In this document: positions 1 to 64,000 of the stretch, piece after piece
How positions within the stretch are numbered: the stretch's first letter is position 1
Layout of the letters: each line of letters opens with the position of its first letter
Origin: Leptodontidium sp. MPI-SDFR-AT-0119
Lineage: Eukaryota; Ascomycota; Leotiomycetes; Helotiales; Leptodontidiaceae
DNA: 64,000 bases
Assembly (NCBI GenBank): GCA_020726505.1
Contig: JAHLEZ010000005.1
Span: 2,604,001-2,668,000 of the forward strand
Reading direction: 5' to 3'
Notes under the pieces: model-generated
Told to the model about the DNA's origin: nothing
Database searches by the model: none
What the model saw: only the letters and a program-made list of their open reading frames with translations
Program-made: the position numbers and the translations under genes

Positions 1-222
1 CCTAGCTGACCAGAGAGACAAGGATATTTGAAAACTAATAGAGTCGCAGTGAAGATATTTCGGGTACCCTGCCTGACCTTTGATCTTTGATGATCAACGC
101 ATGTAAGCCAGTTCAACCCAAATGGAACTTTTCGTTTTGAGAGTTCAAAACTTCAAATTGTTCAGATAAACTGACCTACACGGTTGATTGATTGAGGGGC
201 GGCAAAAAAGAAAATTCGAAAC

Positions 223-2586
223 TTACACATCCACACATTTTATCGATGGCCACGCATTAGCACCCAACCCAGCACCGTTCGCAATCTGTCCTTGAGGATA
301 CCAGGTCGGCAGCTTGGCACATGTTATTAACCCTGAGCCAGTCGCAGGGGGACTGATCCAACCCAAAGCGTTTCCATACGCAATAGCATACGACCATGTA
401 TCTCCCATGATTTTATAACCGCCATCGTTCGGGTGCAGGTCATCCGCGTAATTATCTGGAGCTAGTAAGCGAGTAAACATGTCCACGACCATGACTTTGG
501 ATCCTTTAGCAGCTCGAGCCGCTACCACACCAGGGATAGCTTCATTGTAAGCGAGGATATTGGCTCGAGTTGCAGCACTCCCTGAAGTGACAATCTGTGA
601 GACAAGAACCAAGGCATCTGGACAGGTAACCAAAATCTTGTCGATCAGATTTCCAAGTCGAGAAGGGGCTCCAGCTGGGTCTAAGGGAAGGTTCATATCG
701 TTTGTTCCAGCATGAACTAGAACCACATTGGGACGGCTAGCTAGCGACGCGCTCGCGTAGGAGGCAATTTGGTCGATGGTTGCTCCGTTGTGGCCCTCAT
801 TGCTATTGGCAGGCATGAAGCCGGATCGAACGGATCCAACGAGGTCGATTGTATTTCCATTCCCAGAAAGTTTAGCGAAAAGCTCCCCCCGATAACCATT
901 CCCATCGGTACTTTGAAATCCATATGTAATGGAATCTATAATGGTCAATAAAGTCCTTGTTCTTCGTAGAAACTCTTTAATACATACCTCCCAACGGCAA
1001 GATTTTCAGCTTCGTATTAGAGACTTTCAACTTGTAACCATTTGCCAGCCATGCATGTCTTTGGGCAAGTTGCGCGGGTTCATAATCACCATCAGAATCG
1101 TATGTGTTTAGCGAGAAATTTCTGAATGAACTTCCAATGTTGGAGGAAGACTTATCTCCACATTGTGGCAACTGAGAGGTGAGGGATTGTGCCGAAAATG
1201 CAGCGAGTTGGGCTGGATCAAAATTTGGGGCTCCGCCGACATCCCCTGTGTACTCGAGAATGACCGGATTACCGTGATAATCAAGCGGGTCGTTGAGGAG
1301 CCTTCTGGTTGTTGTTGGGAAAAATGGATAACTGTTCTTGTTAGAAGTGTTGTGTCTATGATTGGGTAAAAGCTTGACTTACCTCCCAGTCTTGCTCTTG
1401 ACATAGTTAGCCATCGCGAACCATGCAAAACTGTCCGCTTATAGTAAAATAATATTAGCATTGACTCGCTAGTCCTTTGGAGAGACCTTATCATTCCGCT
1501 GAGCATAATAGCCGCTATATATTGGATCGCGATAACCTCCAACAATTTTAGAATTGATAACCCCATACGCTATTACTGTGTTTGTTTCTGTGCCCTTCTT
1601 GTATTGTATCTGTAAGTCAGTAATCAAAGGAGGGACTCCGTCTTCATCGTTATCCTGTTTCGCTCCCATGAACCAATCGAGATGCGTTGCCTCATGAATG
1701 AAAATGCGAGCTTAGTTATCGTAGTTCTGGAGGTTCATCCGTTCGTTCGGTTCTTGGTGTCGACTTGCAGCTGTAATTGCTTGGGCGAGAGTGAGCTTGG
1801 CAAAGAAAGCGTTACAGAACGTGATCTGGTTGTAATCGGCTCTCTCGTCCTCCTTCGCGTTTCCTCGGGGATCGCTGTATGCTTCCACTAGGTCACTCAT
1901 ATCATCTCCTGGAGGAACTGTGGGGGAGGAGCCGTCGGGGCATTTAGGGGCGTCGGGGTCTTCTACAGGGGCATCTCCGCACTCATTGGTAGGATCACCT
2001 TTGCCATCGCCTCCACTGCAACGGACCTGAAATTCTTCTTTAAAACGACTTTCGTTACTATCAAGGAAGGGAAACTTACACGAATCCAAAGACTTGGACG
2101 AACTCCCCACCAAGTAGAGTACAGTTGTTGAACACTTTTCATTATATCTTGAGAAATTTTAGTAAATGCTAGCTGCCAAGTAGAATGAAAGAAACGATTG
2201 TTCGAGATGATTCTTTGAATAGAAAGACAATTCATACTTGTAATCTCTTTTCTCGTGCCATCACGAACAATATTTTTTCCGGCCGAGGGACCAAAATAGT
2301 CCTTAGCAGCCTGCCCCTTCCAATCGATATTGCTGGAAGTCTCAGCTAGTGAAGCAATTCGATTCATGTCATCATAAGCATCCTTGATGTATTGAGACTC
2401 TGCGCTACCTTCGCCACCACAACCTTGCCAGCCGAATAAGCGAGTACCAAGTGTGTTTGCCGTTGAAGGAGAAGTCAGTGACGGATAAGGAGCAATTCTG
2501 TCCCCGGAATAATCGGGAGGACCGGGTGGAGGTTGAGCAAGCGCGAAGAGATTCAGGAGGGAAAAAACATAAATTTTGGAAAACAT
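223..2586 (-). pseudogene. Secreted zincin-like metalloprotease fused to SGNH hydrolase, inactivated
   Basis: Six exons join in one frame: 2586-2238, 2168-2080, 2026-1492, 1437-1383, 1304-988, 935-223 (2058 nt, 685 codons plus stop). The product starts with a signal peptide (MFSKIYVFSLLNLFALAQ), has a cysteine-rich Pro/Gly/Asp linker, a HEATH zinc-binding motif (HExxH) followed by an AYG turn as in M35/lysine-specific-type metallopeptidases, then a C-terminal SGNH/GDSL esterase domain with GDSIT (about residue 448), GTND and DDLHPND blocks. Two lesions are seen: an in-frame TAA at 1714-1712, eight codons before HEATH, where CAA would fit; and an AT instead of GT at the donor at 1491, which is needed to keep frame between exons 3 and 4. 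The family roles (peptidase, carbohydrate or acyl esterase, outside the cell) follow from motifs; the pseudogene call is inference, since read-through or an unusual splice cannot be excluded. Confidence 0.7.
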
Positions 2587-2745
2587 AATGAAGAGAGTGT
2601 ATGATGGATGATTCTTCGACTGGATTGACTCTAAATCGAGGTCATGGGGAACCGGCCTTTTATTGCTGCATATATCAGTCAGCCTGAACGAACCTGCTCT
2701 CAAAAACTCGTCCCTGCTGGCATCAGGGATTGTTGACAAGTAAGT

Positions 2746-3187
2746 ATTGCCAGAAATAGTAAATTGAGCGTGTTGTTGGCTTCCTACTGTCCCGACATAC
2801 CCGGTTGTTGGAGTTTAGATATTCCTTATTCTGTCTGACCAATGTAATGCCACTTTACTAAATGAGAGCCTATCTTCCCTGCTAGAGTTTCCGGTTAAAT
2901 AGAAATCCTCATCTGAAAGAAGAAGGAGAGATGTACTCAGGGGGGAGAAAAAGGACCAGCCCACCTATTGCCAGAAATAGTAAATTGAGCGTGTTGTTGG
3001 CTTCCTACTGTCCCGATATACCCAGTTGTTGGAGTTTAGATATTCCTTATTCTGTCTGACCAATGTAATGCCACTTTGCTAAATGAGAGCCTATCTTCCT
3101 TGCTAGAGTTTCCGGTTAAATAGAAATCCTCATCTGAAAGAAGAAGGAGAGATGCACTCAGGGGGGAGAAAAAGGACCAGCCCACCT
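2746..3187. repeat. Tandem direct duplication, two copies of 221 bp
   Basis: Positions 2746-2966 and 2967-3187 are near-identical head-to-tail copies beginning with attgccagaaatagtaaatt. Five differences were seen, all transitions (C/T or G/A); three of them are CA/TA or TG/TA changes, the RIP-preferred context. It lies directly upstream of the broken metalloprotease-SGNH gene and may include its promoter. Confidence 0.9.
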
Positions 3188-3723
3188 ATTGCCCTTGACC
3201 GTATCTGATATTGCTATGGATCCGATCATCCGATGAAGTATTATTCCTTGTCGATACAGGGTTTCTCGGGTTTCTCGGCGTTCGCGCAGACTCCCAAATT
3301 AATACCTCAGACGGTCACAATGAAGAAGAACTATTTCACAAAGCAAGGGGGAAAGATTCGGAAGCGGGGCCGGAAGCCTGGTGTTAGGCCCGTCCGCGTG
3401 TGAACAAGGACTCGAGCCTAGTGGAGGATGGGTGGGATGCTAAAATATTTGTTGTATGGAATTGTCTGGGATGTTGGTTTGAACCCATTTACGGGAGTGA
3501 GTGCTTCCCTTTTTCAGCGCGTACGCGTGTTTAGAGCCTCACACAAATGCAACTATTCGTCATGTAGATTCTTTCATGTGCAGATGATACGTTGAATATC
3601 ATATGGCTTAAAGTTCGTCAAGTTATTCAACCAAGAGCAATCTATTAATCGCTCATCCCGTTTTTCTCGACCTCGAACCCTAATTTGACAGCGTCCAAAC
3701 TTGGCAATGGAAGTAGACTTCAC
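3188..3723. other. Intergenic, no gene seen
   Basis: No coding frame could be supported. A short direct repeat of gggtttctc occurs near 3260. Confidence 0.5.
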
Positions 3724-3945
3724 TCAATACTTGTTACGCTTCTGCTTGCTGGACGCTTTAGCATCCAGGGACTGTTGGATCGCCGCTGCCTTTCGATCTT
3801 CCTCTTCCTGCCGCTCCCTCTCGTCCCTTTCCTCTTTGTTTTTGCGGCGTTTATTCTAGCTGGCTACAGCCGCTTCTATCATTTTGTCCTCGGCCGCAAT
3901 CTCGTCCTCTAGACTGTTCTTGCTACCTCTATCCTTTGTAGACAT
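3724..3945 (-). pseudogene. Short Lys/Glu/Arg-rich ORF with internal stop
   Basis: The minus strand reads 74 codons from ATG at 3945 to TGA at 3724 with one in-frame TAG at codon 30 (between AVAS and NKRRK), a place where CAG would fit. The remainder is highly charged and probably coiled-coil (KEERDERERQEEEDRKAA). Such tails occur at the ends of fungal pogo/Fot-type transposases, but no transposase core was found nearby, so identity is unknown. It could also be an unannotated small gene with an unrecognised intron. Confidence 0.35.
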
Positions 3946-4387
3946 CTTGAGAGAATAATATGATTCCTATCCACAAAGTCAGTTACAAGTCACTGTAAGA
4001 GATGAAATAGATATTCTTACTCTAGTGAAAGAACTTGTTCTTTTAGAGAGGATCTGACTAGATTGTGAAGTCAAATGGGCGTGTATGGTAATTTGCCGAG
4101 TTAAGGGTGAGACAATGAAGATAAATGGAGAAAGCTGCTGGAGTATTTTAATGGTGATTGCTCCTGAAGTGAAGAGGTGGATGATGATCTGATTGAACTG
4201 AGATCGGGCATACCGAGTGTCTTTATAGACCGTGGTTTTATGGCTCACCATTGAAATAGCCACATCATGGTCCATGGATAGTTTGAAGCTTAACCGCCAC
4301 CACTCCTCACCTTGCAGAAATTTGTCCTTGAACAGAACTCCGCCATGGCAAAGTGAGAGGGAGTGGAGGACCATGAGACTGGCTTAC

Positions 4388-4798
4388 CGCCCCAAGACCA
4401 TGACTCCGTTGTTGGTAATTGCTTGGTTGAAAACGAAGGAACTAGCCGCTCTGCCAGGAGGTAGGTAAATTTTGATCCCTTCGAGGCCGAAATTGGACAC
4501 TGTGCCGTGTTGGTGTTTTATCTTCGAGTCGCCAAGGGAATTTGTTGATGTGCCAGTGGTAGTCCCGCGTCGATCCATTGGAGCGCGTATGGCCGAGACC
4601 CAGAACTCTAACGTCAACGCAGAATGTGATGGAAAAACAGTTGCGCCACAAAGGTGCCTTGTGGCGCTTACCAAGGCATGCTTGGCGGTTAATTGATTCA
4701 CGTGACCAGGTATGATCTCCGTGGCACGGATGGACGACTTCGTAGTGGCCAATCGGGATAGAACCTCAAAAGCTTCAGGCACCACCACCAACCCTCCG
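4388..4798 (-). CDS. Possible exon of an unrecognised gene
   Basis: An open frame of about 137 codons on the minus strand is bounded by a plausible acceptor (aaaatag at about 4805-4799) and a good donor (GTAAGC at 4387). A second open stretch with a GTGAGC donor lies further downstream near 4240-4330. There is no ATG at the 5' end, so this would be an internal exon. No domain was recognised. It may be a decayed gene like its neighbours. Coding status is uncertain. Confidence 0.25.
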
Positions 4799-5045
4799 CT
4801 ATTTTGAAATAATACCACAAACACACAGAGTTATTTCACAGAGAGGATATTTTCCCGGGAATCATACATACCTAGCCAGCCTTTGTTTTCGTCCTTATCC
4901 TCATCCTTTCTCTCACCCTCTCACCCTCTCACCCCACCGTCCCGGAACATACTTACTTGCCTCCCCAAATTGCGAGGATTCCACCGTTGGAAGGAACTGT
5001 CCCGACAGATACCCTAGCCCCACCTAGCTTCTGGCGTCAGTCGAG
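4799..5045. other. Intergenic, pyrimidine-rich stretch
   Basis: Contains the repeated motif ctcaccctct (about 4910-4935); no gene supported. Confidence 0.4.
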
Positions 5046-6750
5046 ATGCCAAAAACCATGGAGAATGCTAGGCAAGATTTCGACGAGCTCGCGTGGGACA
5101 AAAATGACGAAGAATAGGAAGAGGCCCAGAAGGCGTTAAGCAAGAAATCCTTGTGTCGTCGCCTCGAATTACTGGTCGCTGAGAAATTTGGAAAGCTAGC
5201 AACTTGGATTACTCTAATGATCATTAGCGGATTTAACAATTTGTACCGAATACGCGTTAAAGATTTCTCCCCCGATGTTTTAGTTCGACGGTCCTCCGTT
5301 AGTTAAGCCCAGTTTCTAAAAGAAAAAACTCTCTAGGAGGCGGCAACTACGAAGTATATATATTAGAATACTCAAATACCCACTCCGCGGGTGTTGTTTT
5401 ATAGCAATTTCTCTAATATCGGGCCATTTATTATTATAAAGCACGTCGAGAACAAGTCAACCTTGTCGTATGCTGTGACGATTCTAGTGCTTTAGGTGCT
5501 GACGTCACGTGTTCAGGGGCTAGTGTTTCAGCTTTGAGGATATAGGGGTCAGCTACGGCTACAGCTGTCCTTCTTCTGTATCTATTGTTCTAAGTACGAA
5601 GTGTATTGTCTTGAATCTGTCTGTCTTGAGTGCCTCCGTAACATATGCCCTGACAACACCTGGCGTCGATCGTTTAATAACTTATGCCTTAGATCTAAAC
5701 ATTTCTCAAAATATACTAGAAAACCTTTACCTCAAAGTGGCGAATATTATCTTAAAACTCTCATATCACAAATTTACACGAATAGGGTCCTTAGTCGAAG
5801 CGGACGATAGTTCATTTTCTATGATTGGGCAACCTATTACTTAAAATATAAACGACATACTTCAGCTCGCTAATATTCCTTCCGTTATCTTCTCCCTAAA
5901 GTACAAGACTTTTAAATCCTTAGACGAGTACTACTTAAACCTAGCGTAGGGTCATCTAGTACAACTAATATTCTAGCAAAACGACTTAGTAAAATTAGCG
6001 AACAATTGCCGAAACAAGTACGTTACTCGTCAACTTTTTCTTTAGTTAGTAAAACAAGGTCGACTCTTTATATTTAGATTCGCCGAGGATAATTAGTCTA
6101 CTTAGGCAAGAACCTAAACTTCAAAACTCTTACTAGCGCCCTTAAACTTAGACTCATTTAGGCTCTATAGTAATGACTTCCGTCTAGGAAATATACTTAT
6201 CAACGATACTAACGAAGTTATTTCTGTAATTAATTAGGAATTTACATATACTACACCCACATAGTTCGTCCTCGATCCTCCGTAGTGGTTACTACTTAAT
6301 ACCCCGGAAATGTGGGATACTGGTATCGACGATTGGGTGGAAAATTATGAGCTTCGACTTGAGACATGGCTATTTGCTATGAAGGAAGCTAAGGAGAGTG
6401 CAGGTTTTGAATCTAGGCCTACGGAATTCCCGTTGTCGGCATACATGAGAGAGAGTTGGGAAACGGGGCGGTTCTGGCTGACTTATGCGGGGCGAAAGAG
6501 TTAGGCGTTTAATGCTGTCTACTAGAAATATTTGGATGAGAGGTTTTTTAGACGGAGGGAAAATCGCGTCGAGAAAAATGGGCTTTAGAAGACAAAAGCG
6601 CATCTTCTAAGCGAGGGTGCAAGGAATGCGATGGAGCTATTCGTAGCGCGAAAGATAGATAAGATGAAGGAGCGGAAACTGGCCGAGTGGGATCCAGAAG
6701 CAGCGAGGAGTCGTTTGAAGGAAGTGCTTCTGAATAGTGAAGTAGAGTAA
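5046..6750 (+). pseudogene. APH/choline-kinase-type phosphotransferase, heavily RIP-like mutated
   Basis: After removal of the inserted LTR plus one target-site copy (175 nt), the frame from ATG 5046 to TAA 6750 is exactly 510 codons with no frameshift but 17 internal stops, all TAG or TAA. They sit where the fungal aminoglycoside-phosphotransferase-like family has Trp or Gln (for example VIN*EFTY for the usual VIDWEFTY, PP*WLLL for PPWWLLL, RKS*AF for RKSFAF-like). Family landmarks still readable: IPTPRVL, GPFIIIKHVEN, RIGSLVE, the catalytic-loop remnant YSNDFRLGNILIN (family C/D-DDxRPxNxLV) and MRESWETGRFW. Intact members are about 500 aa kinases of unknown small-molecule substrate. The identity of the family is confident; the mutation mechanism (RIP) is inferred. 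Confidence 0.85.
5474..5643. mobile_element. Solo LTR (170 bp) with 5-bp target-site duplication
   Basis: The insert begins TGTGACG and ends CGTAACA, an imperfect terminal inverted pair with TG...CA ends. It is flanked by the direct repeat TATGC at 5469-5473 and 5644-5648. Excising it restores the phosphotransferase reading frame across the site (…STLSYALTTPG…). The size and termini resemble Ty1/copia-type LTRs, but no internal domain is present, so the superfamily is inferred. Strand cannot be fixed. Confidence 0.85.
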
Positions 6751-7436
6751 AAAGAAAGGCTTACTTTCAAGAATCATAGACTTTCCATTAACGGATTTCA
6801 TTAAGCGCAAGATTGACACAGCTACTCTGATTAATGCATCAGAGATAGAAGTAGAAATCAGGCAATCCTCGTGCCGTGCCCTGTTTATCACTCGTTACCC
6901 GCCTGACTTTAAATGCTATTTTGGGCATCGTCCGTACAGTAGCCTCATCACAAGCGGCAGGTTGTTAGGCGCTAAGCAATTCGTGTAGTATACAATAAGT
7001 CGCGCGTGTATTGGCATCCCTGGTATCATTGTATCGTACATTTTCCCTAGACCCTTTATAGCAAAAAGAAAAGAAGAAAAAACTCCCAACAATACGCCGC
7101 ACGATCCTAACTCCCCAGTCCTCGCCTCGCCTATGTAATTGCCTGTTCCTCCTTCCCTAGACGGCCAATTGCTGTGTTAAACGCCATGATCATCCCATCG
7201 TACATTATATCATAGTCGTGGAATGAGCCCGTGAATATGTCCCCATCTCTAATTGGAAGAAGAGCGGATCGGAGCTCGCGAGCTAACGGTTTAAGGTTCT
7301 CGAACTTCGGCGCAAACTCCATGATGATGTTCTCGAATCGGTTTTTGCCCATATCCCCTACCTTATTCCGAGTAATTTCTGTATATCTCCTAGTATACCA
7401 ACCTCGCAGTATATTTGTCTTCGGTCTCATCACCTT
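6751..7436. other. Intergenic with unassigned open frame
   Basis: A minus-strand open frame (7475-7131, 114 codons) overlaps the end of the HET pseudogene but shows no recognisable domain and has no clear ATG context. AT-rich remainder; no gene supported. Confidence 0.4.
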
Positions 7437-8482
7437 GCTGACTTCACAGAATCCTAGTCTTTGATGTTCAGCCAAAATATTGCCGAGTAATCGTCCTTAT
7501 GTCTCTTTGTATATGCAATACTAAGCTATGTCTTCCCGATTCCCCTTAGCCCTTGTAGAACAACTGCTCGACGGGAGCCATCGCCTCTGAGTGTCTTGTG
7601 TATTCTCGAGAGCTCATCTTCCCGGGCCACGAAGTGTTCGATGTCGAAAACATCGGAGAGGCTGAAGGTGACTGAGAAGTCCTCGTGGTTAGATCCTGAT
7701 AGAGTCAGCAACTTCCTTCATTTGATGACAGAAGAGCAAGATGTACCTCTTGAGGCCTTGTCAATCTCCTCTCGAAGTCGCGCCAACGCCCTGTCCTTCC
7801 CCTCACCGTAGATGAGTGGCATGTAAACGTCAAAAATTCCTAGCAGTAAATATGCCTTGTCTTCTTTATAGGTCGTCTCACGACATTCTGTCCATGACAT
7901 TCGCTCAGCAACCGTGAAGTCAGACGGGCGGCTTCCTCGAAGGGCTTTAGCTAGAATGCCTGTTACTTCGCAGATGTGCCGTTCTAAGGAGACCTTATTG
8001 CCTAATAGCTCCCGATCTTTGCAGAAGAAGTCGACTAATGCCGGTGCAATAAGCTCTTGTAGAGTCCAGCCTCGTCTGAACCATTCGCTTTTTCGAAATG
8101 ACGATTCCCAAGATTCGTTAGTATTATCGGCCAGAACAGAGCGAGGTCGCGAAACATCTGGCAGGTAAGCGTAGCACTTGGTCGCATCCCGGTACTAGCG
8201 AAACATCGAGTTGATCGCGTGTTGATACTCCACGGCATTAGATTTATCGATACAGCAGGTGTCCACCCAAATGTATTGTAAGCCGTCACGCCTCGCCTGT
8301 TCTCCGCAGAACTGTATCTTTCCATAGCCAGCCTTGCTCTTGCCTGTGCCGTCTAACAGATCGTGATATGTGACCTCCTCCGCTCCCCATCTGTGTGAAA
8401 GTATTGCATATTTCGGTATTTCATCCTCAGCGAACTTGGTCAGGCTGAAGTCGCCATTGTTCTCGCACTGCAGCAGACGCAT
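7437..8482 (-). pseudogene. HET domain plus NB-ARC incompatibility protein, truncated and nonsense-mutated
   Basis: From ATG 8482 the frame shows a HET domain: YAILSHRWG, YIWVDTCCIDK, INSMFR*YRDA, GWTLQELIAP, KAYLLLGIFDVYMPLIYGEG. A 52-nt intron (about 7758-7707; GTACAT, TGCTGACT branch, ATCAG) links ASRG to SNHEDF and hides an apparent TGA. Then comes the NB-ARC linker and P-loop (HFVAREDELSRIH, GLRGIGKT). Three in-frame stops are seen: TAG at 8197-8195 for Trp, TAG at 7528-7526 directly after the Walker A GKT where Gln is usual, and TAG at 7456-7454. Homology is lost after KD*DSVK, so the C-terminal repeats are missing. Intact members are STAND/NLR proteins that trigger non-self cell death in the cytosol. 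Confidence 0.85.
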
Positions 8483-8952
8483 TTTTCACCTGGCTTCGAG
8501 TCGACGAGTCGAGGATCGCAGGAGGGAGAGTTCTCGGCAGTAGTTGAGCCATCCAGTTGACATAGATACAAAGGTGGAAGACTTCAGCTCAGGTTGTGGC
8601 TGGCGCACTCAGCTTGGTGGCAGCATCGTGGCAATAGCATCGTCGTACATCACTAGAAGCGCGCAAGACCGGCTCAGTCGCTCAGACTCACTGGCGTAGT
8701 CAATCTCGATTGGAAATAATGTATTCTTATTGCTAAGAGGGGAGGTTAAAAACATTCTGAGGGTTGAACGATAGAAAAGGAAATCAGGACCCGGTCTAGC
8801 TTGCATTGTCTCTTGTTGATTTCCAGCCTCATGACTTACGCTGGCAATTTTTAGGTAAGCTACGGCGAAACTACGGCGAAATTACCAAAGGCTTTGGGGT
8901 GCGGGGTCCGTCCCATTTAGACGAGATTCGTTAGTGCCGTCGATCAAAAGTA
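8483..8952. other. Intergenic between HET pseudogene and mariner element
   Basis: No gene supported; a 65-codon minus-strand frame (8806-8609) has no recognised domain. The right edge carries the TA target dinucleotide at 8951-8952. Confidence 0.45.
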
Positions 8953-8989
8953 CGAAAGGGGGTTGACAGTGGGTCTCGCCCCCCCTTGT
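8953..8989 (+). repeat. Left terminal inverted repeat of the mariner element
   Basis: Starts at the TA target and matches the reverse complement of the right end. Confidence 0.9.
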
Positions 8990-9086
8990 AAGGCGGTGAG
9001 CATCATCGAAGCTCGTAGAACCTATGCCTCCGCCATTAATTTAATGACTGTTCCTTACTGATTTGTATTGAGGAAACATCGTCAAA

Positions 9087-10127
9087 ATGCCTTGGACACA
9101 TGAAACCCCAACTCGTGTGCGATTCAAAACCCTCTTAGCTAAAGGCTACTTAGTCAAAGGAGCTGCTCGCAAGCTTAATATCCCTCGTTCTTTAGCACGA
9201 TATTTTATTAATAAACCCGACCGATTAGCAAAGCCTCCTGGCGCTTCTCCAAAGATCTCAGACGAGCAAATTCAAGAGATAATTGAGTGGTTTACAGGCC
9301 ACTACGATCGCCGAACTCTTTCTTTATAACAAATCCGTGAGCAATTCCACCTCGATTGCGCAGATATTACTCTCCTTTGAGCCTTTGAACGACACGGTTA
9401 TCATTATTATGTTCCTGATTGCAAGCCTTTTATATCAAAAGCGAATAAGCTTAAGCGTTGGAGCTTTGCTATTGCTAATTGGGACCGAACGAAAGAATAC
9501 TGGCGACGAGGAAGGTTTACAGACGAAACAATTACTCGTACGGATATTCTTCGTAGACGAAAACTTCTTCGTAAACGAGGGGAAAGGCGACGACTTGATT
9601 GTATCTAATTTACGTTTTACTCAGGTTATAAATCAGTAATGGCGTGGGCAGTAATTAGGTATAGATATAAATCAAAAATTTACTTTTGCTCGTACGAAGG
9701 AGAAGGCAAAGGGTTTACTTAAAAGAAGTATACAAATCAAATCTTGAGGGGCCCGTTAAAAGAGATATTTAAGCAACCAGGAGACTTCTTTTGCGTAAAG
9801 GACAACAGTGGGGTTCATAGGAAGACCGATACAAAGCAAAACCACGGGCTTTGTAATGCTGTACGCTTAGAATGCTATATATTCTCAATTGATTGGCCTC
9901 CTTGCTCGCTAGACCTTAATCTAATTGAGAATATTTGGAGGATTTTAAAGCAAAAGCTAAGGAATAGAAATCCTCACGGTGGTTGGGCTCTTAAGGACTT
10001 GAAGAAGGCTATAATAGATATTTGGGACAATGAGATATCTATTGAAATAATCAATAGATTCGTTGATACTATACCTCAGAGGCTAGAAAAGGTCAGATTA
10101 AGGAAAGGAGGACCTTTAGGATGGTAG
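9087..10127 (+). pseudogene. Tc1/mariner transposase (DDE_3), four premature stops
   Basis: The frame from ATG 9087 to TAG 10127 has 346 codons and no frameshift, but stops at TAA 9327, a TGA near 9378, a TAA near 9606 and a TAA near 9720. The N-terminus is a helix-turn-helix (GYLVKGAARKLNIPRSLARY). Catalytic blocks are FTDET (first Asp), VKDNSGVH (second Asp; HN replaced) and DLNLIENIW (Glu), spaced as in DD34E transposases. It would have bound the terminal repeats and cut and pasted the element; as it stands it cannot be made full length. Confidence 0.88.
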
Positions 10128-10162
10128 ATTATTACTGTAAATAGCTATAGAATACGGCAGAA

Positions 10163-10201
10163 ACAAGGGGGGTGGCGAGACCCACTGTCAACCCCCTTTC
10201 G
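10163..10201 (-). repeat. Right terminal inverted repeat of the mariner element
   Basis: Mirror copy of the left repeat, one or two bases different in length of the C-run. Confidence 0.9.
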
Positions 10202-10203
10202 TA

Positions 10204-10632
10204 CCAAACAGCGTAGCGGACCTCCAAACTGTTTACGCGCCACACCAGCCACAAAGCTTATGCGGGTCTCAGACAAAAAAATATATATCTGAAGCTCAAT
10301 AAGAACTTTTAAAAAGTGCAAGGGATATTAAGAGCTCGCTAGTATTACTGTGGCAAAGAATTCGTACTAAAGCCTAAAAGGAGGCTCGTTATAAATCAAG
10401 CGAAAGAGCGACGATACGAACATAATATTTTCTTCAGAAAGGGTCAAATTGCTAATAAATAGTTATACAATACGACTGATCACTTCTTTTTGTAGACTTA
10501 TAAAGTTGGTGTGGAGTTTGAATTGCGTGAAGTCTAAGTACCTCTCTTTTTTCTCGGCACGCAGGGTTTCTCGGCACGCAGGGAGGGACGTTACTCTACT
10601 GTTCCGTCCGATTTCAACTCCCAAAGTGTCCC
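10204..10632. other. Degenerate AT-rich sequence with 17-bp tandem repeat
   Basis: A frame near 10290-10430 reads as a charged helical stretch with stops where Gln would fit, probably a decayed transposon tail. The 17-mer tttctcggcacgcaggg occurs twice in tandem at 10550-10583. No intact gene. Confidence 0.45.
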
Positions 10633-11424
10633 TCAGAATGCAGGATAAACCTGAACCTTCTTCAATACTTCTTCAGCGAAAGGTTTAGCACTAGCCGGGT
10701 TCTGTCCTGTCACTAGCCGCTTGGTTGTGCTAACAATGACATGGGGTTCCCATGCCTCGGCGGACTTCTCATACAATCCACCACTCGCAACATTCAGGGC
10801 ATCCTCGAGATGGAACGGCATATCCTTCTCCCGATCCACGGCAATTTCCTCGACATCGCTGAATCCCGTGATCCTCTCTCCTGCAATGAGCAAGGTTCCG
10901 TCTGGAAGCTTGGCCTTGAGAAGGGCGGCTGCACCGTGGCAGACAGCCGATACGATGCGATCTGCCTCGTAGAATTCTTGGATAAGCTTGGCGGAGATCG
11001 GGTTATCGGAAAGATCAAACATGGCTTTTACATATCAGCTAGAGGACTTCTCAGAGCGGATCGGCACAACTCACGTCCGAAACCACCGACGTAGAGAATT
11101 GCAGTGAAGTCTTTGGCTTTGCCTAGGAAGGATTCGAGCTTCTCGGTTTCGAGCCATAGCTTAGACTTGGTGGCTGCGAATTCCACGCAATATGCATCGT
11201 CTTTGAACAGCTCGAGGGAGATAGGGTCAAGGATTGTTGGACCGCCTTTTGGAGAGGCAATGACGAGGTCACAGTGTGGTGAGAGGACCTCGTAGGGGTG
11301 TGCCAACTCAGGCTACGAGAATCCTAGTTAGAGACTCATCTGACTCGTTGGGAGAATTGGTTCATACCAAGTACCATCCTGCGGAATGGGAAGACACGAT
11401 TGTCAAGATCCTTGGCTTGGACAT
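10633..11424 (-). CDS. DJ-1/PfpI family protein, Hsp31-like
   Basis: Exons 11424-11368, 11312-11075 and 11024-10633 join to 228 codons plus stop; introns are 55 and 50 nt with GTATGA and GTGAGT donors. The protein starts MSKPRILTIVSSHSAGWYL, continues PELAHPYEVLSPHCDLVIAS, has YVGGFGPMFDL across the second junction and the nucleophile elbow AVCHGAAAL with the catalytic Cys. Length and motifs fit Hsp31-type class I glutamine-amidotransferase-like proteins, which act in the cytosol as glyoxalase III/deglycase-type or chaperone proteins under stress. The usual VCHGPAAL has Ala instead of Pro here. The gene looks intact although it lies between two decayed regions. Substrate is not known from sequence. 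Confidence 0.9.
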
Positions 11425-12472
11425 ATTTGTTAAAGTTGGAAGTTTTGAGGGGATTGGGGATGATCACAGAAGTGTAGCTCGAAGCGGAAAGATTGATTTG
11501 TTGTCAAATTTATCTTTTCAGTGGTAGTCCGAAGATTTATATCAATCCTCACATCGTGGAGGGGAGCTCTCAACAGCGCTTGATCCGAAAGCTACCCCTC
11601 TATTTTCATCAGCGAAGAGTCCAGATCCCCTCAGTTAATCAAGTTTACACATTTCATGACAAAGCTCACTGCATACCTTGTTTCCACGGCTTCCAATAAT
11701 TGAAGAAGCTCGGGTTACACCGAGTCTTTAAGCAGAATAATGCATTCTAGTTTGGCATTTCAGCAATATCGTGAGACCTAGTCAGATTGCGGTTGGCTTA
11801 GCAGTACGACGAATGAAAAGAGAATGACATATCCTCGGTGAGATCTACGTCGAGAGTGGGGCGTGCTGACTGCATGGGCTGAACTCGCTTAGCTCGGTTG
11901 CGTCGCTATTGTGTTTGGCTGGATGCTGGGCATGGATAGTTTCACGACAAGCTTGTGTATTCGGACACAGATAATTGTCAGGGCAAGAACAAGCTTTAAG
12001 AAGGGACGAGTGGAGGGGCCGCGTTGCTGTGCGGATGACTCAGACTTGTGATACAGAAAAAGGAAAGTTGAGTGAGACCATTCTATTAGGAGTTCGGGCC
12101 CGAGATATGTTGACCCATGGGAACAAAATGCATCGCTTTGTCCAAGCCCCCCAACCTTGTTATGTTGTAGATTTGTAAGCAAGCTGCATCTCACAAGCTG
12201 CCATCATTTGGAGTGTTACATGTTATCAGATCGTCGATTATGTTCTATATGCTCTGCAAGTCAGCAGAATGCGTTAAGCCAAGACCGACAGATAGAGAAC
12301 CTGTCTCACCCTTGATCAACATCAATATATCTAGCAAAAGTTGAAATCGGACTTCTCGTGGACAAACTGGCAAACTTATTCCCATACAAACACTTGCAGG
12401 TCATCAAAGCCTTCTCAAAACACAAGCTCCCAGATCGCTATTTTTCAATTCGCTCATCCTTTACTTCTGAAA
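11425..12472. other. Intergenic, divergent promoter region
   Basis: Lies between the minus-strand DJ-1 gene and the plus-strand alcohol dehydrogenase, so holds both promoters. No ORF with recognisable content. Confidence 0.5.
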
Positions 12473-13542
12473 ATGGTTTCATTCACAGTCTTCAAAGGCT
12501 CCAAAGATGGCAAAATCGTCAAATCCAGCTCAACGCGAGAAATAGGCCCCGATGAAGCCCTCGTCAAGATAACGCACTCTGGAGTCTGCGGAACAGACAT
12601 TCACTTCCTGTACACAGACATGGCACTCGGCCACGAAGGAGCAGGAATAGTCGAAGTAAGCAAGCCAGCTGAATCATCCAGCAAGCTTTCACCAGACCCT
12701 CGAGTATCTTACGTTACTAACACAAATGAACCAACCAGAAAATTGGCCAAGATGTTAAGAATCTTGCAATCGGCGACCATGTTGGCTGGGGTTGGGTGCA
12801 TGCCACGTGTGGAGATTGCGAGCAGTGCTTGACTGGCAAAGAGAATCTCTGTCTGGAGAGCAAAGCCTATGGTACTGCCGACTTGGACCAAGGATCGTTT
12901 GGCACGTATGGGGTATGGAAAGCGGGCTTCCTATTCAAGATCCCCGAGTCTATGGCATTGAAAGATGCAGCGCCGCTCATGTGCGGAGGTGCGACAGTAT
13001 TTCATGCCATGCGCGATGTGCGATCAACTGACCGCGTGGGGGTGATTGGGGTTGGAGGATTGGGGCATCTGGCTGTGCAGTTTGCAGGAAAGATGGGGTG
13101 TGATGTTGTCGTGTTCTCCAGTACGGACGACAAAAAAGCCGAGGCCGAGAAGCTAGGAGCTAAACAGTTCGTGGCTATGAAGGGGAAAGATCATTTGGAA
13201 ATCGGGAGATTGATTGATCATCTATTTGTTACGACCAGCCAGCCTCCCAAGTGGGAAGTGTTCTTGCCTTTGATGGCGCCGAGGGGAACGATTTACCCTA
13301 TCACGGTGAATGGAGGAGATATAAGTGTCCCGTATAAGGTGTTGATGGATCTGGAGATGAGAGTTCAGGGAAGTGTTGTGAGTCCAAGACAGACCCATAG
13401 GAAGATGATTGAGTTTGCGGCTTTGCATGGGATTAAACCTATTATTGAAGAGTTTCCTATGGATGCCGAGGGGATTGAGAAGGCGATGACAAGGCTGGGC
13501 TCGGGTAAGATGAGGTACAGAGGTGTTCTTATTGTCGAGTAG
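12473..13542 (+). CDS. Zinc-dependent medium-chain alcohol dehydrogenase
   Basis: Exons 12473-12655 and 12739-13542 (83-nt intron, GTAAGC donor) give 328 aa. Catalytic-zinc block SGVCGTDIH followed by LGHEGAG; structural-zinc block with four Cys in CGDCEQCLTGKENLC; Rossmann NAD(P)-binding loop GVIGVGGLGHLAVQFA. The pattern matches the cinnamyl-alcohol/ADH6-like subfamily that reduces aldehydes with NADPH in the cytosol, though the exact substrate cannot be told. Length is slightly below the usual 340-360 aa. The start was chosen at MVSFTVFKGS; a longer open frame upstream (to 12341) lacks family similarity. Confidence 0.88.
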
Positions 13543-14324
13543 GAGAATTTCGGGCGAGCTACGGGATCAGGGCTCAAGTCAGATCATCGGAACAGTCGAA
13601 CTAAAGCTTCGAGTGACTATATAGTTTTATTGCAATTCATCTGATGTTTTCGCAATTTATGTACTAGGTAGGGATTGACTTTATCGGACGCTATAGCTAG
13701 ATTAAAACACACTCTAGAAGACTTAATTAAAACTCGTGGAAATTTCTCTTTTAGAGATCCGAAGGCATTCTCTTTTCTCGGTTTTCTGGCACCTGAGTTG
13801 GAGCCAGGAGCTTGCCCAGCTATGATGAGGATAGAGCACGATGAACTCGTTTCACAACCTCAAAGCATTTGATTGTTCCTTCGATTGAATTCTTCGTCAT
13901 TTACTATACCGAAGCTTATATTCTCGAATTTTGCCTGGTGTTCTTCCTCGGCATGCGGGGTAGCTGCGGGTTGATTACTTCGGACTTTAGCGAGGTCAGT
14001 GTTTACATACAATTGCCCCACGTTTGGGCCCCAAAACAAATCCCAGGAGAAAGCTCGAACTGCCACTTTCAAGTAATTCCGTACGGTGGTAGCTAATTAT
14101 CCATCTCTCATGTGCTACTTCCCCCCAGAGCACATCTTGGTCTGTTGGATGCACGTGATGTCCTGAACCAGCCTACTCAGCAGTCGCACTACATCCCCGC
14201 CTTCATCTTGTCACAAGCATCTCCCCTGACTGTTCTGTCGCTCCTTTATCCGACTAATTGGTCGCATAATCTCGGTGCTCACTCTACGAAGCTACGGTGC
14301 CGCACGTACAATGCGGCGTAAATT
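13543..14324. other. Intergenic, no gene seen
   Basis: Several short overlapping frames (for example 13675-13872) without recognised domains. Confidence 0.45.
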
Positions 14325-15023
14325 ATGGTACATGATCTCCACAAGAAGCTTTTCTGCACCCACTGTAAGCCTCAAACTCCAAGCCTCATCAAAATTATCT
14401 ATCGCGTGACGTTTCGACTGTCGTGGCTCAAAAAATTCTCGTGGCCACTCGTTTCCCCAGCTTTAATCACACTAGATTCACTCGATTTCCTGATGTCACG
14501 GTGCAAGAGATGGTTCAACCGGACTCATACTGGTCCAAAGCCCCTGGGATTAGATGATCTGGGGTATATTGCGGCGGAGGGACAAGAAACCATACCAAAT
14601 GCTGTTCACGAAAGCAACTGGGATTTGCTGAAGCGTGACAGCCAGTTCAACGCCAGAACAGAATGTAAAATGGATAAGCATATACTTCTTTTTATCATGG
14701 GATCGTCTGGTGTTGGGAAGAAAACGCTATTGAAAAGTGTTTGTGTACACGTATTCTACAATCAAAGTCGGCCTAAGATTTTAATTCTTGCTTGGTGTAG
14801 ATACTTTATGGCGATATGGCTGGTGGAGCGAACTGGCAATCTCAATATGATGGAAGATGAGGTCCTAAGATACTGTTGCGATGGCTACATCTACAGTCTG
14901 AAGATTATCTTCGTCACTGATCCCGAAGCTTCAATTCCTGGAAGTTTGTCTAGATATGATCGGTTTGGGCTATACTTGCTTACGATGTCAGCTCTCATGC
15001 ATCGCTGGACTTCGTCTCTATGA
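14325..15023 (+). pseudogene. Fragment with a P-loop, unrecognised
   Basis: A 232-codon open frame contains a Walker A-like motif (LFIMGSSGVGKKTLLKSV, around residue 123) after a low-quality N-terminal part. No Walker B or other NTPase motif could be assigned, and the surrounding frames look broken. It may be the remnant of an NTPase associated with HET-type loci; that is a guess from context only. Confidence 0.3.
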
Positions 15024-16218
15024 TCTACGAAAGTATTGCCCACCGAGGCAATTCGCCAACAATTGCGGTTCCAACTGCAACTCTCGGCTTGAAGGTCCGG
15101 ATCTAGGAGACAATCGTATTCTCAATAATCCAGGCTGGATGTACAAATAAGTTGGTGCTTGTTGATAGCTGGCGAGAAGCGACTCGCCACTGAGATTAAG
15201 CGAGACGTTGTGCGTGCTTCACTTCCAGATTGCACCGAGTCCAATCTCCAAGCCGAATTCAAGCGACCCTAGAATTTCCATTCGTCAGTGCTCGAAGACG
15301 AATAACTGTTTATTGATACAGAGATCCTGGTTTCACTACAGAACACGACCTGGCTTTGTTCGAGAACCCAAGCTGCATAACATATCAAGACATATGAATG
15401 GATGGCCCTTTGTTTTAAATAAGCCGCAGATTGAATCAAGACTGAGTAATTACTACAAAATTAACGAGTTCAATTGATATTATCATGGCCAGACCGAACT
15501 CTCCAGAACGGCCCATTCACTTCCAGAACGGATTCTCCGGAACGAATGTCAAGAGTAAAAAGTTGGCTAAAAAGCAGTATTGAGAAGACAGGGTATTTTC
15601 CGCAAACGCCACCTCATTAACTAGTCCCCAAGAGCAAATAATAGACCATGAATTCATAAAGCAGTCATCAAGGCAACAAAGCCGGATATACTTCCCACTG
15701 TCTGCTCGTTAAGAGTGCGATTCCAGCCTCTCTGCAAATAGAAAGTCCCCATACTTTCCACAACAGCGCATGTTCGCTGTGTTTTCCCATGCTCCTTTCC
15801 AACCTAACATATCCCAGGTGGAGTTTGGTGAAACTGGGCTGGAAAGAGGCACCTTCTCGAATGTCTCCCGGCTTCGGAAGGCGTCCTCTTCGTGCCCTCT
15901 TCACTTCAACGATGAAGGGCTCGTCTCGATGTCTTGTCCAGTACCAGGCGTTGCGTGTCATTGTCTTTGAAGATATGTGGTGGCATCGTCGTTGGTCTCG
16001 CAAGCCTGCGCAGTAGTAAATGGCTCCTCGCAACTTCATCATTTGCACATCAATTTGTGTATCAAGTTCCACTCTTCCAATCAGCCGAACTCGCCATCCC
16101 CATATCCAGATGCTCGCAGCCAAAATATTTTCTCGTATCCGATACCAAAATGTCCACCTGTATCATCACGCCATTCCTCTCTGCCCATCCACTTGGCCCG
16201 AGCCCCAGTCCTTCCGAT
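15024..16218. other. Intergenic, no gene supported
   Basis: A 151-codon minus-strand frame (16123-15668) has no recognised domain and overlaps equally long frames on the other strand. The 9-mer ccagaacgg is repeated near 15505 and 15523. Confidence 0.4.
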
Positions 16219-16599
16219 TCAGCAATTCATCCTCGAAGCCCACGGACTCATATTAACCTCCCTCGCCTTCTTAGCCTTCTTGGCTTCCTCTTTCGCCTCT
16301 TTCTCGGCTTGTTTCTTAGCTTTCTCTAAGAACTCTTTATAATCCTTACTTGCATCCTCCGTACCATCTTCCTCCTCTTCCTCTACCTCTTTAACCACCC
16401 CTTCTTCCCGATCTTGTGAATGGTATATCTCAGATGGCACCGCACCAGGCGATAATGGGGGAGAAATGACGACTTCGGGGATCTTTGAGCATGCGGTGGG
16501 GTGGTTGGAGGAGGACGAGGAGAGCATGCGTGTTATTGTTGAGGGCTTGGTGCTTTTGGAGGAGGACTTGGAGCGCGAGCGGAGGGATTTGAAGAACAT
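16219..16599 (-). CDS. Small charged protein, unknown function
   Basis: Single exon of 126 codons plus stop from ATG 16599. The N-terminus is basic and Ser-rich (MFFKSLRSRSKSSSKSTK), the middle is acidic (KEVEEEEEDGTEDASKDY) and the C-terminal part is an Ala/Lys/Glu helix (KKQAEKEAKEEAKKAKKA) ending in REVNMSPWASRMNC. The biased but ordered composition and a clean ATG-to-stop frame favour a real gene. The strongly helical tail suggests a coiled coil; location and role are unknown. Confidence 0.55.
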   Translation of the reverse strand: MFFKSLRSRSKSSSKSTKPSTITRMLSSSSSNHPTACSKIPEVVISPPLSPGAVPSEIYHSQDREEGVVKEVEEEEEDGTEDASKDYKEFLEKAKKQAEKEAKEEAKKAKKAREVNMSPWASRMNC

Positions 16600-17929
16600 C
16601 TTGGGTGCGGATTAAAAGTAGTTGGTGGAAGATATTTTTATTGTTTGAAGTTTCGAGGATTAGTTGGAGTTTGGAGTCGTCGATGAAGTGGATGCTTGGT
16701 CGCGTGCTTGACGCTTGAACGGTTGGTGGGATTGTGGTTACAGTTGGAGTCGAGGCAAGCGACGATGGTAGTTGTTCTGTTTGTGAAGGAATGGAGATTG
16801 GCTGGATTAGGTAAATGATGAGATATTGGAGAGGTCAATCCAGTTGCCGCATTCGAAATCCAATTCTTTGTTCATTGATTGTTGTCTCTGACGTTCGTTA
16901 GGTCGAATTCCCGGCGCAATCCACCACGACAGCGATAAGACAAAGACGTATTCAGCGAGGCTACAATCCTCACCAGTATATCTTTCTCAGCCTTGCCTTG
17001 GCAGGTTGAATGTCGAGTATGGAATAGCTTCAATGACGTGCTCTGGAAGACGACCGATTGATTGATGGCCCTGACATAAGATGAGATGAGATGAGACGAA
17101 GAGAAAAAGTAAATCTGGGGGGCAAGGAAGACGAACAGAAGGGACCAGGGTCTTTATTGCTGATCCCCACTGTGTCTGGCCCGTCCACTTGTCGAATGAC
17201 AGGCCACAACAGTTGAGGTGGGGTGATGGGTTACGCTTTCGGGATGGTGGCGCGGAGCTGAAAGATTGATTGGGAGAGGGGAAAGGATTTTCTTTTTCCG
17301 CTTGGCTTTTGTGATTTGTGCGCTGAAGTGACGTGTGGCAAAAAAATGTGAAGAATGAGAGAAACTTGTTTTTCATCTGAGTCGTTGGGACGTTGAAATA
17401 AGGGGATCTGAGACTTTGAGAGAGGAGGCTTCAAAAACTGGTTTCTGAGGAGGGGCAGAGATGGAGGTCTAGATTTCTGACTGGATGGATGCACGGGGAT
17501 GGAGCAAAGAGGGGGCGGGTGATGATAAGCAGAACTTATCGTTGGTGCGTTTGGCGGGGCGGTTACGCGAAATCGTATGCGATTACCTAAGTCCTGTTGA
17601 TAAGTGCGCCGCGCCTTCGAGGGGCCGCATCTCGAGCACCGCCGGCTTAAATTTTATAATAACGGCACCGTTAGAACCGCGCGCGCGCGGCCGTCAAAAT
17701 GGGCCTGTAGGCGAGCGATTTGGACAGGTAGTTGCCGAGATATTAAGAGGCAAAAGTCACGTGATATCAAGAGAGGTACAAGACCGAGGGCACTCGCGAC
17801 ACGCAATATAAGGGTCTATAAAAGAGGTAGATTTTAAGTAGAAAGAAGTCCTAGCTAGCTACTATAGCCCTTTCGTTAACTGCTTACCGCGCGAAGCGCC
17901 GCCCCGCCGCCCCTAGAGCCCCCCGCGGC
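16600..17929. other. Intergenic, base composition step
   Basis: Contains a gatga microsatellite near 17083 and, from about 17500, a sharp rise in GC. GATAAG motifs in both orientations occur at 17524, 17535 and 17599. No gene supported. Confidence 0.5.
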
Positions 17930-20353
17930 CTCGCCTACTCTGTTTACCCTGCCCCCTCCCCTTCCCTCGCAGGCTCGGGCCCTCCTGGCCCTCCTAGCCT
18001 TCCTGGCGGCGCTGGCGGCGTTGGCGTAACTCATCCACGAGCTGGTTCAGGCTCCGGCCGGCGCGTAGCTGCTCGAGCTCGACGACGGCCTCCTCCTCGG
18101 TCCTCCCCCGCGCTATACAGGCGCGGACCGCGTCCTAGATAACCTTACGCCGACAGAACTAGACCTTAATTGTATTCCCTAGCCGCCAGCAGCTCCCCCA
18201 GCGCTCTTCGAGCTCCCTAATCGCCACCTGGCCCGGTAGCCCGTCTCGCCACTCTCGCCAGGCGTCCTTAACTGTAAAGACTCGAGCCAGGGCTGTCACG
18301 GCTGGCAAGCCTGGCTCGATGAGAGGCGCGAGAGGGAGAGGCGTAGGCGTAGGCGTAGAGACGGGCACTGTTACTGTGTCCGCTGTTAGTATCCCCGGCC
18401 CTGTGCCTAAGTAGCTCGTGACTGAGGTTATCGTCGTAGTAATTGGGACTTGGCCTTGTACGAGGGCATCGAGGCTGCTTTGCAGAGCCTGCAGTCGGTC
18501 CTCGAGCCGGCCCTCAAGCCGGCCGACGAGCCGCTGTGTACTCTAGAGGATCGCCTCGCGCGCGCTCTCGAGGACACTACTCAGCTCGGGCAGCGCGCGC
18601 TCGAGGAGTAGGCTCCGTGGCTCGCTCGGCCCTGTAACGTCGGCCTGGACGAGTAAGGCGAACTCGTCCCAATCTGGCCCGTAGAAAGGGGCGTAAGCGA
18701 AAAACGGCAGCGCGGGGTAGCGAGGCTGTAAGACAGCGAGGTCTTGTAAGAGGACGACGCAGAGGCGCCGTAGGAGCTTAAGGAACCCGTCGCCAGCGAG
18801 GTCATCTTCGTCGAGGCCGCCCTGCGCCTAGGTACACCGGCGCGCGCGCGCCTCAAAGTGGGCCTCCCACTCCTCGAGCCAGGGCCAGAGCTGCTTCTGG
18901 AGGGCGTACGGCGGCTCGTGGGCAGCACGCGCGAGGAAGTAGTCGCCAGTAGACGTTGAAAAGCCGGCGACGATACGCATAAACTGCCGCGGTAAGTGTG
19001 TAAGGTAAGCCTGGCAAAGGACGCTCTAGTTCCAGCGGCCAGCTTGCGAGATCTGCGCGAGCGAGCTGCCGTGCGTTTCTGCGCTCTGCGCGCCTACACG
19101 CCGCGGCAGGTGCGTCTTCTTCGTCAAGACGACCCCGGCTGCGCCAAAGACACGCCACGTCTCTTGAAGCTACGTCGGGTACGAGAGCTCTTACTCACAG
19201 TCCTAGCCAACGAGCACTTTGATTCAGTACTAGTCGCTCCGCTGGCGGAAAGAGAGCGGCGCCTCGCCAGCGATATGCCAGCGCCAGAAAAGGAGCTGTG
19301 CGAGGGCGCCCTGCGTACAGAATAACAGGTCCTTATGTCGAAGGGAGCCCATGAACTCCTTCTTCGCTGTCTTATTTAGCTTGCCGTCTCGCAAGAGAGT
19401 GACGAGGCAGCTACACGGCGTCGGGCCCTCTGTTAGCGGGTAATCGAGCAGAGAGAGGTCTACTAACTCCATCTTCCGCCGGTTTTCGCCACGCAAGAGG
19501 TAGTAGTGCCCGAGGAGCAAGTCGAGCCTCGTTCGCAAGTTCTGCGGCATAAGCGCGGCTCCAGAGAGTAAGACGTCTTGAATCCGCAGCCACTCTTCGG
19601 GCGAGTAGCCGGCCTAGATCCCGTCATTGCCTCAGTCCTTAAAGGTCTCCCGATCAAGCTTGCCACGCTGGCGCGCCCGCTACTCGAGGAAGCCCCGGAC
19701 AGCTACCGTGAGCGACCTGTAGTCGCCAGAGCTCGATTACAGCAGCAATATACGCGTCAACTGTCCCTTTCGTAAGTAACGAGCCCTCGCCGCTACTACT
19801 ACTGCTGCCTCTACTACTGCTGTCGCCAGTCGTACCCGGCTCTCGAGCGAAGGCCTCCGGGAGCACGTAGCCCTCGCGGTCCTCCGCCAGCAGCTCTGCG
19901 ATCTCCGCGAGCGGGACCTCGAGGGTCTGGGCGAGGCTCTTGGCCTCGAGCAGCGCTGCCGCCTCCTGGTCATAGTCACCCGCCCCCTTCCTCTTCTGCT
20001 GCTGCTTCTTCGTCGACGGCTTGCCGGCTGGCTTGACGCGCCGGAGGAGGACGTCCTCCTTTAGCCAGGCGGCTAGTTTGTCTGGGGTCACGAGCTCGCC
20101 GTCTGGCCAAGTATAGAACGAGCCGTCCTGCGCGAGCCGCGGCTTGCTACACCAGTTCTAAAGAGCGGCTCTGTTAGCTAGCTAGCTACATATATACACA
20201 CGAGGGGGAGGGAGGGGGACGTGCCTTCCACTCCTACTGCTTCGACCGGTAGCTGCGTGCCGTATTGTCCGGCTGCTCGTCCTTCTTCGCCTTCAGGCCA
20301 GCGCGGCGGGCCTCCTGCGCGCGCGTCGTCGCGGCGGCGTACGAATCGTCCAT
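17930..20353 (-). pseudogene. Crypton-type Ndc10-like / GCR1_C protein, decayed
   Basis: Starts at ATG 20353 (MDDSYAAATTRAQEARRAGL). A 67-nt intron (20224-20158, GC-AG) links EWK to NWCSKPRLAQDGSFYTWPDG. Then follow KEDVLLRRVKPAGK, LLLGHYYLLRGENRRKMEL, KEFMGSLRHKDLL, FWRWHIAGEAP, KKTHLPRRVGAQSAETHG, QISQAGRWN, LPRQFMRIVAGFS and a C-terminal GCR1_C-type block (RELEERWGSCWR). This matches the CBF3/Ndc10 domain 2 plus GCR1_C proteins of fungi, related to Crypton tyrosine recombinases. About 14 in-frame TAG/TGA/TAA codons replace Gln, Trp or Arg, and a small deletion shifts the frame near 19715. The protein would have been a nuclear DNA-binding recombinase-like factor; it is not expressible now. 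Confidence 0.8.
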
Positions 20354-21638
20354 GGCTGTCGTCCGTCTCTGTCTCGGGGTTGCGGTGTTTGGCAGTTTGT
20401 TGACACACGGGGACGCGAGGGGGAGAGGTGATAAGTAGCACGCGCAGTCCCCGCGCCGCTTATCATAAGGCGCGCACGCGATTTCACGGCGCGCCGCCCG
20501 CGGCCGGTAAGCAGGTCACGGGACCCAAGCGAGGGGGGCGCGCGGTGTCGCGGGTTGCGGCGCAACTGCGCGGGCCCCCGATAAGCCTTTTAGTGCATTT
20601 AGGGTGGGAGACAAGGGAGTAGTGGCGAACTAGATTTTGAAGTTGGTTCGAATGAACAGAATAATATACGAAAATAATAGGAAAGACTTTTGACCAAGCA
20701 TTAGAGAGACAGTTTATTTACGGCGACAGGAAGTGGTGACTGATGGATAGAAGCATGTAGAGCGAAGAACAAACAAGCAGTCAAGGCTCTTTACAAGTCA
20801 AAAGAACGAAATGTCAAGGCAAAAGAGAATCTCAATTCTCCTAAAGGCTTCGCAAATCCAAAATTCAAGTAGGAATTCATGACTTGCTAGGGAAAAGAAA
20901 GATCGCTTCTGGAAATATGAATAAAGCCCCGTCTCAAACTCGGCTACGGCATGGAGTATCAAAAGTGCACTTCACACTTCGTATTCTCTATTTCCACCGA
21001 CACTTGATTCGATCAAATATTCCGCCAAATGCTACCCTGTTCTGCACGGTATTCCAGTCCAGCAAGCCTCAGAAGGACATCGGGACCTGCCTTAAAAAAT
21101 AAAGATTTGCTTGGTACCTGATCCAGGACTTGAATTCAGGACCTGATGGTGACGCTCCGCTGGCCCTCCGGTGGCCACTGCCATGGAGGCTGGTTAGAGA
21201 GTTATATATATCCAGACTGAGACAGCGCAGTTTTAGTCTTTTGTCTCCATTATATCCTCATCATCCATTCATTGAAATTTTCGAATGTACTTACTGCATT
21301 GTAAGCGAAGTCCACAACCCGCTGTCACATCCAATCACCACTTCCAACCCGCCCAAGAGGTTGGCAATCGATAGATCACCCACCCCTGAACCCAGCACCG
21401 AGCACTGCATATGCCTATCCCAGGCTGCCCAGCCCCATCTCAGCTCCAAACTTCAAGCCCATTTTGAACTGGAAAATGGGTGGGCGGAAAGCTTTCGAAT
21501 CCAAGACACCTACCTGCACCTTACCCGTCATGTCTTAACGTCGAGGCGTCAGTAGCTTCACTTCACTTCCAACTTCACGACATCAATCATGTCGTTTATA
21601 TCTTCAACTCTAAGCTATACCCCACTACCCCTCTCGCG
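20354..21638. other. Intergenic: end of GC-rich element and CSC1 promoter
   Basis: GC-rich until about 20600, then abruptly AT-rich. GATAAG motifs at 20430, 20459 (inverted) and 20580. A TATA-like tatatata lies near 21203. No gene supported. Confidence 0.5.
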
Positions 21639-24600
21639 ATGACGGACGCTGTGCTGGACGGGGTTGTGTGGGTGCTGAAACGGGAGCTTGGCTTGGTGAG
21701 TTTGTACCTGGCGGGAGAGCCCGTCGCATCCTAGAGTTTGGTAGAGTACCAAAGTTCTCTGCTGACATCTGAGCTCCAGAACACTACAGATCCTCGGACT
21801 GGCTCGGCGCGTGACGGCTCGACTTCAACAAATGCAAAGAAAATCACTAATCCAACAAACACCTCTTCCTTCGCTGCCCTGTTCTCGACGCTCGTCCCGG
21901 TCCTGATATATGCGGTGGTATGTCTGTGCTTGTTCGTGGTGGGGAGGAAGTTCTTCCCCAGGGTTTACTACCCAAGGACCTTTTTAAGTAGTATTGCGCC
22001 TCAGTATGTTCGAGCCCTAGTGTTCACTGGATGTATCTAACAGGTGCAGTGAGCGCTCGAAAGCTTTACCCGATGGATGGGTCAATTGGATAATACCGTT
22101 TTGGAAAACACCCGATATTGAGATTCTCAACCATGCCTCCTTGGATGGATTCCTCTTCCTGCGATATATCAAGATGCTCACGGTCATTTGCTTGGTGGGA
22201 TGTTGTATGACATGGCCTATTCTCTTCCCGGTTCATATCTATGGTGGGGGAGACTCGAAGGAGCTGGACATGTTGACGTTTGGAAATGTGAAGCATAAGA
22301 GTTGGTTATGGGCACATGCTTTGGTTGCTTGGGCGTATTTTGGTATGCAATCTTCCAGCTAGAAGGTTTTTGGCTAACAGAATAGGCTTCATTCTGTACA
22401 TGGTCGCCAGGGAATCAGTTTACTTCATCAATATCCGACAAGCATACCTCCTCTCCCCTCATTACGCCAATCGTCTCTCTTCAAGAACAGTTCTCTTCAC
22501 ATGTGTCCCCAACCAAGTTCTCGATGAGAAGAAACTCCGTCGTGTCTTTGGAGACACAGTCAAGAATGTCTGGATACCTCGAGAAACAGACGATCTGGAC
22601 GAGTTGGTGAAGGAAAGAGAGCAGACAGCAGACAGACTCGAAAAGGCCGAGATCCAGCTCATTAAGAAGGCAACTGCGGCATACAAAAAGGCTGTGAAGA
22701 ATGGACATCCAGATGTCGAAGTTCGGTCACAGACACCATCTCCAAGAGGATCTGGGGAGAAAACCGAGTCGAAAGCCGTAGATGTGACAGTGAGAAGCAC
22801 ATCTCCTATCTCACCATCTCCGCCTCAATCTGAATCCCCGGATGCCATCACAAGCCCAACATCCACCGCGACATTCACCACAAGCGAAGGTCCCTACGCC
22901 TACAACCCACCACCAGACATAAACGGCTCTGTAGCAGCACAATGGATACCAGCCAGCCAACGACCATCGCACCGTCCCATAGCGAACTACGGCCGCCGCG
23001 TAGATACCATAAAATGGACACGCAATCAACTCAAGAAACTCGCACCAGAAATCAACAAACTCCGCCGCGAATACAGAAAGGGTAAACCTCGACCAATTCC
23101 TGCTGCTTTCGTTGAGTTCCAAACTCAGAGTGACGCCCAGTTAGCATATCAGACTCTGGCTCATCATCGCGCAAATCATATGAAAGCCGAGATTGTGGGT
23201 ATCGTTCCTGAGGAGATTGTATGGAATAGCATGTACTTTCCGTGGTGGCAGCGAATCATACGACGATTTGTTATCCAGGGTGTTGTTGTGGTAATGGTTA
23301 TTTTCTGGTAAGTCCCCCTCGTTCTCTAGATCTTAATTCGAAAGTAGCTGTTTCAAGTTTGCTTCCCTATCTGGAGAAAAGGCAGTCACTCTTTTTGATC
23401 TATGAGAAATGCTGACTTATCTTTAGGGCTTTGCCTGCTGCCATAGTTGGCTCGATATCAAACATCACATACCTCACCTCTACTCTTAAATTTCTAGCCT
23501 GGATCAACGATCTTCCAACTGTGATTCTTGGTCTTATAACAGGTCTTCTTCCTGCTGTTGCTCTCGCAATGTTGATGGCCATCGTCCCTATGATCATGCG
23601 AGGTTAGTTTGTTACTTCATCTTCTTCTCTCCCCCGGCACAGTTCCATCCTCTCCTATCCACCCAGACCCGACTAACATCCCCCAGCCTGCGCCCGTCAA
23701 GCCGGAGTAGCAACCCAATCTCGAATCGAGCTCTTCGTCCAAAACTCGTACTTCCTCTTCCAAGTAATCCAAGTCTTCCTCATCACAACGCTCACATCAT
23801 CAGCCTCGACCGCCGTTGGTGCCCTAATCAAGGACCCCATGAGCATCCGCAAACTCCTCTCCAGCGCCCTCCCGAAAGCCTCGAATTTCTACATCAGCTA
23901 CTTCATCTTGCAAGGTTTGGCGTTGAGTGCTAGTCGGATTTTGCATCTAGGTGGTGTGGTTAGACATCAGATCATGCGTTGGACTGGGGCACGACCGAGA
24001 CTTATTGCGCGGAGGTATCATCGGCTTAGGAAAATCCATTGGGGATCTGTTTTTCCCATGTTCACGAATATGGGTGTGATAGGTTCGCTTCTCCTATCCT
24101 TCATATTTTAAACACCTTACTGACAAAACTCACAGCAATAGCCTACTCCCTCATCGCGCCTCTAATCCTCGGTGTAGCAGCCCTTTGTCTCTCCCTCGTC
24201 TACCTCACCTACAAATACAACCTCCTATACATCTACTCCTCCTCCCCCGACAGCCGAGGAATCTTCTACCCTCGGGCCCTCAAACAAACACTCACGGGCG
24301 TCTACCTGGCCGAGATATGCCTGGTCGGACTCTTCGGCCTCAAAGGCGCCTTTGGTCCCCTGGTCATAACATTCGGCCTGGTGATCTTCACAACACTCAT
24401 CCACGTCTCTCTCAACCAAGCTCTCTCCCCACTTCTATTCAACCTCCCCCGCACCCTAGCCGTAGAAGAAGAGCTCCGCCGAGCAGGCAACCCACCCTTC
24501 CTTGCGGCCAACCTCGTCGATCAAAACGAACACCTCTCCAGCACCGAAGCGGAGGCTTCAAAACTCGAAGACGGAGATACGAATACAGGCTATGATTCTG

Positions 24601-25163
24601 ATTTTGACCCTTCCTCAAACACACCCGATGTTAACCACGGCGCGCAAAATACGCGGTTGTCACCAATATCTGCACCCGAGGGGACAGATCGCGTAGTGAA
24701 CATGTCCCTGCAAAAACTGCGCAGCATGGTCAAATCGAGATACAAATCCTCCGCACTCGCCTCGCTGATCGCATCAATGGATTTCTGGTCATACTGGATA
24801 ACGCCCTCTCCGCTAATCCAGAAACCGAATTTCATACTAAAGTTTCTACACCCGGAGGTTTTTGCCGATTACCATATCTTGCGGGATATGATTCCGCAGG
24901 AGGTGAAGGATGTGGATGTGCAGTATGAGGAGGGCGTGTTGAGGGATGCGTATTCGCCGCCGAGTATGCGGGTGAGGAGTCCGAGGCTGTGGTTGCCGAG
25001 GGATGGGCTGGGGATTTCGGCGCAGGAGGTTAGGCATTGTGGGATGGTGGTTGAGTGTACGGATGAGGAGGTTTGGGTTAATGAGAGGGGGCAGACGAGG
25101 GCGGAGTTGGAGGGGGGGACGGAGGCGTGGGTTACGCCTGCTTGGGAGAGGGTGAGGTTTTGA
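21639..25163 (+). CDS. CSC1/OSCA/TMEM63-family mechanosensitive or osmosensitive cation channel
   Basis: Seven exons close exactly to 1033 aa: 21639-21695, 21774-22003, 22050-22342, 22386-23307, 23427-23602, 23687-24082, 24136-25163. The N-terminal RSN1_TM part has one membrane segment (STLVPVLIYAVVCLCLFVVG) and two more before a large cytosolic PHM7_cyt loop (residues about 215-500, with a Ser/Pro-rich insertion), then the seven-helix RSN1_7TM/DUF221 domain (starting RFVIQGVVVVMVIFWALPAA) and a long polar C-tail. This is the family of yeast Csc1/Phm7/Rsn1, channels of the plasma or internal membranes opened by osmotic or mechanical stress. Start was chosen at MTDAVLDGVV; exon 2 could begin at 21774 or 21780. 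Two introns are only 46 and 43 nt. Confidence 0.92.
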
Positions 25164-26068
25164 TGGAGTTTGTCAGGTGGGTGGAAATGGTTGTGGAAGT
25201 GGAAGTAAAAAAAAAAAAATCACGGTGAGAGCGATGGAGAGGAATCAAGAGGAAGGAAATGATGTTATGATGTAGCGATTTGAGCGATTTGAGCGATTCA
25301 GCCCGGCGTTGGCATGAGCATTTTATAGTTACAATGTATATGTATATGATATCCTGGGAATCGGAATTCGAATTAGGCAGTAGGAATTGGTTTGGCTTAC
25401 TTATAGATGAATGAATGATATGATACTATTGTTGGCGAAAAGAGCTTTTTCTTTTTCTTAATAGGGCTAAGGGGAAACGAGCTGCAGGCAACAGAGTGAA
25501 TGCATGGCATGCAGGTACAAAAAGAAGCCAGTAAAGTAACGAGACAATACTCGACCAAGCACCACAGGCATCCTCTCCAGTAGATACAATAAGAGATCTT
25601 CCGACTCGCTGCTGTCTAGGAAGTAGACCGCCCATAAAAGACAAGGCGGGAGGGAAGAGGTAGGAAACAGTGATCGAGCTTCGTGACGTTCTTAGGACCA
25701 AAGGAGATAAAAAGAAATGGTTTGACTCAGAGCAGAGACCAGAGAACCCCGTCTCCTGCCCTGTGCAATGAAAACCTCGAGAACTGGAAGCCAACCAAGG
25801 TACGAGATTAGCGCCTCGATTATCTCGCAGGAGAGACCGGGCAAGGAAACGTGGATAGAGGAAGGAAAGTTTACCACTTGGTGGATATCCTAATCCCGTA
25901 AAATCGAACCGCAAGTGCAGCTGCGGTTAGGATCACGCCCCATGCCTCGGGGACATAGACAAAGAAGAGAACCGCGAGTATGTATCTTGATCATATCTTT
26001 CATTACTATTGAATCCAATGTATAACTCCTAGCAAGCCCGGCCCAGCCCGTTATCCAGCCAGAGGCAT
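25164..26068. other. Intergenic between convergent genes
   Basis: Holds the 3' ends of the CSC1 and EutQ-like genes, an A-run at about 25207 and three copies of gcgatttga near 25275. A 162-codon minus-strand frame (25914-25426) shows no domain. Confidence 0.5.
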
Positions 26069-26680
26069 TTATGCAGTTCCCTCCTAGAGTTTAGTGGTCA
26101 GTTTTTGCTTTTGCTTAATCGAGGATGCGATGCTGTTGGGGTGATGGGAGGGGAGACATACCTTTCTCTGTCCAACGAAGAATCCCAACCCGAATGTCTC
26201 GGTTGTGAAAGTGATCTTGCTTCCCTTGGGGACTATAAACACCAGAATCAGCACAGCTCTCTAAATCTCCAAACATACCATCCGCAGCACTGTGGCCTAG
26301 ACCATTCCATCTCTCTCCAAATGCAGGTATTCAAAAGTCTCCAACTCACAATAAAACACATCCCCCTTAACAGCATGAACCTTCTGTCCAGTCTCATCAG
26401 AGATATCAAACTCGCCATCAACAATGATCTTCATCTCATGGTATGTGTACTCGTAGACGAGAGGAGTGCCCTTCTCGAGTCTGTAGAAGCCAGCGGAGAT
26501 GGGTGCCGTGGCGTCGGTGGATGTAGCAACGTCGCCGAGGAAGGCGTTCTCGTTTGCGATCAAAGGGGGCTTGAAGGATGTTTGTGCGGCGGGGAGGTGG
26601 GTGAAGGCGGACATCTTGGACTCGGTTGCGGGGGAGGAGGATTTGCTTGTGGATTTGGCTTTGCTGATGAAGGAGCCCAT
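26069..26680 (-). CDS. EutQ-like cupin protein
   Basis: Exons 26680-26350, 26232-26162 and 26083-26069 give 138 aa; introns 117 and 78 nt. After a Ser/Lys-rich N-terminus (MGSFISKAKSTSKSSS) comes a single cupin barrel: FYRLEKGTPLVYEYTYHE, IIVDGEFDISDETGQ, KGDVFYFPKGSKITFTT and GLGFFVGQRKEGTA. The family is the fungal ethanolamine-utilisation-EutQ-like/DUF861 cupins; the biochemical function is unknown. The last exon encodes only four residues plus stop, but both splice sites are good and the family ends in the same motif. Confidence 0.85.
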
Positions 26681-28530
26681 GTTAGCTATATATTTGTGGT
26701 GTGTGGATGTGAGGTAGGTAGGTATATGGCGTATTGGAACGCAATTGAGAGGACTGGGCTGAATTGGATTCTTCAAGCAGATATGCAAACGGCAGATGGG
26801 CAGAGAGGAGTATACATACATTTTCTTCTAAAGAGGGTCTCTACTCTCGAGTCGTGTATAGATCGGTAGAAGCTGTAGATAAGTGAAGTTGATGCTGTAT
26901 GCAATGCAGGAAATCTTTCCCTTGCAAGACACCAGCTGCTCTTTTATACCTACCTCTCGTCGGCTGTCCGTCAGCATAGATACAGATACCTACCCCTCTG
27001 TAGCAAGTCAACCCCTCATTCGAGAGCCGCATGGCAATGTGCTGGACTGTATTGCTGCTTTGGGATGGATTGGCTGTGTGTCCGACGGGTTTTGTTTGGT
27101 CTGGTAGGGTCCAATCCACTCTTGCTGCTCTGCCGTGATGGAGGGATATGCAATGCAGCCTTCCAAGCTCAGTTCCTTAGTAGTATAGTAAGGCTGTTGA
27201 TACGTGGGGTTGGGTCGGGATTTGTTGGTATGGATGCCAATGGGCTGGACTGGACTGGATGGATAGATATCGCTGGCTTGGGCTGGGCTGACTCGCAGGC
27301 AGTCGGCCGCAAGACAAGACACTGATTCGCAGTACCTTTGATCGGGATTAACACGCCCATGATGTTATTTCCAGTATGTTTTATGTCTCTTAGCCCTTGT
27401 CCAGACTGGACATACGAGTATCTTGCATAGGCTATCGCCTATCTTCAGGGACTTCATCTCGAGGCCAAGGCTTACTTACAGGTATACGACAGCATCTTCT
27501 CCCCATTTCTTACCTGCAGGAGTATATCCAAATCATTGGGTACGTACGCATGGGACCAATCCACGCAGACCAGCTGTAGCCAGGCGTGCAGCGTATTGGA
27601 GGAGAGAGCATGTTCCTGTGTTTGGTTGATGCCGCGATAAGGATGGATGTAAGAGGGAGAAGGAAATTTTGCCTTGATGCGGTTAAAATGTCGATTTGGT
27701 GGAGCAGCCCACTTTGGTGTTTGCTCGGTTTGCACGCGGGGTTCCAGCCCCTGGATGCTTGAGTTCCTCCAATTGGGAGGTGTTGTTGTAAGTACTGTTG
27801 ACTACAAAGGATCTATTTCGGCTTCTCGGTATTTGGCAAGATGGATGTAAACAAGTAAACAAACAAAGAAGGCCGTAGTCGCTTGCAATATTGTAAGTCT
27901 TTCGGTAGAAGTCCCTAATGCCAAATACTTCAGTTGCAGGAGAGGTGTTAGCGCGGGGTACTTGACTTGCCCCACCAAGCTCAAGGAACGGCCATTACCC
28001 TTCGTATACATCTGAACTCCTTGAATTGCGTTTAGAAGTAGGTCGGCAATGGAAATGAAAGTAATAAATTCAATGTAGCTTTAAGATAGCTTCTTTGACT
28101 TCTTTAATCTCTTGCCACTTTGACGTTATGGCCGAGCTGAAAGGGCAAGGGTCTCGGTCGTGGGCAGAACCAAAATAGTCCTATCCACTGGCTTGTAATT
28201 CAGCAGCCTCGAGGCATTGTAAAACAAATACATTATGTCAGATAGGTAGACTCGTATTATTACTGATTTAAATTTTCGGAACTCTGTGAACCATTTTCAA
28301 AGCCTGTTGCTGCTTCTCCTACACTTCCCGTTTAAAGCTCCTTCAAGCTCCACTTCCTCCACCAGTCCAATGAAGTTCAAAATTGGAAGCGAGCCACCTC
28401 GGCAATCTCCACACAAGCCTCTTTCAAAAAAGCCCATCACTGTCTGTTATAACTATTGAAATAAGCAAATCCGAGCACCAATCACGAGTAACTTCATGAC
28501 TTAAAGACCCTCGATTCAATTCGAGATCAA
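26681..28530. other. Long intergenic region, no protein gene seen
   Basis: About 1.85 kb with only short overlapping frames. Several short repeats of a ggctggactggact type occur near 27240. It serves as upstream region of the EutQ-like gene and of the tRNA gene. Confidence 0.5.
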
Positions 28531-28569
28531 CCCTCGGTCGTCTAGTTGGTTTATGGCGTCGGACTGTAA

Positions 28570-28583
28570 TGGTTATCAGTTTC
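28570..28583 (+). other. Canonical 14-nt tRNA intron after position 37
   Basis: TGGTTATCAGTTTC sits between A37 and A38 of the anticodon loop, the standard site for removal by the tRNA splicing endonuclease. Confidence 0.88.
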
Positions 28584-28598
28584 ATCCGAATGTCGCGC

Positions 28599-28656
28599 GT
28601 AAGTGCACCAACAAAATACAAAATTTCTCTCAGACAGCTGCTAACAGTTGTAACAG
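28599..28656 (+). other. Spliceosomal-type intron inside the tRNA T-stem
   Basis: 58 nt with GTAAGT at its 5' end, GCTAAC at 28640-28645 (branch A 28644) and ACAG at its 3' end, the branch point 12 nt before the 3' end. These are the same signals used by protein-gene introns in this window (for example GTAAGT donors at 48419 and 50185, and gctaac at 37689-37694). Exact excision rebuilds a five-pair T-stem; the boundary is ambiguous by one G, but both choices give the same product. Confidence 0.8.
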
Positions 28657-28683
28657 GTTCGACTCGCGCCTGAGGGACATCCA

Positions 28684-28689
28684 TTTTTT
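28684..28689 (+). terminator. Pol III terminator of tRNA-Tyr
   Basis: Run of six T seven bases after the tRNA end, with a second T6 at 28694-28699 as back-up. Confidence 0.85.
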
Positions 28690-28699
28690 GGACTTTTTT

Positions 28700-29420
28700 G
28701 GAAATTCTTTTGGAGAAAATGCTTTGAGGGAGACTTGTTAAGAGATGTTTATCCGAGGGAGGAGTCAAGAACAAAAAAAGGGGGTAAGCGAGCGCTGTGT
28801 GTGCTGGCTATGTGGGTATTTAGGGCAAATGACGAACATATGAATGTTGATATTTAATTGAATTTTTGACAAACACCCATTTGCCTTTCTAGCTCTGCAA
28901 TAAACTCGTGTAAATGAATAGCTACACTTGAGGAGTATTTGATTTGCTAAGTTGGAGCTGCTCACATGTTCCCTCCAGAACAAACAAAGTCTCAAGTCAC
29001 TTACCCGACTTCTGAGTTCTCACCTCAAACTGCACAAGAACCCAATTGGAATTAATTGAACATTGACATCTCTGTTTTCCTAAGAAGATGATTAGTTCCT
29101 GACTTGGAGTTTCCATGTAGATGTGAAGCATCGCTCTTGCTCTGCTCTTTCAAATTCAAGTCACGTTATGAACTCTTCTTCATCTTCGTCACTTCCCACA
29201 CCCACCTCTTCCAGTAATCAATCTGAACAACCCCTTCACCTTGAAACCTCTTCAACTCTTCAAATCCTCCGTCTTGATCCTCTATCGCCTTGGTTCACAT
29301 TCCACACAAATGACTCTTCACGATATCACCACGTGACAACCCATTACCTCACTCCAAACCACATCCTCCCGTCCATCCACAACTCCACCACACAATCACC
29401 AACAATCAAACACCCACACC
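28700..29420. other. Intergenic, 5' region of the 2EXR gene
   Basis: Pyrimidine-rich from 29160 to 29420, consistent with a fungal core promoter and 5' leader. No gene supported. Confidence 0.5.
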
Positions 29421-30287
29421 ATGACGGCCTCCTCTCCTCTAACAGCCTTCACCAAGTTCCCCTCCCTCCCCGCCGAACTCCAACTCAAGATCTTCCGCAC
29501 AATCAGCAACTCCACCCCACGCACCCTCGACATCTGGACGGACTTCAAGAAATTCGAGGAAGACAATACAATCTTCTACGTCCAATACTACACCAGCGAG
29601 CTCTCCTCCCCGGTACCACCACCCGTCCTCCTATCCGTATCCCGCGCCGCCCGCGCAGAATGCCTCAAATGCTACTCCCACGAATTCCACTGCGCCATGA
29701 CGATATCCCGTGACGTGCGGGTCGAGATGCCAGCGTGTATGTACATCAATTTCGACATCGACACGATTGTGCCGCGGGGGTTCTGGAACATCGTCTCATT
29801 TGAGAATTTGGCTTTCAGGGTTGAGGGGAGAATGAAGAGTATTGCGATTGATGTCTGGACGGGGTTCTGGAAGGATAATCTGCGGGATTATTGTCGGAAG
29901 CGGTGCTGGATCTTGAATGGTGTACGGGAGGTGTTGTTGTATGATTCGACGGGGGAGGATTTGTTTAAGGGGAGTGAGCGCCTAGATAAATTCCGGAGGA
30001 AGGAGGTTGGGAAGAAGGATTTGAGGTTTGAGCCGTTGGTTGTGGAGGAGGGTGAGGGTATGAGTGAGGAGGTGAGGAAGTTGAAGGAAGTTGAGACGTT
30101 CCTAGGTAAGGTTTTTGCGGTAGTTGATGGCTCGGGATCGATTGAGGGGGTTGATGAGGATAGTGAGTTTGGATTTGTTAGGAAGGCCGAGTTCATTGCT
30201 ATGATGCCTACGATGAAGGGGGCCTTCCAGAGACCGGTCATCAAATTGATGAAATTGATTACGACGACTCCGGAGGATCGTGTTTGA
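29421..30287 (+). CDS. 2EXR domain protein
   Basis: Single exon of 288 aa. The N-terminus carries the 2EXR signature FTKFPSLPAELQLKIFRTI followed by PRTLDIW (residues about 9-40), the conserved LPxELRxxIW…PRxVxI pattern of a large fungal family. A second conserved patch reads PPVLLSVSRAARAECLKCY (about residue 75). The rest is poorly conserved, with an acidic/charged segment near residues 190-230. The family is abundant in Leotiomycetes and Sordariomycetes; its function is not known. Confidence 0.85.
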   Translation: MTASSPLTAFTKFPSLPAELQLKIFRTISNSTPRTLDIWTDFKKFEEDNTIFYVQYYTSELSSPVPPPVLLSVSRAARAECLKCYSHEFHCAMTISRDVRVEMPACMYINFDIDTIVPRGFWNIVSFENLAFRVEGRMKSIAIDVWTGFWKDNLRDYCRKRCWILNGVREVLLYDSTGEDLFKGSERLDKFRRKEVGKKDLRFEPLVVEEGEGMSEEVRKLKEVETFLGKVFAVVDGSGSIEGVDEDSEFGFVRKAEFIAMMPTMKGAFQRPVIKLMKLITTTPEDRV

Positions 30288-30762
30288 GTAAGATATTGGC
30301 TGGCCGGCGTTGGTTTCTGCATTGTTATTTAGAGTAGCGGATATGGCATGGTCATGGTTATGGGGTTTACGCATTGTTTATGTGGGTGGAAAGACCTGGC
30401 ATTGTATCTATGTATTCGTCAGTGCCTGGACTTTTATAATGTATGATTAGTCACATAGGTATCCTTCATGGCATTCAAAAGCATTAGTTTTCTGCTGTAC
30501 AAGTCTTCCATCAGTTCCCGCGACTTAAGCCAGCAGCTGGGTGACCATCACGCGAACCGCCAACCCCACTTCTCCCGTCGACTTCACGTAAGACGGGGTG
30601 GATTTCATGGTGCGGGATATATTTTCACATCAAGCAAGGAGTAATTTCGCACCCTACAGAAAATACCGCATTGCTATAGGTTTATAAAAACACCACGCCC
30701 AGCAATCCTACCCTCCCACAAGCTCTATGATTCTCATTACCGCATGAGATACAGTACTCACA
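30288..30762. other. Intergenic, methyltransferase promoter
   Basis: A TATA-like tttataaaaac lies at about 30681-30691, 75 nt before the start codon. Nothing else supported. Confidence 0.5.
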
Positions 30763-31974
30763 ATGTCCTCTCAACCTCATCCCGATCCTGCAGCTCATGC
30801 AATGAATCCGCATCTGGGTCCATCACTGTTATTAAAATCACCGTCAGAGTCAACTGCCATATCGCAATCCGGGGTAGCGAAATATTACGATGCAAATTCG
30901 ACGGCGGAACATGCTCGACTTATTTCAGGAAAAGTGGAGTTTGAGATCTCTTTACGCACGGTCATCTCAAGCCTCCAAGGGGAGGAGTTGAGAATAGCTG
31001 ACATTGGGGGTGGGACTGGACGGTACGGTATGTTGACCTCGTTTCTTAATTGCTGGTCCCTTCTATTGTGAGCACATCCAGAGACGAAGGAAAAGAAAGC
31101 GAGAAGAAAGGGGAATCAAAACGCCACAACTAACGTCCCCACAGCAGTCGAACTCGCCAAACTCGGCCATCAAGTCACACTGATTGATATCTCTCAATCC
31201 GAACTCGACATAGCAGCTTCACACGCTGCAGCATCAAACATCCAACTCGACGCCATACACTGCGCCGACGCATCAAACCTCTTCGAGACATGTCCAGCGC
31301 TCTCGTCTCAAATCGGGACCTTTGACGCTGTTTTACTTATGGGACCGCTTTATCATCTTCTTGAAGAGAGGGAGAGGGAGAGGGCTATGGGTAATGCGGG
31401 GAGGTTGTTGAAAGTTGGGACGTCTGGGGATGAGGGAGGGGTAGAAGGAGAGGAGAAAGGGGGTGGTGTACTCTTTGCGAGTTTTGTGACGACGTTTGGG
31501 CATTTGAGGGGGGTGGCTAGGAAGGATCCTGGGAGGTTGGGCAGGGAGGGGGGGTTTTATGGGGGGTATCTTGGCTTTGGATCTGGATTGGGGAATAGAG
31601 GGGGAGATGGGGATAGAGATGGATCGATGGCTGGAAAGTATACGAGGAGGGAGGAGGGTGTTGTGAGTTATCATGTGCATCCTTCTGAGATTCGGGGGCT
31701 GTTTGAGAAAGTTGAAGTAGCAATTCCACAAGGGAAAATAGACGGGGAAGGGCAGAGGAAAGGAACTGGGAAGAGGTTTAAAGTGGAGAAACTGGTGGCT
31801 TGTGAAGGATTCCTTGGTGCGGATCTGGCGGAGAATTTGAATGGTTTGGAGGGAGAGGAGTGGACGGCTTGGATGGGTGCTTTGTGTAGGTATGTCGGGG
31901 ATGAGTGTGTGCTTGGGGCGAGTGAACATTTGCTTGCTGTTGTGAGGTTGGTGAATTTAGACGTGGATGTATAA
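30763..31974 (+). CDS. Class I SAM-dependent methyltransferase
   Basis: Exons 30763-31027 and 31145-31974 (117-nt intron) give 364 aa. Motif I is RIADIGGGTGRY spanning the junction to AVELAKLGHQ, followed by VTLIDISQSELDIA (acidic residue for ribose), DAIHCADASNL and the motif IV region FDAVLLMGPLYHL that is typical of a group of bacterial and fungal small-molecule methyltransferases. A Gly/Glu-rich insertion (about residues 175-245) interrupts the fold relative to the family; the DNA there is strongly G-rich on this strand. Substrate unknown. Confidence 0.87.
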
Positions 31975-32468
31975 AGTCTAGGAAAGCATCTAGATGAGGT
32001 GAGAGGATGGGGGCATTTGAAATGTACCTCAGGTGAAGATTGTGGATGACTTGAAGCTGGGATTTATTCAGGCTCTGAATTCAAACTCAGAGGTTCTGGC
32101 TGATGTCGAGTTATTTGATGTAGAATAAGCACCTCACAACGTTGGTTGGAAGTCCCAAGAGTTTGAATCAAGTGAAGAGCACCATCTTCCGCTTAAGACC
32201 GGTAACAGGCTGTAACAGCTGCACATTTCCTCTGTACGGAATTCCGTGTATAGGCTGCGACAGGATCAAGAAGCTCAAATGGCAATAACTGCACATACCG
32301 ATCACATAGCACGGAATCTGAACTCCAAACAAATATCAGCGCTTTTAGTTTTATTACAAACGGAACATCTAAGCCTAGAAGTCCTCAAACCCAGTGCATC
32401 AATCAACCCACCAGCCAATTACAGACAAAGTAAACCGATCCTGGCATCACTACCTACACCCCCATCCA
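31975..32468. other. Intergenic between convergent genes
   Basis: No coding frame supported. Confidence 0.5.
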
Positions 32469-33157
32469 TTACTTAGCATTCTTAACAGTAGTGGCAAGGT
32501 CAGCCAAAGCCTCACGACGCTTAAATTTGGCATCTTCAATGACACCTGGATGTGTTAGCTTTGCTTTGGAATGAACGATGAGTTTGAAGGGGATGAAGAG
32601 GGAAGACGAGGGGAAGAGGAGGGAAGCGTACCGGCATCAGCATCACTGGAGAAATGGGCAGTCCATTGAACGAAGCTCTGACCCTCATGACGACCAGAAG
32701 TGATTGGGAAGCAGCGGATGGTGTTGAGGACTGAGGAGTAGGTGAGTTGAGGTTGGGCGGTGATGACTGAGTAGGTGATGTAGTGGTCGATGGACTTAAA
32801 GAATGTTGTTGTCAGCCAAAAGAACTCAATCCCACCCACAACGGCAACTCAAATCATCTCAATTCATATCAACTGATCTCTAAGATATGTCTCAAGATGA
32901 AGTAAGTGTCAAAAGGGTCCAAAGTGACGACATACAGAATGCTCCTCCTGCTTAACCTCCAAAACTTGACCATCCTTGAAAGTCCACTTCACAATATCGG
33001 TATCTGGTGATGCACCCTTGACAGTCTCGCTCTTCTCGAGAGCAGACCAGAAATCAGCGAAGTTCTCCAGCTTGATCATGTGCCAGACATGGCTGAAGGT
33101 TGCTGAGATGACAGCGGATTCAGTGACGGTGGTTGAGGTTGGGATACGAGAGGCCAT
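32469..33157 (-). CDS. SRPBCC (Bet v 1/START-like) family protein
   Basis: Exons 33157-32936, 32794-32632 and 32545-32469 give 153 aa. It begins MASRIPTSTTVTESAVISA, continues FSHVWHMIKLENFADFWSAL, and after the first intron SIDHYITYSVITAQPQL and GQSFVQWTAHFSSDADAG, ending EDAKFKRREALADLATTVKN. The order (N-terminal strand, two helices, curved sheet with EWTAxFS-like strand, long C-terminal helix) is that of the polyketide-cyclase/dehydrase-like SRPBCC fold with a hydrophobic pocket. Ligand and role are unknown. The first intron (141 nt) is long for this window. Confidence 0.82.
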
Positions 33158-34378
33158 GATGATTGGATTTGGTTGGATTGGGGTATCAGGATGTGGTGAT
33201 GTGTGATGTTATGGTTTGTTTTGGTGACGATGTTGATCTGCGGTGTTGTCGGTGTTGTTGAAGGAAGGAAAGAGGGGTGGAGTGAATTTTGATGGAGGGG
33301 TAATATGGACGGGGAAGGATGACGTCATCAACGTGCAGCTTGATGAGAAGTGAATGAATTGAATCGGGCAGTTGCACTTTCTTAACCGTTCTCTCTTTAT
33401 GATAAAATATTTGCATATGTGATGAAGGGAGTTTGCTTTTTATCAAAGAAATTCGAAGGGGAGCAGGCCAAGCGGTTCTTACAGGCGATACCGCCCCTCC
33501 GTCCAGGTTGATTTCAGGGTCGTACCACCGAAATCTTGCGCTAAAGGGCATGCAGTGTCACCAATTTTCAGGTACGAACCCCTGGAGTACAGGTGCAAAC
33601 AGGAGGGTCCCATTCAACCCGTGTTCAGCCTCATCACTTCATAATCAATGGACTTCAATACGGCTTGGTGAATCCACTGTAAATTAGATGGATTGAAGGG
33701 CATCATAGCTATAGTGTCCCCCATTCCTTTTAACAAAATCTAATAACGAAAAAGCTACATGTATCCCACACCCAACCCATGATCGGCTTCCCAGGAGCCC
33801 CAGAAATGACGAACGGAGGATACGAAATCTCCAGCCTCCAAGAACAAACAGGTGTTCAAGCATTTTCTTAAATAGTTTGAATCTCCACTCGCCCATGAGA
33901 AATGGTCGCTGGCAACCTCCAAATTCCAAAGCCACTCTTTCCCATCCAAAATACCAAGGACAGACTTTGAATCCAGTCCAACGCCTTGCTATGGCCCAAA
34001 GATCCCATCCCATCACGCAAAAATATGAGGTACAACGTAAGGACGGGATATGCCAAAAGTGCCGACAGCTTCCTCAGATATACGCAGCATATCATCCGAA
34101 ACCAGCTTCTCAGGAGCCAAATACGGGTCGCCGAGGAAGGCGAATCTTTCTAAGATCCCATGGATGCAGGATGTACACAGAATCCCTTCAACCTTCCCTG
34201 CTCGTATCTTCGAGTTATATCTGAGAGAGAGTTTGGTGCCAGGAGACGGCGAGTTGAAGAGGCGGAGAATGGTTGTCTGATGTAGGCGGAGAAAGGGGGT
34301 GGTGTGATGACAGACCGCTACGCTGATCGTCAATCTGGAGTAACATTGGCCAACAACGATAGGTTGAAGTGAGAAGCT
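33158..34378. other. Intergenic, possible old gene remains
   Basis: Minus-strand frames at 34333-34013 and 33949-33755 show protein-like composition but no ATG, shared splice sites or domain that would link them. Probably a decayed gene; not called. Confidence 0.4.
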
Positions 34379-34612
34379 CTAACAAGAAGCGTCGAGATCG
34401 CATGTCGTGTAAGTGTCGAAACTTTCATCTGTTGACGTGTAGTTGTCCAGTCCAATTCCACTGAACTTCAGTTCCTGGCAAGCAACGCCCGAGAATGCGG
34501 TCGAGGCCGATGTGGTTGTGTATCTGAAGACAACATGCTGAGAGTGACCAAGAGATAGATAGTAAGCAAGAGTATAGACAAGCAGCATATGAATGCAAAC
34601 GAGAGACCCCAT
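34379..34612 (-). CDS. Small secreted protein, hypothetical
   Basis: From ATG 34612 the frame encodes 77 aa: a hydrophobic signal-like N-terminus (MGSLVCIHMLLVYTLAYYLS) and a short Ser/Thr/Asp-rich mature part with three Cys (one in FSGVACQEL, two near the end in TTCDLDASC). An in-frame ATG at 34675 would lengthen it and weaken the signal peptide. Such proteins are common candidate effectors or wall proteins in fungi, but without relatives this call is tentative. Confidence 0.4.
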   Translation of the reverse strand: MGSLVCIHMLLVYTLAYYLSLGHSQHVVFRYTTTSASTAFSGVACQELKFSGIGLDNYTSTDESFDTYTTCDLDASC

Positions 34613-34675
34613 GGTTTTAGGTGCGGCATTGCTTGCGAAAAGATGACAGAAAACTGAGTTGTTCTTACTGTTCAT

Positions 34676-35364
34676 AGACTTGAAAGGGAAGGGAATTTGA
34701 CTCTTTATAAATATCTTTCTTCGCCATCGTCAGGTTTCAATGGAATATGACGACTCCCTTTTTTGAGACTGCTGTTGGGACCTTGCCCCTGTTAGGTGGT
34801 GTTTGTTTTCCTCGGCACCGTTTATTCATCCAATCGGACATAACGCTTATCTATGACGACCCACTCTCGCCGTTTATTTGGCCAATGAAAAGCAACACAG
34901 TGATGTCTGCCATGTCAACAGTTGTGCCGAATCCGATCTCTATTGGTCCTCTGATTCGGATGAAAGCTCGTTGACTTTCTTCTGTTGATCAGCTGTAAGT
35001 ATCTATTAGTAGAACTTAAATCTGTTCGAGTCAGGCACTGAAAACGGTCCATGTTTTTCATTTAATTTACGATCACCGCGACTCTCACTTCATCCCAATA
35101 TGAACCTCGTCATATCTCACAAGAAAAGAGATTTGGAAAGCTGAGAATCTACATCCCGATTATTATCGTGATATAGGCTCCCTTCGCGCCTTGTTTGAGG
35201 CGATAAGTTTCAACCGGAGGCGAAGTAGAAAGACCCCGAAATTCACAAATTCTAGATGTATGAGTGGGAAAATAAGAGTCCTGAGGGTTTTTAGTCAGAG
35301 AAACTAGATTGACTGTGTGAGAACCTATTACATAAAGCTGATATATACAAGCCGATAATATTCA
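34676..35364. other. Intergenic, no gene seen
   Basis: Short frames only (for example 34747-34974 on plus). Contains the 3' end of the downstream secreted-protein gene. Confidence 0.45.
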
Positions 35365-36385
35365 TCACCCCGTAGTACTTGGCGAAACCGGTGTCCCGGC
35401 AGGCGTCGTAACAACAACCGGCATCGGCGTGCTACTCGAAACAGAAGCAGCAGTCGGACTAACAGCACCTCCACCAGTACTGGACGGTTTTACAGCCGTA
35501 GCTTGTAGAATCTGACCAGCTGCGTTGAAAACAATATCCACCAACGTGCCCAACGCACCGAACAGATACTGTTTCCTGACCTGCCCATTGCCCAATTGCT
35601 GTACCACTCCTGTTTCCGTCATGTTGGTTTTGTAGTTACCCACAATTTGATCAACTGTTGTTCCGGCTGTACCGACTACTGATTGTACGATGTTCCCGAG
35701 ATTGTCGATGAGGAAGTTGACAAGTCCACCAGGGCCAGTGACAGATCCCAGCAGGCCGTCGACAGCGCTAATTACACCTGTGACCTATTTTCTTGGTAAG
35801 TTTTGATTCAAAATAGAAGACAAGAAGTAGTCCTTGGGTTCTTACAATACTCGTGACATCCCTCAGCACATCAACCAACAACGGATTCAAGTCCAGACTC
35901 TTGAAAACCCGATCCACAATATCCACCAAATGTCCCAACCTCACAATAAGTTTGAGTTTGACTTCAACATCCGCGATCGTGATATTGATCTTCTGAACGC
36001 TGACTGCTACTCCAGCATTGATCGTCACGAGATTCGCTACTTGTGCGTTGAGATTGATATCCGCGGACAAGTTCTCCACGATCAGCTCGATGCGTTTGAC
36101 GCTCAGGTCGGGGACGTTGAGATGCACATCTGGTGCTGTGGGACCGGTCTGGGAAGGACGTGTTGAGACTGATGTTGCGGATGTGACTATGCGGGAGGAA
36201 CTGCTGCCTCTGCTTGAAGAGTCTCCTGCGCTAGAGCTGGGAGCTTCAGATACGGATGTTGCTGGTGGTGGGGTTGACGTTGAGGGTGGTGCTGTTACTG
36301 CTGCTGTTGAAGAAGGATCTGTCTGAGCTGATACAAGGATTAAAAAGCTAATTACCAGCAGGAGAAAGGTTCGAAGGGAAGACAT
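35365..36385 (-). CDS. Secreted repeat protein A (paralogue of the gene at 37430)
   Basis: Exons 36385-35846 and 35784-35365 (61-nt intron) give 319 aa. A signal peptide (MSSLRTFLLLVISFLILVSA) leads to a Ser/Thr/Pro-rich linker, then hydrophobic/polar alternating segments: PDVHLNVPDLSVKRIELIV, NLSADINLNAQVANLV, VQKINITIADVEVKLKLIV, SLDLNPLLVDVL, then a Gly/Val-rich region and an S/T/P tail. The segments VEN-L-A-INLDAQV…NAGV are shared with the divergent neighbour. The repetitive amphipathic pattern suggests a beta- or helix-rich surface protein; several N-glycosylation sites (NLS, NIT, NMT) are present. No known domain recognised. Confidence 0.82.
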
Positions 36386-37429
36386 CTTGGGTTATCGCGG
36401 AACTAGAGAAAACGACAGAATCAACCTCTGGATTTTAAGCTCAATGACAGGAAATCGATGGGTTGAAGCAGAGCCACAAAAAAAAAAAGGAGGTGGAGAA
36501 AGCAAGGTAAGGTGTTCCTGAAAGCGATGGTAGAAAAGACGAGGAGGGATGCGAAATTGGAAACCCCCCTATGAGAAGCAATCTCTTCAGCAACTCAATC
36601 GCAATGCCACAATCCCATTCCAATACCACCTTACACAACACATGGGAATCCCATTTCCATTTCCTCATCTACATCCACTAAGGTTCTCCCCTCCTTCTCC
36701 TATCCATGTTCATGCACGCGAATACAACTAAAATCCTGTTTGGGGTTACATTAAGCTTACTTCAACGCACGGTACCTGAATATTCTCCACGCTTAAATCT
36801 ACCGCTATCCAATTACTGGCTCATGGACTTTCTATCCCAGATAGGGGCCGTGTTCGGCACTTAATAGGAGAATTATTGACGCACATCAAACAAGGCTGTC
36901 ATGCGAAATCACATTCCTGCCTTGTTTTTCTCATGGAGATGTCCGCATCTAGATTATGATGGGATGGGACTGGTCTGCTTTATTTAACATCTGCTCGTTT
37001 AGGTAAGACGGAGAGGGGGGAACATGCTATTTGGAAAAGCCATCTTCGTCACAGGCGGCGTTTGGGGCATAGTACAATGTAGGGTTTTGAGTGAGCTGAA
37101 GACATGGCCCTATCATTATGCGTGGCTGGGATAGAGGATGTTCTCGAGTAAAGATGCTGGAGGACGGTTACCAGAATTGTACTTGTCGATCGGAACTCAC
37201 TCTGTTTTCTGGCTGTCCTTCACTCCTCTCTCTTTCACACCTTTCCCTCCGTTTACGCTCATCAGTCGACAGCTGGCTTACATGAGATTCTGAACCCCCT
37301 CTCTTCAGAATCTACGCGGTCTTTTTTCCCACCGTTCTCCCCTTCTCCTACGTTCGTTTCTTCGCTCTTGATTGTTCAAACTTACATTTCCACAATATAT
37401 TCGAACAGAGAACAGAAGCGGTGACCGTG
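36386..37429. promoter_or_regulatory. Shared divergent promoter of the two secreted paralogues
   Basis: About 1.04 kb between two head-to-head start codons. An A-run (36480) and long C/T-rich tracts before the plus-strand gene (37205-37370) are seen. Co-regulation is inferred from the arrangement only. Confidence 0.45.
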
Positions 37430-38472
37430 ATGTCACCACTTATGCCAAAACTCACACTCTTCCTTGCTTTCCTCTTCTACGCATCTGCACAATCCATCTC
37501 AACGGCGTCCTCGGATGGGTATTCAGGATACAATCTCACGCTATCTCAAGATCAAGAATCCGCAACTTACGATACATCTTCCACACCAGCAAATGTCTCA
37601 GTTGCTTGGCGTAAATTCCCAAATCTTCCTCCTATACACATCGGCTCAGCCAGAGCATTTCTCATCATGACCAAACGACACGCAGAAGCTAACTTCTCCC
37701 AGCCGAGCCAGATGTCTACCTCAACGCCAGCGTCTTCATCGGCGAAATCTCCATCCTCGTCGCCAACCTCACCGCGAAAATAAATCTCGACGCACAAGTC
37801 CTCTCACTCTTAAAGTTCAACGCAGGAGTCGATTTGCAAATCGACAAAGTATCTCTAATCATCCAAAACATCTCCGCGAAAGTCGTCTTAGAAGCACGTC
37901 TCGAGAATCTCGTTCTCATGATTGACGACATCCTCGCTTCCTTGGATCTGAACCCGATTCTGGCCACCCTAGGGCAGAGTCTGAACAACATTACGGATTC
38001 GGTGGGAGGTTTACTTGGAGGCGTTGTTGGGACGCCGACGAGCGCTGCAACGGGAAGTCCGACTGCTGCGGCAAAGAAGAGGAGGAATGGGATTGATCCA
38101 CTGCAATCCCCGTACAATTATGAGATCCAGCATAATATCCTTTACACGATCAACGATTACACGGGCCATTCGCACACCAACCGTGTACTCTCCCAATCGG
38201 GAGCTATTGTCGACCAATCGCTGGATGATATGGGACATGTGGTGTCTGAGAAAGAGGTTGGGAGCTATGAGAAGGATATGCGGTTCAATGGGGATAATGT
38301 GACTGTTGTGCATGATGGGAAGGAGGTCTGGCAGTTGGAGTATGTGTATGAACCGTTCCGGGGGTTGATTGTACTTAGTTACGTTTTTGTTGATCAGGGA
38401 GGGAGAGTTGTTGGGACACAGGTTGCAAGTGAGGCTTATGCTGGTGGGAGTAGTACGATTGGTGATGACTGA
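37430..38472 (+). CDS. Secreted repeat protein B (paralogue of the gene at 35365)
   Basis: Exons 37430-37610 and 37703-38472 (92-nt intron with GCTAAC branch) give 316 aa. Signal peptide MSPLMPKLTLFLAFLFYASA; short polar segment; then EPDVYLNASVFIGEISILV, NLTAKINLDAQVLSLLKFN, DKVSLIIQNISAKVVLEARL and SLDLNPILATL, colinear with the divergent neighbour. A Gly-rich hinge is followed by KKRRNGIDPLQSPYN (possible dibasic processing site) and a C-terminal domain unique to this copy (RVLSQSGAIVDQSLDDMG, YEPFRGLIVLSYVFVDQGG). Function unknown. The frame continues upstream without ATG, so ATG 37430 or 37442 starts it. Confidence 0.82.
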
Positions 38473-39455
38473 TTTGTTTGGATGACTGGAGGTTGAGATT
38501 GGTGTACTAAATTTGCGGAGATTTTTGATGTTGAACCTTGAAAACATGCCTTTTCTTCCCACTTCTCTCTCCTTTTTTCTCAATGGGACAAACCCCATAC
38601 CGCCGATGCAGCTTGGGGCTGAGCTCGAGGGTATTTGAAGAGTTGTAGCTCGGTTAAATGCGAAAATGGAGGTAGTTACTAGCCGAGATGTGAACCATGA
38701 GTCGAAACACGGCACGGAGCGACCTCCTTGAGAGTTCATGCGATATCTATTCTCGTGCATGCTGCCCTGATGGCATTGTGAGATATACCCATACATGTAT
38801 TTCATGGAGGTCTTGGTCACACACATGGGCCTTTCGGAGATCACTCCGCGAATTTGAGAGATCTGTATCTTGATGAGGTTTGTATTCGACGGAAGTCCCA
38901 ATTTATGATTCTTAAAATCTCGACTAATCTTCAACAACTTTCATCAATGAATAACTCGTCTATTCTCTATTGTATCTTTGGAGTACCCTTAGCTGAGCAA
39001 AACGTTGACATTTACTGTTTGGGAAGTTCACGTGACAATTATGCGACATGATCAAAAATAGCAGTAAACTTTTGAAAGACAGAATGAATCATACTTAAAT
39101 ACACGCTATTCAAATTCAAGGGGACTTGGTATTTTCCTATTGTTTATCGAAATATAATAAACATTCAAAAGCCAAAGTCACGATCTCCGCCAAGATCAAC
39201 AAAGCTTGATCTTATCTCCTAACCGAAAGTGGCTTAAGCCACCGTATCCAAGATTAGATTTGACAGCTTTGACATGCAACTCCATGATCTTCAACATCTT
39301 CAGCTTCTGTCGTCGCTCTCTCCTCTTGTTTACATTTCTGCCGTCACTCGTTTCGCAGTCATGACCTTCGTTTGAATAGCTTCATATTTATAATGCCACC
39401 TCTAGAGCGGCCTGACCAGTAGTACTAATCGACGTGACACGCTTCTCCAGGGGCA
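38473..39455. other. Intergenic, P4-ATPase promoter
   Basis: AT-rich up to 39150; no coding frame supported on either strand. Confidence 0.5.
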
Positions 39456-42400
39456 ATGGGCCGTCCCAATGCCGGTGCTTCCGGATCTTCAGCCTCATCA
39501 GATATCCAGATCCATATTCAGGACGACAGAATCAATGCGCCCCCTAATGATCAGCCGTCTGGATCATCAGATGGACCTGGTGTACCTGGTGGGATTCCTC
39601 TGATCTCGTCGCCTTTATCCCCTCGTTCATCGGCCTCTCAAACCCCCGCTTCTGCACCAAAATGGCCTTCACCAGCACCAGTGACTCGGAGCCGTGGATT
39701 CTCTCTACGGAGAGCTGCATTTGCGATGAATCTGTCACGGTCCGATCAAAATATCCCTGAACCAATCCCTCAGCAGAAGCCTTCAGTTGATGAGGAGATG
39801 CTGGAGGAGAGTGGGGATAAGCGAGGAGGGGAGGCTCAAGATACCATCTTCTCATCTAGCGACCGGGAAAGTTCAAATGATGGGAAGCAACCAACTTCAT
39901 CTCCTGTTGTTCAGAGAAAGGAAACATGGTCGCCCAAGAAACATGTATCCAAACTTGCTTCAACCTTCACTCAAGTCATCAAGATAATCACACGAACCAA
40001 AGATATCCCACCGAGTAAAGATGGACGACATATCGATCTCAACTCATCCTCTCATGAAGATCCAATTGATGAACGGACAGGCAAGCCATTCATCGGCAAC
40101 ACTATCACTTCTAGTCGGTATAATATCTACAACTTCCTGCCTCGCCAACTCATCTTCCAGTTCTCACGAGTTTCGAATTTCTACTTCCTCTGTATCGCCG
40201 TCTTGCAACTTACTGGATTCAGTACCACGGGTACTTACAGTACTCTCGTTCCGCTCATGGCCTTTGTGAGTATTGCAATGGCTAAGGAAGGATTTGACGA
40301 TTGGCGAAGACATGTCCTTGACCGGGTTGAGAATCGCAACACGGTCGAGGTTTTACGTCGAGGTCCGGGCCAAGAAGACGAGTGGCTGGAAGTCAAGTGG
40401 TCAGAAGTGAAGGTTGGAGATATTGTCAAACTCGGTAGAGACGACGCTGTCCCAGCCGATTTGGTTCTCATCTACTCCGACGGTCCAAATGGAATGGCAT
40501 ACATCGACACCGCTTCACTCGATGGAGAGTCCAATCTCAAAGCCAAGCAAGCTTCGCCTATGTTGAGGAAAGTGTGTCGGGATGAGAAGGATCTGTCTCG
40601 CTGCCAAGCTCATATCGTCGTGGAAGACCCGAATATTGATCTGTACAACTTTGATGGCCGGATCACCATTGGGGACGAAACCCTGCCACTGACGGGAAAC
40701 GAGGTGATCTATCGAGGAAGCGTGTTGAGGAATACAATATGCGTGTTTGGAATGGTGATTAATTCTGGGGAGGAGTGTAAGATCAGGATGAATGCTATGA
40801 AGAATCCGAAAGCCAAAGCACCGTCGATGCAGAAGATTGTCAATCAGGTAAGTGCTCGCTTGCAGTTTTACTTTGTCTATGGCTTCTGCAACATCTAGGA
40901 GAAAGACACTGACGCATGATCTAGGTTGTTGTGATTATCGCATCTTTCGTAATGATCCTCACAGGATTAAACAATGCAGCTTACGGGGTTTGGAAATCGA
41001 AGAAAGAAAACAAAGCTACTTACCTGATGGGCGCTTCTGTTGGCCGTGGAGAGCTTTTCGCCAGTTCCTTCGTCATGTTCAGTACTATGATTCCACTTTC
41101 CTTGTACATCAGTTTGGAGATTGTCAAAGTTGGACAGATGTATATCATGGGAGATATCGAAATGTATGATGCGGAGACGGATACGCCAATGGAGCCGCGA
41201 ACGAACACCATCAACGAAGAACTGGGTCAGATTAGTCACGTCTTTTCCGACAAGACGGGCACGCTCACGGAGAATATCATGCGCTTTCGGAAGATGAGCG
41301 TTGCGGGTATGGCATGGCTTCATGATCTTGATCTCAAAAAAGACGATGTTGTTGAGAAAATACAGACCGGGCAGACGAGCGTTCCAACAGCGAAGTCGCG
41401 GGTTTTTGGGCACGCCAAACAAATATCAGATCTAGGCCCTTTGGTCGCATCAGAGACCAGGGATTCTGCCTTCAGAGGCAGGCGTAGTCAGTTGTCTCCA
41501 ACAGCGACCCAGACATCTACCAGCCAGTATGAACTGCCATCCAAACGGGAGTCTACCACAGAGGAGCTCGTAGCATACCTGCAACGAAGATCCGATAGCC
41601 CATTTGTTAAGAAAGCGCGTTTCTTCCTTCTAGCTATCGCTCTTTGTCATACAGCGTTGCCAGAAACTCAAGAGGATGGCGAAATCGATTACCAGGCTAT
41701 GTCACCAGATGAGCTTGCTTTAGTGAGGGCAGCCAGAGATCTGGGCTTCATCGTGGTTGACAGACCCTCTCAGTCCATCACGATCGTCTCAAAAGATGGT
41801 GACAAGCAAACGCGCGAGACCTACGAGGTACTCGATGTTGTTGAGTTTAGCAGTAAGCGGAAACGGATGTCAATCATCATTCGATTCCCAGACGGCAAGA
41901 TCTGTCTGTTTTGCAAAGGGGCTGACTCCACTATCATTCCTCGGCTCAAAGCTACGACGGGAGCGGTTCAAAAAGATGCGGAAATCCGCAAGAGCATGAC
42001 CGCGAAACGACGATCGGAGGCACAAGAAGAACTACGTCGACAAAGCGAAGATCGCCCACGCAACAGCCTCAACCGTCCAAGCATTTCCCGCACCAGGAGC
42101 CAAGTTGGACGTCCTTCTTTCGTCAGTCGGAGGAGCACTGCCGACGGACGGGCCAGTATCGAGTTCTTTGGACGAGTCCTGCATGACTCCCCGCGACCTT
42201 CGATGGTATCAAGAAGATCTTCAAACTTCGGCAATCTCAATATTGATCATTCGGTGGCATCTGACGATGCCGCAACCCTCGTTGCAACTCTCCAGCACAT
42301 CCATGATTTTGCTACCGAGGGATTGCGCACTCTCATGTACGGCCACCGATACCTCGGCGATGAAGAGTACCAAACTTGGAAGAAGCTTTTCCATGAAGCA

Positions 42401-44020
42401 TCTACGAGTCTGGTTAACCGACAAGAAATGATCGATCAAGCATCCGAGATTTTAGAGCGAGATTTAGATCTCACAGGTGCAACGGCAATCGAAGACGAGC
42501 TCCAGAAGGGTGTACCTGAGACCATTGACAAGCTTCGCAGGGCAGGAATGAAAGTGTGGATGTTAACAGGAGACAAACGGGAAACAGCTATTAACATCGG
42601 ACACTCATGCAAGCTTATCACTAGCTATTCCGAAGTCATTGTCTTGGATCATGAAAAGAACAACGTAGGCGAGGCAATTGCTGCCGCATTACAAGATATC
42701 CACCAAGGCGATGTTGCTCATTCGGTAGTCGTAGTCGATGGCCAAACGCTGTCAGACATCGAGGCCAACCCAGATCTAGCGGCCTCCTTCTTCGAACTCG
42801 TCATGGCAGCCAACTCTGTGATCTGCTGTCGTGCAAGCCCAACTCAAAAAGCGTTCCTGGTCAAGACTATCCGAACGAAGGTCAAGAAGTCGGTCACCCT
42901 AGCTATCGGCGACAGCGCAAATGATATCGCCATGATTCAGGAAGCGCATGTTGGTATTGGGATCTCTGGGAAAGAAGGAATGCAGGCTGCACGTACATCT
43001 GATTATTCAATTGGCCAGTTCCGGTTCTTACAGAGACTCCTGCTCGTGCATGGTCGGTGGAATTATGTGCGGACGGGAAAGTATATCCTCGGTACATTCT
43101 GGTATGTTTCCCCTTCCTCTGGCAAGCATATACTGACAAATCCGCTCTCCAGGAAAGAAATGATGTTCTTCCTCACTCAAGCAATCTACCAAGGTTACAA
43201 CGGCTTCACCGGAACCTCCCTCTACGAATACTGGTCCGGCTCCGTAATCAACGTGATCTTCTGCGCGCTCTGCATCATCTTCCTAGGAATGTTCGAGCAA
43301 GACCTACAAGCATCGACTCTCCTCGCCGTCCCTGAACTGTACCGCCGCGGGCAGCACAACGGGGCCTTCAACATGTGGAAGTACGCGTGGTGGAACTTCA
43401 TGGCGCTGACGGACGCAGTGGTGATATACTACTTTGTGAATCTCTCGTACGGGATGGCGAAGTTCAATGACGTGTTTGTGGATTCGAGTGATTTGTTTGC
43501 GTTTGGACAGTTAGCTTTTGCGATTTGTGTGGTGGTTATCAACACTAAACTCTTGTTCGTGTTCCTCTCCCCTCCCCTCTAGCCTTCCCTAAAGACTGCT
43601 CGAGAATCCAAGCTGATAGACATATCAATTAGGTTCCTCGAAATGCACAACCACACCATAATCACCTTCATCGGCTGGTTCTGCGGCATTGGCGGGTGGT
43701 GGCTGTGGAATCTAATCATCAACCAAGTATACGACCCCGCAACATCTTTCTACGGTGTGAAGCACGGCTTCGTGGATCGTTTTGGAAAGAGTAGTTTGTG
43801 GTGGCTGACGCTGATTGTGGGTGCGGCGGCGGTGCTGCTTTGGGAGGTTACGGTCAGTGCGATTAGGATTGCGTGGTGGCCAGATGAGGTGGATGTATTT
43901 CAGGAGTTGGAGAGGGACCCGGTTTGGAAGAGACGGTTTGAGGGAATTGCGAGGGGTGAGAGTGGATGGGATGGGAGGGGTGAAGAGGAGGAGGGTGAGG
44001 ATGTGAGGGGGAGGTTGTAG
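39456..44020 (+). CDS. P4-type ATPase, phospholipid flippase (Dnf3-like)
   Basis: Exons 39456-40847, 40925-43101, 43153-43554 and 43633-44020 give 1452 aa. A disordered Ser/Pro-rich N-terminus (about 200 aa) precedes GKPFIGNTITSSRYNIYNFL, two helices, the actuator loop ASLDGESNLKAKQ, the phosphorylation site FSDKTGTLTEN, the nucleotide-binding KGADSTIIPR, LTGDKRETAINIG, the hinge GDSANDIAMIQEA and the C-terminal membrane block (FWKEMMFFLTQAIYQGYNG). The enzyme moves aminophospholipids to the cytosolic leaflet of Golgi, endosome or plasma membrane. Long N-terminus and the GTYSTLVPLMAFVSIAMA segment point to the Dnf3 branch, which is my best guess. The last exon adds a hydrophobic segment and an acidic tail. 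Confidence 0.93.
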
Positions 44021-44422
44021 AATTGGGTATTTTGAGTTTTGAAGTCTCTGAGGCAAGATAGATAGATGGATTAGATCTGAAGAGGCAGGCGTTAAGGTGA
44101 TGATGGTTCTTCGCATTTCTACACTTGTATATAGACAAATATCTTAATAGCTCTAGCAACATAACGTCTACTTGATCCAGACTCAGATCAGTGTTTTGCC
44201 TCAATTTAGCGAGCGAGCCCCTATTTCCTCGCTAAGAGGACAATCGACATCATTTATTCAGCCGCTCTCGATACAATTTCTGTGCGGGTTTCTTTCAGTT
44301 CGCTGCTCTGAAGTAATACTCTTCTGGGTCAGGGAGACGGCGAGCATGCAAGAGCTCGGCAAGGCACCCAATGAAATTGTCATTCATCACCCTAAATCCA
44401 TGCATCGTGGGGCTGGATTTAG
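44021..44422. other. Intergenic, P4-ATPase 3' end
   Basis: No gene supported. Confidence 0.5.
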
Positions 44423-45725
44423 ATGAGGCTGGGGCAGGACACCTCGAACTCATCCTTTCATTTTATTTCGGAGGATCGTCATTCACGGCTGGCGACAGTG
44501 ACCTCACAGGCATCAGAGCGAGGTCCTCCGAGCACTGTTCCGTTCTCTTGTTACACTTTCGATATCGAGATAGCCGATCAGGCAGACTTCAAATACATAT
44601 GGATCGATACCTGTTGTATCGACAAGACCAGTAGCGCGGAGCTGTCTGAAGCCATCAACTCGATGTATGCTTGGTCGTCTCCAGGAAGAGATATTGAAAG
44701 AAACTGATGGTCATTCACTGTTCGCCTGCGAAGCTCCTAGTCGGCCATACTCGATTTTACAGAGCAACGATTTCATCAGCGTGTTGGCGGAGTCACCCAT
44801 TGATTTCATGCACACAGCGAACGCGGTCCCGTACCCGAGTAGCCCTTCCAGCCAGCCATGTGCAATGACAAGCAGAGGGCTCCGGATTGATGTGCTGCTT
44901 TATGATGAAACAACCGCTGTGATTGAGTGCCATTGGGAACATGACTACACCAATTCCATCGCAATTCCAGTCAAACACCTCGGCAACACAAATGTGTACG
45001 CCAGAGCTCCAAGTTCGGATCTGATAACGGTTGACCCTCGAGCTAAACCATTAGTGACGAGATCAACTATATTCCTCGTTAAGAATCCGGTCAGAGTTAC
45101 CCCGAAAAGAATATATCACGTCGAGCTAGAGGGAAGTGATGCAACCACGTATGAAGTCGCTCACATATCGCCTAGAAACTGCATCTGGAACAAGATACGC
45201 AGGACTCTGCAAGTCACACCTCAGCAGCAACTTCCCAGCGGCGGGGTGGCTTTTGCGTTTTATAGTCGCCGATTTAATCGCGCGTTTATGATTAGACATG
45301 ATTTTGCGTCCGGGCCAGAACTATATGTTGATCGGAAACGGCTCCCGAATCCGCGGATATTGGCGAGGCTGAGGGCTTAGAAAATTGACGATTGGCTCAA
45401 ACACTGCCATGATCTTGATCAAAGTAATCTCCATTATCATAGTCTTGTTGGCTGGAGGCGGGTTCTGGACGGTGCCACATCTGCCAATACACACCACTAT
45501 ATATGGTTTACGGTTGATGCCGTTGTGAGGTCGGAGACGGTTTTAAATCAGGAACATACATTTCTTCGGGTGGTTATGACGCAGGAAGATTCAGAATTTT
45601 TGAAGATATGCACGGTATTGCCTATACAGAGCAGATATGAATTTGGGAAGTGGGGCTTTTGGTTCGCGGATACCAAAGCAATTTCATGTAATATCTACCG
45701 GGAAATATATGCATTCGGTATGTGA
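44423..45725 (+). pseudogene. HET-domain protein with internal deletion and nonsense codon
   Basis: The first frame (from ATG 44423) ends in the HET signature KYIWIDTCCIDKTSSAEL…INSMYA. At about 44680 it meets, in a different frame, GRLQEEILKETDGHSLFA, the stretch that normally follows YGEG about 200 residues later, and a DUF8212-like C-terminal region (residues to 45378). After an in-frame TAG at 45378-45380 the same frame continues as open protein-like sequence to TGA 45725. So the middle of the HET domain, including WTLQELIAP, is deleted with a frame change, and the tail has a stop. Intact relatives trigger heterokaryon incompatibility. Confidence 0.8.
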
Positions 45726-45804
45726 TATGTGATATAATTTACTATGCTATTGGCCCTCGTTCCTCTCTCACGTCATCGGAATAAACTAGTGGCAACGGTA
45801 TGAA

Positions 45805-47246
45805 TTAAAAGTAGGCTGGTGGTGGGGCATCCGTAGAGATTGAATCCGACCTCCTCATGATTCCCAGATGTCTTTCTGATCCAACACGCCAAGGGACAAA
45901 TGAAGGTTCATCACCATCCTCCAACATATCCGGCGAAGTTGTTCCAGATTTCATTCCGGCATGTATATCAACATTAATTGATGTCTTGATTGTCTGCAGT
46001 AATCAGTAAGCTCAGATCAGGGAAGTGTAGGATACTAGTCTTACCTGAATCGGTCCTTCGGTGCCGTATGAAAATCCACCTGCCACGACAAGAAAGTGTT
46101 GTTGTACCACTGTGCAGCTGGTAAAACTCGGTGTCATCTCTGGTACGACGGCATCTTTCCAAAGATCACTGTCTAGTTCCCCTATACCTGCTGATACAAC
46201 GTCAAGTTCAAGATTTAGTCCGGAAAGGTTGATGAGCTCGTGAAATGACGGCCACGAGGTTGAATTTGGCCCGACAGTGACAATGGTCTCTGTGCGAAGA
46301 GAGAAAACTATGCTTCTCAATACCACGAGTGGGCCTGGTATTCGTGAAGGCGACTTGATGACAGCGAAAATGCTCAACGGTAAGTAGTGCTTTGTATGAA
46401 GAATTGCGGGCGATGGGAGAGACGCTTCAAAAGTAACAACACTATTATCTAGCCGATCCAATACTGTTGGTGATAAAGGAGGACTGGTAGCGGAGAGAGT
46501 TCTTAGCAGTGATCTAGACGTTCTGGCTGAGACAGGACTCAGCATTGGAGGCGGCAAAGACGGGTCCAGAGGTATGAATTTCAGCTCCAGCTGAGAAGTC
46601 AAGTCAGGCTTGAATCTGCCTGGTCGCTCGACTTTGACTTTCAGTGAGTATTTTATCTCTCCGCTGGCTACGTTGTTGGGGGCTTGGACTTTGATGGATG
46701 GCGGTAGACTAGTGTTGAGATGCTTGATCCAATCATGATTCGTATCACTACATGTCGACAGGATCGGGAAGCGTAAAACAAATGGGAAAACGCTCGTCCC
46801 TTTTGGTAAAGAAAAGCCCTTTGACGATATGGGCAAGTCTGGCGGAGGAAAAACGGGCTGGCAAGCCTCAAAAAGCTGCCCAACTGAATCAGACGCTTAC
46901 TCTTTAGGTAATTGGGAGAAGAGGCCGAGAAAAAGGAAGGGGTACCTTGTGGGAATTCAATGCATGCAGAGTACCATCCAACGGATTAGTCGCAGCAGCC
47001 ACGACACTACTGATTAGGTTTCCTAAAAGAAGCAATTAGACATGTGCTCTAGAGGTTGTTGCTCACAAATAAGAGAGGGGTTGCGGATTACGAGATGGAG
47101 CTCATACCTGAAACTACAACCGTTATCCTTGACACTGCATCGGCACGCTGCAGAGAGAGGATAACATTGCCGCGTACATAATCCGTAGATGTGAATGGAT
47201 GGTCGTGGTCAGCCAAAGGACGATCTAGCTGAATAGCGACTTTCAT
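45805..47246 (-). CDS. Arrestin-like N-terminal domain protein (ART-type adaptor)
   Basis: Exons 47246-47108, 47022-46946, 46875-46045 and 45993-45805 give 411 aa. Typical arrestin-N strands: MKVAIQLDRPLADHDH, STDYVRGNVILSLQ, ITVVVSGNLISS, FPPPDLPISSKGFSLPKGT, VFPFVLRFP, then a variable loop and arrestin-C-like strands (YLPLSIFAVIKSPSR, HFLVVAGGFSYGTEGPIQ). The C-terminus ends DAPPPAYF, a PPxY motif that in yeast ART proteins binds the WW domains of the ubiquitin ligase Rsp5. This suggests a role in ubiquitin-dependent endocytosis of plasma-membrane transporters, here possibly including permeases such as the neighbour, which is speculation. Confidence 0.87.
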
Positions 47247-48132
47247 TTTCAGTGCTTATTACCATGTCGTGGAGTGGATGTTGTCCGGGGTTCCAGAAGC
47301 ATTCCTTTGTCCGTTGAAGCTCAAGGCAATCAGATTCGACATACATGCCGCGGATTACTCTATTATGTCCTTCCATTTCCAACAAAGAAGGGCTTGATGC
47401 ACTTTGAGATAGCGCCAGCTCATCTGTTCATTGGCTAACATTCACCACAAGCCAAGTTCGCCAATGCTTGGGTTGGTCTGGGCGAGGAATTGTGATATCT
47501 GTGACAGCACGTTCAAGCAGCTCCTCGGGATGAGCATGCGAAAGTTCGACTATGAAGCCCAGAACCAAACTTTGTGTCTGCAGCTGATCCAAGCCGAGCA
47601 TATATTGGGGGACCAGATGTTGTTCTGGTCCCCGAGACATGGGGAATATCCACCGTCTCTACTGGCGCAACAGACGCGCCAAGTACAGAGGCGCTTGCTT
47701 GGCGCGGTACTGACCACTTACCACGAGGAGGCGTCCATGTTATCATCCTTGGAATTAAGACGTCAGAATTGGCGTGGATTGCCTCATTCTTGGAAATGCT
47801 TGGGTACCTGATTTCTTTGCTGCTCGTTGCGCTGCGACCCAGGAGCAACTTGGTGGCGTCTTTGTTCTTGGGGGTCCTCCCCCACTGGCATGCAGCGGAT
47901 GTTGCTCCATAGGGCCCTCGTATCGTGCCAATAGTTGGGATCCATCGGCGCCATGGGAAAGAAAGAGGTAGCTCCCGCTATGAGTGGGCCTGGAGCTCAT
48001 GGGGGTCGTCGATGGTGCACTAGGGTCTTTGTATTCATGGGACACATAAGTAGAGCTCTTGGTCTACTTTGCATGGCACATTGGCAACTGCAGCCATTCG
48101 ATCTCTTGGAAATCTTTTCTTTCATCCAAGAA
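47247..48132. other. Divergent intergenic region of arrestin and sulfate permease genes
   Basis: Many overlapping short frames, none with a domain. Likely holds both promoters and the permease leader. Confidence 0.5.
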
Positions 48133-50806
48133 ATGGCTTCAACCAGTGACAAAGTCGGCCATGCTTTGGCCAAGGGACTTCTGATCAAGACCGACTATCG
48201 CAAGGATGCCACCACAGAGTCTCTCAGCAGGGGAGAGTCTGTTTTCTCGACCTCGAATGCTGAAACTTATATCGAAAAAGAACCGACAGCTGCCGACTAC
48301 TTCAGGGAAATTGCACCAAATGGCCAAACAGTCAAGCGATACTTTAGAGACCTCTTCCCTTTCTTGAACTGGATCACTAGGTACAATCTGCAATGGTTCA
48401 CGGGCGACCTCATCGCAGGTAAGTTTCACACTCAAAGTCGAACAAGCTTCGCAACAAGAATGTCAAGATCTTGGGTTGTGCCACATATCTTGGTAGCGTG
48501 CTAACGGTCACAGGTCTCACTGTTGGGGCGGTTGTTGTTCCACAAGGTATGGCTTATGCATTGTTGGCAAAGCTTCCAGCCGAATATGGTCTTTACACCT
48601 CATTCGTCGGGTTCATTTTGTACTGGGCTTTCGCTACCTCAAAGGACATTACCATTGGAGTAAGTGTTTCGGCCCAAATTGTGAAGCGAGGTCGCTGACA
48701 GCCTCCACAGACCGTTGCAGTCATGTCTACGCTCGTGGGAAACATCGTGATCAAAGTTCAAAAGACCCATCCAGATATCGATGCAGTTGAAATAGCCCGA
48801 ACTCTCGCAGTTGTCTCAGGATGTGTTGTCTTGTTCATTGGACTTGCCAGAATTGGGTGGATCGTGGAGTGGATTTCCCTCACTGCCATCACCGCATTCA
48901 TGACTGGCTCGGCAATCACCATCGGCGTAGGACAGATCCCAGCGTTGCTTGGCATACCCGGTATCAACAACCGTGGACCTGCCTATGAGGTGTTCATCAA
49001 TACCCTGAAGGCACTGCCAAAAGCCAGACTCGACGCAGCAATGGGTGTAACAGCCCTATTCCTCCTTTACTTCATCCGATTCGGTTTTGAGTTTCTCTCC
49101 AGAAGATACCCGAGCAGAAAGAAGACGTTTTTCTTTCTGTCTACTCTTCGAATTGCCTTCGTTCTTCTGCTTTATATCATGATCAGCTGGCTCGTCAATC
49201 GTGGAATCAAGGATGCCAAGAAAGCCCACTTCAGAATTCTCGGAAAGGTGCCCCGAGGTAAATTTATTGTGAAATTCAAAATGCAGGGTTCCACTGACAG
49301 TAACTGTAGGCTTCCAACATGCTGGAGCTCCCAAAATGAACACCAGGACTATCAATGCGTTCGCAAGCGAATTGCCTGCGACTATCATCGTTCTGCTCAT
49401 CGAACATATCGCCATATCCAAATCGTTTGGCCGCATTAACAACTATACGATCAACCCTTCTCAAGAGCTAGTTGCTATTGGATTTACAAACGTCTTCGGT
49501 CCTTTCCTCGGTGCATATCCCGCCACAGGCTCATTCTCTCGAACTGCGATCAAGTCAAAGGCAGGTGTGCGAACGCCCCTTGCAGGTGTTTTCACTGCTA
49601 TCGTCGTTTTGCTCGCTCTGTACGCCTTAACAGCAGTCTTCTTCTACATCCCCATGAGCAGTCTCGCAGCTGTCATTATTCATGCGGTCGGAGATCTCAT
49701 AACTCCACCAAATGTAGTGTACCAGTTCTGGGAAGTATCACCGCTCGAAGTCCCAATTTTCTTCATCGGTGTGTTCGTCACTCTTTTCACCAACATTGAG
49801 AACGGAATCTACGCCACAATCGCAGCATCAGGCGCTCTCTTGTTGTTCCGTCTATCCAAGGCGAAGGGTCGCTTCGTGGGCCGCACGAAGGTCCAATCGC
49901 TTTCCCAGGATAGCTTCTCCAAGCTGGAAGCTCGAAATGCCTGCAGCAGCGACAGCGAACAATCTGCGACATTGAGCCAAGCACGAGATGTTTTCTTGCC
50001 GCTTGATCGCAAGGATGGATCGAACCCTGATATTCAAGTCAAGCAGCCACACCCAGGCGTTTTCATCTACCGCTTCAACGAGGGCTTCAACTATCCCAAC
50101 TCACAACATTACATGGAGCACTTTACGGAACATATTTTCAAGGAAACTAGACGAACTACTCTGGATAACTACGCTAAGCTTGGTGTAAGTATAAACTTCC
50201 CTTGTTGAACGGTCAAATCACTAACATATAATTTAGGACCGCCCTTGGAACGACCCAGGACCAAGACGAGGTCAACCAGCTGAAGTCCGAACTCACCTAC
50301 CCATTCTCCGTGCCGTCATTCTGGATTTCTCAGCTGTAAACAATGTCGATGTCTCTGCCGTCCAGAATCTCGTTGATGTCCGCAAACAACTCGACCGCTA
50401 TGCCTCACCTGCAACTGTCGGATGGCACTTCGCCAACATCACCAGTCGTTGGACCAGACGAGCGCTCGCCAGCGCCGGCTTTGGATACCCAAAGTCTAAC
50501 AGTCCTGAACTTAACTGGAAGTCCATAATCAGCATTGCAGACTTTGATGACTCTGTCTCTACGATAAACAGCCAGGAGAAACCAAAATACGATGTTGAGC
50601 ACCAGACCAAGGATGATGAAATCAGAAGTGATTCAGCTCCTCATGCCGCTCCTGCCTATGAGAAGACTGGTGCGAATGTCACTGTGACTGGGAAGTCTGT
50701 GCCTCTTTACGGTGTCAATAGACCTTTCTTCCATGTCGATATATTTGCTGCGGTCGAGGCCGCTCTTGCGGTTGTGGAGCAGGATGAAGCTCAATTGGCT
50801 GGATGA
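48133..50806 (+). CDS. Sulfate permease, SulP family with STAS domain
   Basis: Exons 48133-48418, 48514-48659, 48711-49257, 49310-50184 and 50237-50806 give 807 aa. N-terminal YFRDLFPFLNWITRYNLQWF, the SulP signature GLTVGAVVVPQGMAYALLA, about 12 hydrophobic segments (for example LAVVSGCVVLFIGLARIG, MTGSAITIGVGQIP), and GFTNVFGPFLGAYPATGSF. The last exon holds the STAS domain (LRAVILDFSAVNNVDVSAVQ, GWHFANITSRWTRRAL). The family imports sulfate by proton symport across the plasma membrane (yeast Sul1/Sul2, Neurospora CYS-14). In filamentous fungi such genes are induced by sulfur limitation through a CYS-3/MetR bZIP factor; no site was verified here. Confidence 0.95.
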
Positions 50807-51372
50807 TGACCAAGGTGATCCCGGAGGAAGAGGTGTAATTTGAGGGGAAGAAGTTTATTCTGTAGTTACGACCAAGTACTTCTAATGATACCATTTGTGT
50901 GATCTCGTCAAGTCCACAGAACTCGATGATTGCAAACCTTTCCATCTATTGTCATGTCCTCGGCTCGGGTATAAAAGGGGCTCGCTTCGCTTATGCTCAA
51001 TCTCTGTTGACTTCTCCTCAGCAAGCTCGGCTTTTTTTCAAATCACGACGAGTTCGCCCTCTTCTGAGATATGAGACCAATTGATATCGAGGTCCTCAAA
51101 CGTGTCAAACCGTGTCAAACAATTCGAGAAAATGCAGGCGCACGTGACCATGACTCATTCTCTCGGGCTTAAGCTCGCTCTCTCGGTGCTCCGAAATGAC
51201 CGACATAAAATACGCCAACTGGACCGATGCTTCAAATTCCGTGACGTCTGTCGTCCTCCGCTTCATGATTTCTGATGGCTTGCGCGCTTCCACAATTAGT
51301 AACTTTGTACTCAATCACTCAACGCAGTTCCCCTGACACCGTCCCACTGTTGCCAAGCTCACTGGCGTCAAT
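50807..51372. other. Intergenic, no gene seen
   Basis: Sulfate permease 3' region and promoter of the Zn2Cys6 gene. A short repeat cgtgtcaaac occurs twice in tandem at about 51099-51118. Confidence 0.5.
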
Positions 51373-53427
51373 ATGCCTGACAGCAAAGGACCGTCACCCA
51401 GTTCGTCAGCTGCATTATCAATGCCAACGCAGAAAAGGCTAGACCGGTCATGTATTCTATGCCATCAACGGAAAATTCGATGCGACAAGAAATCACCTTG
51501 CGGAAACTGTACGCGGGCAGATGTACTGTGTTGTTTTCCCAAAGCGGAACAACCAGTTCGCCGTCCACACAAAACTACGATTGCCGATGTCTCATCAAGA
51601 CTTGCCCGTCTGGAAAGGACCATCCAAGCTTTAGCGAAAGACTCACCAATTAACGGATGCGTGGACACTCCTCCGTCAAAGCCTGTGGAAGATTTCAGTA
51701 CCCCGCTACGGAGTGATGAGCTTCTTGACAGAGCTCCTAGTGAAGAGAGACTCATCAACGGGGATTGCTCAAGTAGATACTTCAATGAGTCTTTCCTGTC
51801 TCGCATCATGGAAGAGGTATGCAAACTTGATGATGGGAACCGCACGTGAATGATTAGTTAATTGTTCATATAGGAGAAGGATATCCACTCTCTCATTGGG
51901 CTCCAAGTCGACGAGAAATCACAGCCAGAAAAACGGCATGCCATTCAGCTGGAGCCGCTGCTGTCCAACTTTCACAAGCCGGTAACTGGAGAGTCGTATC
52001 ATCCAACAAAATCATGTGCAGTCCAACTGTGGCAAGCATTCGTCAATAATGTCGACCCAATGATCAAGATTTTTCACCTCCCAACAACACAGGCCATCGT
52101 GTACGCCGCGATCAAAAATACCAATGAGTCTGGCGCAGATACTAATGCACTCCTATTCTCGATTTACTTCGCTGCAACAGCGAGCCTCAACCACAAAAGT
52201 CTCGTCAATATTCTTGGCAATGACAAAACCACAGCTCTTAATCAATTCAAGCGCGGACTAGAACAGTCACTTGCTACATCGAAATTTCTGGACACACCAA
52301 ATCTGGTGACCCTTCAAGCTATCACTCTGTACATTGTAAGTGAAATTTCTCTGAACTTGGGGAGTAACTAACACGCTTAGCGTTGCCTCCGGGTCTTCAT
52401 CCGAGGTCGATCTCTGTGGTCCTTGAACGGCCTCGTCGTCCGATGCGCGCAATCAATCGGTCTTCATCGAGATGGCAAGAATTTCAACTTGTCTCCATTT
52501 GAGTGTGAAATACGTCGTCGCCTATGGTGGTACATTGTTGCCAACGACTCTCGAGTTGGCGAGGACCTCGGGCTCATGATTCTGAACTTCGACGGCGCAA
52601 CTGATGTTGAGCTTCCCCTGAACGTCAACGACAACCAACTCGAGCCGAACATGAAGGATCTCCCGCCCGCTGAGCCCAGGTGGACTGAGATGTCATTCAC
52701 GCTGATTATCATGGAAGTGAACAGGGTACAGCAGGAAATCAACCAGAGCAGGTTAAGGTACGAGGACATTGACACTTACGAAGCTGCTCGTCAGAAGATA
52801 ATACATTCCATGATTGAACGACAGGATCATTACCTACAGTACTGCGATGAGAATATTCCCGCACAGCGTGCTGCTTATCTCATCGGCCGTATTCTCACAG
52901 CCAAGCTCCAATTCATCACTCGTCGACATTCACGCTCCACAGCATCGGAAAATCAGAACTTGTCTCAAGATACGCAAGAAACCTTCGAGAAGGCTTGCGA
53001 TATCTTGGAGCTCAGTAGACAATTCTCAACAGACGATATGCTGCAGGGTTTCCGCTGGATTTGTCAGTCGTTCCCGCAGTACAATATGCTCATGTATTTA
53101 CTATGGCGATTGTGCAAGGATGTTGAGGGATGGAATGTGGAGAGAGCGTGGGAGTTGATTGATGCGTCGTTTGAAGGGCAGGGTGAGAGGCGCCATGATT
53201 GGAATTGGGCTGTTTTGGAGAACTTGAGAGCAAAAGCACGTCTTATGAGGACGTCTGTGAAGGGACAAGATGGAACTTTGATGACGGGGATGGCAGCGAA
53301 GGCTGAATCTAGTGATGTATCTGGAAATGGGACCCTTCAAAACCTCGGCTGGACTTCAGAACAGCTCGGTGATTACGATTGGAGTGCACTGTTGGAAGAT
53401 GTTGATATGCAAAGCTACGATCTCTGA
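51373..53427 (+). CDS. Zn2Cys6 transcription factor 1
   Basis: Exons 51373-51816, 51874-52335 and 52381-53427 give 650 aa. The DNA-binding cluster CILCHQRKIRCDKKSPCGNC plus a final Cys (residues 27-54) has the C-x2-C-x6-C-x5-C-x2-C-x6-C spacing; a short coiled linker follows (SSRLARLERTIQAL). The fungal-specific regulatory domain is clear from GRSLWSLNGLVVRCAQSIG, ECEIRRRLWWYIVANDSR onward. It ends with an acidic, Trp-containing tail (DYDWSALLEDVDMQSYDL) that could activate transcription. It is convergent with the transporter gene and close to FAD oxidase and P450 genes, so may regulate them. Confidence 0.9.
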
Positions 53428-53557
53428 AATGAGAATATTCAGGTCTGAATATTAAATGCAGCAAATCTATATGAGTGAAGTACCCCGCCCACACGAAAAA
53501 GGAAGAAGAGTGGAGTGATAATATAATACAGGGTCTAAGATTCCTTCTTTGAGAGAA

Positions 53558-55051
53558 TCAAAATACGACGGTAATTTTCCATCCCACCTTGTACACCCTT
53601 GCGGCAATAATAAATACCGTCCCAACAACACAGAACACCCCGGCAAACACTTTAACACCAGTCCATCCTCCATTATCAAGCTCTAGAATAGCACCTGCAA
53701 TTGGACTTGTGGTTATGGCACCGATGCTGTTCGCCAGGAAAACCAATCCAACTCGAAACCCAATGTCTTTCAGCGGGGATATTTGCGCAACCAAAGCAGC
53801 AATTAGGGACACATAGGCACCGGAGAAAAAACCATAGAGGACAGAGAATGCTATATGAGCTGAGTTTGTGTTGTTTCCGGATGGAAGCCAGATTGCTAGA
53901 GTGCTCAAGCTTGTAGCGAAGGCTGCGACGATGAAGATGTTGTACTTTCCCAGCCTGTCGGCGAGGAATCCGGTGAAGAGGCGTCCGAACAAGCTGGGAG
54001 GCACGAAAAGTCAGTTCGAGTGTCTGGGTAATAATGATTGAGGAGTGAGGGGTTACCTAGCAGCATTCAAGATCGCGACCAAGTAATGGGCCAGTGACGA
54101 GTCCATCCCGGTATCAATTGCCTCCACAACGAGATAATTGATCGGGATAAACAACCCAAACGTGAAAATAGCCAGACCGATCGTGATGAGTATAAAAGCA
54201 GGTTCATGGAACGGTGCTATGAGTTGTTTTCGTGTGACGACTTGCGGGTTAGGAGGAAAGCGAGATTTCACCGTCAAGTTCGCGATTACGAGAAGGCCCA
54301 GGATCATGAAAGCGCAAATGCGCATCGTCCAGCCGTAACCAACGGAGCCCAAGAGACGAGTGACCATTATTGGGAAGATTACCCCTCCGATGCTGGACCC
54401 TGTTGAAAGGATTCCGAATGCCAGCCCGCGGTTCTTGCTGAACCAGCCGCTGACGGCGCTGATTGCGGGCTGAAATATCAGAGCCACGCCGATGGCGCTG
54501 CAGACACCTTGCGAGAGCATGATTTGGTAGTATTCAGTGGAGATTGAGGCCATCATCAATCCAAATACGTGGAGGAACGTTCCGACAAGAGTCAGGTATC
54601 GAGGTCCGTATCGGTCATATATCTTTCCAACAATTGGTCCCTGAGGTTGTGTCAGAATTGCCTGGCGTGTCAGAGAAGAGCTCATACCGTCGCAAACATG
54701 AAGAATATTTGTAGGGAAGGGATCCATGAGATTGTGCTAGCAGAGTATGTTCGCAGGTAATCGGATTGGTAGAACTCTTGAAAGACACCGACACCTGTAG
54801 CAATCCCAATTAGCTAGGCAGATCATGTGGAAGATTTGAGGAAAAGACTTGCTGTTAACCCATCCGAAGCTGCAGAACGAAGTGCACCAAGCACCAAATA
54901 CAACCAGCCAGGCAGCTAGACCTCCATCTGGAGCATCCGTTGGTGGCCCTGCTGAATTTGGATGAGTCTCTTTATCGTCCAGGGGCGGTTGCTTCTGCTC
55001 GCCATTGACACGCAGCTTCTCCGAGTCGGTTCGGCTGGATATGCTAGACAT
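53558..55051 (-). CDS. MFS transporter, monocarboxylate (MCT/SLC16-like) type
   Basis: Exons 55051-54853, 54794-54688, 54640-54057 and 53993-53558 give 441 aa. The hydrophilic N-terminus leads to the family motif PDGGLAAWLVVFGAW, then GVFQEFYQSDYL, the loop GPIVGKIYDRYGPRYLTL, VSGWFSKNRGLAFGI and a second-half loop LFGRLFTGFLADRLGKYN; about 12 hydrophobic segments. Fungal members move monocarboxylates or, often, secondary metabolites through the plasma membrane. The first intron (54852-54795) has a GC donor (A|GCAAGT) with AG acceptor; all other junctions are GT-AG. Confidence 0.9.
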
Positions 55052-55541
55052 TTTGTGCAGTGAAGTCTCGAGAAAAGTCACACAGAAAGAATTGCTACAA
55101 GAATGAGTGGGAAGAGAAGAACGTGAAGGTTCTTCACAGTCCAATTTATCAACCGCTCGGTGCTCCACAATCAACTTGAGGCCGACGGGGTTTTCAGCGG
55201 CTACACCACTGCTCGGAGATGAGAGTTAAGCAAATCCATTAGCTACAACACCGTGAAAAACCAAAAGTCATAAAAAAAAATTGGAGGTGGCCAATGCAGA
55301 TCGTTTGTTGCCTGGAAATCAGAGAGACGTCTCGGGGCGGTCAATATTGCATCGCCGAGATTCATGGTTGAATGATTGGCTCGCTTAGAGCCACCCACTC
55401 TGTTTTTTCCAACCAAGCAAATAAAGATATCCAAAGAGCGAAGCCCGAGGTTATGATGATCTTCAATTATGCTAGCGTGCGCAAATACCTGAAGAATTTG
55501 ACTGATGATTACTTCTAAGTGAGACTTCAAAGCTCCGGTTC
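55052..55541. other. Intergenic between two minus-strand genes
   Basis: Transporter promoter plus FAD-oxidase 3' end; no gene seen. Confidence 0.5.
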
Positions 55542-57265
55542 TCACATCACGCCGATGATCTCTCCTACCACACTTTTGAAGATTCCATTCGGGTCAAACT
55601 TCTGTCGGACGGCCTTGAAACGAGCAAGATGCTATCTGATGTGAGTATTAACTATGACATAGTAACTGTGGGTTGGCTTACACTCGTATCAAGATTTTTG
55701 ACGGCTTGGGTCAGAACCTCACGGCTGTTCTTCGTCCAGTGTGGTCTGCACGGAAACTCATTGATGATCACAGTCGCAAGATTGTGGTCTGTGTTCGGTC
55801 AGTAACAGCCACAGATATCAAAGAGAAACTTACAAAATGGCTCATTGAACCGCAAGTGATCTCCGATAGTCGGCCAGTAGGTTGGAAAGTCAAACATGAT
55901 TGCTCCCTTCGACCAATCCGAGCCATCTGTTGTGTTGGTCCAGACTTGACCGAGCAGATCATTGTAAGGTCTTCCAAACTTTATGTTGATACCGCTTCGA
56001 TATGTTGAAGTCATCACAATGCCTTTAGCGAGCTCAGCATCAAACAATGAGCGGACTCTCTTCAGAAGCTTGTTGGCGAGCGTCACAGGCACGGCAAGCT
56101 CAAGTGTGTATCCATGGAGATTATAGTCCCACTCAGGCAATTGATCTGGATATAGACCACCAATCAGGACATCATAATTCCATCCGTATACTGGCCACTT
56201 GGTGATAGCTGTGTCGTTCGTCTTCTCGTGGAAATTTGGCGACGACCAGATACCATAAAAGATTGTTTCTGCCAGCATGTTCGAGGTGGGGAGGTATTTG
56301 CCACTGTCGAGAAGGGTTCGTGCCGTATCGGCTTCGATCTTGGAAATTGAGAACGTAGATTGGAAGCCTGCTTGATCGCTGATGTTGGATGGGACAACGT
56401 CGTAATACCGATGGTGGAATTTTCGAAGGTAAGGCCACCACTGAAGGTTTGTCAGTCTGTTTTCTACGAAAGTGTGGATTGATCTTGGTTACCCAGAAAT
56501 TAGCAGTGGCATATGGAGCAATCAGCCCATAGATATCACCGTTCAAAACATCTTTCTCATCCAAACTTTGTACTGTCAGCATGGCTAGGAAAGAGTGTAA
56601 GCAGGCACTCACGTGGTCTGCTGGGCATACACCTTGAAGTCATCATAGATCTTGAACTTCATCCTAGCAATTGGTCCTAGCAGGCCAAGTGAGGTTGAAG
56701 CAGCAAGCCAGGTATCGCTCGTTTCATCTCTTGGTATTTTCTGGATATTCCCAGACCCGTCAATGATGTCGATTTCCAAGACTCCGGCCGCAACCATCGA
56801 AGCCTCTCTCAAGGAAGATCGATGAGCACCCATAGCAACAGCACCGGCCATAGTCATGTTCCAGTTTACCAAGGTATATCCCATCGATGCTTTTCTAGCA
56901 TGCAGATACTCGGCGAGTTCGAAGAACGTCACGCCTGCTTCGATCATCACGGAACCGGTACCACCAGACAGCGTAAAGTCACTGATGCCATTGATGCCTT
57001 CCGTTTGAATGATGATGGTCGATGGGTCGTCAGAACACATGGTGTCATACCACATGTGACCTTTGCCACTTGCTCGAACAGGTGTGTTGGTCTTTGCTGC
57101 AGACTTGACGAGGGAGACCATCTCATCTACGGATGAGGGGTGGTACACAGCTGAAACATTGTGACATGCAGGGAACCCCTCGCCATCAAACGTATTGTAC
57201 GGAGTTGCACTGGTGAAAGAAAGTAAGCAAGCCAGAAAACCTATGGCAAATAGAAGTGCAGCCAT
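55542..57265 (-). CDS. Secreted FAD-linked oxidoreductase (aldonolactone-oxidase-like)
   Basis: Exons 57265-56613, 56565-56493, 56440-55834, 55788-55682 and 55631-55542 give 509 aa. Signal peptide MAALLFAIGFLACLLSFTSA; FAD_binding_4 (PCMH) domain with VRASGKGHMWYD, SVMIEAGVTFFELAEYLH, NMTMAGAVAMGAHRSSL; then a substrate domain and the C-terminal block CRPHWTKNSREVL…RFKAVRQKFDPNGIFKS typical of D-arabinono/L-gulono-lactone oxidases. The enzyme would oxidise a sugar lactone or another alcohol with O2 outside the cell or in the secretory path. An ATG 5' of a longer open frame is absent, fixing the start at 57265. Head-to-head with the second Zn2Cys6 gene. Confidence 0.88.
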
Positions 57266-58061
57266 TTTTGGAACCCCGGTATCAGGTTTCAACAGAGGTT
57301 TCACTTGAGTGTGCCGGAGTAGTTCGGAAAATCCAGACTCACCTTCTATATGTATTCTTTTCTAACCATAGCCAGACACCTATCACATACTGCAGAACGA
57401 AAAACTCCATGTGATGCCGACGAAGTCTCGCCGAAGGAGACTCGCGTGATGCGTGATACCGAGGAGGTGAAGCTATCGTCGGAGCAAATGCCTTCTCTAG
57501 GTGGTACTAAAGGGGATCTGTGATACTTTGCAGTTGACACCTTCCGGCAAATGACCAGAAGTATATTATCCAATGTCAAGTTTTCGGCAGGTTGTCCCTT
57601 TTCTGGATGGTTTGGGCCACGGTGAGAGGATTGGGGATGATTTGAATTCCATACAGGGAATTACCCCGCTTTACCCTTGTCGCCAAGATAAGCGAGCAAA
57701 AAGGTTGCGAAGTCGCTTGAGTTTATTTTTTACTCCTTGGATTTGTTTACATTTCCTCCTAGGGAAAGTGAAAGTTTCTGACTATTAGCCTAGAACCGTG
57801 CGTCTAGTGCGGCTCTTCCTAGTGTTGATTGTGGGGATATGGTTTCGTTTCGAGTTCCATCGCGATGTACGTGAAAGAGGTAAGCGGAGCTGACTAGGCC
57901 GTCACCATCATTGGTTGCTGACTGCGAATGAGCCAATTGAAATTCACACCTCGATAGCTTTATCTCTGGGCCGATCAATAAGATCCTGGAAGCTTGCGGC
58001 GCAGAAATGATCAGCCCTCTCTTTCAACCTCACTTCATGTTTTGCTCCCTTTAATATCGTC
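57266..58061. promoter_or_regulatory. Divergent promoter region, FAD oxidase and regulator 2
   Basis: 796 bp between two start codons on opposite strands. No coding frame supported; specific binding sites were not identified. Confidence 0.5.
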
Positions 58062-59732
58062 ATGGAGGACCGCTCAGCCATATCAAAGCGAAAATCTAGT
58101 CCGAAAGTTAAGACAGGCTGCTTGACATGCAAGTGAGTGACCGTTATCTTCCCTGTACTTCCTCACTCATCAGATTCCAGGGTCCGACGAGTGAAATGCG
58201 GCGAAGAGAAGCCGTCATGCTTTCGGTGCCTGAAGCTTGGCGTCGATTGTGATGGCTATGTATCAACAGAGTCGCGACTGAGAATTCAGCGGACTCCGGC
58301 CTCAAATCGCGATTTGCTTCCAAAGACAATCCTTGCAGCCCCAATCCCAACTGCCTTCGCAAAATCTCCATTCGAGAATGCAGAAGAATATCGATATTTT
58401 GACTTCTTCTGCGGTCGCACGACCTGGGAGATATTTCCAGAGTCGGATTCGGGCACAACTCGACGCATGATGCTGCAGTCTTGCAACACGAATCCAGCTA
58501 TCCGACATGCTTTGGTCGCTATTGGGGCGCTGGATAAAACTTCGGAAACAGCGAGGGACTTCCGGAGGTTATCCGTCGACACTGCGGACGGAATTCCTAG
58601 CTCAAATGAACACCATCGAACCGCCCTCCGACAGTACACAAAGGCCGTCAGTCTAATGCGCTCATCCAGTCAGCCACTGGACCTTAAAACCACACTTCTG
58701 AACTGTCTCGTGATTCTCTGTTTTGAGGCCTGGAACGGAAACCTCAACCTAGCTGTCCAGCAGGTACAAACTGGTATCCGACTAATCCTGGAATGGAAGG
58801 CCAATTCTGAAAAGCCTCACACGGAATCAAACTACAGTCCCGTTGGACCGAATTTCGTTGAAGATGACTTGGTTCAGATATTCTGCCGCCTAGCAATTCA
58901 AGTCTGTTTCTTCGCCAGTGATAGATCCTTGGATTGCAGAGCCATCATTCGTGCCGAGGGGACAGAGTTCTCTGAGACCATGCCAAAGATTTTCACCTCC
59001 GTCAAAGAAGCGACGCTTTACCACCAAGGGATTCTACGACGCGGAATGAATTTCGCATCATCGCAGAGAAGATACGAGAAATTCAAACCGTCGGACATAA
59101 CGGCGGGACTTTATGAAGAGTATTTGAGACACGTCAACGCTTTCGATAGATGGCTCGCTGCATTTGGATCGCTTCCCAGTATCGTGGCCGAGCAGTCAGG
59201 GTCTTACAATCACACAGCAGTACGGAAGGCGAAGACACTGGAACTTACGATGAAAGCCGCGTATATTAGTCTCTCGGCATGCTTAACAACCGACCAGATG
59301 GCATACGATGAGTTCAATTATATGTACGAAGAAGTCATTCAGCTTTGCGAAGATGTTCTCAATGATACAAAATTACCATCGAACTCCCGCAACACAACCT
59401 ATTGTTTCGATTCACGGCTCATCCTACCCCTCTATTTCGTTGGCTTGCAATGCCGTGAACGTACATTGCGCAGGAAGGGGATCAGTATCCTCTTGAGCTG
59501 GCCGAAGAGAGAGGGCATTTGGGACACGGCATTTGCAGCAAAGGTCGGACAGTGGGCTATGATGATTGAGGAAAGACATCTGGAAGGTGACTTGGTTCCA
59601 GCATGGGCGAGAGTTCAAACTGTCAAGTGGACGAGCGACCTAGAGAAAAGGACAGCAATACTGTTCTGCAAGCAGAGAAAATCCGCTACTTCAGAAGAGA
59701 TGGTGCCAAGGAGAAAGATGATTTCTTGGTGA
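58062..59732 (+). CDS. Zn2Cys6 transcription factor 2
   Basis: Exons 58062-58132 and 58181-59732 (48-nt intron inside the zinc cluster) give 540 aa. After MEDRSAISKRKSSPKVKTG the cluster reads CLTCK-VRRVKCGEEKPSCFRC…C, the standard six Cys (residues 21-48), followed by DGY. The remainder fits the C-terminal fungal_trans_2-like regions of pathway-specific regulators (FEAWNGNLNLAVQQVQTGI, LILPLYFVGLQCRERTLRR). Without the small first exon the zinc cluster would be incomplete, which supports the start. Divergent from the FAD oxidase gene. Confidence 0.88.
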
Positions 59733-59899
59733 GGTGAGAATGAGTCACAGTGATTCTTTAGTTAGACATGAGTTTGGCAAGGATTTCATTCAGCACCTCC
59801 CGGCAAGCTAGCGTCCCTATATACACCCCGCCGAGTCTTATGGTAGATACACCAGGTTACAAGACTCCCAGCCCTCCACCATAGCCAAGACACAACAGA

Positions 59900-60253
59900 T
59901 TATGCTACGCAGTCATCGAAGCCATCGGGCCCATCTGGACCACCCTTCATGTCACATCCCTGTTTCCCACAATCCACTACCTCCCTGAGCGCAAAAGGAT
60001 ACTCTCCTCTAGCCACGCAAGTATATCGAACATTAGCGTCACAATTCCCAACGAAGATCGGATGGTACGGGTCAAACAGCCTGGGAATCGATCTCGTGCC
60101 GCAGAAATATCCTCGCTGCTGTGTCATGCAGAGACATGGGTCATCTGTCGAAGTAGAGATTGAGGTCGTGGAGATGTGGATCGCGAGAGGGTTCGCAATG
60201 GCCGCGGTGCCAGAAAGCAGCATGATGACTTGAAAAAGGTGTTTTGCGTACAT
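59900..60253 (-). CDS. Small secreted cysteine-rich protein
   Basis: Single exon of 117 aa. Signal peptide about MYAKHLFQVIMLLSGTAAIA; the mature part has eight Cys (CLCMTQQRGYFC, CDANVRYTC, CGKQGC, and one near the end in FDDCVA), enough for four disulfides, with a Gly/Pro/Asp-rich loop (KGGPDGPDGFDDC). No family recognised. Size, signal peptide and cysteine content are those of fungal effector candidates or surface proteins. It sits inside the cluster-like block next to the P450 gene. Confidence 0.75.
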   Translation of the reverse strand: MYAKHLFQVIMLLSGTAAIANPLAIHISTTSISTSTDDPCLCMTQQRGYFCGTRSIPRLFDPYHPIFVGNCDANVRYTCVARGEYPFALREVVDCGKQGCDMKGGPDGPDGFDDCVA

Positions 60254-61093
60254 GGTAGCTGTTCAGCTTGACGGCTTTGATCTGAGATATTTCGTCTTTG
60301 GTCGGTGGCCTAGGTCAAGGAAGTTGTTTGGGTAGACTTGATTCAGCTTACTCGCTGGCTGGATTTCTGCAGTTAGATATCCTACATCCCGGGGAAGAGA
60401 AATCACAGCTCTATTTGTACTTCTAAGAAGCATCATCACGGGAGCCAAGACTGAGAGTTATACTACCTGTACGATGCTGAAATAGAATGTTGAATGAAGC
60501 TCTGCAAAGTACGACCCCGTGAGATACTGGTACTTAGTGGTACGACCTTGTGCCATAAAAGATTGCACAGGGTTTCCTTCCTTTGTATCTTGTCCTCCTC
60601 ACATATTGGCATCGAATCCAGATACGGTGCTTTAACAGAAACCGGATACATTGAAAGCCGTAATTTCGACAATCAAATTCGAATACAACAGGGGGTTGGC
60701 AGTCAGGGCATCTTCACCCACATTCACAGCCCACAGAAGAATCTCATTAGCATCAACATTGGCCCTCGCGCGCTATTTGAATATACATTGATGTGAGTGT
60801 CTGTGGTAAAAACACAGTGTATGGCCCAGGAAGTAGGAAAGTCCGATATGTGTCGTGGTAATCTTTGCGCTTTACTCGCTTTGGAGGAACGGAGAAATTC
60901 GATTTATGATTCCTACAGGCTCCCACTCAAAGCTCCATGACCATATTTAGTTACATAAACTCGACTCGTATGCAACCTGAGCCAAAGCTAAACTTTGAAA
61001 CAAGGCAGATTTTAATGTCCCCCGCTCCGAAATCTCTATTTCGAGCGTCTTTCGAAATTGATATAGCATTCATGTTCCTGAGGGAATCGTTAG
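60254..61093. other. Intergenic, no gene seen
   Basis: Short overlapping frames only (for example 60494-60796). AT-rich. Confidence 0.5.
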
Positions 61094-62773
61094 CTATTGG
61101 TTTTCCAAAAGTTGTTTAGCACACACCTTCATCAATGGCTTGGTCTCATCACAAAAAACTTCAAACCGACTCGTGATTCCTGGCGAAGTATGCTCAGTGC
61201 CAGCCTTTACAGTCGTTCGATATGTTCTATATATCGCAGCGGTCAAAGTAGTCATTTCCGCCATCGCAAGACTACTCTATTAGCAACAGGTCATAAAATT
61301 AACATACGAAACTTACTGGATACCGATGCACATGCGACCCCCACTCGAAAACGCCCAGAACCACTTCTTCATCTCCGCAACTTCCTTCACATCGCCCAGC
61401 CATCGATCAGGATTAAACACCAGTGGATCCTTGAAGACCTCAGGGTTTCGGTGAAGGTTATACGGCGACATACTGACCACCGTCCTAGCTGGGATACGAT
61501 ACCCATCAATCGTACAGTCAACCGGTAAACATCTCGGTTCCGACGCAGGTAGCGGGGCATACAACCTCAGCGTCTCTTTGATAACGGCATCAAGATACGG
61601 AAGTCTATCCGTAGCGTTCGCAGTCGGTATACCACGAGAATCCAGCATGTTTTCCGACATAGCTGACACTTCCACGGCGAGTTTCTGTTGATATTTGGCG
61701 TTTTCGGGAAGGGAGAGGGCCCAGATTAGGAACATCAGACTGTCGCTTGTGGTGTCTACTCCTGCGAGGAAGTGGTCTGCTACTTCGGATGCGATTTCGA
61801 GGTCTTGTAGTCCACCTTCTTTGACGGAGATGTGGTGCTCGGCTAGGCGGCCGATAATTGTAGAGGTTTTGAGAGCTGACTTTTCGGCAGATGAAATGGC
61901 TATGAATTTTCTGGATGAGGCGAGAGCGTGATTTCGAATCCCTGTGTAGACGGTTGGTTTCTCTTGAGGTAACATCCCGAGCATAGCAACGACTTCCTCG
62001 GAAAGTCCAGTGCGTGTCATGAGCCATTTTGTGTATCGAGGCAAGTGAACTGCGAACCATGCCAACTTTCGCCTCGAAGGGTCCAAGACATCATTCAGAA
62101 TTGTGCGATCTGCCTTCGAGCCTGTAAGGGATGATGTCCCACCGTGTTCTACTCCGTATAGGAAATGCGTGATGTTATCAAGGGAGTAATAATGCAGACT
62201 AGAGAAAGTTTCGCTTGCAGTCTCGGGATCTTTCTCAATCAACTGCATGAATTCCCAAACTTTCTCCTCGACCACTTCCGCGGAAGTTTTCAGAATGCTT
62301 GATTTTGAATATGCATGGTTGAGCAATTTCTTCCTTTCTCCATGCTCCTTCACGCCGGCGAAAGTGAACAGGTTCTGGTGACCGTACACATCGAACATCC
62401 GATAGAAGGAGGTGCGTTCAAACCCGCTTCCAGCTCCATAGATGGTCTTCAAAGCTGAAATGCTGTTGAATGAAATCTCGTTTGGGCCGATCCTGACGAC
62501 GGGCCCGTGTTGCTGATGGAGTTGGTGGATAGAGCGTGTGCGGATTCCTCTCCAGTCATCGTATGCGAGTCGCCATTTAGTGATAGCGTATGATTTAGGC
62601 CCGGGGATCCCTCTGAGGGGCAGAAGATTAGAGAATAGACGTACGGCAATGACAATTATTGTGATTGCCAAAAGCCTAGTCAAGATGGCGCTGCTGGCTG
62701 AGAGGAAGCCTGGGATGTCTGGCATGCTGATAGATATTTGCAGAAATGGCAATTGGGTTGCTTTGAAGTACAT
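61094..62773 (-). CDS. Cytochrome P450 monooxygenase
   Basis: Exons 62773-61317 and 61274-61094 give about 545 aa. One N-terminal membrane anchor (LTRLLAITIIVIAVRLF) and proline hinge (LRGIPGPKSY); C-helix HGERKKLLNHAYSK; I-helix VADHFLAGVDTTSDSL; ExxR in IKETLRLYAPLP; FNPDRWLG; heme loop FSSGGRMCIG with the Cys ligand; after the 42-nt intron HSLAMAEMT, the L-helix. The enzyme sits on the ER and inserts oxygen into a hydrophobic substrate with a P450 reductase. The start at 62773 or MPDIPGFLS (62725) is uncertain. The intron acceptor is placed at AATAGAG| so that the heme loop runs in frame. Confidence 0.92.
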
Positions 62774-63119
62774 ACAGAATCTCTTCCAATCTGCAGTACT
62801 ATCACAATACGAGCCAGTTGGAGGTGGGTGATTGTAAACTCATTATCGTTTATCTTGTAGAGGGGGGTGCTACGGATACGGAGTTCAAAAGTGGTGGCAA
62901 TGCCCCACTTACCAGTCCAGTACCAGACAGGCGATAACTTCCTGCAGTAGTTTCTTAGCTAGCCTGTGTAATGTGACAAGAGCCTTCTGTTGAGATCCAA
63001 AATATTTGATTTCTTACGTTTAGTTCCAATTCCATTACGTTTGAATTTAGAAAGGTTCTTCGATTCATCAGTGTTGAAGTTAAGTGACAAATTGGAAAGA
63101 GAGTAGATGGCTTGGGCAA
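62774..63119. other. Intergenic, no gene seen
   Basis: P450 promoter and 3' region of the dioxygenase gene. Confidence 0.5.
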
Positions 63120-64000
63120 TCATGCTTTCCCCGCACCCCCACGAATCCTTGGTTCGAATGGGAACACTTGCTCTTCCTCTGTAACATCTTTGTATAATTC
63201 ATCCCATCTTGGCTTCAACTGCTCCGGTGTGTTCCAAGCAAGTTCTGGATCTCTAAGCCAGAGTCTCAACAGATGTCTCCTACAACTCCATCAGCACCTA
63301 TTCATGAACTGAGGAAAGTGATACTGTAGCTTTAATCGCCTTAAAATATTTTTGGGGATACATACTCTTTTCCAGGCTCATCTGTAAACCCATCTCTAGC
63401 ATGGAAGATGCTGAGATTGTTGACATACTGCACATCTCCCTTCTGGAAATCCAAAGTCAAGCTGAATTTCTCTGCAAGAAAATGAAGTGCATCCAGAGCT
63501 TCAGCTTGAGCTTCTGTGATTGGAGGAATCCCTAGTGTTCGTGGGAGGTTTAGGAAACCAGTGAAACCTCTACGAGCATATTGAATAATAACTCGCTCTG
63601 GTGAAGCCTCTGTGGCAGGGGTGTGATAGAGCAGTGGCTTTGTTGTGTATGGCTTGTCGGGGTTGCCATAGCTGGGAACATTAGCAACGTTCTCCTTCTG
63701 GCCTGTGGAGAAGGTCTCACCCATCAAAGACCCATTCCTCTGATAAAGTTTTGATTATATCAGGCCGAGTCCTAGCGAGTTCATTGTACACTCTCCAGCT
63801 GCTCGCTAGTTTACTTTCCCCACCCTTAGCAGCAACGTTCAGTGAGAAGAGACTGACGATATCACCAGCATCCGTATGGAATACTTGTTTGTCGGTGGTG
63901 TAAGCTGGTGCTCCAATATTCCCAGCTACGGAGGTTTGACTGAGATCTTTGATGTGGTTCAGCATGGAAGATTGCTTGGTTTTATCTACCAGCTTGGAAT
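63120..64000 (-). CDS. TauD/TfdA-type Fe(II)/2-oxoglutarate dioxygenase, partial
   Basis: Three exons are visible: beyond 64000 to 63721, 63671-63366 and 63279-63120; the 5' part lies outside the window. Iron ligands HTD in KQVFHTDAGDIVSL and the distal His in NNLSIFHARDGFTD, followed by RHLLRLWLRDPELAW with the 2-oxoglutarate-binding Arg. A 49-nt intron with a TGCTAATG branch joins VFDG to YGNPDKPYTTKPLLY. Fungal members of this group oxidise small carboxylates or secondary-metabolite intermediates in the cytosol. Together with the P450 it suggests an oxidative pathway. Confidence 0.9.

Follow-up and report, generated by a model that had tools for sequence, protein, structure and literature searches.

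The tRNA-Tyr(GUA) gene found at positions 28531-28677 of the window (the whole analysed stretch of 64,000 nucleotides, on contig C45 of the fungus Leptodontidium sp. MPI-SDFR-AT-0119) is interrupted twice, by an ordinary 37/38 tRNA intron and by a 58-nt insert in the T-stem. The insert carries the signals of a U2-type intron, and very probably it is removed by the spliceosome from a Pol III pre-tRNA, from which the tRNA endonuclease would then take out the 37/38 intron.

All parts of the gene lie on the forward strand. The first exon (28531-28569, 39 nt) comprises tRNA positions 1-37 with the anticodon GTA at 28566-28568, and is followed by the ordinary intron (28570-28583, 14 nt), the boundary of which is put one base more 3' by ARAGORN. 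The second exon (28584-28598, 15 nt) starts at position 38 and ends with the first four T-stem bases (GCGC), where the mRNA-type GT-AG intron is placed (28599-28656), and the third (28657-28677, 21 nt) supplies the remaining T-arm, the 3' acceptor strand and A73. The earlier claim that exact removal leaves a 75-nt tRNA and a downstream T6 holds: the joined exons (39+15+21 = 75 nt) form a perfect tRNA with the expected T-arm join of GCGC to GTTCGACT, and a T6 run resembling a Pol III terminator is located at 28684-28689. The intron begins with the 5' splice site GTAAGT (28599-28604), has the branch-site motif CTAAC (28641-28645) 11 nt before its end and closes with the 3' splice site ACAG (28653-28656). 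Three equivalent join registers exist at the insert boundary, one of them being GT-AG with the full GTAAGT donor. The element GGTTCGACTCG (28656-28666), which we take to be the B-box according to the generally known consensus, is intact because the final G of the intron replaces the displaced exon G. A cloverleaf, a GUA anticodon, a B box, a terminator and C1-G72 with A73, presumably the identity elements of tRNA-Tyr, are all present, as the sequence anatomy of a functional gene would have them. The same kind of signals (GTAAGTG...CTGAC...CTAG) is found in a 77-nt intron of a protein gene of the window (40848-40924, forward strand), as had been stated from the letters; this gene codes for a phospholipid flippase which, across 500 compared residues, is 100% identical to a Leptodontidium sp. 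2 PMI_412 protein.

In the unspliced window no tRNA is called by ARAGORN, and the Rfam tRNA model matches exactly 28531-28677 with 23.1 bits at a cut-off of 29 bits, its alignment setting 15 bases against 1 of the model in the anticodon loop and 64 against 6 in the T-arm. After deletion of 28599-28656 ARAGORN reports a tRNA-Tyr(gta) with a 14-nt intron in the anticodon loop, in agreement with the letters and with the description of the gene in the sequence-only reading. A splice-and-scan procedure was applied to both strands, with candidates defined by GT[AG]NGY, a branch motif and [ACT]AG. Only one of the 240 candidates of the window gave a tRNA, namely the 58-nt insert, and no tRNA was obtained from the controls (0/571 at non-tRNA loci, 0/1585 in reversed sequence, 0/870 at shuffled tRNA loci). 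At the tRNA loci, including the locus from contig NYXK01000105.1 (L077) described below, 594 candidates gave 20 rows, among which are repeated loci and, for Ser C4 and Met, alternative parses.

The genome, 77 Mb in 69 contigs (labelled C1, C4 and so on), was searched for other tRNA-Tyr genes. Three were found by DNA search (3 matches), and a D-arm/anticodon pattern with five matches in 77 Mb returned the same three genes as its Tyr matches. All three carry an insert at the identical site of the T-stem, with lengths of 58, 64 and 54 nt, and no intact tRNA-Tyr copy, of the kind which would have made the window gene a dead exception, was found among them. The flanks of the three loci match poorly with each other. 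In the C4 copy two pairs of the anticodon stem are changed in a compensated manner (29-41 from G-C to C-G, 31-39 from A-U to G-C), which is what one would expect under selection for a functioning tRNA.

The same insert site is occupied in a second fungus. The exact Tyr D-arm pattern matched one contig only of the prokaryote collection, NYXK01000105.1, and among 22 stretches of viral contigs which match a part of the Tyr D-arm, none is a Tyr gene by reading. NYXK01000105.1 is a 117-kb contig filed under a deltaproteobacterial metagenome-assembled genome, yet fungal sequence lies on it, and this points to contamination in a public genome. Among the best 120 of 184 matches to an amidase-like exon of this contig, those with a name are from Rhynchosporium and Calycina, so the source may be described as another, helotialean-like fungus. 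The exons of its Tyr gene are identical to those described here, its flanks are diverged and a 92-nt intron with the same ends occupies the same site. These flanks align at moderate identity with those of the C35 copy, and therefore the two genes look orthologous.

In this light the reading of the window gene as a dead copy, a tRNA-Tyr inactivated by chance insertion, or as an assembly artefact, has a probability close to negligible. Standard tools indeed do not call the gene, as such a reading would have it, but the insert is present in all three Tyr genes found, at loci with poorly matching flanks, the exons are identical in a second species despite diverged flanks, the stem changes of the C4 copy are compensated and no uninterrupted Tyr gene was seen in the genome searches. 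An assembly error at 28599-28656, which had been named as a possible flaw, is very unlikely with three separate loci and a second species sharing the insert.

Across the Tyr introns, that of NYXK01000105.1 included, conservation covers the initial bases and roughly 30 bases at the 3' end and leaves out the middle. In the window gene this final segment (28627-28656), far better conserved across copies and species than the intron middle, can fold into a hairpin, ACAGCTG-CTAA-CAGTTGT (28634-28651, forward strand), with the branch site in the loop; its conservation comes from the alignment and its pairing is read from the sequence. The intron segment CTCTCAG (28627-28633) can also pair over 7 bases with CTGAGGG of the 3' acceptor strand, and a similar segment is present in the Arg introns described below. 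As a signal this pairing (7 pairs each in Tyr and Arg) was discarded, as perhaps due to chance, at p values of 0.03-0.26 by shuffling; for the Ser, Met and Ile introns p was 0.70-0.95.

Introns of mRNA type are not limited to tRNA-Tyr: 13 were found in 11 tRNA genes of six isotypes, Tyr and five others. Both Ser(GCT) genes seen are interrupted, by three introns in all. The C4 gene has introns at 7/8 (GGCACTT/intron/TGGCGG) and 42/43 (GCCA/intron/TTTCC) and a whole T-arm, and the C12 gene has one in the T-arm (GAGCGA/intron/GTGTTCG) and is whole at both C4 sites, so that every site interrupted in one gene is whole in the other and the exact joins can be seen. One of two elongator Met genes seen is interrupted, C68 at 7/8 (GTCTTCG/intron/TGGCTC), its C23 paralogue being continuous (GTCTTCG-TGGCTC). 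Among four Ile(AAT) genes seen, those of C4 and C68 carry inserts of 55 and 62 nt at 6/7 (GTAAGT...ACAG), behind which the 5' acceptor strand is displaced upstream, and those of C10 and C56 are continuous (GATCGC-TTAGCTC). Two of the five Arg(TCG) genes seen (C1 and C23) have a 59-nt insert at the border of the variable loop and the T-arm (GTAAGT...CTAAC/CTAAT...AAAAG) together with a 37/38 intron; their inserts end in AAG and no strong terminator lies nearby. The Pro(CGG) gene of C67 has two introns, one at 5/6 and the other within the variable loop.

Exact joining of the exons restores a tRNA by ARAGORN, most weakly for Arg C23, which is read after splicing only as an undetermined tRNA, and for the second Pro intron, which is tolerated either way as a 67-nt anticodon-loop insert; the first Pro intron has to be out. 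Ser C4 is called Ser(gct) only with both introns removed. A loosened scan (2070 candidates, 62 loci) returned five real loci and two alternative parses of Ile loci; its parse of L067, an ordinary tRNA-Leu, is likely spurious. Beside these genes a Gly(CCC)-like tRNA gene (L064, C2:157628-157795) was observed whose insert near the anticodon is unusually long, about 95 nt, and begins with GTATGT. With 3/3 Tyr genes, five other kinds of tRNA and uninterrupted Ser, Met and Ile paralogues, the earlier claim of an mRNA-type intron in a tRNA gene is supported, and the best reading is that the gene is a functional one.

The 11 interrupted genes belong to 54 tRNA genes or matches seen, consisting of 46 first-look matches and, partly by way of splice-signal patterns, 3 Tyr, 2 Ser, 2 Met and 1 Pro; the inventory is partial, as first-look scoring covered 63 of 2877 candidates. 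Ser C4, Met and Pro were found through splice-signal patterns (a branch-site/A-box pattern for Met C68), and in these the search itself partly dictates the GT-AG ends, but the second and third Tyr copies, Arg, Ile and Ser C12 were found without them, Ser C12 through a D-arm/anticodon pattern with 2 matches. Viewed with flanks were 45 of 50 and 23 of 31 matches of the splice-signal patterns, 9 of 17 places (some overlapping) of an A-box pattern widened to take in D-loop variants, and 4 of 38 matches of an anticodon-to-T-loop pattern. Further interrupted tRNA genes may be present among the matches not viewed with flanks.

It is also conceivable that an uninterrupted Tyr gene lies outside the assembly or has a divergent D-arm, the inserted genes being a minor and dispensable set. 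The searches were made by pattern and by a first look that scored 63 of 2877 candidates, an assembly of 69 contigs may be incomplete, and Met and Ile do have uninterrupted copies. Nevertheless such a situation is very improbable, considering that the DNA search leads to the same three genes as the D-arm/anticodon pattern, that both Ser(GCT) genes found are interrupted too, and that none of the 38 anticodon-to-T-loop matches is Tyr by reading, four of them (L068, L172-L174) having been viewed with flanks.

The 13 introns are uniform in their signals, which are like those of the flippase intron. All are GT-AG introns of 51-64 nt with the donors GTAAGT (11), GTGAGT (1) and GTGAGC (1), the branch motifs CTAAC (10), CTAAT (2) and TTAAC (1) located 9-13 nt before the end, and the 3' ends CAG (9), TAG (2) and AAG (2). 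By reading they occupy the sites 5/6, 6/7, 7/8, 42/43, variable loop and T-stem, and none is at 37/38. The ordinary 37/38 introns likewise interrupt tRNA genes and are present in the same genes, but the mRNA-type inserts differ from them in position, in having splice-site and branch signals and in a poor fit to the bulge-helix-bulge (BHB) motif. Introns cut by the endonuclease need no GT, branch motif or AG, and the presence of these in 13/13 introns speaks against removal by the tRNA splicing endonuclease or by another non-spliceosomal nuclease-ligase route, which is improbable. A motif of a 4-bp helix with 3-nt bulges fits poorly, with 0-2 of 4 helix pairs in 12/13 introns in the equivalent registers tested, even if one Pro intron (Pro_b) reaches 3 of 4. 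Such a route does have precedents. According to portions of PMC3978253, disrupted tRNA genes of Cyanidioschyzon merolae are processed at BHB motifs, and many ectopic introns of the Guillardia theta nucleomorph are without a defined BHB. These introns resemble the present ones in unusual tRNA positions, sometimes several per gene; as far as the portions of PMC3978253 and PMC4033280 at hand describe them, they are BHB-type or without a defined BHB, in contrast to the GT-AG ends and branch sites here. Removal by the spliceosome thus remains the most likely fate of the inserts, judged by these signals. No TTTT run is present in the 13 introns of the genome, and one is found in the 92-nt intron of NYXK01000105.1; selection against Pol III terminators within introns has the right direction and was set aside as not significant (about 0.14 by shuffling, 11 introns tested).

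An AAATAAG motif, TATA-like, lies at -72 of the window gene (28459-28465, forward strand). Of 53 tRNA rows, 35 have the motif or one of its variants, mostly at -27 to -66 (a raw count with no background control), and 18 lack it, including Tyr C4 and L077; it is a possible TATA-like promoter element of Pol III. In the five genes where the first intron precedes the A-box, the motif is found upstream of exon 1 at -60 (Ser), -42 (Met), -35/-36 (Ile) and -35 (Pro), and in the continuous paralogues at -36 (Ser), -41 (Met) and -37 and -61 (Ile). Since this spacing is like that of uninterrupted paralogues, exon 1 is plausibly transcribed, and transcription, exon 1 included, may be set by the upstream element.

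In the proposed course of events Pol III would make a pre-tRNA with exon 1 and the mRNA-type intron, the spliceosome would cut this intron and the tRNA endonuclease would afterwards remove the 37/38 intron. We infer transcription by Pol III as well as the order of the two splicing steps. The tRNA endonuclease reads the tRNA body; in the Tyr precursor the insert disrupts the T-stem, and therefore the spliceosome would act before the endonuclease.

A second kind of small RNA gene in the same genome is interrupted in this way. A U6-like gene (L076/L131, C13 near 138532-138689) has two mRNA-type introns, GTATGT...CTACAG and GTAAGT...CACAG, and scores 40.8 bits unspliced at an Rfam cut-off of 44; an uninterrupted U6 match (L075, 70.9 bits) lies about 21 kb away. 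U6 adjoins the catalytic centre of the spliceosome, and this position is what is usually cited in favour of its being a target of reverse splicing; tRNAs do not adjoin the centre. The S. pombe U6 snRNA gene carries an mRNA-type intron, and fungal U6 introns of this sort, as presented in part of PMC10484740, are similar in being U2-type introns of a short non-coding RNA made by Pol III, but here six tRNA isotypes are hit, Tyr and Ser-GCT in every copy found. When the 14 tRNA introns (the 13 and that of L077) and the two U6 introns were compared for near-identical copies, as an introner-like element family would spread them over many genes, only relatives from the same gene matched, the one cross-gene likeness being a 12-nt donor-end match between Pro_a and U6_2. 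A common origin as near-identical copies across isotypes was not seen in this set and was dropped; the introns are alike only in their signals. Since the Ser paralogues differ in their introns and continuous paralogues exist for Met and Ile, the simplest history is one of introns gained after gene duplication, and loss from some tRNA copies is possible. One route of gain may be reverse splicing followed by reverse transcription and recombination.

Spliceosomal introns are carried by the rDNA of lichen fungi; these too are of U2 type and interrupt a stable non-coding RNA in ascomycetes, but they lie in many-copy Pol I genes and not in tRNA. Koehrer, Vogel and Domdey (EMBO J 1990) reportedly placed a pre-mRNA intron in a yeast tRNA, from which it was removed by the spliceosome; this transcript is comparable with the present one, but it came from a laboratory construct and not from a natural gene. 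In the open-licence literature no description of a natural spliceosomal intron within a tRNA gene was found, in line with the earlier statement that no described case was known to its author. A title on 'non-spliceosomal splicing of tRNAs' is cited by two articles of this literature. In a study of 129 Helotiales genomes including strain MPI-SDFR-AT-0119, tRNAscan-SE was run with default eukaryotic parameters, and the parts of the article at hand (PMC11678538) do not mention mRNA-type tRNA introns.

Splicing of tRNA and splicing of mRNA are usually treated as separate systems. It seems fairly probable that in helotialean fungi the splicing of Tyr and Ser(GCT) tRNAs obligatorily involves both machines, the spliceosome first, and that tRNA genes are recurrent targets of spliceosomal intron gain, the latter because paralogues differ in their introns and in the sites of these. 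Where one paralogue has an intron at a defined site and another lacks it, spliceosomal intron gain can be studied cleanly, and as the RNA concerned is short and its structure known, reverse splicing and other models of gain become testable. In such fungi essential genes can be missed by standard tRNA annotation. As the Tyr and Ser(GCT) genes found are all interrupted, the cell would probably be unable to translate Tyr or AGU/AGC codons without mRNA-type splicing. If this is true, translation would require spliceosomal processing of Pol III tRNAs, and the activity of splicing would be coupled to the tRNA supply for Tyr and AGU/AGC codons.
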